Below, piece by piece: positions 1 through 64,000 of a DNA stretch of 64,000 nt; positions within the stretch are counted from its first letter, which is position 1; each line of letters starts with the position of its first letter. Source of the stretch: Ruania halotolerans. GTDB lineage: Bacteria > Actinomycetota > Actinomycetes > Actinomycetales > Beutenbergiaceae. Under the pieces are notes generated by a model. It had not been told where the DNA came from. It searched no databases and saw only the letters and a program-made list of their open reading frames with translations. Location of the stretch: positions 2,491,380 through 2,555,379 of the forward strand of contig NZ_CP088017.1 of assembly GCF_021049285.1 (NCBI RefSeq), given 5' to 3'. The translations under genes were made by a program, and so were the position numbers.

Positions 1-351
1 GCGGATGCGGCCGGCACCGGCAGCAAGTCTCGGCGCGTGTTCCGGGCCACCGCAGAGGGAGAGCGCGTCGCAGCCGATGCCTCGCGGGCATTCATCGCCG
101 AACTCTCGGTGGTCCCGCACCCGGTCCTGGTCGGACTGGCCAACCTGCCGCTCCTGCCCGAAGGCGCATACGACGAGGCGCTCCGCTGCAGGCTCATCCA
201 GCTCGACGATCGCATCGCCGCAGTCGTGGAAGCCACGCAATCGCAAGCGCCCCTCCCACGTCCCGCACACGAGGTCTTCTCCTACTCCCTCAGCCTCCTG
301 GAGGCGGAAAGGTCGTGGCTCGCTGCCCGAGTCCAGGTATCCGATGACTGA
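1..351 (+). CDS. PadR-family transcriptional regulator, C-terminal part (5' end outside window)
   Basis: The reading frame is open from base 1 and ends at the TGA at 349-351, giving the last 116 residues. The visible part begins with the end of a winged helix (KSRRVFRATAEGERVAA, the wing strand and start of the next helix) and continues with a helical region. This matches the C-terminal dimerisation region (Vir_C type) of PadR-like regulators: a first helix block around VVPHPVLVGLANLPLLP, then a long helix ending SLLEAERSWLAARV. The DNA-binding N-terminus is missing because it lies upstream. The stop overlaps the start of the next gene by 8 bases, so the two are translationally coupled and probably work together. 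The family call is by pattern recognition of a partial protein. Confidence 0.7.
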   Translation, partial: ADAAGTGSKSRRVFRATAEGERVAADASRAFIAELSVVPHPVLVGLANLPLLPEGAYDEALRCRLIQLDDRIAAVVEATQSQAPLPRPAHEVFSYSLSLLEAERSWLAARVQVSDD

Positions 352-1396
352 CGAGACCGCCCCCGCGAATCGCGGCATGACGATCGTTGACGGAGTCCCG
401 ACCTCAGGCGGACTGCACTGCGAGACGACGGCGCTCGGTGTGCTCCTGGCTCATTCCGGACTCACCCTTTCTGAACCCATGATCTTCGGACTGGCGTCCG
501 GGTTGTCCTTCGTCTACTGGGACTCGACGTCGCAACGTCTGCCGTTCCTGGGCGGACGGGTGAAGCCGTTCGTGCTCACCCAGAATCTCGCCACGCGTCT
601 CACGCTTGACCTCCAGGTGCACGAGACGACATCGCCTCGCAAGGCCTGGGACCAGGTTCGCGCCTCGATCGACCGCGGCCATCCCATCGGCCTGCAGCTG
701 GACAGCCATGACCTGGAGTACTTCACCACCCGCGTGCACTTTGCCGGACATGTCGCCGCGATGTATGGATACGACGACGAGCGCGCATATCTGGTCGACA
801 CCGCGCAGCAGGGTGGCCGCGTGTCCACGAGCCTGGACAGCCTGGCCCGCGCACGAGCCGCGAAGGGCCCGATGTCAGCCCGCCACCGGTCCTTCACCCT
901 GGGGGTGCCGGAATCGAGCAGGACGACCCCCGAACACCTCGTCTCGGTGATCATTCCCGCGATCACTGCGTGCGCCGAGGCGTTCCTCACGCCCCCGATC
1001 GCCAACCTGGGCAACCGGGGAATCCGCACGGCGGCCACACGTATGCGCTCCTGGTTCGACCGGGTCGAGGACCCCGGACGCGATCTCCCCGTCATCGCCA
1101 CGTTGATGGAACGGGCAGGCACTGGCGGCGCTCTGTTCCGCAATCTCTACCGGGACTTCCTCACCGAGTCCCACGCGCTGCTGACAGCGTCGGGGCAGGG
1201 GCCGAGCGTCGACCTCCTCACACAGGCCCGGGACCGCATTGCCGAGTCCGCCCTTCTCTGGACAACAGCCGCAGGCCTCATCGAACATGCGGGAACCACA
1301 GGAGACCCGGTGCACCTGTGGGAGGCGAGCCAGGTACTGGAGGACATCGCCACGATTGAGACCACCGCGATGAGGACGCTCCGATCATGGCAATGA
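344..1396 (+). CDS. BtrH N-terminal domain / DUF4872-like protein (papain-fold acyltransferase or peptidase)
   Basis: This 350-residue protein starts at the ATG inside the end of the PadR gene. Residues 20-160 look like the butirosin BtrH N-terminal domain, a cysteine-peptidase-like fold: SGGLHCETTALG places a cysteine at residue 26 on the first helix, GHVAAMYGYDD places a histidine at 136, and YLVDT places an aspartate at 152, the usual Cys-His-Asp order. BtrH itself is an acyl-ACP:aminoglycoside acyltransferase; most relatives are uncharacterised and many sit beside ABC exporters or small regulators. The C-terminal half (about 185-350) is helical and fits DUF4872. No signal peptide or membrane segment is seen, so it is probably cytoplasmic. 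Its substrate cannot be told from sequence. Confidence 0.68.
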   Translation: MTDETAPANRGMTIVDGVPTSGGLHCETTALGVLLAHSGLTLSEPMIFGLASGLSFVYWDSTSQRLPFLGGRVKPFVLTQNLATRLTLDLQVHETTSPRKAWDQVRASIDRGHPIGLQLDSHDLEYFTTRVHFAGHVAAMYGYDDERAYLVDTAQQGGRVSTSLDSLARARAAKGPMSARHRSFTLGVPESSRTTPEHLVSVIIPAITACAEAFLTPPIANLGNRGIRTAATRMRSWFDRVEDPGRDLPVIATLMERAGTGGALFRNLYRDFLTESHALLTASGQGPSVDLLTQARDRIAESALLWTTAAGLIEHAGTTGDPVHLWEASQVLEDIATIETTAMRTLRSWQ

Positions 1397-1409
1397 CCCA
1401 CCGCCCGCC

Positions 1410-4400
1410 TCACACGGAGAAGTACTTCGCCTCCGGGTGATGGAACACCAGCGCGTCGGTGGACTGCTCCGGATGCAGCTGTAGTTCCTCGCTCAACGTC
1501 ACCCCGATCCGTTCCGGGCGGAGCAGCTCGATGATCTTCGCCCGATCCTCCAGGTCCGGGCAGGCCGGATAGCCGAAGGAGTACCGCGCCCCCCGGTAGT
1601 CCACCTTGAACATGCCCTCCAGGTCGGCCGGGTCCTCATTGGCGAAACCGAGCTCGTCGCGCACCCGGGCGTGCCAGTATTCCGCGAGCGCCTCCGTGAG
1701 CTGCACTGAGAGCCCGTGCAGCTCCAAGTACTCGCGGTAGGCGTTCGCCTCGAACAGCTTCGCCGTGTGCTTCGCCACCCCGGACCCCATGGTCACCAGC
1801 TGCACCCCGAGCACATCGGTCTGGCCGGACGAGCGAGGTCGCACGAAATCTGCCAAGCACAGGTGCCGGTCGCGCCGTTGCCTGGGGAAAGTGAATCGCA
1901 TCCGTTCGGTACCTGGCTGACCGCCACTTCCGCCGTCGGGCCCCTCGTGGTGCAGCAACACCACATCGTCACCATCGGCAACCACCGGGAAGTAGCCGTA
2001 CACCACGGCTGGGGTGAGCATGTCCTCGGTGGCAACCCGGGCCATCCACTCGCGCAGCCGCGGGCGCCCCTCGGTCTCCACCAGTTCCTCGTAGGATGAG
2101 CCGCCCTCACCGCGGCCGGGCTTGAGCCCCCACTGCCCCATGAACGTGGCCCGCTCGTCCAGGAATGAGGAATATTCCGCGAGCGCGATTCCCTTGACGA
2201 TCCGAGTGCCCCAGAACGGCGGTTCTGGCACCCGGTTATCGATGGCCACGTCCGCGCGAGTGGGGAGGTCCTCCAGCGGGGTCTCCTCCACCGTCACCTT
2301 CGCATGCCGGCGCTTCTTCAGTTCCGGCAGCCCGACGGCGTCCGGTGCCTCTCCCCGTGCCACCCGCACGAGGGGCTCCATCAGGCGCAGCCCTTCGAAG
2401 GCGTCCCGGGCGTAGCGCACCTGACCGTCGTACACCTCGTCGAGATCGTCCTCGACGTACACCCGGGTCAGCGCCGCGCCGCCGAGCAGCACCGGGTAGG
2501 TGCCGGCCAGGTCGCGGGAGTTGAGCTCTTCGAGGTTCTCCTTCATCACCACCGTGGACTTCACGAGCAGGCCGCTCATCCCGATCACGTCGGCCTGGTG
2601 CTCCTGGGCAGCCTCAATGAAGGCGGACACCGGCTGCTTGATCCCGATGTTGACCACCGTGTAGCCGTTGTTGGTGAGGATGATGTCCACCAGGTTCTTG
2701 CCGATGTCATGCACGTCCCCGCGCACCGTGCCGAGCACGATGGTGCCTTTGCCGCCGCCCGCCTCGACTTTCTCCATGTGGGGTTCCAGGTGCGCCACGG
2801 CGGTCTTCATGGTCTCCGCGGAGGTCAGCACGAAGGGCAGCTGCATCTCACCCTTGCCGAACCGCTCCCCGACCACCTTCATCCCGGCGAGCAACTGGTC
2901 GTTGACGATGTCGAGCGCCTTCCAGCCCTGTTCGAGGGCGGCGTCCAGGTCTGCGTGCAGGCCCTTCATCTCGCCGTCGATGATGCGGCGGGCCAACCGT
3001 TCGTCCAGCGGCAGCGCCGCGAGCTCAGCAGCGCGAGCATCCTTCAGGGCGGCGGAGTCGACCCCGGAGAACACATCCAGCAGGTGAGCTAGCGGGTCGT
3101 GGGTCAGCGCTTCTCCGTCGTAGACCCGCTTATCCCAGACCAGGTCATAGGCGGCCTGCCGCTGCTCATCGGGGATGGAAGCGAGCGGGAGGATCTTCGC
3201 GGCGTGCACGATCGCCGAGTCCAGCCCGGCCTCGACCGCCTCGTGCAGGAACACGGAGTTGAGCACCACGCGGGCGGCCGGATTGAGGCCGAACGAGATG
3301 TTCGAGACGCCGAGGGTGGTGTGCACCCCCGGATAGCGGCGCTTCAACTCGCGGATTGCCTCGATCGTCTCGATCGCATCACGCCGGGTCTCCTCCTGGC
3401 CGGTGGCGATCGGGAAGGTCAAAGTGTCCACGATGATGTCCTGCACCGCCATTCCCCAGGTGCCCGTGAGGTCGTCGATCAGGCGGGAGGCGATCGCCAC
3501 CTTGTGCTCGGCCGTCCGGGCCTGCCCCTCCTCGTCGATGGTCAGGGCCACCACGGCGGCGCCGTGCTCGACCACGAGCGGCATGATCCGCGCATACCGC
3601 GAGTCCGGGCCGTCGCCGTCCTCGAAGTTCACCGAGTTCACCACGGCGCGCCCGCCCACCAGTTCGAGCCCGGCACCGATCACGGCCGGTTCCGTGGAGT
3701 CGATCATCAACGGCAACGTGGAGGCGCTGGCCAGACGGGAGACGACCTCGCGCACATCGGCCACGCCGTCCCGGCCCACGTAGTCCACGCAGACGTCCAG
3801 CAGGTGGGCGCCGTCACGGGTCTGCGCGCGGGCGATCTGGACGCATTCGTCCCAGTTCTCGGCCAGCATCGCCTCCCGGAACGCCTTGGAACCGTTCGCG
3901 TTGGTGCGCTCGCCGATCGCGAGGAAGGAGGCGTCCTGGTCGAAGTCGGTGTGGGCGTACAGGCTCGCCACACCATGTGTGGGCTCGGGGTGACGATCGA
4001 CGACGGCCCGCCCACGCACCCGGTCCACGACGGCGCGGAGATGCTCGGGGGTGGTACCGCAGCACCCACCGACGAGGGAGAGGCCGAACTCACGGGTGAA
4101 CTGCTCGTGCGCGGCGGCGAGCTCGTCCGGGGTGAGCGGGTATTCGGCACCGTTCTTGCCGAGCACCGGCAGGCCGGCGTTCGGCATACAGGTGACCGGG
4201 ACCGGGGAGTGCTTGGCCAGGTGGCGCAGGTGCTCACTCATCTCGGCGGGCCCGGTGGCGCAGTTCAGGCCGATGGCGTCAATGCCCAGGGCAGACAGTG
4301 TGGTGAGCGCGGCCCCGATCTCGGAGCCCATCAGCATGGTGCCGGTGGTCTCCACGGTCACCTGGGCGAAGATCGGCACCTCCAGGCCCGTCTCGGCCTG

Positions 4401-4940
4401 GGCCTGCTTGCAGGCGTTGATAGCCGCCTTGGTCTGCAGCAGGTCTTGGCTGGTTTCGACCAGCAGGGCGTCCGCGCCGCCGCGGATCAGGCCAGCGGCC
4501 TGCTGGGCGAAGGACGCCTTCAGCGAGGCGTAGGTGGTGTGTCCGAGGCTGGGCAGCTTGGTACCCGGGCCCATCGAGCCGAGCACCCAGCGCGGGTGGT
4601 CGCCGGTGGTGTGCGACTCTGCGCTGCGCCTCGCGATGGCAGCCCCTGCCTCGGCGAGTTCACCGATGCGTTCGATGATGTCGTAGTCGCCGAGGTTGGA
4701 GGCGTTCGCACCGAAGGTGTTCGTCTCCACGCAGTCCACACCGACGGCGAAGTACTGATCGTGCAGTGACTCGATCACCTCGGGGCGGGTGACGTTGAGG
4801 ATCTCGTTACAACCCTCGAGCCCTTGAAAGTCCTCCAGGGTGAGAGCGGCGTCCTGGATCATGGTGCCCATCCCGCCGTCGGCGACCACCACTCGGGTGC
4901 GCATGGTCTCGAGCAGGGCAGCGGAACGGGGTGGACGCAT
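1410..4940 (-). CDS. metH: Cobalamin-dependent methionine synthase
   Basis: MetH transfers a methyl group from methyltetrahydrofolate to homocysteine through a B12 cofactor. The 1176 residues match the full four-module enzyme. The homocysteine module opens with ADGGMGT and carries the zinc cysteines in GLNCATGP and GGCCGTT. The pterin-binding module spans roughly residues 330-590. The cap and B12-binding module contains DVHDIGKN near residue 743, whose histidine is the lower cobalt ligand. The C-terminal AdoMet-dependent reactivation domain ends around HPEAKYF. It is convergent with the BtrH-like gene and stands alone. No cobalamin riboswitch fits in the 60 bases upstream; a TAGACT box 7 bases before the ATG suggests a leaderless transcript. 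Confidence 0.97.
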   Translation of the reverse strand: MRPPRSAALLETMRTRVVVADGGMGTMIQDAALTLEDFQGLEGCNEILNVTRPEVIESLHDQYFAVGVDCVETNTFGANASNLGDYDIIERIGELAEAGAAIARRSAESHTTGDHPRWVLGSMGPGTKLPSLGHTTYASLKASFAQQAAGLIRGGADALLVETSQDLLQTKAAINACKQAQAETGLEVPIFAQVTVETTGTMLMGSEIGAALTTLSALGIDAIGLNCATGPAEMSEHLRHLAKHSPVPVTCMPNAGLPVLGKNGAEYPLTPDELAAAHEQFTREFGLSLVGGCCGTTPEHLRAVVDRVRGRAVVDRHPEPTHGVASLYAHTDFDQDASFLAIGERTNANGSKAFREAMLAENWDECVQIARAQTRDGAHLLDVCVDYVGRDGVADVREVVSRLASASTLPLMIDSTEPAVIGAGLELVGGRAVVNSVNFEDGDGPDSRYARIMPLVVEHGAAVVALTIDEEGQARTAEHKVAIASRLIDDLTGTWGMAVQDIIVDTLTFPIATGQEETRRDAIETIEAIRELKRRYPGVHTTLGVSNISFGLNPAARVVLNSVFLHEAVEAGLDSAIVHAAKILPLASIPDEQRQAAYDLVWDKRVYDGEALTHDPLAHLLDVFSGVDSAALKDARAAELAALPLDERLARRIIDGEMKGLHADLDAALEQGWKALDIVNDQLLAGMKVVGERFGKGEMQLPFVLTSAETMKTAVAHLEPHMEKVEAGGGKGTIVLGTVRGDVHDIGKNLVDIILTNNGYTVVNIGIKQPVSAFIEAAQEHQADVIGMSGLLVKSTVVMKENLEELNSRDLAGTYPVLLGGAALTRVYVEDDLDEVYDGQVRYARDAFEGLRLMEPLVRVARGEAPDAVGLPELKKRRHAKVTVEETPLEDLPTRADVAIDNRVPEPPFWGTRIVKGIALAEYSSFLDERATFMGQWGLKPGRGEGGSSYEELVETEGRPRLREWMARVATEDMLTPAVVYGYFPVVADGDDVVLLHHEGPDGGSGGQPGTERMRFTFPRQRRDRHLCLADFVRPRSSGQTDVLGVQLVTMGSGVAKHTAKLFEANAYREYLELHGLSVQLTEALAEYWHARVRDELGFANEDPADLEGMFKVDYRGARYSFGYPACPDLEDRAKIIELLRPERIGVTLSEELQLHPEQSTDALVFHHPEAKYFSV

Positions 4941-4947
4941 GGCTTCC

Positions 4948-4953
4948 AGTCTA
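4948..4953 (-). promoter_or_regulatory. Candidate -10 box of metH (TAGACT)
   Basis: TAGACT ends 7 bases before the metH ATG, which places the transcription start on or next to the start codon, as in leaderless actinobacterial mRNAs. No good -35 is visible. Confidence 0.4.
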
Positions 4954-5000
4954 GAGACGGTGGGGCGGGCAGCCGTGCTGCGTCCTCGTGCTGGGACGAC

Positions 5001-5831
5001 TTAGGCGTACCAGCGCAGCAGTCGCTCCACCTCGGCGCTGATCGCCTGCAGACCGGGGCGGAACCACGTCCGGGAATCCACCAGGCCCGGGTCCGCATCG
5101 AGGGACGCACGCACCGATTCGGTGAAGATGCGGTTCAAGTGGGTCGACACGTTGATCTTCGTCATCCCTGCATCGATCGCCGCGCGCATCCCCTCGTCAC
5201 TCACCCCGGATGAGCCATGGAGCACCAGTGGCACCGTCACGGCCGCAGCGATCTCGGCGATCAGGTCGGTGTCCAGCACGGCGCCGCGGGACGTCATCGC
5301 ATGCGAGGACCCCACGGCCACGGCAAGCAGGTCGACCCCCGTCTCGGCCACGAACTGCGCCGCCTGCGCCGGGTCGGTGCGGGTGGACGGGTCGTGCACG
5401 CCATTCTTGCCGCCGACCTCCCCCAGCTCGGCCTCCACGGACACGCCGCGTTCGTGTGCCAGGCGCACCACCTCGGTCGTGGTGGCGAGGTTCTCCTCAT
5501 ACGCCAACTTCGACCCGTCGTACATCACTGAGGTGAATCCCAGGTCGATCGCCTCGCGGACCAGGCTGACGTCGTCGGCGTGGTCCAGGTGCACCACCAC
5601 CTCCACCGACGCCGCCCGGGCCAGGGCGAGCACCGCCGTCCCGAGCGGGGCCAGCGACCCGTGGAACTTCACGGCGTTCTGGCTCACCTGCAGCACCACC
5701 GGTCGACCGGCACGCTCAGCGGCGGCGATGAACGCCTCGCCGTGTTCGAGGTGGACCACATTGAAGGCGCCGAGCCCGGAGCGTTCGGCACGCAGGCGAG
5801 CAGCAAGAGTGGTCAGGTCAGTCAGCGGCAT
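5001..5831 (-). CDS. Class II ketose-bisphosphate aldolase (fructose/tagatose-bisphosphate type)
   Basis: A zinc-dependent aldolase of 276 residues that splits fructose- or tagatose-1,6-bisphosphate into two triose phosphates. The family signature VVVHLDHADD supplies the first zinc histidine and catalytic aspartate; VGSSHAM and VLHGSSG supply the other zinc histidines, and EAELGEVGG follows the standard spacing. The start chosen is the ATG at 5831 (MPLTDL); upstream in-frame codons lie deep inside the previous gene. It overlaps the PfkB kinase gene by 14 bases and is the last gene of the four-gene sugar operon. The length and sequence style resemble GatY/KbaY/AgaY rather than the long glycolytic Fba, so tagatose-bisphosphate is a realistic substrate, though the sequence alone does not settle it. 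Confidence 0.88.
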   Translation of the reverse strand: MPLTDLTTLAARLRAERSGLGAFNVVHLEHGEAFIAAAERAGRPVVLQVSQNAVKFHGSLAPLGTAVLALARAASVEVVVHLDHADDVSLVREAIDLGFTSVMYDGSKLAYEENLATTTEVVRLAHERGVSVEAELGEVGGKNGVHDPSTRTDPAQAAQFVAETGVDLLAVAVGSSHAMTSRGAVLDTDLIAEIAAAVTVPLVLHGSSGVSDEGMRAAIDAGMTKINVSTHLNRIFTESVRASLDADPGLVDSRTWFRPGLQAISAEVERLLRWYA

Positions 5832-6756
5832 CGGCGGTCTCCGTGTGGATCGAGGTTCGCATGCGGTCATAGGCGTCGTGGTCCACCGCACCGGCGGTGG
5901 GCATCAGGACGGCGGCGGCGGACAGGGCCACCACGTCTGGCAGGTGCGCGGCCAGATCGCCGCCCCGTGCGCCGTCGGCCACGGCCATCGCGAGAGCCGC
6001 TACGGCAGCGTCCCCGGCACCGGTGGCGTTCCCCGTGATCGGGGCGGGCGGGCGTGCTTGCCAGGCACCGTGGGCGGTCACCAGCAGTACGCCGTCGCTG
6101 CCGCGGGAGACCAGTACGGCATGTGCGCCTCGGGTGATCAAATCCCGTGCAGCCGCGATCGGGTCCTCGATCCCGGTCGCTTCGCGGACCTCGTCGATGT
6201 TCGGCTTGACCACAGTGGGCCGGGCGGCGGCAACCTCCAGGAGGGCAGGGCCGGAGGTGTCGACGATCACCGGGATGTCCTGGCCGACGGCGGACCGCAC
6301 CAGTGCGGGCAGGTCGCCGGCACCCGTGCCCGGTGGTGTGGAGCCGGAGATCACGAGCAGACCGGCGTCGGCGAGGCTCGTGAGGACGGCGCGCGTCAGG
6401 CGTTCCCAGTCCCTGCCGGTCACTGTGGGGCCGGGTTCGTTGAACAGGGTCGCCCCCGTGCGTCCGTCGTCCTCGACGATCGTCACCGTGCGGCGAGTTT
6501 CCCCAGCCACCAGGGTCCACGCCTGCTCTACCTGATCGTGGTCCAGGAGATCCTGCAGGTACTCCCCCATCGCTCCGGCGAGGAAGCCGGAGCAACTCAC
6601 CCTCCGCCCGAAGCCCGCGAGCACCCGCGCCACGTTCACCCCCTTCCCGCCGGCCGAGTCGCTCACCTGCCGCACGCGGTGTACCGCACCGTGGTGCAAC
6701 TGCGGGACCGCATAGGTGATGTCCACCGCGGGGTTGGGGGTGACGGTGACGATCAT
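5818..6756 (-). CDS. PfkB-family hexose-phosphate kinase (1-phosphofructokinase / tagatose-6-phosphate kinase)
   Basis: A 312-residue PfkB (ribokinase-like) kinase. It begins MIVTVTPNPAVD, typical of the FruK/LacC branch. The first PfkB signature is present as SAGGKGVNVARVL, and the second as NATGAGDAAVAALA, whose aspartate is the catalytic base. FruK phosphorylates fructose-1-phosphate and LacC phosphorylates tagatose-6-phosphate; both give a ketose-1,6-bisphosphate. Because the next gene is a class II ketose-bisphosphate aldolase and the operon has no PTS gene in view, a tagatose-6-phosphate kinase role is at least as likely as FruK. The start overlaps the ROK gene stop in an ATGA motif. 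Confidence 0.88.
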   Translation of the reverse strand: MIVTVTPNPAVDITYAVPQLHHGAVHRVRQVSDSAGGKGVNVARVLAGFGRRVSCSGFLAGAMGEYLQDLLDHDQVEQAWTLVAGETRRTVTIVEDDGRTGATLFNEPGPTVTGRDWERLTRAVLTSLADAGLLVISGSTPPGTGAGDLPALVRSAVGQDIPVIVDTSGPALLEVAAARPTVVKPNIDEVREATGIEDPIAAARDLITRGAHAVLVSRGSDGVLLVTAHGAWQARPPAPITGNATGAGDAAVAALAMAVADGARGGDLAAHLPDVVALSAAAVLMPTAGAVDHDAYDRMRTSIHTETADAAD

Positions 6757-7706
6757 CGTCTTCCTCCCAGGTCGAGCGCGAGGGCACCGGCGCCCAGGCA
6801 GCCGGCCCAGGATCCGAGGGCAGCGACCCGGACGGGCGGCCGCAGCTCGGCGGGTAGGCGCTCGGCGAGTTCGGCGCGCAGCGGCGCAAGGATCGTCTCG
6901 CCTGCACGGGCGAGTCCCCCGCCGAGCACGATGGGCACCGGTCCGAGCAGCCCGGCCGCCTGGGCGAGCACATCGGCGAGCGCTTCGATGGCAGTGCGCA
7001 CGATCTCCGCCGCGATCGGGTCCACAGGTCGCTGGGCCGAACCAGCGGCCAGGTCGAGCACATGGGCGGCACCGCCCGAGACATCCTCACCGCCGGTCGC
7101 GCGGGCATACCGGGCAGCAATCGCCGACGCCGAGGCGATCTGTTCGAACGGTCGGCGCAGTAGAACGCTGGCGCGGCTCTGTCCCGAGGGCACGGGCTCA
7201 TCCAGGTCAGGCACCAGCACCTGCCCCATCTCGCCGGCCCACCCGGTGCCGCGGACGGCACCGTCGAGCACCAGCGCAGACGCGATCCCGGTGCCCAGCG
7301 GGATGAAGAGCATGTCAGTGGCTCCGGCGCCCCAGAGCGACTCTGCGAGCGCACCAGCGCGCACATCGTGGCCTAGTGCCACGGGCTGACCGAGGCGTTC
7401 TTCGAGGATCTGCCGCATCGGCACGTCCCGCCAGCCGAGGTTGGCGGCGAAGGAGATGACGCCACTCTGCTCATCGGTGATACCGGGAGTGACCACGCCG
7501 ACTGCGTCTTCCGGCGTCTTCTCGACCTCCACCGCGATGGCGTCAGCGAGCTGGTTCGGGTCTCGGGGAGTCGGCAGGGTCCGGGTGTCGTTGAGCGTGC
7601 CGTCGGTGCCCACACGCCCCACCTTGATGGTGGTGCCACCGACATCCACGCCCAGGGCTGTGGCGTCCGCTGCGGGGGCAGGGGCCCTCTCATCGCCGGC
7701 GGGCAT
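6753..7706 (-). CDS. ROK-family sugar kinase lacking the zinc-binding motif
   Basis: This 317-residue protein has the ROK/ASKHA ATP-binding signature DVGGTTIK (residues 21-28), a second phosphate loop IPLGTGIAS and an adenosine segment VLGGGLARAG. ROK enzymes normally carry GE(I/L)GH followed by a CxCGxxGCxE zinc site. Here the region reads GEMGQ (about 158-162) and the cysteine cluster is absent, so this is a zinc-less kinase, as known in some ROK branches. It begins with a short Ala/Pro-rich tail. It sits between the SIS and PfkB genes with 1- and 4-base overlaps, so it probably phosphorylates the incoming sugar or amino sugar of this operon. The substrate is inferred only from context. Confidence 0.85.
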   Translation of the reverse strand: MPAGDERAPAPAADATALGVDVGGTTIKVGRVGTDGTLNDTRTLPTPRDPNQLADAIAVEVEKTPEDAVGVVTPGITDEQSGVISFAANLGWRDVPMRQILEERLGQPVALGHDVRAGALAESLWGAGATDMLFIPLGTGIASALVLDGAVRGTGWAGEMGQVLVPDLDEPVPSGQSRASVLLRRPFEQIASASAIAARYARATGGEDVSGGAAHVLDLAAGSAQRPVDPIAAEIVRTAIEALADVLAQAAGLLGPVPIVLGGGLARAGETILAPLRAELAERLPAELRPPVRVAALGSWAGCLGAGALALDLGGRR

Positions 7707-8614
7707 CAGTCGTCCGTGGGGAGGATCACGGCGCGGGCGAGGTGGCGAGGGGTATCCGGGTTCAGCCCGCGAGCTTCTGATCGGGCCACAGCAGTGCGGT
7801 GCAGGAGCACGAGGTGGGCCAACGGGTCGAGTTCGCTGACGGCGATCGTGGCACCCGTTGCGTCGACGTCGCCGACGAGTCCCTCTGGCGGGGCGCCGAA
7901 GACCCAGACCACGCGCCCGGGCTGAGCGATCGAGATGGGGCCGTGGCGGTACTCCATCGCCGGGTAGGACTCGGTCCAGGACTGAGAGGACTCGCGGAGT
8001 TTCAGGGCTGCCTCGTGCGCGAGGCCGATGGTCCAGCCGGTGCCGAGGAAGCTGATCTGGTCTGCCTCCACCCAGGTTGGATCGATCGGGGCGGTCAGGG
8101 CGGTGCGCGCGTCCGCGATGGCGCCGGTGAGATCCTCACCCAGGCTCGCACGGAGCACCAGTAGCGCAGTGGTGGCGAATCTGGTCTGCACCACGGATGT
8201 CTCATCGGCCTGGTCCAGCACGATCTCGTGGCCGGCATAGGCGGCCGCTGGGCCTGCACCCACGGCGGTGATGAGCACGCTCGGGATCGAGGTGCGGCTC
8301 AGCAGCTGCACGATCTCCGTGGTGGTACCGGATCGCGAGATCGTGACCACGCGGTCGTAGGAGCGCCCTGCGGGGAACTCGGAGGCGGTGAAGGCGTCCG
8401 TCACGCCCTGCCCTGCGCTCTCCCGGAGGCAGGCATACGACTGCGCCATGAACCACGAGGTTCCGCAGCCCACCACGGCCACACGTTCACCGGACGCGGG
8501 CAGTCCTGCCGCATCCCCATGCTGCGAGAGGGCCCACTCCCACACGTCCGGCTGAGAGACTACCTCGATCGCCGTCTGTGATCGTCCCGAGAGTGAAGCT
8601 GCTGTGTCCGACAC
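7706..8614 (-). CDS. SIS-domain sugar isomerase/deaminase (AgaS/GlmS-C-like)
   Basis: A 302-residue protein with two SIS (sugar isomerase) domains and no glutaminase domain. The first carries VAVVGCGTSWFMA and the phosphosugar loop SRSGTTTE. The second has FLGTGWTIGLAHEAALKL followed by EYRHGPIS near residue 220, like AgaS and the GlmS isomerase half. These enzymes interconvert amino-sugar phosphates and ketose phosphates, often releasing ammonia. It is the first gene of the operon and starts at a GTG with a GAAGGG ribosome site 8 bases upstream. With a ketose-phosphate kinase and aldolase downstream, a galactosamine-6-phosphate deaminase role is plausible but not proven. Confidence 0.8.
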   Translation of the reverse strand: MSDTAASLSGRSQTAIEVVSQPDVWEWALSQHGDAAGLPASGERVAVVGCGTSWFMAQSYACLRESAGQGVTDAFTASEFPAGRSYDRVVTISRSGTTTEIVQLLSRTSIPSVLITAVGAGPAAAYAGHEIVLDQADETSVVQTRFATTALLVLRASLGEDLTGAIADARTALTAPIDPTWVEADQISFLGTGWTIGLAHEAALKLRESSQSWTESYPAMEYRHGPISIAQPGRVVWVFGAPPEGLVGDVDATGATIAVSELDPLAHLVLLHRTAVARSEARGLNPDTPRHLARAVILPTDD

Positions 8615-8643
8615 GTGTCAACCCTTCGTGGAATGCTTGTTTG

Positions 8644-8669
8644 TGAGCATAATAGCGATGATTCGCTCA
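8644..8669. promoter_or_regulatory. Imperfect inverted repeat between the sugar operon and deoR-type gene (candidate operator)
   Basis: TGAGC at 8644-8648 and GCTCA at 8665-8669 form the ends of an AT-rich imperfect palindrome in the 78-base divergent gap. It overlaps the best -10-like boxes on both strands (CATAAT at 8648-8653 on plus; TATTAT/TATGCT on minus). A DeoR protein bound here could repress the operon and itself. Confidence 0.4.
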
Positions 8670-8692
8670 AGAAACATCACCGAGGAGAGACT

Positions 8693-9475
8693 ATGAACCG
8701 TCACGACCGCCTCGCCGCCCTGCTCGAGATGGTGGTGGCGCGCGAGCATGTGCAGGTCGAGGATGTCGTCACCGCGCTCAGTGTCTCCCCCGCCACGGTA
8801 CGCCGGGACCTGGATTCCCTCGCGGCCCAGCAGCTGGTGGTGCGCACCCGCGGTGGTGCGAGCGTGCCGCCGTCCTCCGGCGATCTGCCGCTGCGGTACA
8901 AGACGGCCCGTCAAAGCGCCGAGAAGGCGCGGATCGCACGAGCCGCAGCGAACATGGTGCAGCCCGGCGAAGTGGTCGGGATGAATGGCGGGACCACCAC
9001 CACCGAAGTGGCACGTGAGCTGGCAGTACACCCTGTGCTGCGAGAGAACGGGCAGACGTCGGTGACCGTGGTGACAAACGCCGTCAATATCGCGGCTGAG
9101 CTCGCCGTGCGCACCCACCTGCGCGTCGTGATGACCGGTGGCGTCGTGCGCGCGATGAGCTACGAACTCACTGGCCCACTCGCGGATCTGCTGCTCGGGC
9201 AGGTCACCGTGGACACGCTGTTTCTCGGGATCAATGGGTTGACCGTCGCCGAGGGTGCGTGCGCACACGATGAGGGCGAGGCCTCGATCGCTGCGGCCCT
9301 GGCCGGGCGGGCCGGGCGGGTCGTCGTCGTGGCCGATTCCACGAAACTCGGGCGACGTGCATTCGCCCGGATCGTCACCGCTGATCGCATTGACGAGGTC
9401 GTCACCGACGATGGTGCGGATCCCGGCGTCGTCAGCGACTTGGAAGCGGCCGGGCTGACGGTGACCTGCGTGTGA
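8693..9475 (+). CDS. DeoR-family transcriptional repressor of the sugar operon
   Basis: A 260-residue DeoR regulator starting at the ATG after GAGGAGA (8682-8688); the longer upstream reading frame has no such site. The N-terminus is a winged helix with the DeoR signature (VEDVVTALSVSPATVRRDLDSL). The C-terminal half is the ISOCOT-like sugar-phosphate sensor with GGTTTTEVARELA, VTNAVNIAAEL and GINGL. The gene is divergent from the SIS-ROK-PfkB-aldolase operon, and such repressors typically respond to a phosphorylated intermediate of the pathway they control. It ends 9 bases from the convergent exonuclease gene. Confidence 0.9.
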   Translation: MNRHDRLAALLEMVVAREHVQVEDVVTALSVSPATVRRDLDSLAAQQLVVRTRGGASVPPSSGDLPLRYKTARQSAEKARIARAAANMVQPGEVVGMNGGTTTTEVARELAVHPVLRENGQTSVTVVTNAVNIAAELAVRTHLRVVMTGGVVRAMSYELTGPLADLLLGQVTVDTLFLGINGLTVAEGACAHDEGEASIAAALAGRAGRVVVVADSTKLGRRAFARIVTADRIDEVVTDDGADPGVVSDLEAAGLTVTCV

Positions 9476-9484
9476 GCGCACTGG

Positions 9485-10441
9485 TCAGTCCCGCAGCACC
9501 TCAAGCAGCCGCTCGACCGAGCTGCCGATCCCCCACCTCTGCGTGAGCGCGTCCAGTCGTGTCGAGTCAGCCGGAGCCGGGCGGTCATCCGCGGTTCCGG
9601 GCAGGCGCAGGTCCACCTCGCCGAGATCGATGTCCCGGACGACGGCCACCACCTGCGGGGCCACGTCCAGATAGTCCCCGGCGGCATTGATCTTCGCACG
9701 CATCCCCGCGGCGAGGGGGGTGGCTGGATCTGCGGCCGCCGCCCGCACTCCGGCAAGATCGCCGTAGCTGGAGAGGAGGGAGGCTGCCGTCTTGTCACCC
9801 ACACCCTTCACACCCGGCAGCCCGTCCGAGGTATCCCCACGGAGGGTGGCGAAGTCGGCGTACCGGTTGGCCGGAACGCCGTACTTCTCCTGCACGACGG
9901 CGTCCGTGAGCACTTCGTGCCGGCCGACACCACGCGCGGTGTACAGCACACGCACCGGACCACCAGCAGCGTGGTCGTCCACCAATTGGAACAGGTCACG
10001 ATCGCCGGTGACCACGTTCACCGGCATTCCTGCCCCCGTCGCCAGGGTGCCGATCACATCGTCGGCCTCGTATCCATCGGCACCCACCACCGCGATCCCC
10101 AGCGCCGCAAGCGTCTCGGCGATCACCGGCACCTGGATGGCCAGCGGGTCGGGCACCTCCTCCACATCCGAGCCGCCGGCAACCTCCTCGACCACCCGAT
10201 GCCCCTTGTAACTGGGCAGCAGGTCCACCCGCCACTGAGGCCGCCAGTCGTTGTCCCAGCAGCACACCACGTGCGTGGGCCGGTACTGGCCGATCAAACG
10301 GGTGAGGAAGTCCAGCAGGCCGCGCACCGCGTTCACCGGAGTGCCGTCCGGCGCCGTGATCGTGTCCGGCACCCCGAAGAAGGCACGAAAGTACAGCGAG
10401 GCAGTGTCGAGCAGCAGCAGGGACTGTGGGCGTTCGCTCAT
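9485..10441 (-). CDS. Stand-alone 5'-3' exonuclease (PolA N-terminal-like flap nuclease)
   Basis: A 318-residue nuclease equivalent to the N-terminal domain of DNA polymerase I. Metal-binding acidic motifs are seen in LLLLDTASLYFRAFF, CWDNDWRPQWR, YEADDVIGTLA and TGDRDLFQLVDD. A helix-3-turn-helix follows (RGDTSDGLPGVKGVGDKTA). It removes flaps or RNA primers from 5' ends. The start is the ATG at 10441 (MSERPQ), because the residues upstream do not resemble the family. Many actinobacteria carry such a free exonuclease besides PolA. It stands alone, convergent with the DeoR gene. Confidence 0.93.
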   Translation of the reverse strand: MSERPQSLLLLDTASLYFRAFFGVPDTITAPDGTPVNAVRGLLDFLTRLIGQYRPTHVVCCWDNDWRPQWRVDLLPSYKGHRVVEEVAGGSDVEEVPDPLAIQVPVIAETLAALGIAVVGADGYEADDVIGTLATGAGMPVNVVTGDRDLFQLVDDHAAGGPVRVLYTARGVGRHEVLTDAVVQEKYGVPANRYADFATLRGDTSDGLPGVKGVGDKTAASLLSSYGDLAGVRAAAADPATPLAAGMRAKINAAGDYLDVAPQVVAVVRDIDLGEVDLRLPGTADDRPAPADSTRLDALTQRWGIGSSVERLLEVLRD

Positions 10442-10509
10442 GTGCACAGCCTGCCGTATCACGCCGACAATGGGTGGCGAGTACCGCTTCCATCGTCGGT
10501 ATCTGGACC

Positions 10510-10541
10510 CCCGCACGGATTGCCAGCGCCACCCGTGCGGG
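10510..10541 (-). terminator. Stem-loop in the exonuclease/epimerase gap
   Basis: CCCGCACGG (10510-10518) and CCGTGCGGG (10533-10541) are a perfect 9-base inverted repeat with a 14-base loop, in the 203-base gap between the two minus-strand genes. It probably ends the epimerase transcript. No T-tract follows, which is usual in high-GC genomes. Confidence 0.4.
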
Positions 10542-10644
10542 CGGTCTACCCTGACTCTGGCCGGCCTGCCCTGCGGCGAACCCGGCCGTGAGCATGAGCG
10601 CGTCGAGCGCCTCGCAAATCTGCCCGCTCACCGTCGGAGCGCCC

Positions 10645-11598
10645 TCAACCATGCAGGGCAGTCTGCCCCACGCTCGGCTCGCGCCACCACCGGACGGTCT
10701 CGGCGATACCCTCGGTGATCGATGTGGCCGTCAACCCCAGACGCGTCTCACTGCGGCTGGAGTCCATCACGAACGGCCGGTCGAACATGTATCCGGTCTC
10801 AGCGAGTTCACGCATTCCTCGGGAGACGACCCCGAAAGCGCGCAGCAGCCCGACCGGCAGCACTGACATCCGCGGCACGTCGACGCCACCGGCCGCGGCC
10901 ACCGCGGCGACCAGTTCGCGCTGCGTGAGGGCAGGGGCAGTCGGCGCCAACAGGAACGAGTTCCACAGCGTGTCATCTGCGGCGGCCACGATCATGGCGC
11001 GCGTCAGGTCCGGCACGTAGGTGAACGAGTGCGGCTCGTCCAGGCTTCCGATCACCCGCATCGTCTTTCCGGCCAGCACCGTGGGAACGAGCCGTTCCCC
11101 GGCGTGGGCGGTTCGCACTCGTGGCCCATAGAAGTCCGATGCCGCCACACTGATCGTCGGCGTGGTGTGCGCCTCCCGGGCCGCGAGCAGTTCAGTTCGC
11201 ACCCCGAGCTTGCCGCCGTGTGCGCGCCCGTAGCCGGTCTCGGTCATCGTCGAATCCACCTGGCCGTAGGAGTACAGGCTCTCCGGGAAGACCACGACGG
11301 CGCCCACCTCCCCCGCAACATCGAGCACCACCCGTTCGGCCGCCGGTAGTTCCTCCTTCCAGGTACGCGCGTCATACCGCGATCCGTGCATGCAGTGGTG
11401 GATCGTCGCGGCGCCGCGGGCCTGGTGCGCGAACGCCGCTCGATCGGAGGCGTCCACCGAACGCCGATCGATCGCCGGATGCTCCGGGCCGGAACCGGAT
11501 CGGGTCAGTAGGCGCACCTGCTCCCCTGCGTCGGCGAGTTGCAGGGCAAGCGTGGCGCCGACGGGCCCGGCTCCGGTGACGAGGTGGAATGAGGACAT
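10645..11598 (-). CDS. NAD(P)-dependent epimerase/dehydratase family protein (extended SDR)
   Basis: A 317-residue Rossmann protein starting at the ATG at 11598, preceded by GGAGA. The nucleotide-binding motif is LVTGAGPVGATLA at the N-terminus. The central part has VFPESLYSYG and later SDFYGPRV and SFTYVPDLTRAM, typical of nucleoside-sugar epimerase-like SDRs. The classical YxxxK is not obvious, so catalysis is uncertain; many relatives are NmrA- or isoflavone-reductase-like. The gene is divergent from a TetR-family regulator, with two near-identical palindromes in between, so it is very likely the regulator's target. The substrate is unknown. Confidence 0.82.
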   Translation of the reverse strand: MSSFHLVTGAGPVGATLALQLADAGEQVRLLTRSGSGPEHPAIDRRSVDASDRAAFAHQARGAATIHHCMHGSRYDARTWKEELPAAERVVLDVAGEVGAVVVFPESLYSYGQVDSTMTETGYGRAHGGKLGVRTELLAAREAHTTPTISVAASDFYGPRVRTAHAGERLVPTVLAGKTMRVIGSLDEPHSFTYVPDLTRAMIVAAADDTLWNSFLLAPTAPALTQRELVAAVAAAGGVDVPRMSVLPVGLLRAFGVVSRGMRELAETGYMFDRPFVMDSSRSETRLGLTATSITEGIAETVRWWREPSVGQTALHG

Positions 11599-11640
11599 GA
11601 CGTCTCCTGACAGGGATGAAGGGGCGAACACGAAGGAAAT

Positions 11641-11655
11641 GAGAGCAGTGCTCTC
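11641..11655. promoter_or_regulatory. Palindrome 1 in the epimerase/TetR gap (candidate TetR operator)
   Basis: GAGAGCAGTGCTCTC has perfect 7-base arms around one central base. Its core GAGCAGTGCTC (11643-11653) recurs 48 bases away with only the centre changed. It lies 43 bases upstream of the epimerase ATG. Confidence 0.6.
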
Positions 11656-11690
11656 CGTTGAAGGATGACATGCTGCTCGAACTAAAGCAA

Positions 11691-11701
11691 GAGCACTGCT
11701 C
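11691..11701. promoter_or_regulatory. Palindrome 2 in the epimerase/TetR gap (candidate TetR operator)
   Basis: GAGCACTGCTC repeats the core of palindrome 1 and lies 42 bases before the TetR start. The two sites are placed almost symmetrically, each about 42-43 bases from one of the divergent genes, fitting control of both promoters by one dimeric repressor. Confidence 0.6.
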
Positions 11702-11743
11702 ACATTAGTTGCGCGCGCTCACTCGAAGCGTCAGGATCGAGCC

Positions 11744-12436
11744 ATGAGCCCTACCCCTCGCGAGCGCGCCCGAGTTCAGACCGAGCAGGACATCCTGCGA
11801 ATCGCCCGCAACCACCTGGCCACCCAAGGCCCCGCGGGCCTTTCCCTGCGCGCTGTGGCCCGCGACCTCGGCGTGGTCTCCTCGGCCGTCTACCGATACG
11901 TACGCAGTCGGGATGAACTCCTCACCCTGCTCGTGGTGGAGGGATACAACGAACTCGGCGACGCTGTCGACGAGGCGATGGACGCCGTCGGGGGTATGAG
12001 CGACCGCGAGCAGTTCTTCGCACTGGGGCGGGCCGTACGCGCCTGGGCACGGCGCGAACCTGCCATGTACGCCCTGCTCTACGGAACTCCGGTACCCGGT
12101 TACGAAGCTCCCGGTGAACGCACCGTTGCGCCGGGCACTCGCGTCGTCCTGGCGCTCGCCCGCATCGTTGAGGAGGCCTGGGCAAACGACCGCCTCACGC
12201 TCACCCACGCAGCCGCACCGCTTCCCATCGCAGACCTCGAACGCATCCGGCGCGACCTCGGCTACCAGGGCCCGCCGGAGGTCGTCGCCCGCACCATCTT
12301 CGCCTGGGCCGCGCTGTTCGGGTGCGTCAACTTCGAGATCTTCGATCACTACGGCGCCGACACGTTCACCGACATCGAGACCCTCTTCGATCACCACCTC
12401 GCGCAGCTGGCGCACACTCTGGGGCTGACCCCGTGA
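11744..12436 (+). CDS. TetR/AcrR-family regulator with WHG-type C-terminal domain
   Basis: A 230-residue TetR regulator. The N-terminal helix-turn-helix is GLSLRAVARDLGVVSSAVYRY followed by RSRDELLTLLV. The C-terminal ligand domain has the features of the TetR_C_13/WHG group (REPAMYALLYGTPVPGY; FAWAALFGCVNFEIF). It is divergent from the epimerase gene, and two copies of a GAGCA-N-TGCTC palindrome lie between them. The inducing ligand is unknown; the target enzyme's substrate or product would be the usual guess. Confidence 0.92.
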   Translation: MSPTPRERARVQTEQDILRIARNHLATQGPAGLSLRAVARDLGVVSSAVYRYVRSRDELLTLLVVEGYNELGDAVDEAMDAVGGMSDREQFFALGRAVRAWARREPAMYALLYGTPVPGYEAPGERTVAPGTRVVLALARIVEEAWANDRLTLTHAAAPLPIADLERIRRDLGYQGPPEVVARTIFAWAALFGCVNFEIFDHYGADTFTDIETLFDHHLAQLAHTLGLTP

Positions 12437-12470
12437 TCGCCGCAATGTTCACGTGCTGATCGTGGGCCGT

Positions 12471-13316
12471 CTATCTGGTCCCGGACGCAGCAGCCGCCCT
12501 GGTCGCCCAGAACGCCACCGCCGCCGCGGCGGCCACATTGAGTGAGTCCACCCCGCCGGCCATCGGAATCGTCACCACCTCATCCACAGCACTGAGGGCA
12601 CCGCGGGTCAGGCCGTCTCCCTCGGTGCCGAGCACGATGGCCAATCGTTCCGGTGGATCGGCTGCGAGCACGTCCAGGGAGATCGCCTCCTCGGCGAGTG
12701 CGAGCGCTGCGACGGTGAAACCCAAGCTGCGCAACTCACCGACACCACCAGGCCACGGATCGATTCTGGTCCACGGCACTTGGAACACGGTGCCCATGGA
12801 GACGCGCACGCTGCGCCGGTACAGCGGGTCCGCGCAGCGCGGGGTCACCAGCACGGCATCCACGCCGAGCCCGGCCGCACTGCGAAATGCGGCACCGACG
12901 TTGGTGTGGTCCACGACGTCTTCGAGAATCGCCACCCGGCGAGCGCCGGCCACGACGTCGGCCACCGGCGCCAGCTCAGTTCGATGCATCGCGGCAAGCG
13001 CCCCGCGATGGAGGTGAAAGCCGGTAATGGCCTGCAGTACCTCCTCCTCGGCTAGGTAGACGGGTACCTCGCCGTGTTCCCCAGCGCCCACCGCGCGCAG
13101 CAGATCCTCCAGGTCCGGCAACCAGCGCGGCGCCATCAGGAAGGACCGGGGCCGATAGCCTGCCGCAACAGCCCGGCGGATCACCGTGGAGGACTCGGCC
13201 ATGAACAGGCCGCGCTCCGGCTCGAGCCGACGGCGCAGGGCCACGTCGGTGAGGCGGGTGTAGTCGGCGAGCAGGTCACCGTCGATGTCGGAGGCAGAGA
13301 GCGGGACCACGGGCAC
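12471..13316 (-). CDS. TrmH/SpoU-family RNA 2'-O-methyltransferase
   Basis: A 281-residue SPOUT enzyme. The N-terminus (YTRLTDVALRRRLEPERGLF) is the substrate-recognition region common to actinobacterial TrmH-like proteins. The knotted catalytic domain has motif 1 as EDVVDHTNVGAAFRSA, motif 2 as IVLGTEGDGLT and motif 3 as IPMAGGVDSLNVAAA. It methylates ribose in rRNA or tRNA using S-adenosylmethionine; which nucleotide cannot be read from sequence. It starts at a GTG with no ribosome site, but TAGGGT ends 6 bases upstream, so the message may be leaderless. It is convergent with the TetR gene. Confidence 0.92.
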   Translation of the reverse strand: MPVVPLSASDIDGDLLADYTRLTDVALRRRLEPERGLFMAESSTVIRRAVAAGYRPRSFLMAPRWLPDLEDLLRAVGAGEHGEVPVYLAEEEVLQAITGFHLHRGALAAMHRTELAPVADVVAGARRVAILEDVVDHTNVGAAFRSAAGLGVDAVLVTPRCADPLYRRSVRVSMGTVFQVPWTRIDPWPGGVGELRSLGFTVAALALAEEAISLDVLAADPPERLAIVLGTEGDGLTRGALSAVDEVVTIPMAGGVDSLNVAAAAAVAFWATRAAAASGTR

Positions 13317-13322
13317 CAGGCG

Positions 13323-13328
13323 ACCCTA
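13323..13328 (-). promoter_or_regulatory. Candidate -10 box of the TrmH-like gene (TAGGGT)
   Basis: TAGGGT ends 6 bases before the GTG start, the same leaderless-type arrangement as at metH and glgC. Confidence 0.4.
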
Positions 13329-13380
13329 ACGTCTGCGCCCGCGCGAGTGAGCAACCAGCCTCAGCCGCTGGGCGATCAGC

Positions 13381-14553
13381 TCAGCGGGTGAGCAACCAGC
13401 GCCGCGCCGGACGGTGGCCGGCCGCACGATCTCGCGCGGCGAACGTGATCGCGTTCCGGTAGTGCACGCTCACCTGCTCGTTGACGGCGTCCCAGGTACG
13501 TGCGGCCGTCGACTCCCGAGCGGCCATACCCATCTCCGCGCGGCGCACCGGATCGGCCACGAGCGAGGCCACGTGCTGCGCCATGGCGGCGAGCTGGCCG
13601 GGCTGGTAGAGAAAACCGTTCACGCCGTGCTGGACGAGGTCGATGGGCCCACCGCGAGAGGGAGCCACCACCGGCACACCGCACGCCTGAGCCTCCTGAA
13701 TCGTCTGGGCGAACGTGTCCATCTCACCGGTGTGCACGAACACGTCCAAGGAGGCCATCAGCCTGGGGAGTTCGGCGCCGTCCAATCGGCCGGTGAACAC
13801 TGCGCCAGGGAGGGCGCGGCGAAGCCACGCGTCCCGGGGACCGTCACCGACCACCACCAGCCGTACCCCTGGCACCTGCTGCAGTACGGCGAGGTCCTCC
13901 ACCTGCTTCTCCCGCGCGAGCCGACCCACATACCCGACGAGCACCTCGCCCTCGGCGAGCAGGGATGCCCGCAGCACGTCGTCGCGGTGCACGGATGAGA
14001 ACCGATCCCGGTCCACGCCATGCGGCCATACCGCCACCCGATGGACGCCACGGTCGATCAGCTGCTGGCACGCATAACTGGAGGGAGCCAGCGAAAGGGT
14101 AGCGCTCTTGTGAATGTCCTCGATCCGGCGCCACAGCAACGGTTCGATCTGGCGCACCTTGTATCGCTTGGCGTAACTGGGCACCTCGGTCTGGTAGACC
14201 GCGACCGAGGGCAGGCCCAGGGCGTGCGCGGCTCCGATGGCCTGCCAACCGAGCATGAACGGGGCGGCCAAGTGCACCACATCGGGATCGAACCACCGCA
14301 GGTGATCCTCCAGGGTCCGCACCCGGGGCGTGGACAACCGCATCTCGCTGTACCCGGGAAGCGGAACGGCGCGGAACCGCCGCACGCTCGCACCTGCGTA
14401 GATGCTGACTGAATCCTGACCACGGCGAGCCGCCGGAGCCAGGACGATCACCTCGTCACCGTTGGCTGCCAGGTACTCCAACAGCCGTAACAGGGTCACG
14501 GTGACCCCATTGGCTTGCGGAAGAAAGGACTCGGCAACTACGGCGATGCGCAC
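13381..14553 (-). CDS. GT4-family glycosyltransferase (MgtA/PimB-like mannosyltransferase)
   Basis: About 390 residues from the GTG at 14553 (VRIAVVAESFLPQANGV), the usual start of this family; an in-frame ATG at 14616 would add 21 residues unlike the family. The GT-B fold shows the N-terminal acceptor domain (QTEVPSYAKRY), the donor-site lysine region VGYVGRLAREKQVED, and the C-terminal E-x7-E motif in TGEMDTFAQTIQEAQACG. Close styles are the GDP-mannose-dependent mannosyltransferases MgtA and PimB that build glycolipids of the actinobacterial envelope. It acts on the cytoplasmic side of the membrane. The donor sugar is inferred from family resemblance. Confidence 0.85.
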   Translation of the reverse strand: MRIAVVAESFLPQANGVTVTLLRLLEYLAANGDEVIVLAPAARRGQDSVSIYAGASVRRFRAVPLPGYSEMRLSTPRVRTLEDHLRWFDPDVVHLAAPFMLGWQAIGAAHALGLPSVAVYQTEVPSYAKRYKVRQIEPLLWRRIEDIHKSATLSLAPSSYACQQLIDRGVHRVAVWPHGVDRDRFSSVHRDDVLRASLLAEGEVLVGYVGRLAREKQVEDLAVLQQVPGVRLVVVGDGPRDAWLRRALPGAVFTGRLDGAELPRLMASLDVFVHTGEMDTFAQTIQEAQACGVPVVAPSRGGPIDLVQHGVNGFLYQPGQLAAMAQHVASLVADPVRRAEMGMAARESTAARTWDAVNEQVSVHYRNAITFAARDRAAGHRPARRWLLTR

Positions 14554-14641
14554 CTGTGCATCGTGACAGATCGAGTCGCTGATCTGGATCAACCCGCAGG
14601 AGGATGTTGCGAGCATGGGCCTCGGTCAGAAGGCGGAGGAG

Positions 14642-16711
14642 CTACTCCACCTCAACGGATGCTGCGGCGAACTGTGCCCGGTAGAGCCGGGCATAGGCAC
14701 CCTCGGCGGCGAGCAGGTCGGCGTGGCTGCCCTGTTCGACGATAGCGCCTTCCTCCATCACCAGGATCACGTCCGCGTCCCGGATCGTGGAGAGCCGGTG
14801 TGCGATGACGAAGCTGGTCCGGCCTCGGCGCAGGGCGTTCATCGCCTCCTGCACGAGCACCTCGGTGCGGGTGTCCACGGAACTGGTCGCCTCGTCCAGG
14901 ATGAGGATGGCCGGGTCAGCCAGGAACGCGCGGGCGATTGTCAGCAGCTGCTTCTCCCCGGCACTGACGGCGGTTCCGTTTGTGCCTTCCTCGTCCAGCC
15001 GCGTGTCATAGCCCTGCGGCAAGGTGCGCACGAACGGGTCCACCCCGGTCGCCTCGGCTGCGGCGCGAAGTTCGGCATCGGTGACGGCGCGATGGGTGCC
15101 GTACCGGATGTTCTCGGCGATGGTGCCGCCCACCAGCCAGGTGTCCTGCAACACCATCCCGATATTCGAGCGCAGTTCTGCGCGAGTCAGGTGGCGGGTG
15201 TCCACGCCATCGATCGTGATTCGACCGCCCTGCACCTCGTAGAACCGCATGATGAGGTTCACCAGTGTCGTTTTCCCGGCCCCGGTTGGCCCCACGATCG
15301 CAATCGTCTGCCCCGGCTCCGCGACGAACGAGAGGTCCTCGATGAGCGGCGCCTGCGGCACGTACGAGAAGTCCACGCCCTCGAACGCAACTCGCCCGGA
15401 GACGCGCCCGAGGGTGGCCGGCTCCCTCGGATCGGGGTCCTCCTGCTCCGCATCCAACAGGTCGAACACGCGCTCCGCCGAGGCTGCACCGGACTGCATG
15501 AGGTTCATCAGGGAGGCGATCTGGGTGATCGGCTGAGAGAACTGCCGGGAATACTGCACGAACGCCTGGACATCGCCGAGGGATAGGGTGCCCGATGCCA
15601 CGCGCAGCGCACCCAGCACGGCGATCGCCACATACCCCACGTTCGCCACCCACCCCATCACGGGCTGGATCGTGCCGGTGATGAACTGCGCGCGGAACGA
15701 TGCCCGGTAGAGCCGGTCGTTCTCGTCCCGGAAGGTGGTGAGCGCCGCCTTCTCGTGTCCGAACACGCGCACCAGATCGTGTCCGGTGTACATCTCCTCC
15801 ACGTGAGAGTTCACCGTTCCGGTGCGCTTCCACTGCTCCACGAACTCCGGCTGCGATCGCTTCGCGATCTGTCCCACCACGACGGCGGAGAGCGGGATGG
15901 TCACCAGGGCCACCAGAGCGAGCTGCCAGGAGATCCAGAACATCATCGCGAGCACGCCGATCACGGTCAGCACTGAGGTGATCAGTTGAGACAGCGTCTG
16001 CTGGAGGCTCTGTGCGATGTTGTCGATGTCATTGGTCACGCGGGAAAGCACCTCGCCGCGAGCCTGCCGGTCGAAGTACCGCAGCGGGAGGCGGTTCAGC
16101 GCGGTCTCCACCTGCTCGCGCAGCCGATACACCACCTGCTGCACCACAGTGGTGGTGATCCGACCCTGCAACCAGGCGAACACGAACGCTCCCAGGTAGA
16201 CCAGGAGGACGACTGCCAGACCCGCCGCGAGCCGGTCGAAGTTGACACCCTCGCCAGGCACCACGTTCGGCATCCCTGCGACCATGTCGGCGCGGGTGTC
16301 CTGACCGGACGCGCGCAGCTGCTCGATGGCCTCTTCCCTGGTCCTACCAGCATCGAGTGTGCGGCCCACCAGCCCATCGAAGATCACGTTCGTGGCGTTG
16401 CCGAGCAGCTTCGGGCCGATCACCGTCAGCGCGGTCGCCACCACGCCGAGGAGTACGGCAACGAGCACCCAGATCCGGTCGGTGCGCAACTCGCCCACGA
16501 TCCGTCGTGCGGCACCGAGCAGGTCCTTCGGCTTCTCCGTGGGCATCGCGAGTCCGCCGGCCGGCCCACCGGCAGGGCGGGGCCGTTCCTCGACCTTCAC
16601 CTGTGCCTTCAGCTCGGAGTCGTCTGCACGCTCCCCCGCAGTGACGTCGCTGGAGCTCGGGGGGTCCTCGTTCGCGTCGTTTTCGCTCGCCCTGTCCCTC
16701 GGATCACTCAT
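14642..16711 (-). CDS. ABC exporter half-transporter, catalytic subunit of a heterodimer
   Basis: A 689-residue fused permease-ATPase. An acidic, hydrophilic N-terminal tail of about 75 residues precedes the six-helix exporter domain, which has an extra extracytoplasmic insert of about 55 residues after the first helix. The ATPase has Walker A GPTGAGKTT, Walker B ILILDEATSSVD with the catalytic glutamate intact, and an altered signature VSAGEKQL in place of LSGGQ. That pairing is typical of MdlB-like subunits working with a partner whose catalytic site is degenerate. Its start overlaps the partner's stop in an ATGA motif. The substrate (drug, lipid or peptide) is unknown. Confidence 0.9.
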   Translation of the reverse strand: MSDPRDRASENDANEDPPSSSDVTAGERADDSELKAQVKVEERPRPAGGPAGGLAMPTEKPKDLLGAARRIVGELRTDRIWVLVAVLLGVVATALTVIGPKLLGNATNVIFDGLVGRTLDAGRTREEAIEQLRASGQDTRADMVAGMPNVVPGEGVNFDRLAAGLAVVLLVYLGAFVFAWLQGRITTTVVQQVVYRLREQVETALNRLPLRYFDRQARGEVLSRVTNDIDNIAQSLQQTLSQLITSVLTVIGVLAMMFWISWQLALVALVTIPLSAVVVGQIAKRSQPEFVEQWKRTGTVNSHVEEMYTGHDLVRVFGHEKAALTTFRDENDRLYRASFRAQFITGTIQPVMGWVANVGYVAIAVLGALRVASGTLSLGDVQAFVQYSRQFSQPITQIASLMNLMQSGAASAERVFDLLDAEQEDPDPREPATLGRVSGRVAFEGVDFSYVPQAPLIEDLSFVAEPGQTIAIVGPTGAGKTTLVNLIMRFYEVQGGRITIDGVDTRHLTRAELRSNIGMVLQDTWLVGGTIAENIRYGTHRAVTDAELRAAAEATGVDPFVRTLPQGYDTRLDEEGTNGTAVSAGEKQLLTIARAFLADPAILILDEATSSVDTRTEVLVQEAMNALRRGRTSFVIAHRLSTIRDADVILVMEEGAIVEQGSHADLLAAEGAYARLYRAQFAAASVEVE

Positions 16712-18456
16712 GCTGTGTCTCCCTTGCGTGAGGCTTCCTCCGCGGTGAGCTGGGACGCCACGATCTCCTGGTACGTCTCGTTCTCGGCGAGCAACTCGGC
16801 GTGCGTACCGCGCCCGACCAGCCGACCGTGTTCGAGCACCAGGATCTCGTCAGCGCCGCGGATCGTGGAGACACGCTGCGCCACCACGAGCACGCTCGCC
16901 TCCCGGGTACGCGGGAACAGTGCGGCGCGTAGGGCCGCGTCCGTGGCGTAGTCGAGGGCCGAGAAGGAGTCGTCGAACAGGTACACGGCCGGCTGGCGGA
17001 CCAGGGCGCGCGCGATGGCGAGTCGTTGACGTTGGCCACCGGAGACGTTCGTGCCGCCCTGTGCGACCGCGGCCTCCAGTCCCCCGTCCATGGAACGCAC
17101 GAAATTGGCGGCCTGTGCCACCCGCAATGCGTCCCACAGTTCGTCGTCGGTGGCATCCGCTCGCCCGTACCGCAGGTTGGAGGCGACGGTCCCACTGAAC
17201 AGGTACGGCTTCTGCGGCACCAGGCCGATCACGGTGGCCAGGACCGTCGGATCAAGATCGCGTACGTCCACACCGTCGATCCGGATCGATCCGGACGTGA
17301 CGTCAAAGAGACGGGGCACCAGGTTGATCAATGTGGTCTTGCCAGATCCCGTGGAACCGATGATCGCCGTGGTGGTTCCCGGGCGAACGGTCACGCTGAT
17401 CTCGTGCAGCACGTTCTTCTCGGCGCCTGGATAGTGGAAGCAGACGTTCTCCATCTCGACCAGTCCGCGCACGTGATCCGGCTTCTGCGGGTCAGCGGGC
17501 GGGCGCAGCGTCGGCTCGGACTCGAGCACATCACCGATCCGCTCCGAGGAGACCGCGGCGCGCGGAGCGAACATGAACATCATCGTTGCGATCATCACCG
17601 CAAACAGGATGAACATCAGGTACGAGAGGAACGCGACGACCGAACCGATCTCCGCCAGTCCCGCATCGACACGCCGCCCGCCGAACCAGATCACCCCCAC
17701 TGAGGCGATGTTCACGATGAGCATGACCAGCGGCATCGCGAGCGCGAGTACGCGCCCCACCTTCACCGCAACGTCGCGCAAGTCACCGTTGGCCGCGCCG
17801 AACCGCAGTGCCTCGTCCACTTCCTTCACGAACGCCCGCACCACCCGGATCCCGGTGAGCTGCTCCCGGAGGATGCCGTTCACGGTGTCGATGCGCTTCT
17901 GCATCGAGCGGAAATAGGGCACCATCCGGGCGGCAACGAGCGCCATGGTGCCACCGAGCACGGGTACCACGGCCACGAGAAGCAACGAGAGCCCCGCGTC
18001 CTGCCGGACGGCCATGAACACCCCGCCCACCAGCATGATCGGGGCCATGATGATCGCGGTCAGCGCCATGAACACGAACATCTGCACCTGCTGCACGTCG
18101 TTCGTGGAGCGGGTGATCAGCGATGGTGCGCCGAAGCTCGACATCTCCTGCGCGGAGAACTGCAGTACCCGGCTGAAAAGGCGCTCACGGAGGTCGCGCC
18201 CCAGGGACATCGCCACCCGGGCACCGAAGTAGACCGCAATCACACTCGCGATGACCTGGACGGCGCTCACCCCGAGCATCAGCAGGCCGACCCGGGTGAT
18301 CAGTGCAGTGTCCCCGGTGACCACGCCCTCATCGATGATGCGTGCATTCAGGGTGGGGAGATAAAGGGCGGCAAGTGTCTGCAGCAGCTGCAGCACACAG
18401 ACCAGCGCGATGGAGCCGCGGTACGGAGTCAGCGACGCACGAAGTAGTCCGAGCAC
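16708..18456 (-). CDS. ABC exporter half-transporter, degenerate-site subunit of a heterodimer
   Basis: About 582 residues from the GTG at 18456 (VLGLLRASLTPYRG), which aligns best with relatives; other in-frame GTGs lie at 18471 and 18519 and none has a clear ribosome site. Six membrane helices precede an ATPase domain with Walker A GSTGSGKTT and canonical signature VSGGQRQRL. The Walker B reads VYLFDDSFSALD, with aspartate where the catalytic glutamate should be. Together with the altered signature of the downstream partner this leaves one good and one poor ATP site, the hallmark of heterodimeric exporters such as BmrCD, TM287/288 and MdlAB. The pair probably forms one inner-membrane exporter. 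Confidence 0.9.
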   Translation of the reverse strand: MLGLLRASLTPYRGSIALVCVLQLLQTLAALYLPTLNARIIDEGVVTGDTALITRVGLLMLGVSAVQVIASVIAVYFGARVAMSLGRDLRERLFSRVLQFSAQEMSSFGAPSLITRSTNDVQQVQMFVFMALTAIIMAPIMLVGGVFMAVRQDAGLSLLLVAVVPVLGGTMALVAARMVPYFRSMQKRIDTVNGILREQLTGIRVVRAFVKEVDEALRFGAANGDLRDVAVKVGRVLALAMPLVMLIVNIASVGVIWFGGRRVDAGLAEIGSVVAFLSYLMFILFAVMIATMMFMFAPRAAVSSERIGDVLESEPTLRPPADPQKPDHVRGLVEMENVCFHYPGAEKNVLHEISVTVRPGTTTAIIGSTGSGKTTLINLVPRLFDVTSGSIRIDGVDVRDLDPTVLATVIGLVPQKPYLFSGTVASNLRYGRADATDDELWDALRVAQAANFVRSMDGGLEAAVAQGGTNVSGGQRQRLAIARALVRQPAVYLFDDSFSALDYATDAALRAALFPRTREASVLVVAQRVSTIRGADEILVLEHGRLVGRGTHAELLAENETYQEIVASQLTAEEASRKGDTA

Positions 18457-18596
18457 TCGATGAACGTACACCGCGTCAGCAAAGCAATTCTCTGCCGGGT
18501 CGCGCCTTGACGTGCGCACGAACCGACGGCCCCGGCCAGGGCGGCACCAAAGGTGGCGTCACCAGGCTCAGGACCGTCGATCGTCGCAGCGTGCGT

Positions 18597-18611
18597 TCAG
18601 TGGGCCACTGA
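18597..18611. promoter_or_regulatory. 15-base palindrome between the SPFH gene and the ABC exporter genes
   Basis: TCAGTGG-G-CCACTGA is a perfect inverted repeat 27 bases past the SPFH stop and about 140 bases upstream of the exporter start. It could be an operator for the exporter or, as a 6-base stem with a 3-base loop, a weak terminator of the nfeD-SPFH unit. Confidence 0.3.
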
Positions 18612-18637
18612 GTCTTTGGATCGTGGGGGCGGGTGGA

Positions 18638-19843
18638 TCACTGGTGCGGCTGCCAGGGCTCCTGCGGAGCGGGCGGCTCCTCACCGTCGGCCGGCGGACG
18701 CTGTCCGGCGGCGCTGGCCGGGTCGAACGGGCGCCCCGTGGTCTCCCCGGCTTGCGTCGCTTCGGCCGTGGCCTCGCTCGCCTGGCCACGGGCCTCGCGG
18801 AGCGCCTCCGCCGGGTCCTGCAGCGAGGTCTCGGGCAATTCCACATCAAGACCCTCGATGTGCTCGAGGTCCTTCTCGCGCTTCTCCCGGCGGCTCTGAG
18901 CCTCGCTCCCGCCGGACGGGCTGCCGCCGCCGCCGCTGACGCCACCTCCACTGGGGCCACTGCCGTCACCGAAGGCCGAGGAGATCGACCCCAGTGCAGC
19001 GGTGAGCTCGGTGGGAATGACCCAGAGCTTGGAGGACGTGCCGTTGGCGATCTCCGGGAGCATCTGCAGGTACTGGTAGGCGAGTAGCTTCGGGTCGGCG
19101 TCTCCGCGGTGGATGGCGTCGAACACCTGCAGAATCGCGCGCGACTCACCCTGCGCCTTGAGGATTGCGGCCTGTGCCTGACCCTCGGCGGTGAGAATCG
19201 CGGACTGCTTCTCACCCTCAGCGGTGAGAATCGCGGACTGCTTGACACCTTCGGCGGTGAGAATCGCCGCACGGCGGTCCCGCTCGGCGCGCATCTGCTG
19301 CTCCATCGCACCCTGCACGCTGGGCGGCGGGTCGATCGCCTTCAGCTCCACCCGGTTCACGCGGATGCCCCACCGACCGGTGGCCTCGTCCAGCACGCCG
19401 CGCAGCTGACCGTTGATCTGGTCGCGGCTGGTGAGCGTCTGCTCCAGGTCCATCGAACCGATGATGTTCCGCAGCGTGGTGACCGTCAGTTGCTCGATCG
19501 CCTGGATATAGTCCGCGATCTCGTAGGTGGCTGCTTTCGGGTCCGTCACCTGGTAGTACACGACGGTGTCGATGCTCACCACGAGGTTGTCGGAGGTGAT
19601 CACCGGCTGTGGGCGGAACGGCACGACACGCTCACGCAGGTCGACTCCGGCCCGGATCCGATCCACGAAGGGGATCAGGAAGTGCAAGCCGGCGTACATG
19701 GTGGACTGATAGCGGCCAAGCCGCTCGATGATCAGCGCACCGGCCTGTGGCACGATCCGGATTGCACGCGAGATCGCGACGATCACGAACAGCGCCACGA
19801 GGGCGATGATGATCAAGCCAACAATGGCTCCTGCGTCACCCAC
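18638..19843 (-). CDS. SPFH/Band 7 (stomatin-like, QmcA-type) membrane protein
   Basis: A 401-residue protein starting at a GTG preceded by GAAGGGG. A single N-terminal membrane helix (about residues 4-25) is followed by the SPFH domain (IIERLGRYQSTMYAGLHFLI...DLRERVV). Next comes a helical region with four tandem 11-residue repeats of the form AILTAEGxKQS (about 193-237), and a low-complexity Gly/Ser/Glu-rich tail. SPFH proteins oligomerise into large membrane rings that scaffold functional microdomains and can hold FtsH-like proteases. The nfeD gene just upstream is its usual partner. The tail is probably disordered and cytoplasmic. Confidence 0.92.
   Translation of the reverse strand: MGDAGAIVGLIIIALVALFVIVAISRAIRIVPQAGALIIERLGRYQSTMYAGLHFLIPFVDRIRAGVDLRERVVPFRPQPVITSDNLVVSIDTVVYYQVTDPKAATYEIADYIQAIEQLTVTTLRNIIGSMDLEQTLTSRDQINGQLRGVLDEATGRWGIRVNRVELKAIDPPPSVQGAMEQQMRAERDRRAAILTAEGVKQSAILTAEGEKQSAILTAEGQAQAAILKAQGESRAILQVFDAIHRGDADPKLLAYQYLQMLPEIANGTSSKLWVIPTELTAALGSISSAFGDGSGPSGGGVSGGGGSPSGGSEAQSRREKREKDLEHIEGLDVELPETSLQDPAEALREARGQASEATAEATQAGETTGRPFDPASAAGQRPPADGEEPPAPQEPWQPHQ
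19155..19286 (-). repeat. 33-bp in-gene tandem repeat (11-residue AILTAEG repeats of the SPFH protein)
   Basis: The 14-base block GCGGTGAGAATCGC begins at 19188, 19221 and 19254, exactly 33 bases apart, and a more diverged fourth unit precedes them. The repeat keeps the frame and encodes hendecad (11-residue) repeats, which suit a right-handed coiled coil. Confidence 0.75.
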
Positions 19844-19951
19844 TGGTTACCCCTTCGACGTGGTGATGATGGCGGATCCAGCGTTGTACCGGACCCGTAC
19901 TTCGTCTGTGATTGTGTGTCGGTCGTCCAACGCGGACTCGAGCGGGTGAGA

Positions 19952-20437
19952 TCAGTACCCCTGCGTCACGGGGCCGTACGGCTGACTCGGATCGGCCGGC
20001 ATCTCGGGCTGGGCCACGTACGCCGTCGCCCCTTCGATCCGCACCACGATGACATCGGTCCCTGCGGGGAGCACGACCCCGGACCGCTCGATCCGAGCGG
20101 TCCAGACCTCGCCGGCCAGCTTGACCCGCCCTGCCCTGTCGCTCACATCCGCGACCACTGTCGCAGTACGTCCAATCTGAGCGTCCACGCCAGTCTTCGC
20201 CTCTGGTGTGGTCGACTTCAACTTTGCAAGTGCCCAGGGTCGTACCCCGAACAACAGGAGCACGGAGACCACGGCCGCAAGGAGAATCTCAAGCCACAGC
20301 GGGGCGCCAAGGAGGCCGGCAAGAGCTGCGGCGACGGCACCGCCGGCGAGCATGAGGAACAACAGGTCCACGGTGAGCATCTCCACGACGCCGAGCACCA
20401 ATGCGGCACCGAGCCACCACAACCAGCCCAGATCCAT
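19952..20437 (-). CDS. NfeD-family membrane protein
   Basis: A 161-residue short NfeD (no protease domain) starting at the ATG after GAGG. Two or three hydrophobic helices ([53 protein letters not shown]) precede a soluble OB-fold beta domain (IGRTATVVADVSDRAGRVKL). NfeD proteins pair with SPFH proteins and are normally encoded next to them, as here, 108 bases upstream in the same direction. The OB-fold is thought to contact or cap the SPFH assembly. The gene and its SPFH partner probably form a small operon; the 108-base gap shows no clear signals. Confidence 0.9.
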   Translation of the reverse strand: MDLGWLWWLGAALVLGVVEMLTVDLLFLMLAGGAVAAALAGLLGAPLWLEILLAAVVSVLLLFGVRPWALAKLKSTTPEAKTGVDAQIGRTATVVADVSDRAGRVKLAGEVWTARIERSGVVLPAGTDVIVVRIEGATAYVAQPEMPADPSQPYGPVTQGY

Positions 20438-20543
20438 CGTGACCTCTTCCCGTGACGTCGTCCTGGTCAGTCTACGCCGAGACACCTGGTCCGCGGGTCC
20501 CAACCACTGCTCAGTGGATGGGTAGACGTCCCCCGATGCTGTC

Positions 20544-21371
20544 TCACCACCTGGTTCGGTGCGCGGCGTGATTGGCTCCGCTGGCAGAGGCGAGCGCGCG
20601 GGCGCTCCAGCGCGCCCCGTGCCGTTCCACGACCAGGTCGAGCCCGAAGGTGGCGGAGAGATTCTGCGGAGTCATCACTGCCTCCAGCTGTCCCGCAGCC
20701 ACGGTTTTCCCCTCCCGCAACAGCAGCGCATCGGTGAACCCGGGCGGGATCTCCTCCACGTGGTGGGTCACCAGAATCAGCACCGGCGAATCAACGTCGG
20801 CGGCCAGTTCGCCAAGCGCCGCGACCAGCTCTTCCCGGCCTCCCAGGTCGAGGCCCGCCCCTGGTTCATCCAGAATCAGCAGCTCCGGGTCAGTCATCAT
20901 GGCGCGGGCGATCTGGACCCGTTTGCGCTCACCCTCGGAAAGAGTGCCGAAGGTCCGGTCCTCGAAGGAGGACATTCCGAACACGCTGAGGAGGTCTCGC
21001 GCTCGACCCTCGTCGAGGGTCTCGTAGGATTCCCGCCATCGGCCGGTGACCCCGTAGGACGCGGTGAGCACGACGTCGAGGACCCGCTCACTGCCCGGAA
21101 TCCGATCGGCAAGCGCGGCGCTGGCCAACCCCACACGTGGTCGAAGCTCGAAAACGTCGATGCGTCCCAGCTGGTCGCCGAGAACGGTCACCCGGCCCCC
21201 GCTTGGGTGCATCCGCGCCGCCGCCAGTTGCACGATGGTGGTCTTGCCCGCGCCGTTCGGGCCGAGCACCACCCAGCGCTCCCCCTCCTCCACTGACCAC
21301 GACATCGAATCGAGGATCAGCTTCTGGCCACGCCGGACGGTCACGTCATCGAACTGGAGCACGTCACCCAT
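20544..21371 (-). CDS. Stand-alone ABC ATPase (YlmA/ModF-like)
   Basis: A 275-residue ABC ATPase with Walker A GPNGAGKTT, signature LSEGERKRVQIARAMM and Walker B LLILDEPGAGLD, then the H-loop THHVEEIP. The LSEGER signature and the phrase VEEIPPGF are typical of the YlmA/ModF-like group, whose members are encoded without a permease and are poorly understood. No transmembrane partner gene is adjacent. The ATG at 21371 is chosen because upstream residues do not fit the family; TAGGCT ends 7 bases before it. It is divergent from a conserved unknown gene. Confidence 0.88.
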   Translation of the reverse strand: MGDVLQFDDVTVRRGQKLILDSMSWSVEEGERWVVLGPNGAGKTTIVQLAAARMHPSGGRVTVLGDQLGRIDVFELRPRVGLASAALADRIPGSERVLDVVLTASYGVTGRWRESYETLDEGRARDLLSVFGMSSFEDRTFGTLSEGERKRVQIARAMMTDPELLILDEPGAGLDLGGREELVAALGELAADVDSPVLILVTHHVEEIPPGFTDALLLREGKTVAAGQLEAVMTPQNLSATFGLDLVVERHGARWSARALASASGANHAAHRTRW

Positions 21372-21378
21372 ACACGTG

Positions 21379-21384
21379 AGCCTA
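21379..21384 (-). promoter_or_regulatory. Candidate -10 box of the YlmA/ModF-like ABC gene (TAGGCT)
   Basis: TAGGCT ends 7 bases before the ATG at 21371, a leaderless-type spacing. Confidence 0.4.
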
Positions 21385-21490
21385 TCGGGCCGCGAGCGCC
21401 CTGAGGCACGCCACCGGGAGCCGGCACCAGGCAGTGCGTGACGGCGGAGCCTCGGTGCGATGCGCATGTGACACCTGGTCTCACGTGACC

Positions 21491-21496
21491 TAGGTT
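21491..21496 (+). promoter_or_regulatory. Candidate -10 box of the conserved unknown gene (TAGGTT)
   Basis: TAGGTT ends 6 bases before the GTG start at 21503; no ribosome site is present, so the transcript may be leaderless. Confidence 0.4.
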
Positions 21497-21502
21497 CGCC
21501 GT

Positions 21503-22327
21503 GTGTCCATCGACGTCCCTCGCTCTGTGCTGACCGCCCTGTGGGTGGGTGAAGTGCGCGGTACCACCGCCGATGGCGTGGATCAGGTCATCGACACCGC
21601 CGCAGCAGCGATTCAGGGAGAGGACGAGCCGCACACGCTGGCAGAGCTGTCCGCCACCGAGTCGATACATCGTCGGACCTCCGCAATCTCGAACGGCACC
21701 ATCGCCTCGGTGCTGCGGGATCTGGCCGCTCACCCCGGGGTGGTGCACGCAGCACTGCCGGTACCGGGCGAGGTCGGAGTGCCGGCGCCCCTGGCGCACG
21801 AGGCGAGTGAGACCGGTGAGGCGGTGGTCGCCGTCGGCAATCCCCACCACGCCACTATCGTGGCGCTGCCGTACGTCCAGGAGTTCGGTTCGGCCCTGGA
21901 ACCCGGGGCGATGGTGACCTGGCACGTGCACCGATGCGAGGGCGTCGTCGGGGTCCCCGACACGCCGGCGGACGCCCGGCGCTCCCTCACGCAGGCACTG
22001 GAAGTCGCGATCGACGCGCTCACTCGGATGGATGTGGCGCGGTGGCGCCCTGAGGCCGCCGAGGACATCGCCATGCTCGCCTCGGCCACAGTGCCGCCCG
22101 ATCTGCACCTACGCCTGCCGGGCGGGCTGGATGGTCGACGACTCGATCTGCTGGTGCGTGCGGCTCGGCTGAGTGCCATCGTCGCGCTCGCCGAGCAGGA
22201 CGATGGGGCTGCGGTGAACGTCTGGCAGGCGGATCAGCGTGATGCGGCCATGCGGCATGTCGCCGCGGCGGCAAGGCGTGCCATGGTCTCGGCCACCGTC
22301 AGCGTGCCGCCTGCCACTCCGGTCTGA
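21503..22327 (+). CDS. Conserved actinobacterial protein of unknown function
   Basis: I do not recognise a characterised family. The 274-residue protein starts at a GTG. It has no signal peptide or membrane segment. It is rich in Ala, Val and Asp, with a beta-rich middle (GEAVVAVGNPHHATIVALPYV; GAMVTWHVHRCEG) and a helical C-terminal half in which DLLVRAARLSAIVALAEQDDG and DQRDAAMRHVAAAARRAMV look like packed helices. The coding strand and base use match neighbouring genes, so it is a real gene. Its last 29 bases overlap the end of the convergent GNAT gene. The divergent neighbour is the stand-alone ABC ATPase; whether they act together is unknown. Confidence 0.75.
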   Translation: MSIDVPRSVLTALWVGEVRGTTADGVDQVIDTAAAAIQGEDEPHTLAELSATESIHRRTSAISNGTIASVLRDLAAHPGVVHAALPVPGEVGVPAPLAHEASETGEAVVAVGNPHHATIVALPYVQEFGSALEPGAMVTWHVHRCEGVVGVPDTPADARRSLTQALEVAIDALTRMDVARWRPEAAEDIAMLASATVPPDLHLRLPGGLDGRRLDLLVRAARLSAIVALAEQDDGAAVNVWQADQRDAAMRHVAAAARRAMVSATVSVPPATPV

Positions 22328-22895
22328 GCAGCGACATCATCACCTGATCCACCCACCCCGCATCGAAACGCAGTGCGTCCCGCTCCCTGCCCTCCACCAC
22401 GAAGCCGGCCTTCTCGTAGACCCGTTGAGCGCGCGGGTTGAAGGTGAACACTCCGAGCGCGATCCGGTGCAGCGGCAGGTGCGTGAAGGCGTGATCGACC
22501 ATCAGGCGCATCGACTCGCTGCCGAGCCCGCGGTCGCGCCCGGCCGGACCAATCAAGATGCGGATGTTGCAGGATTCGTTCTCCTCGTCCCACTGGTTCA
22601 GCACCACTTCACCGACGCACGGTGAATCCGGCCCACCTGGCCCATCTCGGTCCACGATCATCAGATCCAAGCGCCCGGATTGCTCGGCGCGCGTGGAGTA
22701 CCACTGCTGCAACTGCTCCCGGTCGGCGGTGGCCGAGGCGGCCCCGGCCGTGGAGTGCACGCTTCCGGTGAGCCGGTTCACGTCAGGGTCGGTGACGATC
22801 TCCATGAGTGCGTCCAGGTCCTGATCCTGGTACCCACGCAGCAGCGCCCGTTCGCCGGTCAGGGTCGGGATCTGAAGCCAGGGGTTCTCAGGCAT
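22299..22895 (-). CDS. GNAT-family N-acetyltransferase (RimJ/RimL-like)
   Basis: A 198-residue GNAT of the Acetyltransf_3 type. The opening ([28 protein letters not shown]), the strand-helix core with [23 protein letters not shown] around the acetyl-CoA loop, and the closing [16 protein letters not shown] are all standard. Such enzymes acetylate protein N-termini, antibiotics or small amines; the substrate is not predictable. The ATG at 22895 lies 8 bases inside the end of the glgA gene, so the two are coupled. Its end overlaps the convergent upstream gene by 29 bases. Confidence 0.9.
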
Positions 22896-24084
22896 CGAGC
22901 ACCGCGCGATAGACCTCCAGGGTCCGTTCACCGATGGCCGCCCAGGCGAACTCTGCCTCGGCTCGGCTCCGACCCGCCTCGCCCAACCGGCGAGCCCGCT
23001 CCGGGTCGGTCGCCACCTCGGTCAGTGCGCGGGTCAGGTCGGTGACGAACGCCTGCGGATTCACCGGGGTGCCGGTGCCGTCCTGGATCTGCTCGAGGTC
23101 CACGAGGAGCCCTGTCTCGCCGTCGGCGACCACTTCGGGGATGCCACCGGTCGCCGAGGCGACCACGGGGAGCCCGACCGCCATCGCCTCGAGGTTGACG
23201 ATTCCGAGCGGCTCGTACACCGACGGGCAGACGAAGACGGTGGAGGCCGCGAGCAGACCCACCACCTCGGCGCGCGGCAACATCTCGTCGATCCAGACGA
23301 CACCGGTGCGAGTGCGCTGCAGTTCGGCGACCGCCTCGCTCACCTCGGCGCCCAGCTCCTTGGTGTCCGGGGCGCCAGCGCAGAGGACCAGTTGCACCTC
23401 CTCGGGCAGGTCCCGGGCGGCGGCGAGCAGATAGGGCAGGCCCTTCTGCCGGGTGATCCGGCCCACGAAGATCACCGCTGGCCGATCCGGATCCACCCCG
23501 TGCTTGCGGGCGATCTCGGCTGCCTGCGCCGGCTCCGGCCGCTTCCAAGCGTCCAGATCGATTCCGTTGTGGACCACCACCACCTTCTCCGGGTCGAGCT
23601 GAGGGTAGGAGCGCAGGATGTCCCGGCGCATCCCCGCGCTCACGGCGATCACCCGCTCGGCTCCCTCGTAGGCGGTGCGCTCGGCCCAACTGGACAGGGC
23701 ATACCCGCCGCCGAGTTGTTCCGCCTTCCAGGGACGCAGCGGCTCCAGACTGTGCGCGGAGAGCACATGCGGAATGCCGTGCAGCAGACCGCCAAGGTGT
23801 CCGGCCATATTCGCGTACCAGGTGTGGGAATGCACGAGATCCGCGCCAGCGAGGTCGTTCGCCATCTGCAGGTCCACGCCGAGCGTGGCCAGCGCGGCAT
23901 TGGCTTCGGTGAGCTCGGCGGGTACGTCATATCCGGTGACCCCCTCACCGGTGCGGGGGCCGTCGAAGCAGCGCACCCGGACGTCGATATGGCCGCGGAG
24001 CACCCGGGAGAGTTCGTCCACGTGCACTCCAGCGCCTCCGTAGACGTGCGGTGGGTACTCCCGGGTGACGATATCGACGCGCAT
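22888..24084 (-). CDS. glgA: Actinobacterial glycogen synthase, GlgA/GlgM type (GT4)
   Basis: A 398-residue GT4 enzyme beginning [19 protein letters not shown] after an AAGGAG ribosome site. It resembles Rv1212c of Mycobacterium, first annotated as GlgA and later shown to be the maltose-1-phosphate synthase GlgM, which joins ADP-glucose to glucose-1-phosphate. Visible motifs are HTWYANMAG, the donor-site [10 protein letters not shown], and [19 protein letters not shown] (E-x7-E). It is divergent from glgC, which makes ADP-glucose, and this head-to-head pair is conserved in actinobacteria. The glgA symbol follows common usage; glgM may be more accurate. Confidence 0.92.
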
Positions 24085-24164
24085 CTGAACTCCTTGGTTG
24101 GCGGCACCAGCGGAGATTTCCGGACAAGGTGCCCGTATCGATGGTGCAACCTGCTTCGTGACTC

Positions 24165-24170
24165 TAGGGT
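24165..24170 (+). promoter_or_regulatory. Candidate -10 box of glgC (TAGGGT)
   Basis: TAGGGT ends 7 bases before the glgC ATG, with no ribosome site between, so a leaderless message is likely. The 93-base gap must also hold the glgA promoter. Confidence 0.45.
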
Positions 24171-24177
24171 GCTGAGC

Positions 24178-25422
24178 ATGGCAGCACCACGGGTTCTCGC
24201 AATCGTCCTGGCCGGCGGCGAAGGGAAGCGGCTGATGCCGCTGACCCAAGATCGCGCCAAACCGGCCGTCCCCTTCGGCGGAATCTACCGGCTGATCGAC
24301 TTCGCCCTCTCCAACGTGGTGAACTCCGGCTACCTCAAGGTCGTGGTGCTCACCCAGTACAAGTCTCACTCTCTGGACCGGCATATCGCCACCACCTGGC
24401 GGATGTCTGCCCTGCTGGGGAACTACGTGGCACCGGTTCCGGCCCAGCAGCGGGTGGGCAAGAACTGGTTCCTCGGCAGCGCCGACGCCATCTACCAGTC
24501 ACTGAACCTCATCGATGACGAGAAGCCGGACATCGTGGTCGTGGTTGGTGCCGACCACGTGTACCGGATGGACTTCTCCCAGATGGTCGACTCCCACATC
24601 GCCTCCGGTGCGGAGATGACGGTGGCCGGGATCCGCCAGCCGAAGTCGATGGCCGATCAGTTCGGGGTGATCGACGCCGATCCCACCGACCCGCGCAAGA
24701 TTTCCGCATTCCTGGAGAAGCCGAGCGACCCACCGGGCCTGGCCGACTCCCCGGGCGAGGTGCTCGCCTCGATGGGCAACTACGTGATGAACGCCGATGC
24801 CATGGTCGATGCCGTGATCAAGGACTCCGCTGCAACCGACTCCAGGCACGATATGGGCGGCGACATCGTGCCCTATTTCGTTTCCAAGGGACAGTGCGGG
24901 CTGTACGACTTCATCAACAACGACGTGCCCGGCTCGAAGGACCGGGACAGAGATTATTGGCGTGATGTCGGTACCCTCGATGCCTATTACGACGCGAACC
25001 GCGACCTGATCGCCGTGCAGCCGGTCTTCAACCTGTACAACTACTCCTGGCCGCTGCATACGGGGTACACCGGTCTGCCGCCGGCGAAGTTCGTGCACGC
25101 CCGCGACGATCGGGTGGGGCACGCGACCGATTCGATCATCTCCCCCGGTGTGGTCGTCTCCGGTGCTGAGGTCTCGGGTTCGGTGCTCTCCCCCGGCGTT
25201 CGCCTGAACTCGTGGTCCCGGGTGGAGGATTCGGTGCTGATGGACGGGGTGGTCGTGAACCGCCACGCCACTGTCCGCCGAGCAATCCTGGACAAGGGCG
25301 TCACGGTGGATGCCGGCGCTACCGTGGGCGTGGATGCCGAGCGAGACGCGGCGCGCGGTTTCACTGTCACCGACGGTGGGATCACCGTTGTCCCGAAGAA
25401 CGGGCGGGTTGCAGCCGACTGA
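24178..25422 (+). CDS. glgC: Glucose-1-phosphate adenylyltransferase
   Basis: GlgC makes ADP-glucose from glucose-1-phosphate and ATP, the committed step toward glycogen. The 414 residues match the family length. The nucleotidyltransferase motif is seen in [20 protein letters not shown], the catalytic region in [11 protein letters not shown], and the glucose-phosphate lysine region in [12 protein letters not shown]. The C-terminal part is the left-handed beta-helix with repeating hexapeptides around [21 protein letters not shown]. The ATG chosen begins [14 protein letters not shown], as in relatives; the frame upstream is antisense to glgA. It is divergent from glgA and followed 25 bases later by serB. 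Confidence 0.97.
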
Positions 25423-25447
25423 CACGTTCCTGGCATCATCGGGCGAT

Positions 25448-26092
25448 ATGACTGAACGAGCGACGTCGGCGCGTCGGCTGATCGTGCTGGACGTGGACTC
25501 GACGTTCATCACGAGCGAGCAGATCGACCTGTTGGCTGCCAGGGCCGGCTCAGGTGATCAGGTCGCCGCGATCACTGAACGCGCGATGGCCGGCGAACTC
25601 GACTTCGCGGCCTCGCTGACCGAGCGAGTGGGCACGCTGGCGGGTCTACCGGTGAGTGTGCTGGCCGAGGTGCGCGATCATGTGCAGCTCAGCCCGGGTG
25701 CGGCCGAACTGGTGACGGCGGCCCATGGGCGAGGCTGGCCCCTTGCCCTGGTCTCGGGCGGCTTCCACGAGATCGTCGATCCGATCGCCGAGACCCACGG
25801 CATCACCCGGGTGCGGGCGAACCGCCTCGAGGTGGCCGGCGATGTGCTCACCGGCCGGGTGACGGGCGAGATCGTGGACCGGGCGGCGAAGGCACGCTGG
25901 CTGCGGTATTTCGCTGACGAGGAGGGGATTGACCTGGCCGATACCGTCGCGATCGGTGACGGCGCGAACGACCTGGACATGCTGGCGGTGGCCGGGCTCG
26001 GGGTCGCGTTCAATGCCAAGCCGGTGGTGGCTGCCCAGGCAGACCGGGCGATCACCGACGGTGGGTTGGACCAGGTGCTGAGGTGGCTCTGA
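25448..26092 (+). CDS. serB: Phosphoserine phosphatase (HAD superfamily)
   Basis: A 214-residue SerB, the last step of serine synthesis. HAD motif I is VLDVDSTFITSEQID, with the nucleophile and acid aspartates; the cap contributes the specificity region ELDFAASLTERVGTL; motif II is ALVSGGFHEIVDPIA; motifs III and IV are AKARWLRYFADEEG and VAIGDGANDLDMLAVAGLGVA. There is no N-terminal ACT domain, unlike mycobacterial SerB2. It starts at the ATG 25 bases after glgC and is convergent with the SixA-like gene. Confidence 0.94.
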   Translation: MTERATSARRLIVLDVDSTFITSEQIDLLAARAGSGDQVAAITERAMAGELDFAASLTERVGTLAGLPVSVLAEVRDHVQLSPGAAELVTAAHGRGWPLALVSGGFHEIVDPIAETHGITRVRANRLEVAGDVLTGRVTGEIVDRAAKARWLRYFADEEGIDLADTVAIGDGANDLDMLAVAGLGVAFNAKPVVAAQADRAITDGGLDQVLRWL

Positions 26093-26109
26093 GCTCACCG
26101 CGCTAGCGA

Positions 26110-26637
26110 CTATCCGCCCTCGCGCCCACTCACCAGATGGGTGAGGACACTGCTGCGCGGTCCCAGGTCGGACCATGGCCCTTCGTGGGCGAGGACTGCC
26201 GCCATCGCGGTGGAGATTCCCGTGCGCACCCGGTGCAGTGCGGCGTCCTCAGAACCGGGCCCGGCGAGCAGGTGCGCGACGGCGGAGGTGACCGGTTCGT
26301 GCCCGACCACCAGCAGGTGCGTCACCGACTCGGGCACGGCTCGCAGCACATCGAGTAGCTCGGTCACGTCGGCACCGTAGAGCTCCTCGAGGTAGCGCAC
26401 CTCCGGTTCCGAGATCTCACCCATCCCGGCCGCAGCCAGCTGCCACGTTTGCCTCGTCCGCACCGCCGTCGAGCAGAGCACCAGATCCGGCACACCCATC
26501 GCCGCGACCAGTCGCTCCCCCGCGATGTGCGCATGGTGGCGCCCATCGATAGTCAGGGTCCGATCGACGTCGCGCAGCGCCCCGTGCTCAGCCTGAGCGT
26601 GCCGCAGCAGCACCAGGTGCTTGGACTCCGAGTTCAT
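26110..26637 (-). CDS. SixA-like histidine phosphatase
   Basis: A 175-residue branch-1 histidine phosphatase. The catalytic RHG-type motif is LLRHAQAEHG near the N-terminus, and the second histidine lies in LLVVGHEPVTS. Length and order fit the SixA branch, whose founding member removes phosphate from histidine phosphotransfer domains; the true substrate here is unknown. A TACGCT box ends 6 bases before the ATG. An unusual cluster of five GAATCCACTT-type repeats lies immediately further upstream (26661-26752), which could be regulatory. The gene is convergent with serB. Confidence 0.9.
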   Translation of the reverse strand: MNSESKHLVLLRHAQAEHGALRDVDRTLTIDGRHHAHIAGERLVAAMGVPDLVLCSTAVRTRQTWQLAAAGMGEISEPEVRYLEELYGADVTELLDVLRAVPESVTHLLVVGHEPVTSAVAHLLAGPGSEDAALHRVRTGISTAMAAVLAHEGPWSDLGPRSSVLTHLVSGREGG

Positions 26638-26643
26638 GCGCTC

Positions 26644-26649
26644 AGCGTA
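26644..26649 (-). promoter_or_regulatory. Candidate -10 box of the SixA-like gene (TACGCT)
   Basis: TACGCT ends 6 bases before the ATG at 26637. The first repeat of the adjacent cluster falls where the -35 would lie. Confidence 0.35.
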
Positions 26650-26660
26650 CGCGCGCGTTC

Positions 26661-26752
26661 AGATCCACTTGGCGCATACGAATCCACTTCGCGCGCTCGA
26701 ATCCACCTACTGCCCCACGGAAGTGGATTCCTCCCCCGAAAGTGGATTCGAG
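26661..26752. repeat. Five ATCCACTT/AAGTGGAT repeats at 19-20 bp spacing
   Basis: The 8-base core ATCCACYT occurs at 26663, 26682 and 26701 on the plus strand, then as its complement AAGTGGAT at 26721 and 26740. Starts are 19, 19, 20 and 19 bases apart. The outer context extends to CTCGAATCCAC (26696-26706) and GTGGATTCGAG (26742-26752), a perfect 11-base inverted repeat. The array lies in the 232-base gap between two minus-strand genes, just upstream of the SixA-like promoter. Apart from it I see only a weak 71-codon plus-strand frame (26764-26979). Confidence 0.8.
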
Positions 26753-26869
26753 TGAGCGGGAGGATGAGACGTGAAGAAGGAGATCCCCTCTACTCCGACG
26801 CCCTCGGCTCCCTCTATCCCTTGGCGTACGCACTGAAGTTCTTCAGTGACGCCGAGCTCGACCGGGACG

Positions 26870-27286
26870 TCAATCGTCCCGATCGCGCGGCTGTGAGGGG
26901 CTCGTCTGTGGGAAGAGTCGGCGGTCGCGCCGCACCTGCCTGGCCCACCGGGGATAGAAAGCGTCCGGGACGGGGATAAAGACCAATACCCAGTACAGGA
27001 GCGGGAAAGCCAGCACGCCAAGCGCCACGAGAGCCACGATCGTCGTGACGGCGAGCACGTCCGGTGTGAGCAGCTCGAGTCCGAAGGCATGCGGCGGCAG
27101 CGTCATGGCGCTGAGGGCGAGCAGCCCACATCCACAGGTGGGTGCCCCGAGGATCACCATCCGCTCGGTCCACATCGCGCCCAAGGGCGTGTACATCCAG
27201 CTCCGGGACCGGTACGACCGGCCCCGCCTGGCCCAGGCGGTGACGATGACGAAGGACAAGCCCAGCACAAGGATGACCAGGGACAT
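26870..27286 (-). CDS. Small membrane protein of unknown function
   Basis: A 138-residue protein from the ATG at 27286 (MSLVILVLGLSF), with a GAGAG ribosome site; an in-frame GTG at 27304 is an alternative. Three hydrophobic segments are visible: the N-terminal helix (LVILVLGLSFVIVTAWA), a middle one (MVILGAPTCGCGLLALSAM), and a long C-terminal one (VTTIVALVALGVLAFPLLYWVLVFI). The ends are basic (RRGRSYRSRSW; RRDRRLF), so the N-terminus is probably outside and the C-terminus in the cytoplasm. It follows fabI by 38 bases and may be co-transcribed, but no family is recognised. Confidence 0.65.
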   Translation of the reverse strand: MSLVILVLGLSFVIVTAWARRGRSYRSRSWMYTPLGAMWTERMVILGAPTCGCGLLALSAMTLPPHAFGLELLTPDVLAVTTIVALVALGVLAFPLLYWVLVFIPVPDAFYPRWARQVRRDRRLFPQTSPSQPRDRDD

Positions 27287-27324
27287 CAGCTCTCGCTCGG
27301 ACACGCGGCGACCAGGTCGAGGCC

Positions 27325-28092
27325 CTAGAAACCCATGGCGTGCACGCCACCGTCGACGTGCACGATCTCGGCGGTAGTCGCCGGGAACCAGTCCGAGAGC
27401 ATGGCGACAATCGTGCGTGCGGTCGGCTCGGCGTCGGAGACGTCCCAACCGAGCGGGGCGCGGTCCGGCCAGCCGCTCTCCATCTCCTCGAACCCGGGGA
27501 TGGACTTCGCAGCGGTGGTACGCAGCGGGCCGGCGGAAACGAGGTTCACCCGGATCCCGTCCGGGCCGAGGTCACGTGCGAGGTACCGCGCGGTGGCCTC
27601 GAACGCCGCCTTGGCCACGCCCATCCAGTCGTAGACCGGCCAGGCGTACTGGGCATCGAAGGTCAGCCCCACCACGGCTGATCCCCGGGTGAGCAGCGGC
27701 TTGGCCGCCACGGCAAGAGATTTGAGCGAGAACGCGGAAACCTCCACTGCGGTGGAGACATCCTTCCACTCCCCGGCGAGGAAGTTGCCACCCATCACCG
27801 ACTGCGGAGCGAACCCGATCGAGTGCACCACTCCGTCGAGGTGGTCGACGTGCTCCAAGACACGATCGGCCAGGGCCGCAAGGTCCTCGTCGTTGGTGAC
27901 GTCGAGCTCGACGACCGGTGCGGGCTGCGGGAGGCGTCGCGCGATTGCTTGGGTGAGCTTGAACTGGCGGCCGAACGAAGAGAGCACCACGGTGGCGCCC
28001 TCTTCCTGAGCCAGTCGCGCCACCGAGAACGCGATCGAGCTCTGCATCAGCACACCGGTGACCAGCAGCGTCTTCCCCTCAAGTAAACCCAT
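27325..28092 (-). CDS. fabI: Enoyl-[acyl-carrier-protein] reductase (NADH), FabI/InhA type
   Basis: A 255-residue short-chain reductase that carries out the last step of fatty-acid elongation. The N-terminus MGLLEGKTLLVTGVLMQSSI is the InhA-like NADH-binding start, followed by SIGFAP. The catalytic Tyr-x6-Lys is present as YDWMGVAK. The ATG at 28092 follows AAGGACACC. It sits 76 bases after fabG in the same direction, the mabA-inhA arrangement of Mycobacterium, and is the expected target of triclosan-type inhibitors. Confidence 0.96.
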   Translation of the reverse strand: MGLLEGKTLLVTGVLMQSSIAFSVARLAQEEGATVVLSSFGRQFKLTQAIARRLPQPAPVVELDVTNDEDLAALADRVLEHVDHLDGVVHSIGFAPQSVMGGNFLAGEWKDVSTAVEVSAFSLKSLAVAAKPLLTRGSAVVGLTFDAQYAWPVYDWMGVAKAAFEATARYLARDLGPDGIRVNLVSAGPLRTTAAKSIPGFEEMESGWPDRAPLGWDVSDAEPTARTIVAMLSDWFPATTAEIVHVDGGVHAMGF

Positions 28093-28168
28093 GAGGTGTC
28101 CTTCCGTCGTCAATGTCTTGTGGATTCCCGGGCCGAGCCTAGCGGCGATATCGCGGGGCGGCGGCGCC

Positions 28169-29341
<1,173 letters not shown>

Positions 29342-29345
<4 letters not shown>

Positions 29346-29557
29346 ACGACCAGACCCCCGAGTTGATCTGCAGTGCCAAGGGCTGCCGAGGCGCGGCGGA
29401 GTGGGGACTCCTCTGGAACAACCCTCGTCTGCACACGCCCGATCGTCGCAAGACGTGGCTGGCATGCGAGGCCCACCGTCAGCACCTGGAGCACTTCCTC
29501 GGCGCACGGTCGTTCCTACGGGACACCGTTCCTGTCGCCGAACTGCACGACCCATGA
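29342..29557 (+). CDS. Small cysteine-containing protein, conserved in actinobacteria
   Basis: A 71-residue protein overlapping both neighbours by 4 bases. The N-terminal ICSAKGC and the later ACEAHRQH provide three cysteines and two histidines that could hold a zinc ion. The middle WGLLWNNPRLHTPDRRKTW is conserved in character with small proteins found beside SURF1 and DUF3099 genes in actinobacteria. No named function is known to me. Its tight coupling to SURF1 suggests the products are needed together. Confidence 0.75.
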
Positions 29558-30546
29558 GCCAAGCCCGCTCGGCACCGGCCTCCCGTTATGCCTTCCTCCG
29601 CTCGCACCGGTGGGCCGGGATTGGTGCCGTGGCGCTGGTCGTGTGCCTGACCTGTACCTTACTCGGACACTGGCAACTCACCCGCTACCAAGGCAAGGCG
29701 GAGGCCGCCGCACTCGTCACTGCCAACTATGACGCCGATCCGGTGCCGCTCACCGAGATCCTCCCGACGGCGGACGCGACCTGGGACGACGACCTCACCT
29801 GGCGTCAGGTGCAGGTCAACGGTTCGTACCTGCACCCGTCGGTGCTACTCCCGCAACGCCCGATCGACGGTTCGCCGGCCGACCACGTGCTGGCAGTATT
29901 CGCCGCGGATTCCGGCGATCCCGACTCACCGTGGCTCCTGGCGGTCGATCGCGGCTGGTACCGCACCGACGCCTTCGGCAACCACGAGGCGCAGCGCGAG
30001 CTACCCGAGGGCGAGATCATCATGACCGTCCGCCTTCGTGCCGCTGAACCGGCATCGGAGCGTGAGCTGGCCGACGGTTCAGTACACGCGATCAATCCCG
30101 CTCAGGTTCTCGACGAGGCCGCACCAGGTGCAGACGTCGCCGGTTTGGTCGTCTCCGGAGCGTACGGTGTCCTTGCCGAGGAGAGTCCGACGACGGCCGC
30201 TCCCCCAGCGCCGTTGCCTCGCCCATCCGTCGAACTCGGCAACCATCTCTCGTACGCGTTCCAGTGGTGGGTCTTCGCGATCGGCTCCCTGGTGGGCGCC
30301 GTCGTGCTTGCGCGCCGGGAAGCGCTCGCGATCGCTGAACACGACCGGGCGACTGGACCGGACGCCGTCGGCAATCCACCGGATGGGAAGGATCGTCCGG
30401 TGAGCCGGCGACGGCGGCCCAGCGCCGAAGAGGAAGAGGACGCGCTGATCGACGCGCAGCTGGCAGCAAGGCGCACAGCGCCCCCCGACCCGCCGGACGG
30501 GGCGCCACCCCATGGTGCTCAGGCGAGCGAGACGAGCTCCAGGTAA
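29554..30546 (+). CDS. SURF1-family cytochrome oxidase assembly protein
   Basis: A 330-residue SURF1 (Shy1) protein, a membrane factor that helps insert heme a into cytochrome c oxidase. It has an N-terminal helix (GAVALVVCLTCTLLGHWQLTRY), with the family motif LGxWQLxR, an extracytoplasmic domain with QVQVNGSYL and a C-terminal helix (about 233-252) after HLSYAFQWWVFA. A charged, probably disordered tail of about 75 residues follows. It is linked by an ATGA overlap to the small Cys protein. ctaA, for heme A synthesis, lies elsewhere in this window at 45431. Its end overlaps the convergent ABC-F gene by 28 bases. Confidence 0.92.
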   Translation: MSQARSAPASRYAFLRSHRWAGIGAVALVVCLTCTLLGHWQLTRYQGKAEAAALVTANYDADPVPLTEILPTADATWDDDLTWRQVQVNGSYLHPSVLLPQRPIDGSPADHVLAVFAADSGDPDSPWLLAVDRGWYRTDAFGNHEAQRELPEGEIIMTVRLRAAEPASERELADGSVHAINPAQVLDEAAPGADVAGLVVSGAYGVLAEESPTTAAPPAPLPRPSVELGNHLSYAFQWWVFAIGSLVGAVVLARREALAIAEHDRATGPDAVGNPPDGKDRPVSRRRRPSAEEEEDALIDAQLAARRTAPPDPPDGAPPHGAQASETSSR

Positions 30547-32117
30547 TTGGCGTTCCACAGATCCTCATCGCCATCGGGCAGCAGTAAGACCCGCTCCGGT
30601 TCGAGGGCCTCGACGGCACCCTCATCGTGGGTGACCAGCACCACAGCGCCGCTGAAACTCCGCAGTGCCGCGAGGATCTCCTCACGGCTCGCCGGGTCCA
30701 GGTTGTTCGTCGGCTCGTCCAGGAGCAGCACGTTCGCCTGCGAGACGACCAGTACGGCGAGGGCGAGGCGCGTCTTCTCGCCGCCGGAAAGTACGGCAGC
30801 AGGCTTGTCCGCATCGTCGCCGGAGAACAGGAAGGAACCGAGCACGCTGCGCACCTGAGTGTCAGTGAGGTCCGGGGCCGCCGATCGTAGGTTCTCCACC
30901 ACAGTGCGCCCGGTGTCCAGCGTCTCGTGCTCCTGGGCGTAATAGCCGACCTTCAGCCCATGTCCGGGGAGCAGGCCACCGGTGTCGCTGGTCTCCACGC
31001 CGGCAAGGAGCCGAAGCAGGGTCGTCTTGCCGGCACCGTTGAGCCCGAGGATCACCACTTTGGATCCGCGGTCGATAGCGAGGTCCACATCCGTGAACAC
31101 CTCGAGCGAGCCGTATGTCTTCGACAGGCCCTCGGCCCGCAGCGGCGTCTTCCCGCACGGCGCCGGGTCCGGGAACCGTAGCTTGGCCACCTTGTCCGAG
31201 GCGCGGACCTCGTCCAGCCCGGCGAGCATCCGTTCAGCCCGGCGCGCCATGTTCTGTGCCGCCACCGCCTTCGTGGCCTTGGCCCGCATCTTGTCCGCCT
31301 GAGCCATCAGGGCGCCGGCCTTCTTCTCCGCGTTCGCCCGCTCCCGTTTGCGGCGCCGTTCATCTGTCTCGCGTTGCTCCAGATAGGCGTGCCACCCGAG
31401 GTTGTAGATGTCCAGCTCAGCGCGGTTGGCGTCCAGGTGGTACACCTTGTTCACCGTGGCTTCGAGCAGGCCGGTGTCGTGGCTGATCACGATGAACCCA
31501 CCGCGGTAGGTAGCCAGGAAGTCCCTCAGCCAGACGATCGAGTCGGCGTCGAGGTGGTTCGTCGGCTCGTCCAGCAGCAAGGTCTCCGAGTCGGAGAAAA
31601 GAATGCGGGCCAACTCGACCCGACGGCGCTGCCCGCCAGAGAGCGTGCCCAACGGTTGAGCGAGCACTGACGTGGGCAGGCCGAGATTGGAGGTAATGCG
31701 CGCGGCTTCACTCTCGGCGGCCCATCCGCCCTGAGCGGCGAACTCTTCATCGAGGCGCGTGTACCTTGCCATCGCCCGTTCGCGTGCGGCGTCGTCCTCG
31801 CTGGCCATGTCCACCTCGGCCTTGCGGACCCGGCGGAGCACTTCGTGGAGATCCCGCGCCGAGAGCACGCGATCGAGAGCGAGTTGATCGAGGTCACCCG
31901 TGCGCGGATCCTGCGGCAGATAGCCGACCGTGCCGGTCCGCGTGATGGAGCCAGCCGTCGGTTCGCTCTCGCCCGCCAGGGTCTTGGTGAGTGTGGTCTT
32001 TCCGGCCCCGTTGCGGCCGACGAGGCCAATACGGTCACCGGAATCGATCCGGAAATTCGAGGCACCAAGCAACTGCCGGGCGCCGATCCTGAGTTCGACG
32101 GCCTGCGCAATAATCAC
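30519..32117 (-). CDS. ABC-F family ATPase (ribosome-associated, Uup/EttA-like)
   Basis: A 532-residue soluble protein with two ABC domains. Domain 1 has Walker A GRNGAGKTT, signature LSGGQRRRVELAR and Walker B LLLDEPTNHLD. Domain 2 has LNGAGKTT, LSGGEKTRLALA and LLLDEPTNNLD. Between them is the basic linker (TDERRRKRERANAEKKAG) that reaches the peptidyl-transferase centre in characterised ABC-F factors. There are no membrane domains. Such proteins rescue stalled ribosomes or protect them from antibiotics; which applies here is unknown. Its ATG overlaps the DUF368 stop, so the two are translated together. Confidence 0.93.
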   Translation of the reverse strand: MIIAQAVELRIGARQLLGASNFRIDSGDRIGLVGRNGAGKTTLTKTLAGESEPTAGSITRTGTVGYLPQDPRTGDLDQLALDRVLSARDLHEVLRRVRKAEVDMASEDDAARERAMARYTRLDEEFAAQGGWAAESEAARITSNLGLPTSVLAQPLGTLSGGQRRRVELARILFSDSETLLLDEPTNHLDADSIVWLRDFLATYRGGFIVISHDTGLLEATVNKVYHLDANRAELDIYNLGWHAYLEQRETDERRRKRERANAEKKAGALMAQADKMRAKATKAVAAQNMARRAERMLAGLDEVRASDKVAKLRFPDPAPCGKTPLRAEGLSKTYGSLEVFTDVDLAIDRGSKVVILGLNGAGKTTLLRLLAGVETSDTGGLLPGHGLKVGYYAQEHETLDTGRTVVENLRSAAPDLTDTQVRSVLGSFLFSGDDADKPAAVLSGGEKTRLALAVLVVSQANVLLLDEPTNNLDPASREEILAALRSFSGAVVLVTHDEGAVEALEPERVLLLPDGDEDLWNANYLELVSLA

Positions 32118-33064
32118 TGGCCCGACTGTACCGCCCGGCGCGACTCGAGAATAATCAATACCCCGACGGCCGCAGCACCCAGCACGGCCAATCCGATCGG
32201 TCCGACGAGCGGTGCCTGCGGAGCGAGCAGAGCACCCGCCCCGGAACTGTCATCGCCGGCAGCCGCCTGCCACGGCCACAAGGCACGCAGGGAGCCGATC
32301 ATCAAGCCGATCATCGCCAGCAATGTCAGGCGGCGATGGGAGTGCAGCAACCATCGCAGGATCTGCACGAATGTCCCCAGACCCAGTGCCGCACCGGCCG
32401 CGAAGACGGCGATGTAGCCGAGGTCACGATCGTGGAGGGCGCCCAGCGTGGTGGAGTACAACCCAATCGCCAAGAGGAAGAAGGCGCCGGATACCCCCGG
32501 AATCACCAGGGCGCAGATCGCCACGGCTGCCGCGAAAAAGACGAGGATCATTGGCGGATCGGCATGCGTCTGTCCACCAGCGAACCCGATGAGCACGAAG
32601 GCAACCACGGCGGCCAGCGTGACGACGAGCACGTCACGCAGGCGGTGCACACCTTCGGGTGGCAGCATTCGGACCGGCACGAGAATGCTCATCGCCACCA
32701 GACCGAAGAACAGGCCCCGCGCGTGCTCCGGCTGCGAAGTCACGAACGCTTCCATCGCTCCGGCCGCGGTGAGCACCGCCGTCGCCATCCCGATCAGCAC
32801 AGGGGCAACCAGCCACCAGTCGGTTCGGCGCAATTCGACCGTGAAGTTACGGCGGTCCGGGCCGAACACCAGGCGGCGAGCCGCCGCAAGCACATGCGCG
32901 GCCGCATCGATGAGTCGGTCATACGCGCCGGTGACCAGTGCGACCGTGCCACCGGAGACTCCTGGCACCAATTCGGCAGATCCGATGAGAAACCCGCGCA
33001 CGAAGTCCAGCAGCACAGTCCACGGGTGGCGGCGGGCCGGGGCCGTGGGTGTCGGTGACGTCAC
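32114..33064 (-). CDS. DUF368 polyprenyl-phosphate transporter (PopT-like)
   Basis: A 316-residue integral membrane protein of the DUF368 family. The two family loops are clear: AELVPGVSGGTVAL near the start and LVIPGVSGAFFLL in the second half, reflecting an internal duplication. About nine hydrophobic helices are visible. DUF368 proteins were shown in Gram-positive and Gram-negative bacteria to return undecaprenyl phosphate to the cytoplasmic face of the membrane, recycling the lipid carrier for peptidoglycan and other polymers. The GTG start has no ribosome site; TAGCGT ends 7 bases upstream. It leads a two-gene unit with the ABC-F gene. Confidence 0.92.
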   Translation of the reverse strand: MTSPTPTAPARRHPWTVLLDFVRGFLIGSAELVPGVSGGTVALVTGAYDRLIDAAAHVLAAARRLVFGPDRRNFTVELRRTDWWLVAPVLIGMATAVLTAAGAMEAFVTSQPEHARGLFFGLVAMSILVPVRMLPPEGVHRLRDVLVVTLAAVVAFVLIGFAGGQTHADPPMILVFFAAAVAICALVIPGVSGAFFLLAIGLYSTTLGALHDRDLGYIAVFAAGAALGLGTFVQILRWLLHSHRRLTLLAMIGLMIGSLRALWPWQAAAGDDSSGAGALLAPQAPLVGPIGLAVLGAAAVGVLIILESRRAVQSGQ

Positions 33065-33071
33065 CGGGGTG

Positions 33072-33077
33072 ACGCTA
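33072..33077 (-). promoter_or_regulatory. Candidate -10 box of the DUF368/ABC-F unit (TAGCGT)
   Basis: TAGCGT ends 7 bases before the GTG start at 33064. Confidence 0.4.
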
Positions 33078-33261
33078 CCGCGTGGATCTGGATGTATCCG
33101 GGCAGGCGCGCATAGATCATGATCACATCTCGACAGTAGGCGCCGGCGCCGGGTCGCACCTCCGGCCGCGGGTGGATGGTCTGGTCCTCCTCCAGGCGGA
33201 CCCGGGCGATAGCCTGTGGCGAACCCATTTGACCGCGAGCACGCCCTGGAGGCAGGCCATC

Positions 33262-34260
33262 GTGACCGTCACCTTCCGACCTTGGCGCGACGGCGACGAC
33301 GCCGCCGCGACCGCAGCTTTCGGCGCCCCGGATACCCCGCAGGCTGGCCTCGACCGCCCTCTGCTCGGTCCAGACACCGAGAACCCATGGCGCCGGTGCC
33401 TGGTGGCCGAGGTAGACGGCGAACTCGCTGGGGCCGGGGCTGTCAGTGAAGCGCGCCTGCACCCGGATCGGCTATGGCTCTACGTCGAGGTCGCTCCGGA
33501 CCACCGCCGCCGCGGGATCGGTACCGAGCTGGTGCGGCGACTGCAAGAGCACTCGGCGCCTTCCGGTGTGCACACTCTGCGTGCCCGATTCACGGCCGAC
33601 GCCGAGCCTGCCGCCCACTTTGCTGCCTCACTCGGGATGGGTGCAATCCAGCGGTCCCGGCAGGTGGTGGTGCGTCCGGGGGCGCTCGAGGTGCCGACGT
33701 TCGGAGCAACCGGGCCTGCGCTGGAAGACCTGGCAACTGGATCGGTTGAACTCACCAAGGCGGTGATGGCCTTCTACGACGCCACCCACATTGTCTGGGA
33801 CCGGTCGGAGATGACACTCGGGCGCGCACAGGATCTGCTGCTCGCGCCGGCGACCGGGGCGCGAGGTGCGATCGTGCTGCGGGATCGTCCGAAGGATGCG
33901 GGCGGCGCCCTGCTGGCGTTCGCGATCGCCTATGACCCGCCCATGGTCGATCCTGGTGCCTCTGATGAGGGCTTGGATGGATCGAAGATCCCGGACAGCC
34001 CAGAGCCAACACTCACTGAATCGGCGGTAGCGCCAGCGGCCGAGCGGCCGACCGAGATACTTCTCGGGTACCCGCCGGACCTCAGCGAGGCCAAAACGCG
34101 CGCCGCCGTGCGCCAGCTCCTCGCGATGGTGGCGGCCCGGTACCCGGTGCAACTGGAAGTCGACGACGCAATGGCGCCGTTGAGCGCGGTCGTGGACGAT
34201 CTGCTCGCGATTGGATCCGCCCACCTGGTCACTGAGACGCAATTGGTCGCGACCTCTTGA
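33262..34260 (+). CDS. GNAT-family acetyltransferase, probably two GNAT units
   Basis: A 332-residue protein starting at the GTG (VTVTFRPWRDGDD) after GGAGG at 33248-33252. Residues 1-150 form a standard GNAT fold with the acetyl-CoA loop VAPDHRRRGIGTELVRRLQEH. The second half lacks an obvious loop of this kind and contains a Pro/Ser/Glu-rich insertion, so it is probably a degenerate second GNAT unit, as in mycothiol synthase-like proteins. The substrate is unknown. It runs opposite to the DUF368 unit and toward the HNH gene. Confidence 0.82.
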   Translation: MTVTFRPWRDGDDAAATAAFGAPDTPQAGLDRPLLGPDTENPWRRCLVAEVDGELAGAGAVSEARLHPDRLWLYVEVAPDHRRRGIGTELVRRLQEHSAPSGVHTLRARFTADAEPAAHFAASLGMGAIQRSRQVVVRPGALEVPTFGATGPALEDLATGSVELTKAVMAFYDATHIVWDRSEMTLGRAQDLLLAPATGARGAIVLRDRPKDAGGALLAFAIAYDPPMVDPGASDEGLDGSKIPDSPEPTLTESAVAPAAERPTEILLGYPPDLSEAKTRAAVRQLLAMVAARYPVQLEVDDAMAPLSAVVDDLLAIGSAHLVTETQLVATS

Positions 34261-34275
34261 CGCGATTGCTTCATG

Positions 34276-34303
34276 ACTCCGTGACTCAGTAACTCCGTGA
34301 CTC
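34276..34303 (+). repeat. 12-bp direct repeat upstream of the HNH gene
   Basis: ACTCCGTGACTC occurs at 34276-34287 and 34292-34303, 16 bases apart, in the 150-base gap between the GNAT and HNH genes. Confidence 0.6.
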
Positions 34304-34410
34304 GAGCTCGTCGAGGTCTCAATCTCCTTCGCGGCCGCGCATCGGAAGGCTGGAAGACCGCTGACCTGGGCAAACGGGGCAATGTCGGTGGTCGCTGGGA
34401 TGATCTGGGT

Positions 34411-36279
34411 ATGACTTCGACAGCCAGCGGTTCGGTGTTCTCGGCTTCGGCCGGGGGCACTGTGTTGGCTGCTGTGCGGCAGAACCGGATGGCGGCCCGG
34501 GCGGTGGATGTCGAGTGTGCTGAGTTGGTCGTGGAGTGGGTCCGCAAGCAGGTCATCGACCCCGGCAACCCCGCTTCCGGGACGCCAGTGTTCGACCCCG
34601 AGGTGGACGCCGGACTTCCTGGGACCGAGCAGCCGATGCGGCTGGCCGGTCCCGGGGCGCCGTTGGTCTCTGATCTGGGGTTCACCCGGTTAGCGGCCGC
34701 GCTCGGGCAATCCAACGAAGCAGCGCTCTACTACGTCGGCTCGATTGTTGAACTGGCGTACCGGTTGCCGGTGTTGTGGGGCCGGGTGCGGGCCGGGCAG
34801 ATCAGCATCCACCGCGCCCGGGCAGTGGCCCGGTTGACGAAGAAACTCCCCGCCGCCGGTGCTGGGTGGGTCGATGCTCAGGTGGCCTGGACCATCGGGA
34901 CCTGCTCGATCTCTCAGATTGAACGCACCGTGGCCGCTGCAATGGATCGCTACGACCCCGCACAGGCAGAAGCCGATCGCCTGGCAGCGTTGGAGGGGCG
35001 CCGGTTCGATGTCCACCTCGACGAGGTCGCGACTCCGGGTGTGGCGGGCTCGGGGGCGATCGTGCACGTTGATGGGGCCTTGGAGGTTGCTGATGCCCTC
35101 GATCTGGACGCCGCCGTGCGTGATCGCGCCCGAGCCCTCGCAACACTCTTGCCCGGCACGAGTGAGGACGTGCGCCGTTCCATCGCTGTGGGCGACCTCG
35201 CCCGCGGACAAGACACCCTCCCCCTGACCACCACCGACACCAGTGCCACCGGTGCCGCTGGCCCGGGAACCGGCGACGGTGATGACACCGACACCAGTGC
35301 CGACACCGGCGCGGGTTCCGCGACGAAGACCCTGACCCGCGACGTCGCTGACACCGACTCTGGCCCAGGCCGGGGTGCCACTGGTCGCACGGTGATGCTC
35401 TACCTCCACCTGCCCGCCCACGCTCTCAACCCCGGCACTGGTGAGAGGCGAGATTACGCCGCGGGCAGTGTGTTCAGCACCGGGGCCATCGGGCGGTGTG
35501 AGAACACCAAGTCCCCGGTCACCACCGAGCAGGTCCGCTCCTGGTGCCAGGCGGCGGGGCGGGTGATCGTGCGACCGGTGATCGATCTGAACGCCCACTA
35601 CAGCGCGAGCACCTATGAAGCCAACCCGCGACTACGTGAACAGATCACCCTGCGCGATAGTCACTGCCGCTTCCCGTACTGTCAGCGCACCGCCCGCGCT
35701 GCTGATCAGGACCACACCATCCCCTACGACCAGGGTGGGCCCACCAGTACCGCCAACCTGACCGCGCTATGCCGCCGTCACCATCGAGCGAAAACCCACG
35801 CGGGCTGGTCCTACCTGATGATCACCCCCGGCACCTACCTCTGGACAGACCCCGACCACGTTCAGTACTTGGTCACCACCACCGGCACCTACCTGATCCC
35901 CGGACCGGGCCGGGCGAGTGATTCCTCTGAGGGAAAGACAGATCGACCGCCCGGCCAGCGCCCGGGCAGCCCATTCGGCGCGCTCGACCCGCACGTGGCC
36001 AGAGTGCGCGAACGCGCCATCACCGCCATGAAGAAGACAGCCACCGCCACACCACCACCACCACGATTCCGCACCGACCCACACCCGGACCGAGATACCC
36101 GTTCGCCCCGCACCGGTACTACACCGCCACACGAGCACCACCCAGGCCCCGATGCCCACTCACCCGCGAGCACCGATCCAGCCACGAGCTCCCAATGGTC
36201 CACGAGCACCGATCCAGCTGCGAGCCCTCGCTCCCCCGCGAGCACCCACGCACCGCGTGGCGCCGACCCACCCTTCTGA
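34411..36279 (+). CDS. DUF222 + HNH endonuclease domain protein (REP13E12-like)
   Basis: A 622-residue member of the large actinobacterial DUF222-HNH family. The N-terminal DUF222 region includes NEAALYYVGSIVELAYRLP and RVRAGQISIHRARAVAR. The middle carries an Asp/Thr/Gly-rich low-complexity stretch. The HNH motif lies at about 419-465: CRFPYCQR, DHTIPYDQGG, NLTALCRRHHRAKTH, with both zinc cysteine pairs and the catalytic histidine. The last 90 residues are a repetitive Pro/Ser/Thr-rich tail. These proteins occur in many diverging copies per genome and resemble the REP13E12 elements of Mycobacterium, so they may be mobile or a defence remnant. Short repeats lie on both sides. Activity has not been established for most members. 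Confidence 0.92.
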   Translation: MTSTASGSVFSASAGGTVLAAVRQNRMAARAVDVECAELVVEWVRKQVIDPGNPASGTPVFDPEVDAGLPGTEQPMRLAGPGAPLVSDLGFTRLAAALGQSNEAALYYVGSIVELAYRLPVLWGRVRAGQISIHRARAVARLTKKLPAAGAGWVDAQVAWTIGTCSISQIERTVAAAMDRYDPAQAEADRLAALEGRRFDVHLDEVATPGVAGSGAIVHVDGALEVADALDLDAAVRDRARALATLLPGTSEDVRRSIAVGDLARGQDTLPLTTTDTSATGAAGPGTGDGDDTDTSADTGAGSATKTLTRDVADTDSGPGRGATGRTVMLYLHLPAHALNPGTGERRDYAAGSVFSTGAIGRCENTKSPVTTEQVRSWCQAAGRVIVRPVIDLNAHYSASTYEANPRLREQITLRDSHCRFPYCQRTARAADQDHTIPYDQGGPTSTANLTALCRRHHRAKTHAGWSYLMITPGTYLWTDPDHVQYLVTTTGTYLIPGPGRASDSSEGKTDRPPGQRPGSPFGALDPHVARVRERAITAMKKTATATPPPPRFRTDPHPDRDTRSPRTGTTPPHEHHPGPDAHSPASTDPATSSQWSTSTDPAASPRSPASTHAPRGADPPF

Positions 36280-36725
36280 ACGCCCCGCCCCGCACCCCGC
36301 CGACACCCACCGTCGACGGGGCCACAGGCATGACCGCTACTACCTGGCGGCTCGATCAGACCTGCAGGACAGTTCGATCAGACCTGCATGACAAGGAGGG
36401 TCGGGCACCGAGCACTCCGATGCACCGAACACTCCGATGCCGAGCGGCACCCAACGAGCGATTGGCCGTCCCAGAACCTTCCGACCGACAACCCTCTCGA
36501 CGAATCGGTGCAGCCGCTCCGTCCAGGCAGCCAGCAGGAACGGGAGGACGACGGTAGACGTCAGCTGCTCCTGCCCCACGCCCCACGCCCCACGCCCCAC
36601 GGCGAGCTGATCCCGAGTGCGTCACGAACAGCGACGACGCCGAGACCAGCCCGTGCGACGCTAGGCGCGGCTGCTGCGGTCACCACGACAGCCGCGCGCC
36701 GCTGGCGTGCGCCGTCATCGCAAGT
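36280..36725. repeat. 446-bp intergenic region with three kinds of short repeat
   Basis: No gene is evident. TCGATCAGACCTGCA occurs at 36352-36366 and 36374-36388 (period 22). A 17-base unit, CACCGAGCACTCCGATG, is repeated in tandem with one change at 36406-36422 and 36423-36439. CCCCACG is repeated four times at 36574-36601. A hairpin for the suf operon lies at 36665-36697. The region looks like non-coding sequence that has accumulated duplications beside the HNH gene. Confidence 0.7.
36665..36697 (-). terminator. Candidate terminator of the suf operon
   Basis: GCGCGGCTG (36665-36673) and CAGCCGCGC (36689-36697) pair perfectly around a 15-base loop, 29 bases past the last stop codon of the suf operon. 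Confidence 0.5.
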
Positions 36726-37151
36726 TCACACGTTGAAGCCGAGCGCCCGCAACTGCTCGCGACCGTCATCGGTGATCTTCTCCGGGCCCCACGGCGGCAT
36801 CCACACCCAGTTGATCCGCTGCCCGGCTACCAGGCCCTCGAGTGCCTGCGCTGCCTGGTCCTCGATCACGTCGGTGAGCGGGCATGCCGCTGACGTGAGC
36901 GTCATATCGATCACGGCATGGTTGTTCTGATCCAGGGTGACCCCGTAGATCAAGCCAAGGTCCACCACGTTGATCCCCAGCTCGGGGTCGATCACGTCCC
37001 GGAGCGCTTCTTCAACGTCGGCCGCGGTCGGCACTGCGTCGCTGGCCGGTGCAACAGGTGCGGGCGCGGAGCCCGCAGGCATTGCGCTCTGATCGGTCTG
37101 CGCGGCGGCGTCGTGGGGGCTGGTGTGGTTGACACTGCTGGTCTCAGTCAT
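36726..37151 (-). CDS. sufT: SufT-like metal-sulfur cluster assembly factor (MIP18/DUF59)
   Basis: A 141-residue protein whose last 95 residues form the MIP18/DUF59 fold: VEEALRDVIDPELGINVVDLGLIYG, then MTLTSAACPLTDVI, with the conserved cysteine, and WGPEKITDDGREQL. SufT-type factors help maturation or delivery of Fe-S clusters. The first 45 residues are Ala/Pro/Ser-rich and probably disordered, which is longer than in many relatives. It is the last gene of the suf operon, 14 bases after sufU. Confidence 0.88.
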   Translation of the reverse strand: MTETSSVNHTSPHDAAAQTDQSAMPAGSAPAPVAPASDAVPTAADVEEALRDVIDPELGINVVDLGLIYGVTLDQNNHAVIDMTLTSAACPLTDVIEDQAAQALEGLVAGQRINWVWMPPWGPEKITDDGREQLRALGFNV

Positions 37152-37165
37152 GATGTTCCTCGCCT

Positions 37166-39743
<2,578 letters not shown>

Positions 39744-39757
39744 TCGATTCTTCTCTC

Positions 39758-40117
39758 TCAGTTCGTGGATTCAGTCGGTGTACTAGCGGCGACATCAATG
39801 TCCACAAGGACGTTGTCGCCGTCATAGCTGACCGGGTAGACGGGAACCGGCCGGATGGCCGGGAGGGACAGGGGGCGGCCGGTCTTCATATCGAATGTGG
39901 AACCATGCAACCAGCACTCAAGCGTGGTCCCTTCCACCTCACCCTCAGAGAGGGAGACCTGCCCGTGCGAGCACACGTCAGCAAGTGCGTAGTAGTCGCC
40001 ATCCTCGGCTCGGGCGAGCGCCACTTCGACGAGCGAACCATCGGCGGCGTCGAGCTCAAGGCGCATCGCCTCCCCCGGCTCCAGATCGTCGCGAGCAGCG
40101 ACGACCTGCGCGGTCAC
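39758..40117 (-). CDS. Rieske [2Fe-2S] ferredoxin of the suf operon
   Basis: A 119-residue soluble Rieske protein. The two ligand boxes are CSHGQVSLSEG and CWLHGSTFD (Cys-x-His and Cys-x2-His), spaced as in NirD- and dioxygenase-type ferredoxins. Many actinobacterial suf operons carry such a gene between sufD and sufC, often misnamed as a dioxygenase ferredoxin. It may supply electrons for cluster assembly or be an early client. The GTG start overlaps the sufD stop by 4 bases. Confidence 0.93.
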   Translation of the reverse strand: MTAQVVAARDDLEPGEAMRLELDAADGSLVEVALARAEDGDYYALADVCSHGQVSLSEGEVEGTTLECWLHGSTFDMKTGRPLSLPAIRPVPVYPVSYDGDNVLVDIDVAASTPTESTN

Positions 40118-41391
40118 CGGCTCTCCTGAACCTGCTCAGCGTGCTCGAGAGCATCGATGATGCGTTGCGCAGCCGGATCAGTTCCGGTGAGCTCACCCAG
40201 CACGGCATCCAGTTCGGCATCGATCGCGGCCAGCAGGCGCTCTTCGACGGCGGGAACCCCGATCTTGGTGATCATCTCGGCGAAGAACCCGCGCACCACC
40301 AGACGCCGCGCAGCAGCCTCCGGGATACCTCGGGAACGCAGGTAGAACAACTGCTCGTCGTCGAACCGGCCTGTTGCCGAGGCGTGCCCGGCGCCTTCGA
40401 TCTCGCCGGTCTCAATCTCCAGGTTCGGCACCGAATCGGCGCGTGCACCGTCGGTGAGTACCAGGTTCCGGTTCAATTCGTAGGTGTCGGTGCCCTCGGC
40501 TGCCTTGCGGATCAGCACGTCCCCGATCCACACGCTGCGTGCGTCCTGACCCTGCAGTGCGCCCTTGTAGGTGACACGAGACTTGCACTGCGGGACGGCA
40601 TGGTCGACGAACAGCCGGTGCTCCTGGTGCTGTCCGGCGTCGGCGAAGTAGAGACCGTTCATCTCGACCTCGCCACCGGTGGCGGTGAATGCGGCCTCGG
40701 GTACCAGCCGGACGACGTCCCCACCGAGGGTGACCACCACGTGCTTCAGGGTGGCATCGCGCCCGATCTGCGCTCGGTGGGTGGCCGCATGCACGGCACC
40801 GGAGTCCCAGTCCTGCACCGAGACCACCCGTAGTGAGGCGCCGTCGTGGACGTGAATCTCCACGGTCTGGGCGAGCTCGGCGACGCCGCGGTGATCGAGC
40901 ACCACGACGGCTTCGCTGTGGTGCTCGGCCACGATGGTGATGTGCTGAGCGGCTGGCTCATTACCCGTTCCGCGCACGGTGATCATGGTCTCGGTCGACG
41001 CGACGTGCTCAGCCGGAACCGTGACGACCAGCCCCTCAGCGAAGGACTCCCAGGCAACAGCGGCGATCCGGTCGCCCGGCGCCCCTGCCTTGCCGAGCCG
41101 GTCGTCAGACCGGTCCACGTGTTCCACGCGTACCCTGCTATCGGCGGAGACTTCCACCGACGGTGCCGCACCCGTCAGCACCCCAGCGGTCAGGCCCTGC
41201 AGCCGGTTCATCGGGGAGAACCGCCATACCTCCTCGCGGCCGTTCGGCACGCCGAAATCGGCGAGCGCGAACGAGGTGCTGCGGTCGGCGCGCGAGCCTT
41301 CCGGTGCGAGGCCGTGGCTGTGCGCCTCGTCCGCGGTGGCGCGGGTGTGGTCAGTCGACAGAGCGGATTCTTCAGTCGTGGTGGTCGACAT
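40114..41391 (-). CDS. sufD: Fe-S assembly protein SufD
   Basis: A 425-residue SufBD-family protein forming the scaffold heterodimer with SufB. The right-handed beta-helix core runs through the middle (for example VEIHVDG-like strands and AHRLF-type turns: HQEHRLFVDHAVPQCKS). The C-terminal helical part ends in LRSRGIPEAAARRLVVRGFF, the conserved SufB/D motif. The start overlaps the sufB stop by one base (TGATG). Confidence 0.95.
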   Translation of the reverse strand: MSTTTTEESALSTDHTRATADEAHSHGLAPEGSRADRSTSFALADFGVPNGREEVWRFSPMNRLQGLTAGVLTGAAPSVEVSADSRVRVEHVDRSDDRLGKAGAPGDRIAAVAWESFAEGLVVTVPAEHVASTETMITVRGTGNEPAAQHITIVAEHHSEAVVVLDHRGVAELAQTVEIHVHDGASLRVVSVQDWDSGAVHAATHRAQIGRDATLKHVVVTLGGDVVRLVPEAAFTATGGEVEMNGLYFADAGQHQEHRLFVDHAVPQCKSRVTYKGALQGQDARSVWIGDVLIRKAAEGTDTYELNRNLVLTDGARADSVPNLEIETGEIEGAGHASATGRFDDEQLFYLRSRGIPEAAARRLVVRGFFAEMITKIGVPAVEERLLAAIDAELDAVLGELTGTDPAAQRIIDALEHAEQVQESR

Positions 41392-42845
41392 CAGCCGACG
41401 GCCCCTTCCATCTGCAGTTCGATAAGCCGGTTGAGCTCGAGGGCGTACTCCATGGGCAGCTCACGGGCGATCGGCTCCACGAAGCCGCGCACGATCATGG
41501 CCATCGCTTCGGTCTCCTCCATCCCACGGGACATGAGGTAGAACAGCTGATCCTCACTCACCTTGGAGACGGTCGCCTCATGGCCCATCTCCACATCGTC
41601 CTCACGGACGTCGACGTAGGGGTAGGTATCCGAGCGGGAGATGGTGTCGACCAGCAGCGCGTCACAGAGCACGTTCGATTTCGACGCCGCAGCGCCGTCC
41701 ATGACCTGCACGAGGCCGCGGTAGGAAGCTCGCCCACCCCCGCGTGCCACCGACTTGGAGACGATCGAGGAGGACGTGTGGGGCGCCATATGAACCATCT
41801 TGGAGCCGGTGTCCTGGTGCTGCCCTTCGCCGGCAAACGCGATCGAGAGCGTCTCACCGCGAGCGTGCTCGCCCATCAGGTAGACGGCCGGGTACTTCAT
41901 GGTGACCTTGGAGCCGATGTTGCCATCGATCCACTCCATCGTGCCGCCTGTCTCGACCGTGGCGCGCTTGGTGACAAGGTTGTAGACGTTGTTCGACCAG
42001 TTCTGGATCGTCGTGTACCGCACGCGGGCGTCCTTCTTCACGATGATCTCGACGACGGCCGAGTGCAGCGAGTCCGACGTGTAGATCGGAGCCGTGCAGC
42101 CCTCGACGTAGTGCACGTAGGAGCCTTCGTCGGCGATGATCAGGGTCCGCTCGAACTGGCCCATGTTCTCGGTGTTGATCCGGAAGTAGGCCTGCAGCGG
42201 GATCTCCACGTGCACACCCGGCGGAACGTAGACGAAGGATCCGCCGGACCACACGGCCGTGTTCAGCGCGGCGAATTTATTGTCGCCGGCGGGGATCACC
42301 GTGCCGAAGTACTCCTCGAAGATCTCCGGGTGCTCGCGCAGCGCGGTGTCGGTGTCGAGGAACTGCACACCCTGCCGCTCGAGCTCCTCGTTGATCTGGT
42401 GGTAGACCACCTCGGACTCGTACTGCGCGGCGACACCGGCCACGAGACGCTGCTTCTCCGCCTCCGGGATGCCGAGCTTGTCGTAGGTCTCCTTGATCTC
42501 CTCGGGCAGGTCCTCCCAGGACTGGGCCTGCTTCTCGGTGGAGCGCACGAAGTACTTGATGTTGTCGAAGTCGATCCCGGTGAGGTCGGCACCCCAGTTC
42601 GGCATCGGCTTCTTCTCGAACAGGCGCAGACCCTTGAGACGGTTCTTGCGCATCCATTCCGACTCATCCTTCATATCGGAGATGTTGCGCACGACGTCTT
42701 CAGAGAGACCGCGCTTGGCGTTCGCACCGGCATCGTCGGCGTCGTGCCAGCCGTAGTTGTAGGTGCCGATCGAAGCGATCGTCTCGTCCTGCGTCAGCGC
42801 CGGTGCCTGCGTGGCATCGGTGGTCGGTGTGGTCTCAGTGGTCAT
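41391..42845 (-). CDS. sufB: Fe-S assembly scaffold protein SufB
   Basis: A 484-residue SufB, the subunit on which the nascent cluster is built. Typical stretches are GTYNYGWHD near the start, [19 protein letters not shown], the beta-helix segment [14 protein letters not shown] (with a conserved cysteine), and the C-terminal [19 protein letters not shown]. No intein is present, unlike some mycobacterial SufB. The start overlaps the sufR stop in an ATGA motif, so regulator and scaffold are made from one message. Confidence 0.97.
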
Positions 42846-43540
42846 GGGCGCACTCTCATTCCTTCTGCGCGAGTGGGAATCGTCACGGGGATGTGGGTGG
42901 TACAGACGTGCTCGCCACCGGCAAGGGTGGCCAGTCGTTGGACGTGCACGCCGAGTAGGTCGGAGAACGCCTGGGTCTCGGCTTCACACAACTGGGGAAA
43001 CTGAGCGGCGATCTGTTGCACCGGGCAATGCCCCTGGCACAGTTGGACAGCGATCGTATCGGTCACACCGATCGGCCGCGAGGTGGCAGCGTACCCGTCC
43101 TGACTGAGCGCCGTAGCGAGAGCTTCGGCGCGCGCGTGCACGTCGTCCCCAGCCGCCTCAACGACGGCTCGGTAGCGAGCCGCAAGCTCGTCCGAACGCA
43201 TCCGGGCGAACTCCTCGATGGCTTCGGGGCCCACCTCGGCTCCGAGCTGGGTCAGTGCCAGTACGGCGAGCCTGGCATAGGCCTCACCGGCCGGTGGATG
43301 TGCCGCAGGTGTTGCGATGTACCGTTTCGCCGGACGCCCACGGCCGCGAGGGGTCGATGTGGTGTCCTCGCGCACGGTGATCTGGCCAGCTCGCTCGAGC
43401 CCGGCCAAGTGACGGCGTACAGCCGCCGAGGTCAGGTCCAAGCGGTCGGCCATATCGGCCGCCGTGATCGGTCCGAACTCGATGATGAGCTCACGGACAC
43501 GGTCGCGCGTGGTGGCCTCACTGTCTTCCATATGGTCCAC
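42842..43540 (-). CDS. sufR: SufR-type Fe-S-sensing repressor
   Basis: A 232-residue winged-helix protein with N-terminal helix-turn-helix [20 protein letters not shown] and a basic wing [11 protein letters not shown]. The C-terminal domain has cysteines in [17 protein letters not shown] and GGEHVCTTH, suited to bind an Fe-S cluster, as in SufR of cyanobacteria and Mycobacterium (Rv1460). Such proteins repress the suf operon when clusters are plentiful. The GTG at 43540 is chosen since GGAGG lies 9 bases upstream. It is the first gene of the operon. Confidence 0.92.
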
Positions 43541-43567
43541 AGGTACTCACCTCCGCCGCGATTCGAG

Positions 43568-43587
43568 CGGACGTTCTGCCACGTCCG
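43568..43587. promoter_or_regulatory. Inverted repeat upstream of sufR (candidate SufR operator)
   Basis: CGGACGT-TCTGCC-ACGTCCG has perfect 7-base arms and lies 27 bases before the sufR start, in the 174-base divergent gap. An 8-base repeat, TTAGTGAA, also occurs at 43590-43597 and 43640-43647, exactly 50 bases apart. Confidence 0.4.
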
Positions 43588-43700
43588 ATTTAGTGAACAT
43601 TCTCGTTGCTCAATTGCCGATCCGCAAGCAAGGCGAGCCTTAGTGAATCGGACCACGCTCGTGATCGGAGCACGCGGGGATCGTCACCTGCAGCAGCGCG

Positions 43701-43706
43701 TACGCT
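43701..43706 (+). promoter_or_regulatory. Candidate -10 box of the ABC exporter/ctaA unit (TACGCT)
   Basis: TACGCT ends 8 bases before the GTG start at 43715; no ribosome site is visible. Confidence 0.35.
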
Positions 43707-43714
43707 TGACCGCC

Positions 43715-44599
43715 GTGACCTGCTGTGTCGAGCTGACGGACGTCCACAAGTCCTTCGGCACCACCCGCGCCCTCTCCGGACTGACCTTCCGTGCCCCGGC
43801 CGGGGCGATCACTGCCGTGCTCGGACCGAACGGCGCCGGGAAGACCACAGCGATGGAGATCTGCGAAGGGCTGCAGCACGCCGATTCCGGGACGGTACGC
43901 GTGCTCGGCCGACACCCGCACGTTGATGCGGGCGAACTTCGCCCCCGGGTCGGCGTGATGGTCCAGGACGGCGGTCTTCCGGTGATGTCCCGCGCCGTTG
44001 AGTTACTGCGTCACATCGCGCGGCTCTACGCGCAGCCGCGCGATGTCGATGAGTTGGTCGAGGTGCTCGGCCTCGCGCCCTTCGCTCGCACCTCGGTCCG
44101 TCGCCTCTCCGGCGGTCAACGCCAGCGCCTGGCCTTGGCGATCGCGCTGGTCGGGCGGCCAGAACTGGTGTTCCTGGACGAGCCGAGCGCGGGTCTGGAC
44201 CCGCAGGCACGGTTGGCCGTCTGGGATCTCGTCCGCACCCTGCGCGCCGAGGGGGTGAGCGTCGTGCTCAGCACCCACCTGATGGACGAGGCCGCGCAGC
44301 TTGCCGATCACGTGGTCATCATCGACCACGGACGAGTGCTGACCGAAGGGACGGTGCCTGCGCTGACGGGGGATCCGGCATCTGGAGTTCCTGCGGTCGA
44401 CAGATCCCCCCGGCCAGGGGTCATCCACCTCACCGGGACGCTCACGGCCGAGGCGAGGGCCGACGTCGAGGAGGTGGCGAGCCGGCACGGGCTCGGGCTG
44501 CAGCACGACGCGCCCGGCCGAACGGCCGCCCTCGGCGCGACCGGTGAGCGCACGTTGGAGGACGTCTTCCTCGACCTCACCGGACGGAGCCTGCGGTGA
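43715..44599 (+). CDS. ABC exporter ATPase subunit (divergent from suf operon)
   Basis: A 294-residue ATPase of the ABC-2 type. Walker A is GPNGAGKTT, the signature LSGGQRQRLALA, Walker B LVFLDEPSAGLD, and the H-loop STHLMDEAA. The last 90 residues form a C-terminal domain typical of drug or lipid exporters. The GTG at 43715 begins VTCCVELTDVHKSFG. It overlaps the permease gene by 4 bases. Mycobacterium has a comparable ABC set beside its suf operon, near a CtaA homologue. The substrate is unknown. Confidence 0.92.
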   Translation: MTCCVELTDVHKSFGTTRALSGLTFRAPAGAITAVLGPNGAGKTTAMEICEGLQHADSGTVRVLGRHPHVDAGELRPRVGVMVQDGGLPVMSRAVELLRHIARLYAQPRDVDELVEVLGLAPFARTSVRRLSGGQRQRLALAIALVGRPELVFLDEPSAGLDPQARLAVWDLVRTLRAEGVSVVLSTHLMDEAAQLADHVVIIDHGRVLTEGTVPALTGDPASGVPAVDRSPRPGVIHLTGTLTAEARADVEEVASRHGLGLQHDAPGRTAALGATGERTLEDVFLDLTGRSLR

Positions 44600-45369
44600 G
44601 TGCACCCGGCTCGACGGCGGCCCGCCCCGGTCCGCACACAGGCGCCAGCCCGTGGGTGGTCCGGGTCTTCTCCCACGCAGGTTTCGAGCTGCGCAACGTG
44701 CTCCGCAACGGTGAGCAGTTGCTCCTCACTCTGATCCTGCCCGCGCTGGTACTGGTGGTGCTCTCCCGGACGACGTTGGTGCGCCTGGACACCGGCGGGC
44801 TCGCCCCGATCGATGTGGCAGCTCCCGGGGTGCTCGCGCTGGCCGTGATGTCCACCGCCTTCACCTCGCAGGCGATCGCCACCGGGTTCGACCGGCGGGC
44901 CGGTGCGCTGCGGTTGCTCGCCACCACGCCCCTGGGCCGGACCGGCCTGCTCGGCGGAAAGGTGCTCGGAGTACTCGCCATGGAAGCCGTTCAGGTGGCT
45001 GTGCTCGGCACGCTGGCGTTCGCGCTCGGCTGGCAGCCGGTCCTGACGGGCAGCGGGCTGGCCCTGCTTGCCGTGCTTCTCGGCACCGCCTGTTTCACCT
45101 CTCTGGCCCTCCTGCTCGCCGGAACGCTTCGCGCAGAGGCAGTTCTCGCCGGGGCGAACCTGCTGTGGTTGTTGCTCGTGGTCGGCGGGGGTGTGCTGCT
45201 CCCGGCGGCCGGGCCCGCCAGGTACCTGCCCTCGGGCGCCCTGGGTGAAGCACTGCGCGACTCCCTCACTGGAGTGGCCTCGGCGAGCACGTGGCTGGCA
45301 TTGGCGGTCCTGGCCGGGTGGACGGTGGTGTTCGCCGCCGCGACCGCCCGCTGGTTCCGGTGGCACTGA
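44596..45369 (+). CDS. ABC-2 type permease
   Basis: A 257-residue membrane protein with six hydrophobic helices, including LLLTLILPALVLVVL, GVLALAVMSTAFTS and LALLAVLLGTACFTSLALLLA. The N-terminal 30 residues are polar and cytoplasmic, and the segment GFDRRAGALRLLATTPLGRTGLLGGK is the coupling region usual for ABC-2 permeases. It pairs with the ATPase upstream, coupled by a GTGA overlap. Its end is 61 bases before ctaA. Confidence 0.9.
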   Translation: MSAPGSTAARPGPHTGASPWVVRVFSHAGFELRNVLRNGEQLLLTLILPALVLVVLSRTTLVRLDTGGLAPIDVAAPGVLALAVMSTAFTSQAIATGFDRRAGALRLLATTPLGRTGLLGGKVLGVLAMEAVQVAVLGTLAFALGWQPVLTGSGLALLAVLLGTACFTSLALLLAGTLRAEAVLAGANLLWLLLVVGGGVLLPAAGPARYLPSGALGEALRDSLTGVASASTWLALAVLAGWTVVFAAATARWFRWH

Positions 45370-45418
45370 TCACACTGGCGATACCCGTCCGGCGGCACTG
45401 GCGCACCGCCCGCGCGGA

Positions 45419-45424
45419 TACCGT
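45419..45424 (+). promoter_or_regulatory. Candidate -10 box of ctaA (TACCGT)
   Basis: TACCGT ends 6 bases before the ctaA GTG. The intervening AAGGGA could instead serve as a ribosome site if ctaA is read from the upstream ABC promoter. Confidence 0.3.
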
Positions 45425-45430
45425 AAGGGA

Positions 45431-46366
45431 GTGCGCCCGCAGACCCTGAGTCGCCTCATCGGCATCGTCGTCGTGACGAATCTCCTCACCCAGATCGCCA
45501 TCATCGTCACCGGCGGAGCCGTGCGGCTGACCGGTTCAGGACTGGGTTGTTCCTCCTGGCCGAACTGCGAGCCGGGTGAGTTCAGTCCCTCATTCCACCA
45601 AGCCACCTCCATCCATCCATACGTCGAGTTCGGCAACCGGGTCTTCGGCGCTGTCGTCGTGATCGTGGCCCTGGCGCTGGCACTGCTGGTGTGGTGGGCC
45701 GCCCGATCGGAGCATGGGCCTCGGCCGGCACCCACGGCTCGATACCGCCGACTCGCGGTGGTGCCCGTCGTACTCTCCGTGGCGCAGGCCGTCCTTGGCG
45801 GGATGACCGTCAGGTACGAACTCCACCCGGCGTTGGTGGGATCGCACTTTCTCATCTCGGCAGTGCTGGTGTGGATCTCGGCGTGGCTGGTGGCCGGCTG
45901 GTTCCGCCCCGGCAGCCCGCAGCCCCTCGTTCCGCAGCGCCTGCGAACTCTCGGCTGGCTACTGGCCGCGCTCGTCGGCGTTGTCGTGATTCTCGGCATG
46001 ATTGTCACCGGTGCGGGACCGCACTCCGGAGACAGCGAGGTGGGGTACCGCTTTGCCGTCGATCCGGTGCTCGTGGCGCGTCTGCATGCGGGTTCGGTCT
46101 GGGTGTTCCTCGCGCTCGTGGCGGCCTTCGTGGTTCTCGTCCACCGGGCGAGGTCTGCCGCGTCCGATTCGCCCCACCTGCGGCGCCTTCGACGCTGGTC
46201 GCTGGTGCTCGTCGCCGTCACACTCGCGCAGGGCGGGATCGGATATGTGCAGTACTTCACCGGCTTGCCGGAGATCCTGGTGGGCCTGCACATGCTGGGT
46301 GCGGGCCTGCTCGTCGCGACCACGGCGTTCACCATCGCTGCGCTGTCCGCACGAGACGTGCGCTAG
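45431..46366 (+). CDS. ctaA: Heme A synthase (COX15/CtaA family)
   Basis: A 311-residue membrane enzyme that oxidises heme O to heme A for aa3-type cytochrome oxidase. It has eight hydrophobic helices in two four-helix bundles. The histidines in SFHQATSIHPYVEFGNRV, HPALVGSHFL, ARLHAGSVWVFL and GLHMLGAGLL match heme ligands. The pair of cysteines in GLGCSSWPNCEPG corresponds to the conserved disulfide loop of Gram-positive CtaA. The GTG start has AAGGGA before it. SURF1, also for oxidase assembly, is at 29554 in this window. Confidence 0.94.
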   Translation: MRPQTLSRLIGIVVVTNLLTQIAIIVTGGAVRLTGSGLGCSSWPNCEPGEFSPSFHQATSIHPYVEFGNRVFGAVVVIVALALALLVWWAARSEHGPRPAPTARYRRLAVVPVVLSVAQAVLGGMTVRYELHPALVGSHFLISAVLVWISAWLVAGWFRPGSPQPLVPQRLRTLGWLLAALVGVVVILGMIVTGAGPHSGDSEVGYRFAVDPVLVARLHAGSVWVFLALVAAFVVLVHRARSAASDSPHLRRLRRWSLVLVAVTLAQGGIGYVQYFTGLPEILVGLHMLGAGLLVATTAFTIAALSARDVR

Positions 46367-46379
46367 TTCGTGATGGCGC

Positions 46380-47042
46380 TCAGGCGTCCCGGTGCCACGC
46401 TGGAGTCCATGGAGCCTCAGCAGGTCTGAGTCGCGACCAGTCCTCAGCTCGCGCCGCATGCGTGGCAAGGATGCCTGTGACGGTACTCGGGTTGTGGATC
46501 CGGCCCGCCAAGGCCGCTGCCACCGCATCTGCGAGCGGCACCCAGCGCAGCTCCATCCCCAGTTCCTCGGCCTCACGATCATGGCGATGGGCCTCGGGAA
46601 CCTCGGTGAGGTCGCGCGCCAGGAAGATGCGGATCCGTTCGTCACTCCCACCAGGTGAGGTGTAGAAGTCCACCAGCGTGTGCCACGTCGCGGCCCGCAG
46701 GTCCGCCTCCTCGGCCAGCTCCCGCGCAGCGGCTGTGCGCAGCGGCTCCCCGGGCACATCGAGCAGACCTGCCGGGACCTCCCACAGCGAGGAGCGGACC
46801 GGGTGCCGGTACTGGTGCAGCAGAGCCACACGGTCGTGGGCGTCCAGGGCCACCACGGCCACCGCACCGGGGTGGCGAATGAACTCCCGCCGGACCGTGC
46901 CCGCATCGCCGAGGTCCACGGACTCACCCACGAGGTCCATCACATACCCGGTGTGCAGCGTCTCCGTCTCGGACGTGGGCAACACCGTGCCTCGATCGTG
47001 AACAAGCTCCTGGTGCTCCCCGACTCCCCCGTTCTCAGGCAC
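46380..47042 (-). CDS. NUDIX hydrolase (ADP-ribose pyrophosphatase-like)
   Basis: A 220-residue NUDIX enzyme. The Nudix box reads [24 protein letters not shown], preceded by [17 protein letters not shown], which is typical of ADP-ribose pyrophosphatases. The GTG at 47042 (VPENGG) overlaps the pyrG end by 8 bases. Rv1700, the homologue at the same place in Mycobacterium, is an ADP-ribose pyrophosphatase, which supports the call. It is the last gene of a long minus-strand run and is convergent with ctaA. Confidence 0.92.
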
Positions 47043-48759
47043 GCGAGGACGGCTCCACTTCGAGGAGGCGGGTCTCCCGCTGCCGGTCCAGCGCGGCAGA
47101 GACCAGCCCGATGAACAGTGGGTGCGCCCGCGTCGGACGGGACTTGAACTCCGGGTGCGCCTGGGTGGCCACGTAATAGGGATGCTTCTCGCGGTCCAAT
47201 TCCACGAACTCCACGAGCGAGGAGTCCGGCGACCGGCCGCTGATCTGCAGGCCCGCCTCGGCGAGCGCATCCCGGTAGGTGTTGTTCACCTCATAGCGGT
47301 GCCGGTGCCTTTCACTGACCCGCTCGGTCCCATAGGTATCGGCTACCACAGACCCCGGGGTGAGCACGGCGTCGTAGGCGCCCAGGCGCATCGTGCCGCC
47401 GAGGTCACCTTCGCCGTCCACAAAGGCGAGCTGCTCGGCCATGGTGGCCACCACGGGATCGGGGGTGTCGATGTCGAACTCCGTCGAGGAGGCGCCCTCC
47501 AGGCCCAGCACAGTGCGCGCGTACTCGATCACCATGCACTGCAGGCCGAGGCAGATCCCGAGAGTGGGTACCTGATGCTCCCGCGCCCAGCGCAGGGCAC
47601 CGAGCTTGCCCTCGATCCCCCGCACACCGAACCCGCCGGGCACGAGCACGCCGTCCACCCCGCCGAGCGTCTTACGAGCGCCCTCGGGAGTCTGGCAGGC
47701 GTCCGAAGCGACCCAGCGAATCCGCACTCGGGTGTCGGTGTGGAATCCACCGGCACGCAATGCCTCGGTCACCGAGAGATAGGCATCCGGCAGATCGATG
47801 TACTTCCCGACGAGAGCGATCTCGACCTCATCGGCGGGGTGGTGCACACGCTTGAGCAGCACGTTCCAGGTATGCCAGTCCACATCACGGAACGGGATCG
47901 CCAAGCGGCGGATCACATAGGCGTCCAGACCCTCGGAGTGGATCACCTTCGGAATGTCGTAGATGCTCGGAGCATCCACGCATGTGATCACAGCCTCACG
48001 GTCCACATCGCACATCGAGGCGATCTTCGCCTTCACGCCTTCGGGGATCTCCCGGTCTGCGCGGCACACGATCGCGTCCGGTTGGATCCCGATACTGCGC
48101 AGCGCCGCCACCGAGTGCTGGGTGGGCTTGGTCTTCAGTTCTCCGCTCGGGCCGAGGTAGGGGACGAGGGAGACATGGACGAAGAAGACGTTGTCCCGGC
48201 CGATGTCCTGGCGGACCTGACGGGCCGCCTCAAGGAAGGGTTGGGACTCGATGTCGCCGACCGTTCCGCCCACCTCGGTGATGATCACATCCGGTGCCTG
48301 TCCACCCGCAGGATTGGCCTGGGCGCGCATCCGGCGCTTGATCTCGTCGGTGATGTGCGGGATCACCTGCACGGTGTCACCCAGGTACTCACCGCGGCGC
48401 TCCTTGGCGATCACGTGGGAGTAGACGACGCCGGTGGTCACGTTGGCCCCGGCGTCCAGGTTCACGTCGAGGAACCGTTCGTAGTGGCCGATGTCCAAGT
48501 CGGTCTCGGCACCGTCCTCGGTGACGAAGACCTCACCGTGCTGGAACGGGTTCATCGTGCCCGGGTCGACGTTGAGGTACGGGTCCAACTTCTGCATCGC
48601 CACCCGCAGACCACGGCCGCGGAGAAGGTGGCCGAGGCTGGACGCCGTCAGGCCTTTCCCCAGTGAGGAGGCAACCCCACCCGTGACGAAGATGTGTCGT
48701 GGAACGTTGCCCTGCTGCCCGGAATTCGAAGAGATCACCACGGGCTTCAACGCTATCAC
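47035..48759 (-). CDS. pyrG: CTP synthase
   Basis: A 574-residue CTP synthase that aminates UTP using glutamine. The N-terminal synthetase domain has [20 protein letters not shown] with the P-loop, and the metal site in [17 protein letters not shown]. The C-terminal glutaminase has the nucleophile cysteine in [10 protein letters not shown] and the catalytic His-x-Glu in HPEFKSRP. The GTG start is chosen because it forms a GTGA overlap with the previous gene; a second GTG six codons later is possible. The pyrG-NUDIX order is conserved in actinobacteria. Confidence 0.96.
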
Positions 48760-49844
48760 CCGCCAGCTATGTCCGCGTAGATCTCGAGGACCTGAGCGGC
48801 CGCGTCGTCAGCGGTGGGCAGCTCTGCGGCCCGCCGGAGGGACCGTTGCCGCAGGTCATCGGCCAGCATGGAATCGGTGAGCACCCGCGTGATTGCTCCC
48901 GCCAGCGCGTCTGGGTCTGCATAGGGCACCAGGAGCGCGGCATCGCCGGTCACTTCCCGCGTGCCACCGACGTCGGTGGCAACGATCGGGGCACCCGCGG
49001 CGAGCGCCTCCTGCAGGTTGATCGGCTGCCCCTCCCAGGCACTTGTGCTCACCACCACATCCGCGGCGGCGAAAAGCGAGGGCACATCCGGGCGGTGCCC
49101 GAGGAGGGTCACCGGGAGCGCCTCGCCGAGCACCTGATCGGCCAGGTCGTCCATCAACGGCCCGTTGCCGGCCACCAGCCAGCGTGCATCGGGCGCGCGG
49201 TCCGCGAGTAGGGCGGCCGCGTCGGCGAGCAGTCCGAGTCCCTTCTGCGGCGCGAGCCGAGCGACGGTGAGCACCATCGGCCAGCCCGGGTACAGTCCCA
49301 GCGACCTGCGCTCGGTCTCCCCGAGCGCCTGCGCCGGCTCACGTCGTGGTGCGGGCACCAGCGCTCGCTCCGCGCGCCGAGCACCGTGCACCAGCGCGTC
49401 GGTCACCAGATCTCCGCTCACCCCGAGCACCACGTCCGCGCGGGCCGTGATCACCCGCAGCAGTCCGGCCGCCACGGACCGGACGCCCTGGCCGCCCACG
49501 GCAGCGTTGTGCAAGGTCACCACGAGCGCGGTCCGTTCCGGAGTGGGTGTGCTCAGCGCCAGCGCGGCCAGGGCACCGGCCCGCAACCCGTGCGCATGCA
49601 GCACGTCGGCGCCCCTTGCGATGGCGCGGATCCTGGCCAGCGCGCGCGCATCGTTCATCCGCGGGCGGTCCTGCACGTCGATCACCGTCGTGCGTACCCG
49701 CGAATCGGCACCGGCAATGACCTCTCGGGGCCCAGCCAGGATCACTCGGTTGTGCTCGGACAGCAGTGCAGAGAGCTCCCGGGCGTGCCGACCGACCCCG
49801 CCGTCACTCGACCCGGTCAGCTGCACGACGCGATGGTCAGGCAC
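48756..49844 (-). CDS. GT4-family glycosyltransferase of the envelope cassette
   Basis: A 362-residue GT-B glycosyltransferase. The N-terminal part has [18 protein letters not shown] and [11 protein letters not shown]. The donor site shows [14 protein letters not shown] and the E-x7-E motif in [18 protein letters not shown]. It is coupled to the MurJ-like gene upstream (8-base overlap) and pyrG downstream (4-base overlap). With the MraY-like protein and flippase in the same run, a role in adding a sugar to a lipid-linked precursor is a fair inference. The donor and acceptor are unknown. Confidence 0.85.
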
Positions 49845-51462
49845 GGCTCCTCCTCAGCACTCTCACAATCCCGCGGTCGGCGAGTGCCACCGCACCGGCC
49901 ACCGCCAGCATGGCCAGCATGCCACCGAGCGTGCCCGCGAGCACGGCGGCCACGGCCCCCGGGCCGGCAAGGTCAAGGATCGTCCCTGTCGCCCATCGCC
50001 CGAGGACGGCCCCCACAACTGCGCCCCCGCCAGCCACCACGCAGGTGCGCAGCAGCTCAGCGGGCACCCGGGTGTGCATGGCTGATGCGAGTAGCACGAT
50101 CAGCGCACTACCGGCAACAGTCATCCCCGCCGTGTGCGCGACGCCGAGGATCAGCAGCGTCTGGGCCCCCTCGCCACCGTCCGGAGCGAACGCGGCCACC
50201 CCGAGCAGGGCCGTGGCTGTGACCACAAGCCAGCCGAGCGCGGTCGCCGACACGGCGGCACGGCTACGGTCCATGCTGTAGAGCGCCCGACTGATCAAGA
50301 AGATCATCGACAGCCCAATCACGCCCGGTGCCATGGCCGTGAGCGCCTGGGCCATCCCGGTCGTGTCATTGCACTGGCCCATCCCGTCACAGCGTGCGAA
50401 CAGCTGCTGCACGGCGGGCGCCACCGCCACGAGCACCCCGGCGCCAAGGATCGCCACGGCCACGACGGCGCGAGTGGCGCTCCAGGTCGTGCGCCGGAAC
50501 AAGCTCTGGTCGCTACTTGCCAGCTCTGCCAAGCGGGGGAACACCGCGGTGGCCACCGGTACGGCGAGGACGGCATAGGGCAGCAGGTAGACCGCCTGGG
50601 CCCACTGGAAGACGACGATCGTGCCAGCGCTTCCGCCCGCGCGAGAGACCCACAACACGGACAGCACGGACGCCTGCTGGGCCAGCAGGGAACCGAGCCC
50701 CGCCAGCGCCAGGGACCGGGCTCGCACCGCCACACCGGGCGGGAAGCGCACTGTCGGACGCAACCGCACTCCACATCGGTAGACCGGCACCAGAAGCGGG
50801 AGCGAGAGGGCGGCCACACCGGCCGTGGTGCCCCACGCGAGCCACGCGAACGCCGCATCGGGAAGTCCATCAGGTGCGTTCGTCAGGCCGTTCGCCAATG
50901 CGCCGAACACGAGGTAACTGACGATCACCACCAACGTGGAGGCGATCGGAGCGAGCACCGGCGCCAGGAACCGCCGATGGGCCTGCAAGACACCCGTGAG
51001 CACCACCCCGATGCCGTAGAGCACCACCTGGGGCGCGAAAATCTGGAGGAACCTGGTGGTGGCCTCGAGCTGAGCTGCCGGGTCCGCACCCGCTGCCTCC
51101 GGCAACAGCGCGGCCAGCGGGCGGGCGAACACGCTCAGCGCCACCGCCACCGGAGTCAGGCCGATGAACGCCCAGGTGAGCAAGGCGGACGAGATCTGGT
51201 CGGTGTCGGCGCGTACCGAGCGGGCGATAGGGCCCGCGAGCAGCGGGATCACCGCCCCGGCGAGCGCCCCGCCTGCGACCACCTCGTACAGCACATTCGG
51301 GACCAGGTTCGCCGAGGCGTAGGCATCGCCGACCGCACCGGACCCAACTGTCTCGGCCTGGACCAGCCATCGGCCGAAACCGAGCACTCGAGAGACGATG
51401 GTCAGCGCAGCGATCATCGTCGCCGCCCCGGCCACCGGACCGAGCAGGCGGCGCAATCTCAC
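49837..51462 (-). CDS. murJ: MurJ/MviN-family lipid flippase
   Basis: A 541-residue polytopic membrane protein with about 14 hydrophobic helices. The N-terminal motif ISRVLGFGRWLVQAETVG is the MVF-family entry, and the conserved arginine-containing segments (RALYSMDRSRAAVSATALGWL) are present. MurJ flips lipid II across the membrane for peptidoglycan synthesis. Actinobacteria often have a second MviN-type protein near the replication origin, so this one could be a paralogue with another lipid-linked substrate. The GTG start overlaps the MraY-like gene by 4 bases. The murJ symbol is by family. Confidence 0.87.
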   Translation of the reverse strand: MRLRRLLGPVAGAATMIAALTIVSRVLGFGRWLVQAETVGSGAVGDAYASANLVPNVLYEVVAGGALAGAVIPLLAGPIARSVRADTDQISSALLTWAFIGLTPVAVALSVFARPLAALLPEAAGADPAAQLEATTRFLQIFAPQVVLYGIGVVLTGVLQAHRRFLAPVLAPIASTLVVIVSYLVFGALANGLTNAPDGLPDAAFAWLAWGTTAGVAALSLPLLVPVYRCGVRLRPTVRFPPGVAVRARSLALAGLGSLLAQQASVLSVLWVSRAGGSAGTIVVFQWAQAVYLLPYAVLAVPVATAVFPRLAELASSDQSLFRRTTWSATRAVVAVAILGAGVLVAVAPAVQQLFARCDGMGQCNDTTGMAQALTAMAPGVIGLSMIFLISRALYSMDRSRAAVSATALGWLVVTATALLGVAAFAPDGGEGAQTLLILGVAHTAGMTVAGSALIVLLASAMHTRVPAELLRTCVVAGGGAVVGAVLGRWATGTILDLAGPGAVAAVLAGTLGGMLAMLAVAGAVALADRGIVRVLRRSRA

Positions 51463-52322
51463 GGCAGACGACCCCAGGAATCAACCGCACGCAGCACCGG
51501 GGAATCGGCGATGACCGCAGAGAAACTCACCTTCTCGCTCGCCGCGATGAGGAACACCACGGCACCGAGACTGGCGATCCGGACGACGACGCGTGGGTGC
51601 ACGGCGAGGGCCGAACCGACAAGTGCCCCGAGGGCGTTCGCACCGGTGTCACCGAGCATCGTCTCCTCCCCCAGGTCTGATCGCCAGGAGCCGGCAACCA
51701 CCCCGGTGGCGGCTGCAGCCATGGTGCCGGTCCGTCCGCCGACGGCGGTGAGCGGCACAGCGATCATTGAGGTGGCCTTAAGCCCGCGACCAGGCCGTAA
51801 GTCGAACAGGTTCACCAGGTTCGCCGTCCCGGCGATGAGCGCGCCGGAGGTGAGCACGTCCAACGCGCGGAGCGCAACGGGCGGGCCGGGTCGGTCGCCT
51901 CGCCGCCCGGTGTCGGTGAGCAGCAGAGCCGCCACGACGGCGCAGCCTGAGATCCCGATCAACTTCAGTCCGCCCGTGGTCAGGCGCCCGGCTGCCAGAG
52001 CTCGCACATGGCCACGCAGACCGCGGGTTGATGCTGGATCCGGATCGAGATCGTCCACGGCGCCGAAAGCGCCGGCCGCAGCGGTGGCCAGTGTTGCACC
52101 GAGGGACGCTGATCCCCGTGCCGGACCGGTCAACGCGGCCCCCACTGCTCCCGCGGCCACGCTGGAGCATGCCGCAGCCAGCCCACCGAGCACGCTGACT
52201 GAACGGCCGCGGAAGTTCCGGCGGTCCCACCGTGTGGCCCCGCCAGGTGGGCGACGACGGAGGGCCGCCGATGCCGCAGCGCTCACCCCTGCCCCCAGCG
52301 CCGCGGCTGTGATCCGTCTCAT
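51459..52322 (-). CDS. MraY/WecA-like (GT4-superfamily) membrane protein
   Basis: A 287-residue membrane protein with about eight hydrophobic segments. Three regions recall the polyprenyl-phosphate N-acetylhexosamine-1-phosphate transferases MraY and WecA: GAFGAVDDLD (the DD motif), TANLVNLFDLRPGRGLK (in place of NxxNxxDGxDGL) and LGDTGANALGALVG (like MGDxGS). The central motif is clearly divergent, as in a Gram-positive subgroup whose function is not established to my knowledge. It lies 40 bases after steB and is coupled to the flippase gene, so it may make or handle the lipid-linked substrate moved by that flippase. Confidence 0.72.
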   Translation of the reverse strand: MRRITAAALGAGVSAAASAALRRRPPGGATRWDRRNFRGRSVSVLGGLAAACSSVAAGAVGAALTGPARGSASLGATLATAAAGAFGAVDDLDPDPASTRGLRGHVRALAAGRLTTGGLKLIGISGCAVVAALLLTDTGRRGDRPGPPVALRALDVLTSGALIAGTANLVNLFDLRPGRGLKATSMIAVPLTAVGGRTGTMAAAATGVVAGSWRSDLGEETMLGDTGANALGALVGSALAVHPRVVVRIASLGAVVFLIAASEKVSFSAVIADSPVLRAVDSWGRLP

Positions 52323-52362
52323 CGGGCGTCCCCCGGCGTTCCTTCCTGGGCCCTCCTCATGC

Positions 52363-53373
52363 TCATTCGTCCGCCTCGATGGGGCCACGTGCGAACTGGA
52401 GCGGATCGGGTGCCGGCAGATCGTGACGGTCGGGCACCACAGCGTCGGCGGCCTCCGACAGACCGAAGTGCCCTCCGTCGTCGGCGATCGCAGCGGCGAG
52501 CGCAAGCGGAACGGTGACCTGCCCGGTGATGGTGCCCACCGAATCGACTGTGGTGACCTCTGCGGACGCCTCATCATCGGCGCGTAGCGCCGTCAGTAGC
52601 GTGCCCGGCCCGCCGTCGACGCCTGCGACCACGGACGCTTCACCTGTCTCGGCGAGCCCTTCGGCGAGGGTAATGGCGGACTCGTTGACGCTCGCCAACT
52701 CCTCGATCTCGGTAGCTGTGAGCGGGTCGTCGGGATCGAGTGGTCCGATCACGACGGTGGCGTAGGCGGGCCCATCCACTGATGCTTCTTCACCGATCAG
52801 CTCACCGGTGCGCAACAGTTCGAGGATCTGCTCAGCCTCGGCTGAGCGCTGCTGCGGGTCATCCGGATCGCGCAGGGTGAGCGCTTGTCCGAGTGCCTGC
52901 GCCAGCACCCGGTCGCCGCTGGCAGCATCGGCCGGGGCCGGGTTCATCGACGCCACCAGGTTCTCCGCGATTCCGGAGCGGAAGGCAACTTCGCTCGGAT
53001 CGAACCACGCATCGGTCAGCGCAACTGTGCCGGTGACAGTCCCACCGGCCTGGTCCACCCTCGCCTGCACCGCACCAGAGACGTCCGGATCGACGCCAGG
53101 AAGCTCGACGATGACTACTGTGCGCCCGTCCAGCGCGCCGTCGAAGAGTTGCGGGGCGGCGTCGGTGAGGAACGTGCTCCGATCCTGAAGTGCAGCCTGG
53201 GTATCGTCGAGCTCGGTGCGGAGCGCGTCCTTCTCCTCCCGGAGCTGGTCAACCTGCCCGGAGAGCTCATCGGCGATGTAATCGCGCAACGGTCCGGCGC
53301 CCAGCACGATGCCGACGGCGAGCGCGAGGAACACCGAAATGATGGAGACGATGTGGTAGCGGAAGTCGATCAC
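52363..53373 (-). CDS. steB: SteB/MctB-like protein (copper transporter/DUF3186 family)
   Basis: A 336-residue protein beginning MIDFRYHIVSIISVFLALAVGIVLGAGPL, a single membrane helix typical of this family. A coiled coil follows (about 35-65: ELSGQVDQLREEKDALRTEL), then an extracytoplasmic alpha/beta domain rich in Asp and Glu. In Mycobacterium the homologue Rv1698 is the copper-related protein MctB; in Corynebacterium the homologue SteB acts with SteA in daughter-cell separation. Being directly after steA supports the second role. It starts at a GTG, 25 bases after steA. Confidence 0.88.
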   Translation of the reverse strand: MIDFRYHIVSIISVFLALAVGIVLGAGPLRDYIADELSGQVDQLREEKDALRTELDDTQAALQDRSTFLTDAAPQLFDGALDGRTVVIVELPGVDPDVSGAVQARVDQAGGTVTGTVALTDAWFDPSEVAFRSGIAENLVASMNPAPADAASGDRVLAQALGQALTLRDPDDPQQRSAEAEQILELLRTGELIGEEASVDGPAYATVVIGPLDPDDPLTATEIEELASVNESAITLAEGLAETGEASVVAGVDGGPGTLLTALRADDEASAEVTTVDSVGTITGQVTVPLALAAAIADDGGHFGLSEAADAVVPDRHDLPAPDPLQFARGPIEADE

Positions 53374-53398
53374 GGGAACGTCTTTCTCGTCGCGGGCG

Positions 53399-54592
53399 TC
53401 AGAAGAGCCCGGTGAACAGGTCCCGCAACGAGGACCAGATGTCGTCGAACCGGGCCATGACGATCCCGAAGAAGGCCTGCCCCGCGGGTGTGGCGGCTGC
53501 GGCTGCCGCGAGCGCGGCCAATCCGGCCAGGATCAGTGCCGTGACCTGCCAGTTGGAAATCCGGTGCCGGTAGAGGCGGGAGACTCCCTTGGCGTCGATC
53601 AGTTTGCCTCCCACGCGCAGCCGGGTGAGGAAGGTACTGGCCATCCCTGCCCGCCCCTTGTCGAGGAACTCCACGAGCGTCTCGTGCGTGCCCACGGCCA
53701 CGATCAGGGAAGCCCCCTTCTCATCAGCAAGCAGCATGGCGACATCCTCGCTGGTCCCAGTCGCTGGAAACTCCACATGCTCCACGCCGAGGCGTTCCAC
53801 GCGTTCCAGACCGGGTGCGCGGCCGTCGCGGTAGGCGTGCACCACGATCTCGGCACCGCTGCGTAACGTCTTGTCGGAGACGGAATCCATGTCTCCGACG
53901 ATCATGTCCGGACGCAGCCCCTCCTCCACGATGGCATCCGCACCGCCGTCCACGCCGACCAGTAGCGGACGATACTCGCGTACGTAGGAGCGCAGCATGG
54001 CGAGGTCTTCTTTGTAGGAGTACCCGCGCACCACGATCAGCACGTGGCGCCCCTCGAACTCGGTACGGACCACGGGCACGCCCACACCATCCAGGAGTAG
54101 CTCACGCTCGCGCTTCATGTAATCCATGGTGTTGGCGGCGAACGCTTCGAGCTGGACCGAAAGCCCGGCCTTGGCCTCGTCCATGGCCATAGCCACCGAT
54201 TCCTCGGTTTGCACCGTCCCTTCGGCGACGACGTCACCGCCGTCGGTAAAGACGGTGCCGTCATCAATACGCACGCGGGCGCCTTCGCGCAACTGCATCA
54301 GGTCCGGACCCAGATCGTCCACCAGCGGGATGCCGGCGTCGATGAGGATCTGGGGACCGAGGTTCGGGTACCGGCCAGAGATCGATGGAGCTGCGTTGAG
54401 CACGGCTGCCGGTTGGCATGCCACCAATGCCTCGGCGGAGACCCGATCCAGATCTTCGTGATCGATCACGGCAATCTCGTCGGGACGCAGCCGCTTGGTC
54501 AGCGATTTGGTGCGTGGGTCGACGCGGACGCGGGAGAGCGCGTCATCGGACGCGTCCTCATCCCGTGGACGCCGACGCAGGAGAGAGACCAT
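53399..54592 (-). CDS. steA: SteA-like cytokinetic ring protein
   Basis: A 397-residue protein whose homologue SteA localises to the division site in Corynebacterium and works in the RipC-FtsEX cell-separation pathway. The middle of the protein resembles a thiamin pyrophosphokinase-like domain (VGVDGGADAIVEEGLRPDMIVGDMDS), probably without that activity. A hydrophobic segment near residue 345 (WQVTALILAGLAALAAAAAA) anchors the C-terminus. It lies 5 bases after recN and 25 before steB, the same order as Rv1696-Rv1697-Rv1698 in Mycobacterium. Confidence 0.92.
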   Translation of the reverse strand: MVSLLRRRPRDEDASDDALSRVRVDPRTKSLTKRLRPDEIAVIDHEDLDRVSAEALVACQPAAVLNAAPSISGRYPNLGPQILIDAGIPLVDDLGPDLMQLREGARVRIDDGTVFTDGGDVVAEGTVQTEESVAMAMDEAKAGLSVQLEAFAANTMDYMKRERELLLDGVGVPVVRTEFEGRHVLIVVRGYSYKEDLAMLRSYVREYRPLLVGVDGGADAIVEEGLRPDMIVGDMDSVSDKTLRSGAEIVVHAYRDGRAPGLERVERLGVEHVEFPATGTSEDVAMLLADEKGASLIVAVGTHETLVEFLDKGRAGMASTFLTRLRVGGKLIDAKGVSRLYRHRISNWQVTALILAGLAALAAAAAATPAGQAFFGIVMARFDDIWSSLRDLFTGLF

Positions 54593-54597
54593 CGGCC

Positions 54598-56322
54598 CTA
54601 TCGTCCCACGACCGGTCGTTCCAGGAGCTCTGCGGCATGCCGCAAAGCAGTCTCGGAGAGAGGGTCCCCGGAGAGCATTCTGGCCAACTCTGCCTCCCGG
54701 TCTGGGCCCTCCACCCGCCGGATGTCGCTGTTGGTCACCGCGCCTTGGTGAGCTCCTGAGGTCTTCATGACCACAAGATGACGATCGGCGAAGGCTGCCA
54801 CCTGGGCGAGGTGTGTGACCACGATCACTTGGGTATGACGGGCCAGCTCGGCGAGCCGGCGCCCCACTTCCACTGCTGCCTGTCCACCGACCCCGGCATC
54901 GACTTCATCGAAGACGAACGCGGGCAGCGTGCCACCGGGCGTGCTCGCCTGCTGACGTGCCATGGCGACCTCGAGGGCGAGCATCACCCGGGAGAGCTCC
55001 CCGCCGGAGGCTCCCTTGGCGAGCGGACGTGCCGGCGCTCCAGGGTGCGGCGTGAGACTGAACTCGACATCCTCAGCGCCCCACGGGCCGAGAGCGCTGC
55101 GCTCGTGCAGGGCGACGCTCAGATGCGCCCCGGACATCGCCAGTCCGGCCAGTTCCGCATCCACCGCCTCGGCCAGGAGACGGGCGGCGTGCCGTCGCCC
55201 CTGCGTGACGGAGGCAGCCGCGTCGCGCTCATCGCTCTCCAGTTGCTGCAGCTCGGTGTCCAGGGCGTCCCGGCCGGCGCCTGGGGCGGTGAGTGCTGCC
55301 ACCCGGGCCCGAGCGTCCTCGGCGAAGGCAAGCAGCTCCACGAGCTCACCACCGTCGGTATAGGTGCGTGCAGCCTCGGTGAGTGCCGAGCGCCGCGTAT
55401 GAACCTGGTCGAGCCGCTCAGGATCGGCTTCCAACCCGGTCACATAGCTGCCGATCTCGGTGAGCACATCGGACAGTTGGTAGGAAACAGTGTCCAGCCG
55501 CCCGCTCCAATCGGCGAGAGTCTCGTCGTGATCGGCGGCGGCTGCCAACGACCGGCGTGCGTGGTCGACCAGCGCCAGGGCACCCTCCGGAGCATCTGGA
55601 TCCTCTGCCCCGCCCAGTGCTCGATGAGCGTGCTCTGCAGCAGCACGCAGGTCTTCTACATTGCCAAGCCGCTCCGCCTCGGCACGAAGCTCGGCGTCCT
55701 CGCCCGCTCGCGGTTCCAAGGCGTCGATCCGTTCCAGCGCACGCTGGAGCCGATCCAACTCCACCTCTCTCGCCTGGCTGTCGGCGTCCCAACGTTCAAG
55801 AGCACGCTGCGCATCCTGACGCTGCTGATGCAACCGGCCGTACAGCGCCAGGTTCTGCGCATGCTCCGGGCCGGCGAATACGTCCAATGCCTGGCGCTGA
55901 AGCGCCGGCGAACGGAGGCGAATCTGTTCACTCTGTCCGTGCACGGTCACCAGTTCGTGACCGAGTTCGGCGAGTAGACCCTGGGGTACCGACCGTCCGC
56001 CTAGATGAGCACGGGATCGGGTGGGCGCAAGCGTACGCACCACCAGGAGAACGCCATCGTCGAGCATGGCACCGGCGTCGGCAGCCACGCTCAGGGCAGT
56101 GTGATCCTGCGGCGGAGCGAACCGGCCCTCCACGGAGGCAATCTCGGCACCAGGTCGGATCGACCCGGGGTCTGCCTTGCCACCGAGCAGCAGGCCCAGA
56201 CCTGTCAGGACCATCGTCTTGCCCGCACCGGTCTCACCGGTGATCACGGTCAATCCGCGGTCGAGCTCGATCGTGGCAGACTCGATCACGCCGAGATCGC
56301 GGATCTGGATCTCTTCGATCAC
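54598..56322 (-). CDS. recN: DNA repair protein RecN
   Basis: A 574-residue SMC-like ATPase for double-strand break repair. Walker A is GETGAGKT near the N-terminus, the signature is ASGGELSRVMLALE, and Walker B is AFVFDEVDAGVGG. Two coiled-coil arms lie between. The GTG at 56322 (VIEEIQIRDLGVIE) has GGAG upstream and overlaps the nadK stop by 4 bases; the longer frame is unnecessary. Confidence 0.96.
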   Translation of the reverse strand: MIEEIQIRDLGVIESATIELDRGLTVITGETGAGKTMVLTGLGLLLGGKADPGSIRPGAEIASVEGRFAPPQDHTALSVAADAGAMLDDGVLLVVRTLAPTRSRAHLGGRSVPQGLLAELGHELVTVHGQSEQIRLRSPALQRQALDVFAGPEHAQNLALYGRLHQQRQDAQRALERWDADSQAREVELDRLQRALERIDALEPRAGEDAELRAEAERLGNVEDLRAAAEHAHRALGGAEDPDAPEGALALVDHARRSLAAAADHDETLADWSGRLDTVSYQLSDVLTEIGSYVTGLEADPERLDQVHTRRSALTEAARTYTDGGELVELLAFAEDARARVAALTAPGAGRDALDTELQQLESDERDAAASVTQGRRHAARLLAEAVDAELAGLAMSGAHLSVALHERSALGPWGAEDVEFSLTPHPGAPARPLAKGASGGELSRVMLALEVAMARQQASTPGGTLPAFVFDEVDAGVGGQAAVEVGRRLAELARHTQVIVVTHLAQVAAFADRHLVVMKTSGAHQGAVTNSDIRRVEGPDREAELARMLSGDPLSETALRHAAELLERPVVGR

Positions 56323-57176
56323 AACGTCTCCTCTCCCCCGCGCCAACCGGCCACCGGGAGATTGAACTTCCCGACGAGCCGGTCAGTGAAGGGCGCGCGG
56401 TTGAAGCGTGCCAGTCGCACGCGTTCGGAGCCGCGAACTACGTCAATTCGTGACCCGGGCGGTGCATCGATCCGGCGCCGGCCATCACACCAGATCACAG
56501 CGGAAGTGAAACTGCGGCTGAGTATTTCGACAGCCATCCGCGAGTTGGGGCCAACCACAAGCGGTCGAGCGAACAGACTGTGCGCACTGATCGGCACCAG
56601 GAGCATGGCGTCGACGTCTGGCCATACGACCGGACCTCCGGCAGAGAACGCATACGCAGTCGATCCGGTCGGGGTAGCCATCACGACCCCGTCGCAGCCG
56701 AACGTGGACAGCCCCCGGTCGTCGATTCCGATGGCAACTTCGACCATTCGCTCCCGTTCGGCCTTTTCGACACTGACGTCGTTGATTGCCCACCCGTGCG
56801 CGGGCTCGCTCTCATCGGGCCGGGTCACGGCGACGTCCAGGGTGATCCGCTCTTCGACGAGGTAATCACGTGCAGCTGCGCGGGAGACCACGTGCGAGAC
56901 GCGGTCCACTTCGGATTCGGCAAGGAAGCCGACGTGGCCGAGGTTGATTCCGACGAGTGGCGTCTCCCGGCCGCGCACCAACTCAGCCGCACGAAGAATG
57001 GTGCCGTCCCCGCCGAGAACGATCACCAGCTCGAGATCGATGCCGGGGGCTGCGGTCATGTCCTCCTCGGTGACCGGAGCCATTCCGTGTGCTCGCAACT
57101 CGGTGGCCACCTGCTCAGCGGCCCGCTGTGCCGCAGGTCGCGTCGGGTGGGTGAGGATCAGGACGTTTCGCGTCAT
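56319..57176 (-). CDS. nadK: NAD kinase
   Basis: A 285-residue ATP-NAD kinase that makes NADP. The catalytic GGDGT motif lies in VIVLGGDGTILRAAELV, the NAD site in GHVGFLAESEVD and INDVSVEKAER, and the glycine-rich loop in TPTGSTAYAFSAGGPVV. It is coupled on both sides: an ATGA overlap with tlyA upstream and GTGA with recN downstream. The tlyA-nadK-recN order is conserved across actinobacteria. Confidence 0.97.
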   Translation of the reverse strand: MTRNVLILTHPTRPAAQRAAEQVATELRAHGMAPVTEEDMTAAPGIDLELVIVLGGDGTILRAAELVRGRETPLVGINLGHVGFLAESEVDRVSHVVSRAAARDYLVEERITLDVAVTRPDESEPAHGWAINDVSVEKAERERMVEVAIGIDDRGLSTFGCDGVVMATPTGSTAYAFSAGGPVVWPDVDAMLLVPISAHSLFARPLVVGPNSRMAVEILSRSFTSAVIWCDGRRRIDAPPGSRIDVVRGSERVRLARFNRAPFTDRLVGKFNLPVAGWRGGEETL

Positions 57177-58003
57177 CGACTGTCTCCTGCGGGGCCTGCT
57201 GTGATCGCATCTGCCACCATCGTCAGGACCGCCTCCTCGTCAGTTGCTACGCCGGCGCTCAGGTGGACGAAGTACTCCACATTGCCACTCGGGCCTGGTA
57301 ACGGACTCGCGACCACTGCTCGCAGGGCGAGTCCATGTTCCGCGGCGGCGCGCACCACTGTGCGCACAGCCTCGGCGTGCAGCGCTGGGTCCCGGACCAC
57401 GCCGCCGGCACCAAGGCGGTCCTTGCCCACCTCGAACTGAGGTTTGACCATCAGTAGCAGGTCCGCCTCGGGTGTGGCCACCGCAACGAGGGCGGGCAGC
57501 ACCAGAGTGAGCGAGATGAACGACAGATCCCCCACGATCAGGTCCACCTGCGGCTGCACCGTTTCCGGGTCGATCGCACGAATGTTCGTACGGTCCATGA
57601 CCGTCACCCGCTCATCGGTGCGTAGTTCCCAGGCGAGCTGCCCATACCCCACATCCACGGCCACGACGTGGGCAACGCCTCGTCGCAGTAGCACGTCGGT
57701 GAACCCACCGGTGGAGGCACCGGCGTCGAGCGCTCGGCGCCCGCTCACCTGCGGAGCGGCCGCACCCAGGGCATCGAGTGCACCGGCGAGTTTGTGCCCG
57801 CCGCGGGAGACATACTCCGGGGTGCCGTCGGAAGCGTCGAGAACCCGAACGGGGCGGGCAGGGTCGAGCTGCGTGGCAGGTTTGCTGGCCGGACTACCGT
57901 CGAGTAGGACACGGCCGCCGTCGATCAGTTCCGCAGCGTGCTGACGCGACCGAGCCAGGCCACGTCGCACAAGTTCGGCATCGAGCCGGGCACGACGAGC
58001 CAT
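57173..58003 (-). CDS. tlyA: TlyA-family rRNA 2'-O-methyltransferase
   Basis: A 276-residue protein with an N-terminal S4 RNA-binding domain (RLDAELVRRGLARSRQHAAEL) and an FtsJ-like methyltransferase domain with the AdoMet loop ALDAGASTGGFTDVLL and DVGYGQLAWELR. In Mycobacterium TlyA methylates C1409 of 16S and C1920 of 23S rRNA and its loss gives capreomycin resistance. The ATG overlaps the stop of a 52-residue protein gene by one base (TGATG). Confidence 0.95.
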   Translation of the reverse strand: MARRARLDAELVRRGLARSRQHAAELIDGGRVLLDGSPASKPATQLDPARPVRVLDASDGTPEYVSRGGHKLAGALDALGAAAPQVSGRRALDAGASTGGFTDVLLRRGVAHVVAVDVGYGQLAWELRTDERVTVMDRTNIRAIDPETVQPQVDLIVGDLSFISLTLVLPALVAVATPEADLLLMVKPQFEVGKDRLGAGGVVRDPALHAEAVRTVVRAAAEHGLALRAVVASPLPGPSGNVEYFVHLSAGVATDEEAVLTMVADAITAGPAGDSR

Positions 58004-58161
58004 CAGTTCTCCGCCTGGGCGAGGCGGTCCTGGAGCAGATTGTGGACGTGTTCAAACGCGTCGACGTGCTCGGGAAGCGGTTGGTCGCCGCCGAGGCGCT
58101 CCAGTGCCGCAAGGGCCGCTGCGAGATCTCCGGTGGCATCGTCAGTGGTCGACACGGGCAC
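58003..58161 (-). CDS. 52-residue protein of unknown function between the HAD and tlyA genes
   Basis: A short frame with a strong ribosome site (GGAGG six bases before the GTG at 58161). The product is acidic and mostly helical: it starts MPVSTTDDATGDLAAALAAL, continues with ERLGGDQPLPEHVDAFEHVH and ends NLLQDRLAQAEN. Its stop overlaps the tlyA ATG by one base, so translation is coupled. Third-position base use is like real genes here. Short genes are often found at this spot in actinobacteria. The helical LLQDRL end suggests it could bind a partner protein. No function is known. Confidence 0.72.
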   Translation of the reverse strand: MPVSTTDDATGDLAAALAALERLGGDQPLPEHVDAFEHVHNLLQDRLAQAEN

Positions 58162-58199
58162 TCCCTTCCTCCTGCAACGCTACCTGGCCGGGCGCCCGC

Positions 58200-59267
58200 T
58201 CAGTCGGAGATGAGCTGGACCGGCCGTTCGTCCTGAATCAACACAGTGTCCGTACCGGAGGCATCGCTGGCGTCCCACGCGGCCGCAGCGCCAGCTCGGA
58301 ACTCGTCCATGCTCACGCGCGTGTCACCGAACGCCAACTCGGCTTCTCCCCGATGCAGCATCACCCGCCCGTCCCGGACGAGCGCAATCGCTCCACGACA
58401 CGTCCACATGCTGCCCGTGCGGAGCGGCTGCGGGTGCGCCTCGGCAAGTCCGCGCAGATCACGAGCGAGGAAGTTCGGTCGCTCACACGGCGCCGCACGC
58501 AGGACCTCATTGATGCCGTCGACCCCGGTCAGCACGTGCAGACCAGGGAAACCGGCGGCAAGTGCGCCGGCAAGGTCGGTGTTCAAACGGTCGCCGACCA
58601 CCAGCGGGCGCCGGGCGCCGGAGCGTTCGGCGGCCTGCTGAAAGATCTCTGGTTGTGGCTTGCCCGTAGAGCGAGGGCGTACACCCGTGGCATGGACAAC
58701 TGCAGCCACGAGCGAGCCGTTCCCCGGGGCCATCCCCCGTTCGGTCGGCAACGTCGCATCGGTGTTGGACGCGATGAATGTGGCGCCGCCGTTGATCGCG
58801 TAGACCGCCTCGGCCAGGTCGGACCACCCGAGAGTCGGTGCGAATCCCTGGACCACCACCGTGGGGGCCTCACGGGCCGAATCGACAACCGTGAGCCCCT
58901 CGGCAAGCAGTGCTTCACGGAGCCCATCGCCGCCAATGGCCAGCACTCGTGTCTGCGCATCAGCCTCCGACGCGACGAGAGCAGCAGCAGCCTGTGCTGC
59001 GGTCGTCACCTCTTCGGGTCCGGTGGGCACCGCCAGGTCGGTCAAGTGCCGGGCTACCGTCTGAGGTGATCGCGCGGCGTTGTTCGTGACGAACATCGTG
59101 CCCATCCCGACCTCACGTGCTGTCGCGACAGCGTCAGCGGCATGGGGCACGTCCTGCGCGCCCCGATAGACCACACCGTCAAGGTCGAGCAGCGCAACAT
59201 CGAACGCCTCCTGCAGGGGGCGTTCGCTTCCTATCAACGTCGCCCCGCTGGCCCCGTCCTCGGTCAT
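58200..59267 (-). CDS. HAD-superfamily IIA hydrolase (NagD-like) with C-terminal extension
   Basis: A 355-residue phosphatase. HAD motif I is ALLDLDGVVYRG, motif II is MFVTNNAARSP, and motifs III/IV are GKPQPEIFQQ and VVGDRLNTDLAGALAAGF. The C2B cap in between matches the NagD/p-nitrophenyl phosphatase subgroup. After the core (about 265) a further 90 residues, including RGAIALVRDGRVMLHRGE, form an extra domain seen in actinobacterial members. The physiological substrate is unknown. Its start overlaps the stop of the Arg/Gly-rich gene by 4 bases. Confidence 0.9.
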   Translation of the reverse strand: MTEDGASGATLIGSERPLQEAFDVALLDLDGVVYRGAQDVPHAADAVATAREVGMGTMFVTNNAARSPQTVARHLTDLAVPTGPEEVTTAAQAAAALVASEADAQTRVLAIGGDGLREALLAEGLTVVDSAREAPTVVVQGFAPTLGWSDLAEAVYAINGGATFIASNTDATLPTERGMAPGNGSLVAAVVHATGVRPRSTGKPQPEIFQQAAERSGARRPLVVGDRLNTDLAGALAAGFPGLHVLTGVDGINEVLRAAPCERPNFLARDLRGLAEAHPQPLRTGSMWTCRGAIALVRDGRVMLHRGEAELAFGDTRVSMDEFRAGAAAAWDASDASGTDTVLIQDERPVQLISD

Positions 59268-60325
59268 GGTGAGCCCTCCTCCTGCTCGAACCCGTCGATC
59301 TCGCCGAAGACCACGTCGTCGTCCCCCACCTCCGGCTCAGGCAGGCTCGCCGCCAACTCATCCGCTTGCGCTGTTCGCCCGAGGGCGCGCAGCACGGCCA
59401 CCTTGGCTTCTGCGACACGCATCCCGGTCTCGCCACCGGCGCTGGCCACAAGGGGCTGCTCGAGGAGCAATAGCGCTGCATCAGGTTGGTCGAGATCGAG
59501 GCGCGCGCCACTGGCAACGATGGCGAGCTCGATCCGATCGTCCGGCGTCATCGCCGCACTCGGCGGTGCGGACGCCAGCGCGAGCGCCCGCTCGGGCCTG
59601 CCCAGACCCCGTTCGCAGTCAGCCTCAATGGGCCGCATGCCGTCGACGCCGCTGAGCCGGCGAACAGTGCGAATCTCCCGCAGGGCCTCGGCGTATCGCC
59701 CCGTGGCGTACGCAGTCAGGGCAACCGCTTCGCGGACCACGTCCACGCGACCTGCTCGGCGGGAAGCGGCGTGCGCGTGAAGGTAGGCAGTTTCAGGATC
59801 TGAATCGAGCAGGCTACCGGCCATGATCAGATGCCGGGCAACTCGTTCGGCATTGTCCTTTGCCAGGGTGCGCAGCCTCCCGCGCGCGTCACGGTCGAGC
59901 TGGTCCCAGGTCACGGACTCCTCGAGCGGAGGATCCTGTGGCCGATCGTCCTGCGGCGGCCGGGACTCACCACGAGGTAGGGGGCGCCGCTGGTCACCGT
60001 CAGGCCGGGAACGATCACCAGCAGGGGACCTAGAACCGTCCCGACGCGGCCCGCCACCCCGCTGTGGAGCGTTCGGGCGCCCAGATTCATACGCCGCGCC
60101 ACGACCGCGGCTCGCCCCGCCAGTGCGACTCGCGCCGCCCCTCGGCGCACTGCTACCGCGGTCCGGGCCGCCACGCGATGCAGCACTTCGACCACGGCCG
60201 TTGCCGGATCCATTCGCCTCGCGCCGACCGTGGGCTTCGCCCCGGCTATTCGAACCGTTACGCGCGGTACCGGAGCCTTCCCGGTCGGGCCGGCGACGTT
60301 CTTCGTCCTTCGGCTCCTGAGCCAT
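59264..60325 (-). CDS. Arg/Gly-rich N-terminus plus TPR-like protein
   Basis: A 353-residue protein starting at an ATG with GAGGAG upstream. Residues 1-135 are a low-complexity Arg/Gly/Ser/Pro region with many RG and RGG pairs (GRGRSAASRGGPDRG), probably disordered and strongly basic. Residues 140-330 are helical with TPR-like repeats (ERVARHLIMAGSLLDSDPETAYLHAHAA; GRYAEALREIRTVRRLSG). RG-rich tails often bind RNA. It leads the tlyA-recN-pyrG run and lies just downstream of the rRNA operon. The role is unknown; an RNA- or ribosome-linked function is only an inference. Confidence 0.78.
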   Translation of the reverse strand: MAQEPKDEERRRPDREGSGTARNGSNSRGEAHGRREANGSGNGRGRSAASRGGPDRGSSAPRGGASRTGGASRGRGAAYESGRPNAPQRGGGPRRDGSRSPAGDRSRPDGDQRRPLPRGESRPPQDDRPQDPPLEESVTWDQLDRDARGRLRTLAKDNAERVARHLIMAGSLLDSDPETAYLHAHAASRRAGRVDVVREAVALTAYATGRYAEALREIRTVRRLSGVDGMRPIEADCERGLGRPERALALASAPPSAAMTPDDRIELAIVASGARLDLDQPDAALLLLEQPLVASAGGETGMRVAEAKVAVLRALGRTAQADELAASLPEPEVGDDDVVFGEIDGFEQEEGSP

Positions 60326-60358
60326 GGGCGCTCCTCACTGTTCACGATGACGCCAGGA

Positions 60359-60364
60359 ATACTA
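60359..60364 (-). promoter_or_regulatory. Candidate -10 box of the 13-gene run (TAGTAT)
   Basis: TAGTAT lies 33 bases before the start of the Arg/Gly-rich gene, leaving room for a short leader with its GAGGAG ribosome site. It lies just past the rRNA terminator stem. Confidence 0.35.
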
Positions 60365-60378
60365 CCCGGCCCAGGACG

Positions 60379-60442
60379 CAACAAGGGCCACCGGGTGTGC
60401 CCTCACGTTGTGTGGTGGGGGTGTCCCTGGTGGCCCTTGTTG
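60379..60442 (-). terminator. rRNA operon terminator
   Basis: CAACAAGGGCCACC (60379-60392) and GGTGGCCCTTGTTG (60429-60442) are a perfect 14-base inverted repeat, directly after the 5S rRNA on the minus strand. The 36-base loop is unusually large and no T-run follows. Confidence 0.75.
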
Positions 60443-60451
60443 GAATGGGTG

Positions 60452-60570
60452 TCCGGCGGTGTCCTACTCTCCCACACCCTCGCGAGTGCAGTACCATCGG
60501 CGCTGAGGGGCTTAGCTTCCGGGTTCGGAATGGGACCGGGCGTTTCCCGCCTCGCTATGGCCGCCGTAAC
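60452..60570 (-). rRNA. rrf: 5S ribosomal RNA
   Basis: Read on the minus strand, it starts GTTACGGCGGCCATAGCG and ends CACCGCCGGAC, and the ends pair as helix I. The internal CCCATTCCGAACCCGGAAGC and GCCGATGGTACTGC are the universal 5S segments. The length is about 119 bases; ends may be off by one or two. Confidence 0.95.
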
Positions 60571-60734
60571 TCTATGGAGATATCACACCCCACGGGTGTG
60601 GGGTGTTGCGGTGTCACCACCCTTTGGTGGTCCCTGTTCCCCGGATTGGTGTCCGGGGTTCTGGGACCAGGGGGTGGTGTGCCGGTATCTCGGGAACCGC
60701 ACAGTGGACGCGCACATGAATTCTTTGATGTGTG
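60571..60734 (-). other. 23S-5S spacer with processing stem and three hairpins
   Basis: This 164-base spacer holds three perfect hairpins: 60585-60606 (9-base stem), 60616-60631 (6-base stem) and 60639-60658 (7-base stem). It also carries at 60694-60717 a 24-base block that is nearly complementary, in the transcript, to a block just before the 23S (63872-63895), forming the pre-23S processing stem. No tRNA is present. Confidence 0.8.
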
Positions 60735-63857
<3,123 letters not shown>

Positions 63858-64000
63858 ACAAAAAATCAAAGATGCTCGCGTCCACTGTGCAGTTCTCAAG
63901 CTACCGACGATCCCCACCACCAACCAACCACACAGGTCAGCCAGCGCATAGGCCCGCAAAGGTTCCAAACCCCACCAACACGGGTTCGTTGCCTCAGACA
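63858..64000 (-). other. 16S-23S internal transcribed spacer, partial
   Basis: Minus-strand leader of the 23S. It contains CTTGAGAACTGCACAGTGG, an antitermination/processing element typical of actinobacterial spacers, which forms part of the 23S processing stem. No tRNA is seen in the visible 143 bases. The 16S gene lies beyond the window. Confidence 0.85.

Follow-up and report, generated by a model that had tools for sequence, protein, structure and literature searches.

The window analysed here is a stretch of 64,000 nucleotides of the Ruania halotolerans genome. Within it, an array of short repeats separates a gene for a SixA-like histidine phosphatase (positions 26110–26637, minus strand; PF00300, E = 8.9e-7) from a truncated remnant of a neighbouring gene, delineated by eye (26771–26870, plus strand). 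The neighbour is intact in R. rhizosphaerae, where it also lies beside sixA (206 aa, L103 2143–2763); we take this intact counterpart to be GyrI-like. A scan of genome contigs with the SixA protein found no relative. The only Rfam matches at the gathering score in the window are 23S and 5S rRNA, the genes for which occupy positions 60451–63857 on the minus strand. The array matches no Rfam family, and an RNA of this kind was rejected.

The array contains five 8-base cores, at 26663, 26682, 26701, 26721 and 26740, precisely where the initial annotation had placed them, although the third of these, ATCCACCT, deviates from ATCCACTT by one mismatch. The motif ATCCAC is found at 26663, 26682 and 26701 and its inverse GTGGAT at 26723 and 26742, the last two cores (26721–26728 and 26740–26747) lying on the minus strand, and the core-to-core spacing is 19, 19, 20 and 19. 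The 11-base perfect inverted repeat that had been described along with the inversion was located as CTCGAATCCAC (26696) and GTGGATTCGAG (26742). The array is real and not a product of chance, as had been argued from its even spacing: the window contains four occurrences of ATCCACTT where 0.73 would be expected, with 0 of 100 shuffles reaching four, and the array holds five of the 52 occurrences of ATCCAC/GTGGAT in the window, with a maximum of two in any 92-bp stretch elsewhere. A genome-wide search, which the initial annotation had proposed, showed that the motif mainly groups into palindromes of constant length instead of being scattered as random single sites; exact GAATCCACTT is present at 17 sites (0 for the reversed control), most of which lie in clusters that share the layout of the array.

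The larger part of the array (26679–26750) is a solo copy of what we call a type A palindrome, which consists of two forward units followed by two inverted ones and is able to fold into a hairpin. It is the one element in the window recognized by R1, a model made from an alignment of eight copies, and its score of 75.6 bits is that of a model built partly from this very copy. The forward cores, both on the plus strand, are GAATCCACTT (outer, 26680–26689) and GAATCCACCT (inner, 26699–26708), and the inverted cores on the minus strand are both GAATCCACTT (inner, 26721–26730; outer, 26740–26749). The extra forward unit (26661–26678, plus strand), which carries the ATCCACTT core at 26663, has counterparts in tandem extra units beside other copies of the element (L066, L070, L001). 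A consensus scan for intrinsic terminators (a GC-rich stem followed by a T run) found none in 26560–26900, and a scan for sigma-70 promoters, which is poorly suited to actinobacteria, found none at the array; both candidates were discarded.

A dispersed family of four-unit palindromes

Of the options in the initial annotation, that of a dispersed intergenic repeat proved right: the element is present at 34 places in the same genome, eight of type A (72–73 bp, like the window copy) and 26 of type B (62 bp, core TGAACCCACTT). Eight of the 34 places match R1 by construction and 26 are outside its training set. As R1 was seeded on motifs of this genome, other motif types are under-sampled. Among the matches listed, strong ones are confined to the genus Ruania, and four genomes outside the genus contain weak ones (E from 1.3e-4 to 0.0066). 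No target-site duplication was identified at the elements. At one locus (L001, 1391–1500), a type B element is directly preceded or followed by a tandem series of four GAGTCCACGCCGCGCACCTCCT-like units of 22 bp that continues into it, and tandem repeats are also present beside elements at L069 and L074.

Two near-perfect copies of the element fold at −46.6 and −50.4 kcal/mol (z of −9.7 and −8.9 relative to shuffles), and the window copy, which is more worn, has fold z values of −3.6 and −3.1. Hence, where the array had been considered a possible structured RNA, its ability to form a hairpin stands, and membership in an Rfam family does not. Across the type B copies (n = 26), 86.7% of cells are paired and 34 cells are compensatory, compared to 21.0 upon shuffling (0/500) and 3–8 upon sliding. 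Compensatory changes are also found in the spacers between the units; it is therefore the pairing of the whole arm that matters and not that of the cores alone. Quasi-palindrome correction during replication could likewise yield compensatory changes.

According to gene contexts called with a home-made GC3 gene caller, 14 of the 30 solo elements of this genome are located between convergent genes, seven between tandem genes, four between divergent genes and one inside a gene, with four being unclear. The solo elements are thus positioned like REPs and unlike operators.

The linked AbiEi-like and Vsr-like protein

In several genomes, elements occur in pairs with a separation of about 1.15 kb, and between them lies a chromosomal gene whose protein product has ~300 residues, which results in an element–gene–element layout of ~1.2 kb overall. 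This gene has 19 matches in 8/8 Ruania genomes and none in 16 other genomes of the family (E 1e-10), and the genome that contains the window has three. PF13338 (AbiEi_4 winged helix) was detected in 13 of 15 linked proteins at E 0.1, with a best value of 5.7e-8, and the AbiEi models of PADLOC match the linked protein weakly. In the structure model of a 302-residue relative from Ca. R. gallistercoris (pLDDT 86.2, pTM 0.83), residues 1–193 match the AbiEi antitoxin of S. agalactiae (6y8q; E 6.6e-5, Z 8.8, rmsd 6.8 over 168 residues), and residues 196–301 superpose on the Vsr endonuclease (1cw0) with an rmsd of 2.8 over 100 residues and a Z of 7.7, a value at which the similarity may reflect no more than a common arrangement. 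The linked protein is predicted to be a fusion of an AbiEi-like winged-helix DNA-binding module with a Vsr-like PD-(D/E)XK nuclease. The acidic and lysine residues E201, D233, E244, D246 and K250 of the nuclease part are invariant over 13 rows and are putative functional residues of the PD-(D/E)XK fold. The dN/dS of the gene is 0.14–0.22 (three pairs).

The nine neighbours scanned at four loci include no AbiEii toxin, an AAA_21 match among them being an ABC transporter ATPase. A Y1/HUH transposase of the RAYT/IS200 kind (PF01797) is found in 0/8 Ruania genomes, with a control signal in 5 of 14 genomes, and PF01797 has no match in the linked proteins; an IS200/RAYT origin was rejected on the basis of the Ruania count. 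Broken nuclease genes were also observed, one of R. albidiflava that is interrupted by an internal TGA (L078, identical to L086) and another reduced to a C-terminal fragment in genome G001 (L079).

Motif matching in cis and in trans

Most nuclease genes have a palindrome of the forward–forward–inverted–inverted layout on both sides, such that repeats are also present upstream of the gene. The motifs of the two flanks agree with each other and differ from gene to gene (GAATCCACTT, GAATCCCCTT, GGACACACC, TGAACCCACTT, CTGAGTACC, ATCGGAGG, CGAGACACC and others). We compared the flanks at 27 of 33 distinct gene loci (the fragments L079, L081 and L083, as well as L096, L097 and L100, were left out; L084–L086 duplicate L072, L070 and L078), with cross pairs within four related groups excluded. 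The match between the 5′ and 3′ flanks averages 39.7 for own pairs versus 15.5 for cross pairs, and the own pair beats every cross pair in 19 of the 27 genes, which range from Ruania to Microbacterium and Gordonia. The rule also reaches Terrimesophilobacter, where 1 of 52 cross pairs equals the own pair. At the other eight loci the own flanks fail to beat all cross pairs, and four of the loci (L080, L087, L089, L090) have no clear match. At L076, a locus in genome G002, an inverted duplication of 158 bp brackets the nuclease gene and extends over the ends of the genes on either side, which inflates the score of this locus. Winged-helix identity tracks flank similarity (rho 0.44) more than the nuclease does (0.30), and the partial correlation given the nuclease is 0.39.

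A similar correspondence connects the genes to solo elements elsewhere in the genome. The best fit is to a nuclease gene of the same genome for 41 of 77 solo elements, compared to a permutation mean of 10.4, and 4 of 20000 permutations reach this number; owing to related sequences, the 77 represent fewer than 77 independent events. In relatives, the solo elements were taken from the element matches listed and comprise part of the elements there; nine gene-flank elements were set aside, and two further ones of G001 (2657086, 2658300) were never in the set. The agreement is 28/30 in G000, 6/6 in G001, 3/5 in G004 and 3/8 in G003, and it is poor in G006 (1/17), G002 (0/7) and G007 (0/4). For ten of the 16 misses in G006, the fit is to orthologues in sister species (L068, L069). 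The misses in G002 and G007 are a real gap in the trans matching: for at least seven GGAATCC palindromes in G002 and four palindromes in G007, no matching gene was found in the same genome, and this GGAATCC/GGAATCCACTT-like population may be an orphan one or one that lost its gene. The 62-bp GGAATCCACTT-like palindromes that lack a matching gene are located at L165–L169, L040 and L051 in G002 and at L048 and L170 in G007. An exactly matching gene for the GAATCCCG subtype was likewise not found in G003 or G006.

Individual motif types behave in the same manner. GGACACA palindromes are present only in G000 (four) and G007 (three), which are the two of eight Ruania genomes with an intact gene of that type; G001, with its fragment of a GGACACA-type gene (L079), has none. 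In Microbacterium, GAGACAC palindromes are found in all three genomes that have a gene of this type (7, 5 and 7 forward matches; control 0) and in 0/3 genomes with other gene types.

Several sites are common to more than one species. A glycosyltransferase gene carries an in-frame palindrome after VGNGVDT in 7/7 genomes that have the ortholog. The motifs at this site are common to G003 and G006 and different in the others; in G004, the core has become GAACGGGG-like and the spacer CGTCATC, also found in G001, has been kept. The best-matching nuclease gene is in the same genome in five of the seven, the exceptions being G003 and G006. The linker beside this palindrome contains expanded, species-specific tandem repeats (PTDASPPAGATL, PDSPHPA; L113, L114, L118). 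At the sixA site, G006 has a palindrome of the GAATCCCG type, G003 a worn palindrome, and G001 and G004 none, though sixA is present in both; a gene of the same genome is the best match in one of three cases, that of G000. Flank comparison revealed further shared sites, one of which is of type B in G000 and of the GGAATCC type in G001. The element beside a gcvP-like gene in G000 corresponds to an empty site in G004 (109 bp versus 10 bp). The 3′ end of this gene, presumably gcvP (glycine dehydrogenase), is a shared spot: right beside the stop codon, Ruania has a solo element, and several Microbacterium have the nuclease gene itself (L026, L173, L090, L091, L093–L095). Since shared sites differ in motif and other sites are empty, some copies are old and have followed the local motif, and others represent gains or losses.

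A palindrome population and its putative enzyme

Combining these findings, we propose, with a probability of roughly two in three, that the array belongs, as a solo copy, to a palindrome population that depends on a trans-acting AbiEi-Vsr-like protein, in a REPIN-like arrangement with an unrelated enzyme. This proposal draws on (i) the element family, (ii) its linkage to the gene, (iii) the matching of motifs in cis and in trans, (iv) the compensatory changes in the hairpin, and (v) the predicted fold, all of which are established at the level of sequence. The units look like AbiEi-type binding sites, which would be meant for a nuclease encoded elsewhere in the genome. Each protein would read the motif of its units, its gene being bracketed by two elements of the same motif, and solo elements of this motif would spread through the genome, mainly in intergenic gaps. 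According to the available excerpts of one study, both AbiEi and Rv2827c bind 23-bp repeats, of which Rv2827c occupies four simultaneously (PMC7319586). Four units with one winged helix each would be the natural reading of the element. Binding of the protein to the units is likely, and nicking or cleavage by the nuclease at the hairpin is plausible. Copies would then be spread, maintained and converted as they are repaired or copied from a different element, and the element population would follow the protein as its specificity drifts. The spread, the upkeep and the concerted change of motifs would follow if a second copy served as the template for mending breaks or nicks, and we infer that such spread or conversion is driven by the nuclease.

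Alternatively, the protein could be a regulator or an organiser of the nucleoid, with sites that are kept by selection and track its specificity, and the nuclease domain could have another role. The repeat binding of AbiEi and Rv2827c, the species-shared sites and the G004 glycosyltransferase site, where the core changed next to a retained spacer as if tuned in place, fit such a regulon, but the abundance of solo elements between convergent genes (14/30, with only four between divergent genes and one in a coding frame), the invariant nuclease residues and the empty sites of some species make it unlikely. That the elements are bidirectional terminators or mRNA-end hairpins, repeated by chance, with the nuclease gene hitch-hiking, is very improbable: the folding of the two best copies and the proximity of elements to stop codons of convergent genes agree with such a role, but the array has no T-run terminator, and the gene-specific flank matching and the trans matching would be left unexplained. 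Even less probable is an operator of sixA or of its divergent neighbour. The outermost core is 26 bp upstream of the sixA start, and a palindrome occupies the same place in G006 and, degraded, in G003, but sixA is kept at the empty sites of G001 and G004 and the same element is found at 33 other places of the genome, mainly between convergent genes and once within a gene, so the cooperative operator of the initial annotation was rejected. Finally, the ~1.2 kb layout would suit an ordinary insertion sequence that has MITE-like ends and carries the nuclease gene as a passenger, but this reading is the most doubtful of all, as the gene copies within one genome each have their own motif and no near-identical duplicates, the frames between inspected element pairs encode no transposase, and no match exists on 72,556 plasmids or 50,697 phages, which also led us to reject plasmid or phage carriage.

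The behaviour of the proposed palindrome–protein system is REPIN-like. In the available excerpts of the literature, REPINs are REP doublets that form hairpins, undergo compensatory changes and have a RAYT gene beside each group (PMC3116915); the GI REPINs of P. fluorescens span 71 bp between conserved ends (PMC3116915, PMC3733652), and REPtrons and GTAG feet are described (PMC3733652, PMC8266576). To the extent of these excerpts, the two systems share dispersed intergenic palindromes able to form hairpins of similar length, compensatory changes, and a gene flanked by its own type of repeat (19/27 genes here). However, Ruania lacks a Y1/HUH transposase and its enzyme is AbiEi-Vsr-like, a GTAG foot is found in just 4 of 86 elements (3.1% at random positions), and an element has four units instead of two REPs. 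With AbiE type IV toxin–antitoxin systems, the linked protein shares the winged-helix and second-domain fold of AbiEi (6y8q) and, as far as the excerpts of PMC7319586 go, repeats of ~20 bp near the gene, four of them in Rv2827c. It differs in the lack of an AbiEii nucleotidyltransferase among the neighbours scanned at four loci, in repeats that are on both sides of the gene and also dispersed, and in the extra C-terminal nuclease. This C-terminal domain resembles the Vsr very-short-patch repair endonuclease (Z 7.7 to 1cw0) but is fused to an AbiEi-like module. Rickettsia palindromic elements have copies in frame within coding genes, as does one copy here, but the present elements are mostly between genes and have a linked gene.

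None of the components has a homologue in a known repeat-mobilising system, and defining features of REPIN-RAYT and AbiE that were tested are lacking; the system would therefore be new in kind. No paper tying such genes to dispersed palindromes was found in the open-licence PMC literature, an absence that is weak evidence. We tentatively suggest, at somewhat less than even odds, a selfish REPIN-like class in Actinomycetota, in which an AbiEi-Vsr fusion would copy or convert four-unit palindromes and, as its DNA-reading domain drifts, drag genus-old copies to the new motif. So read, and with the same reserve, it could be a bacterial counterpart of drive-like co-evolution of a protein and its sites.

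To our knowledge, the REPINs described so far go with RAYT tyrosine transposases. If true, a second enzyme that is unrelated to these but outwardly behaves alike would mean that resident palindrome populations were invented more than once in bacteria. It would also assign a function to the orphan 'AbiEi' genes found in actinobacteria, provide many natural protein–motif pairs for reading the DNA specificity of winged helices, and make testable how dozens of dispersed sites change their motif together.
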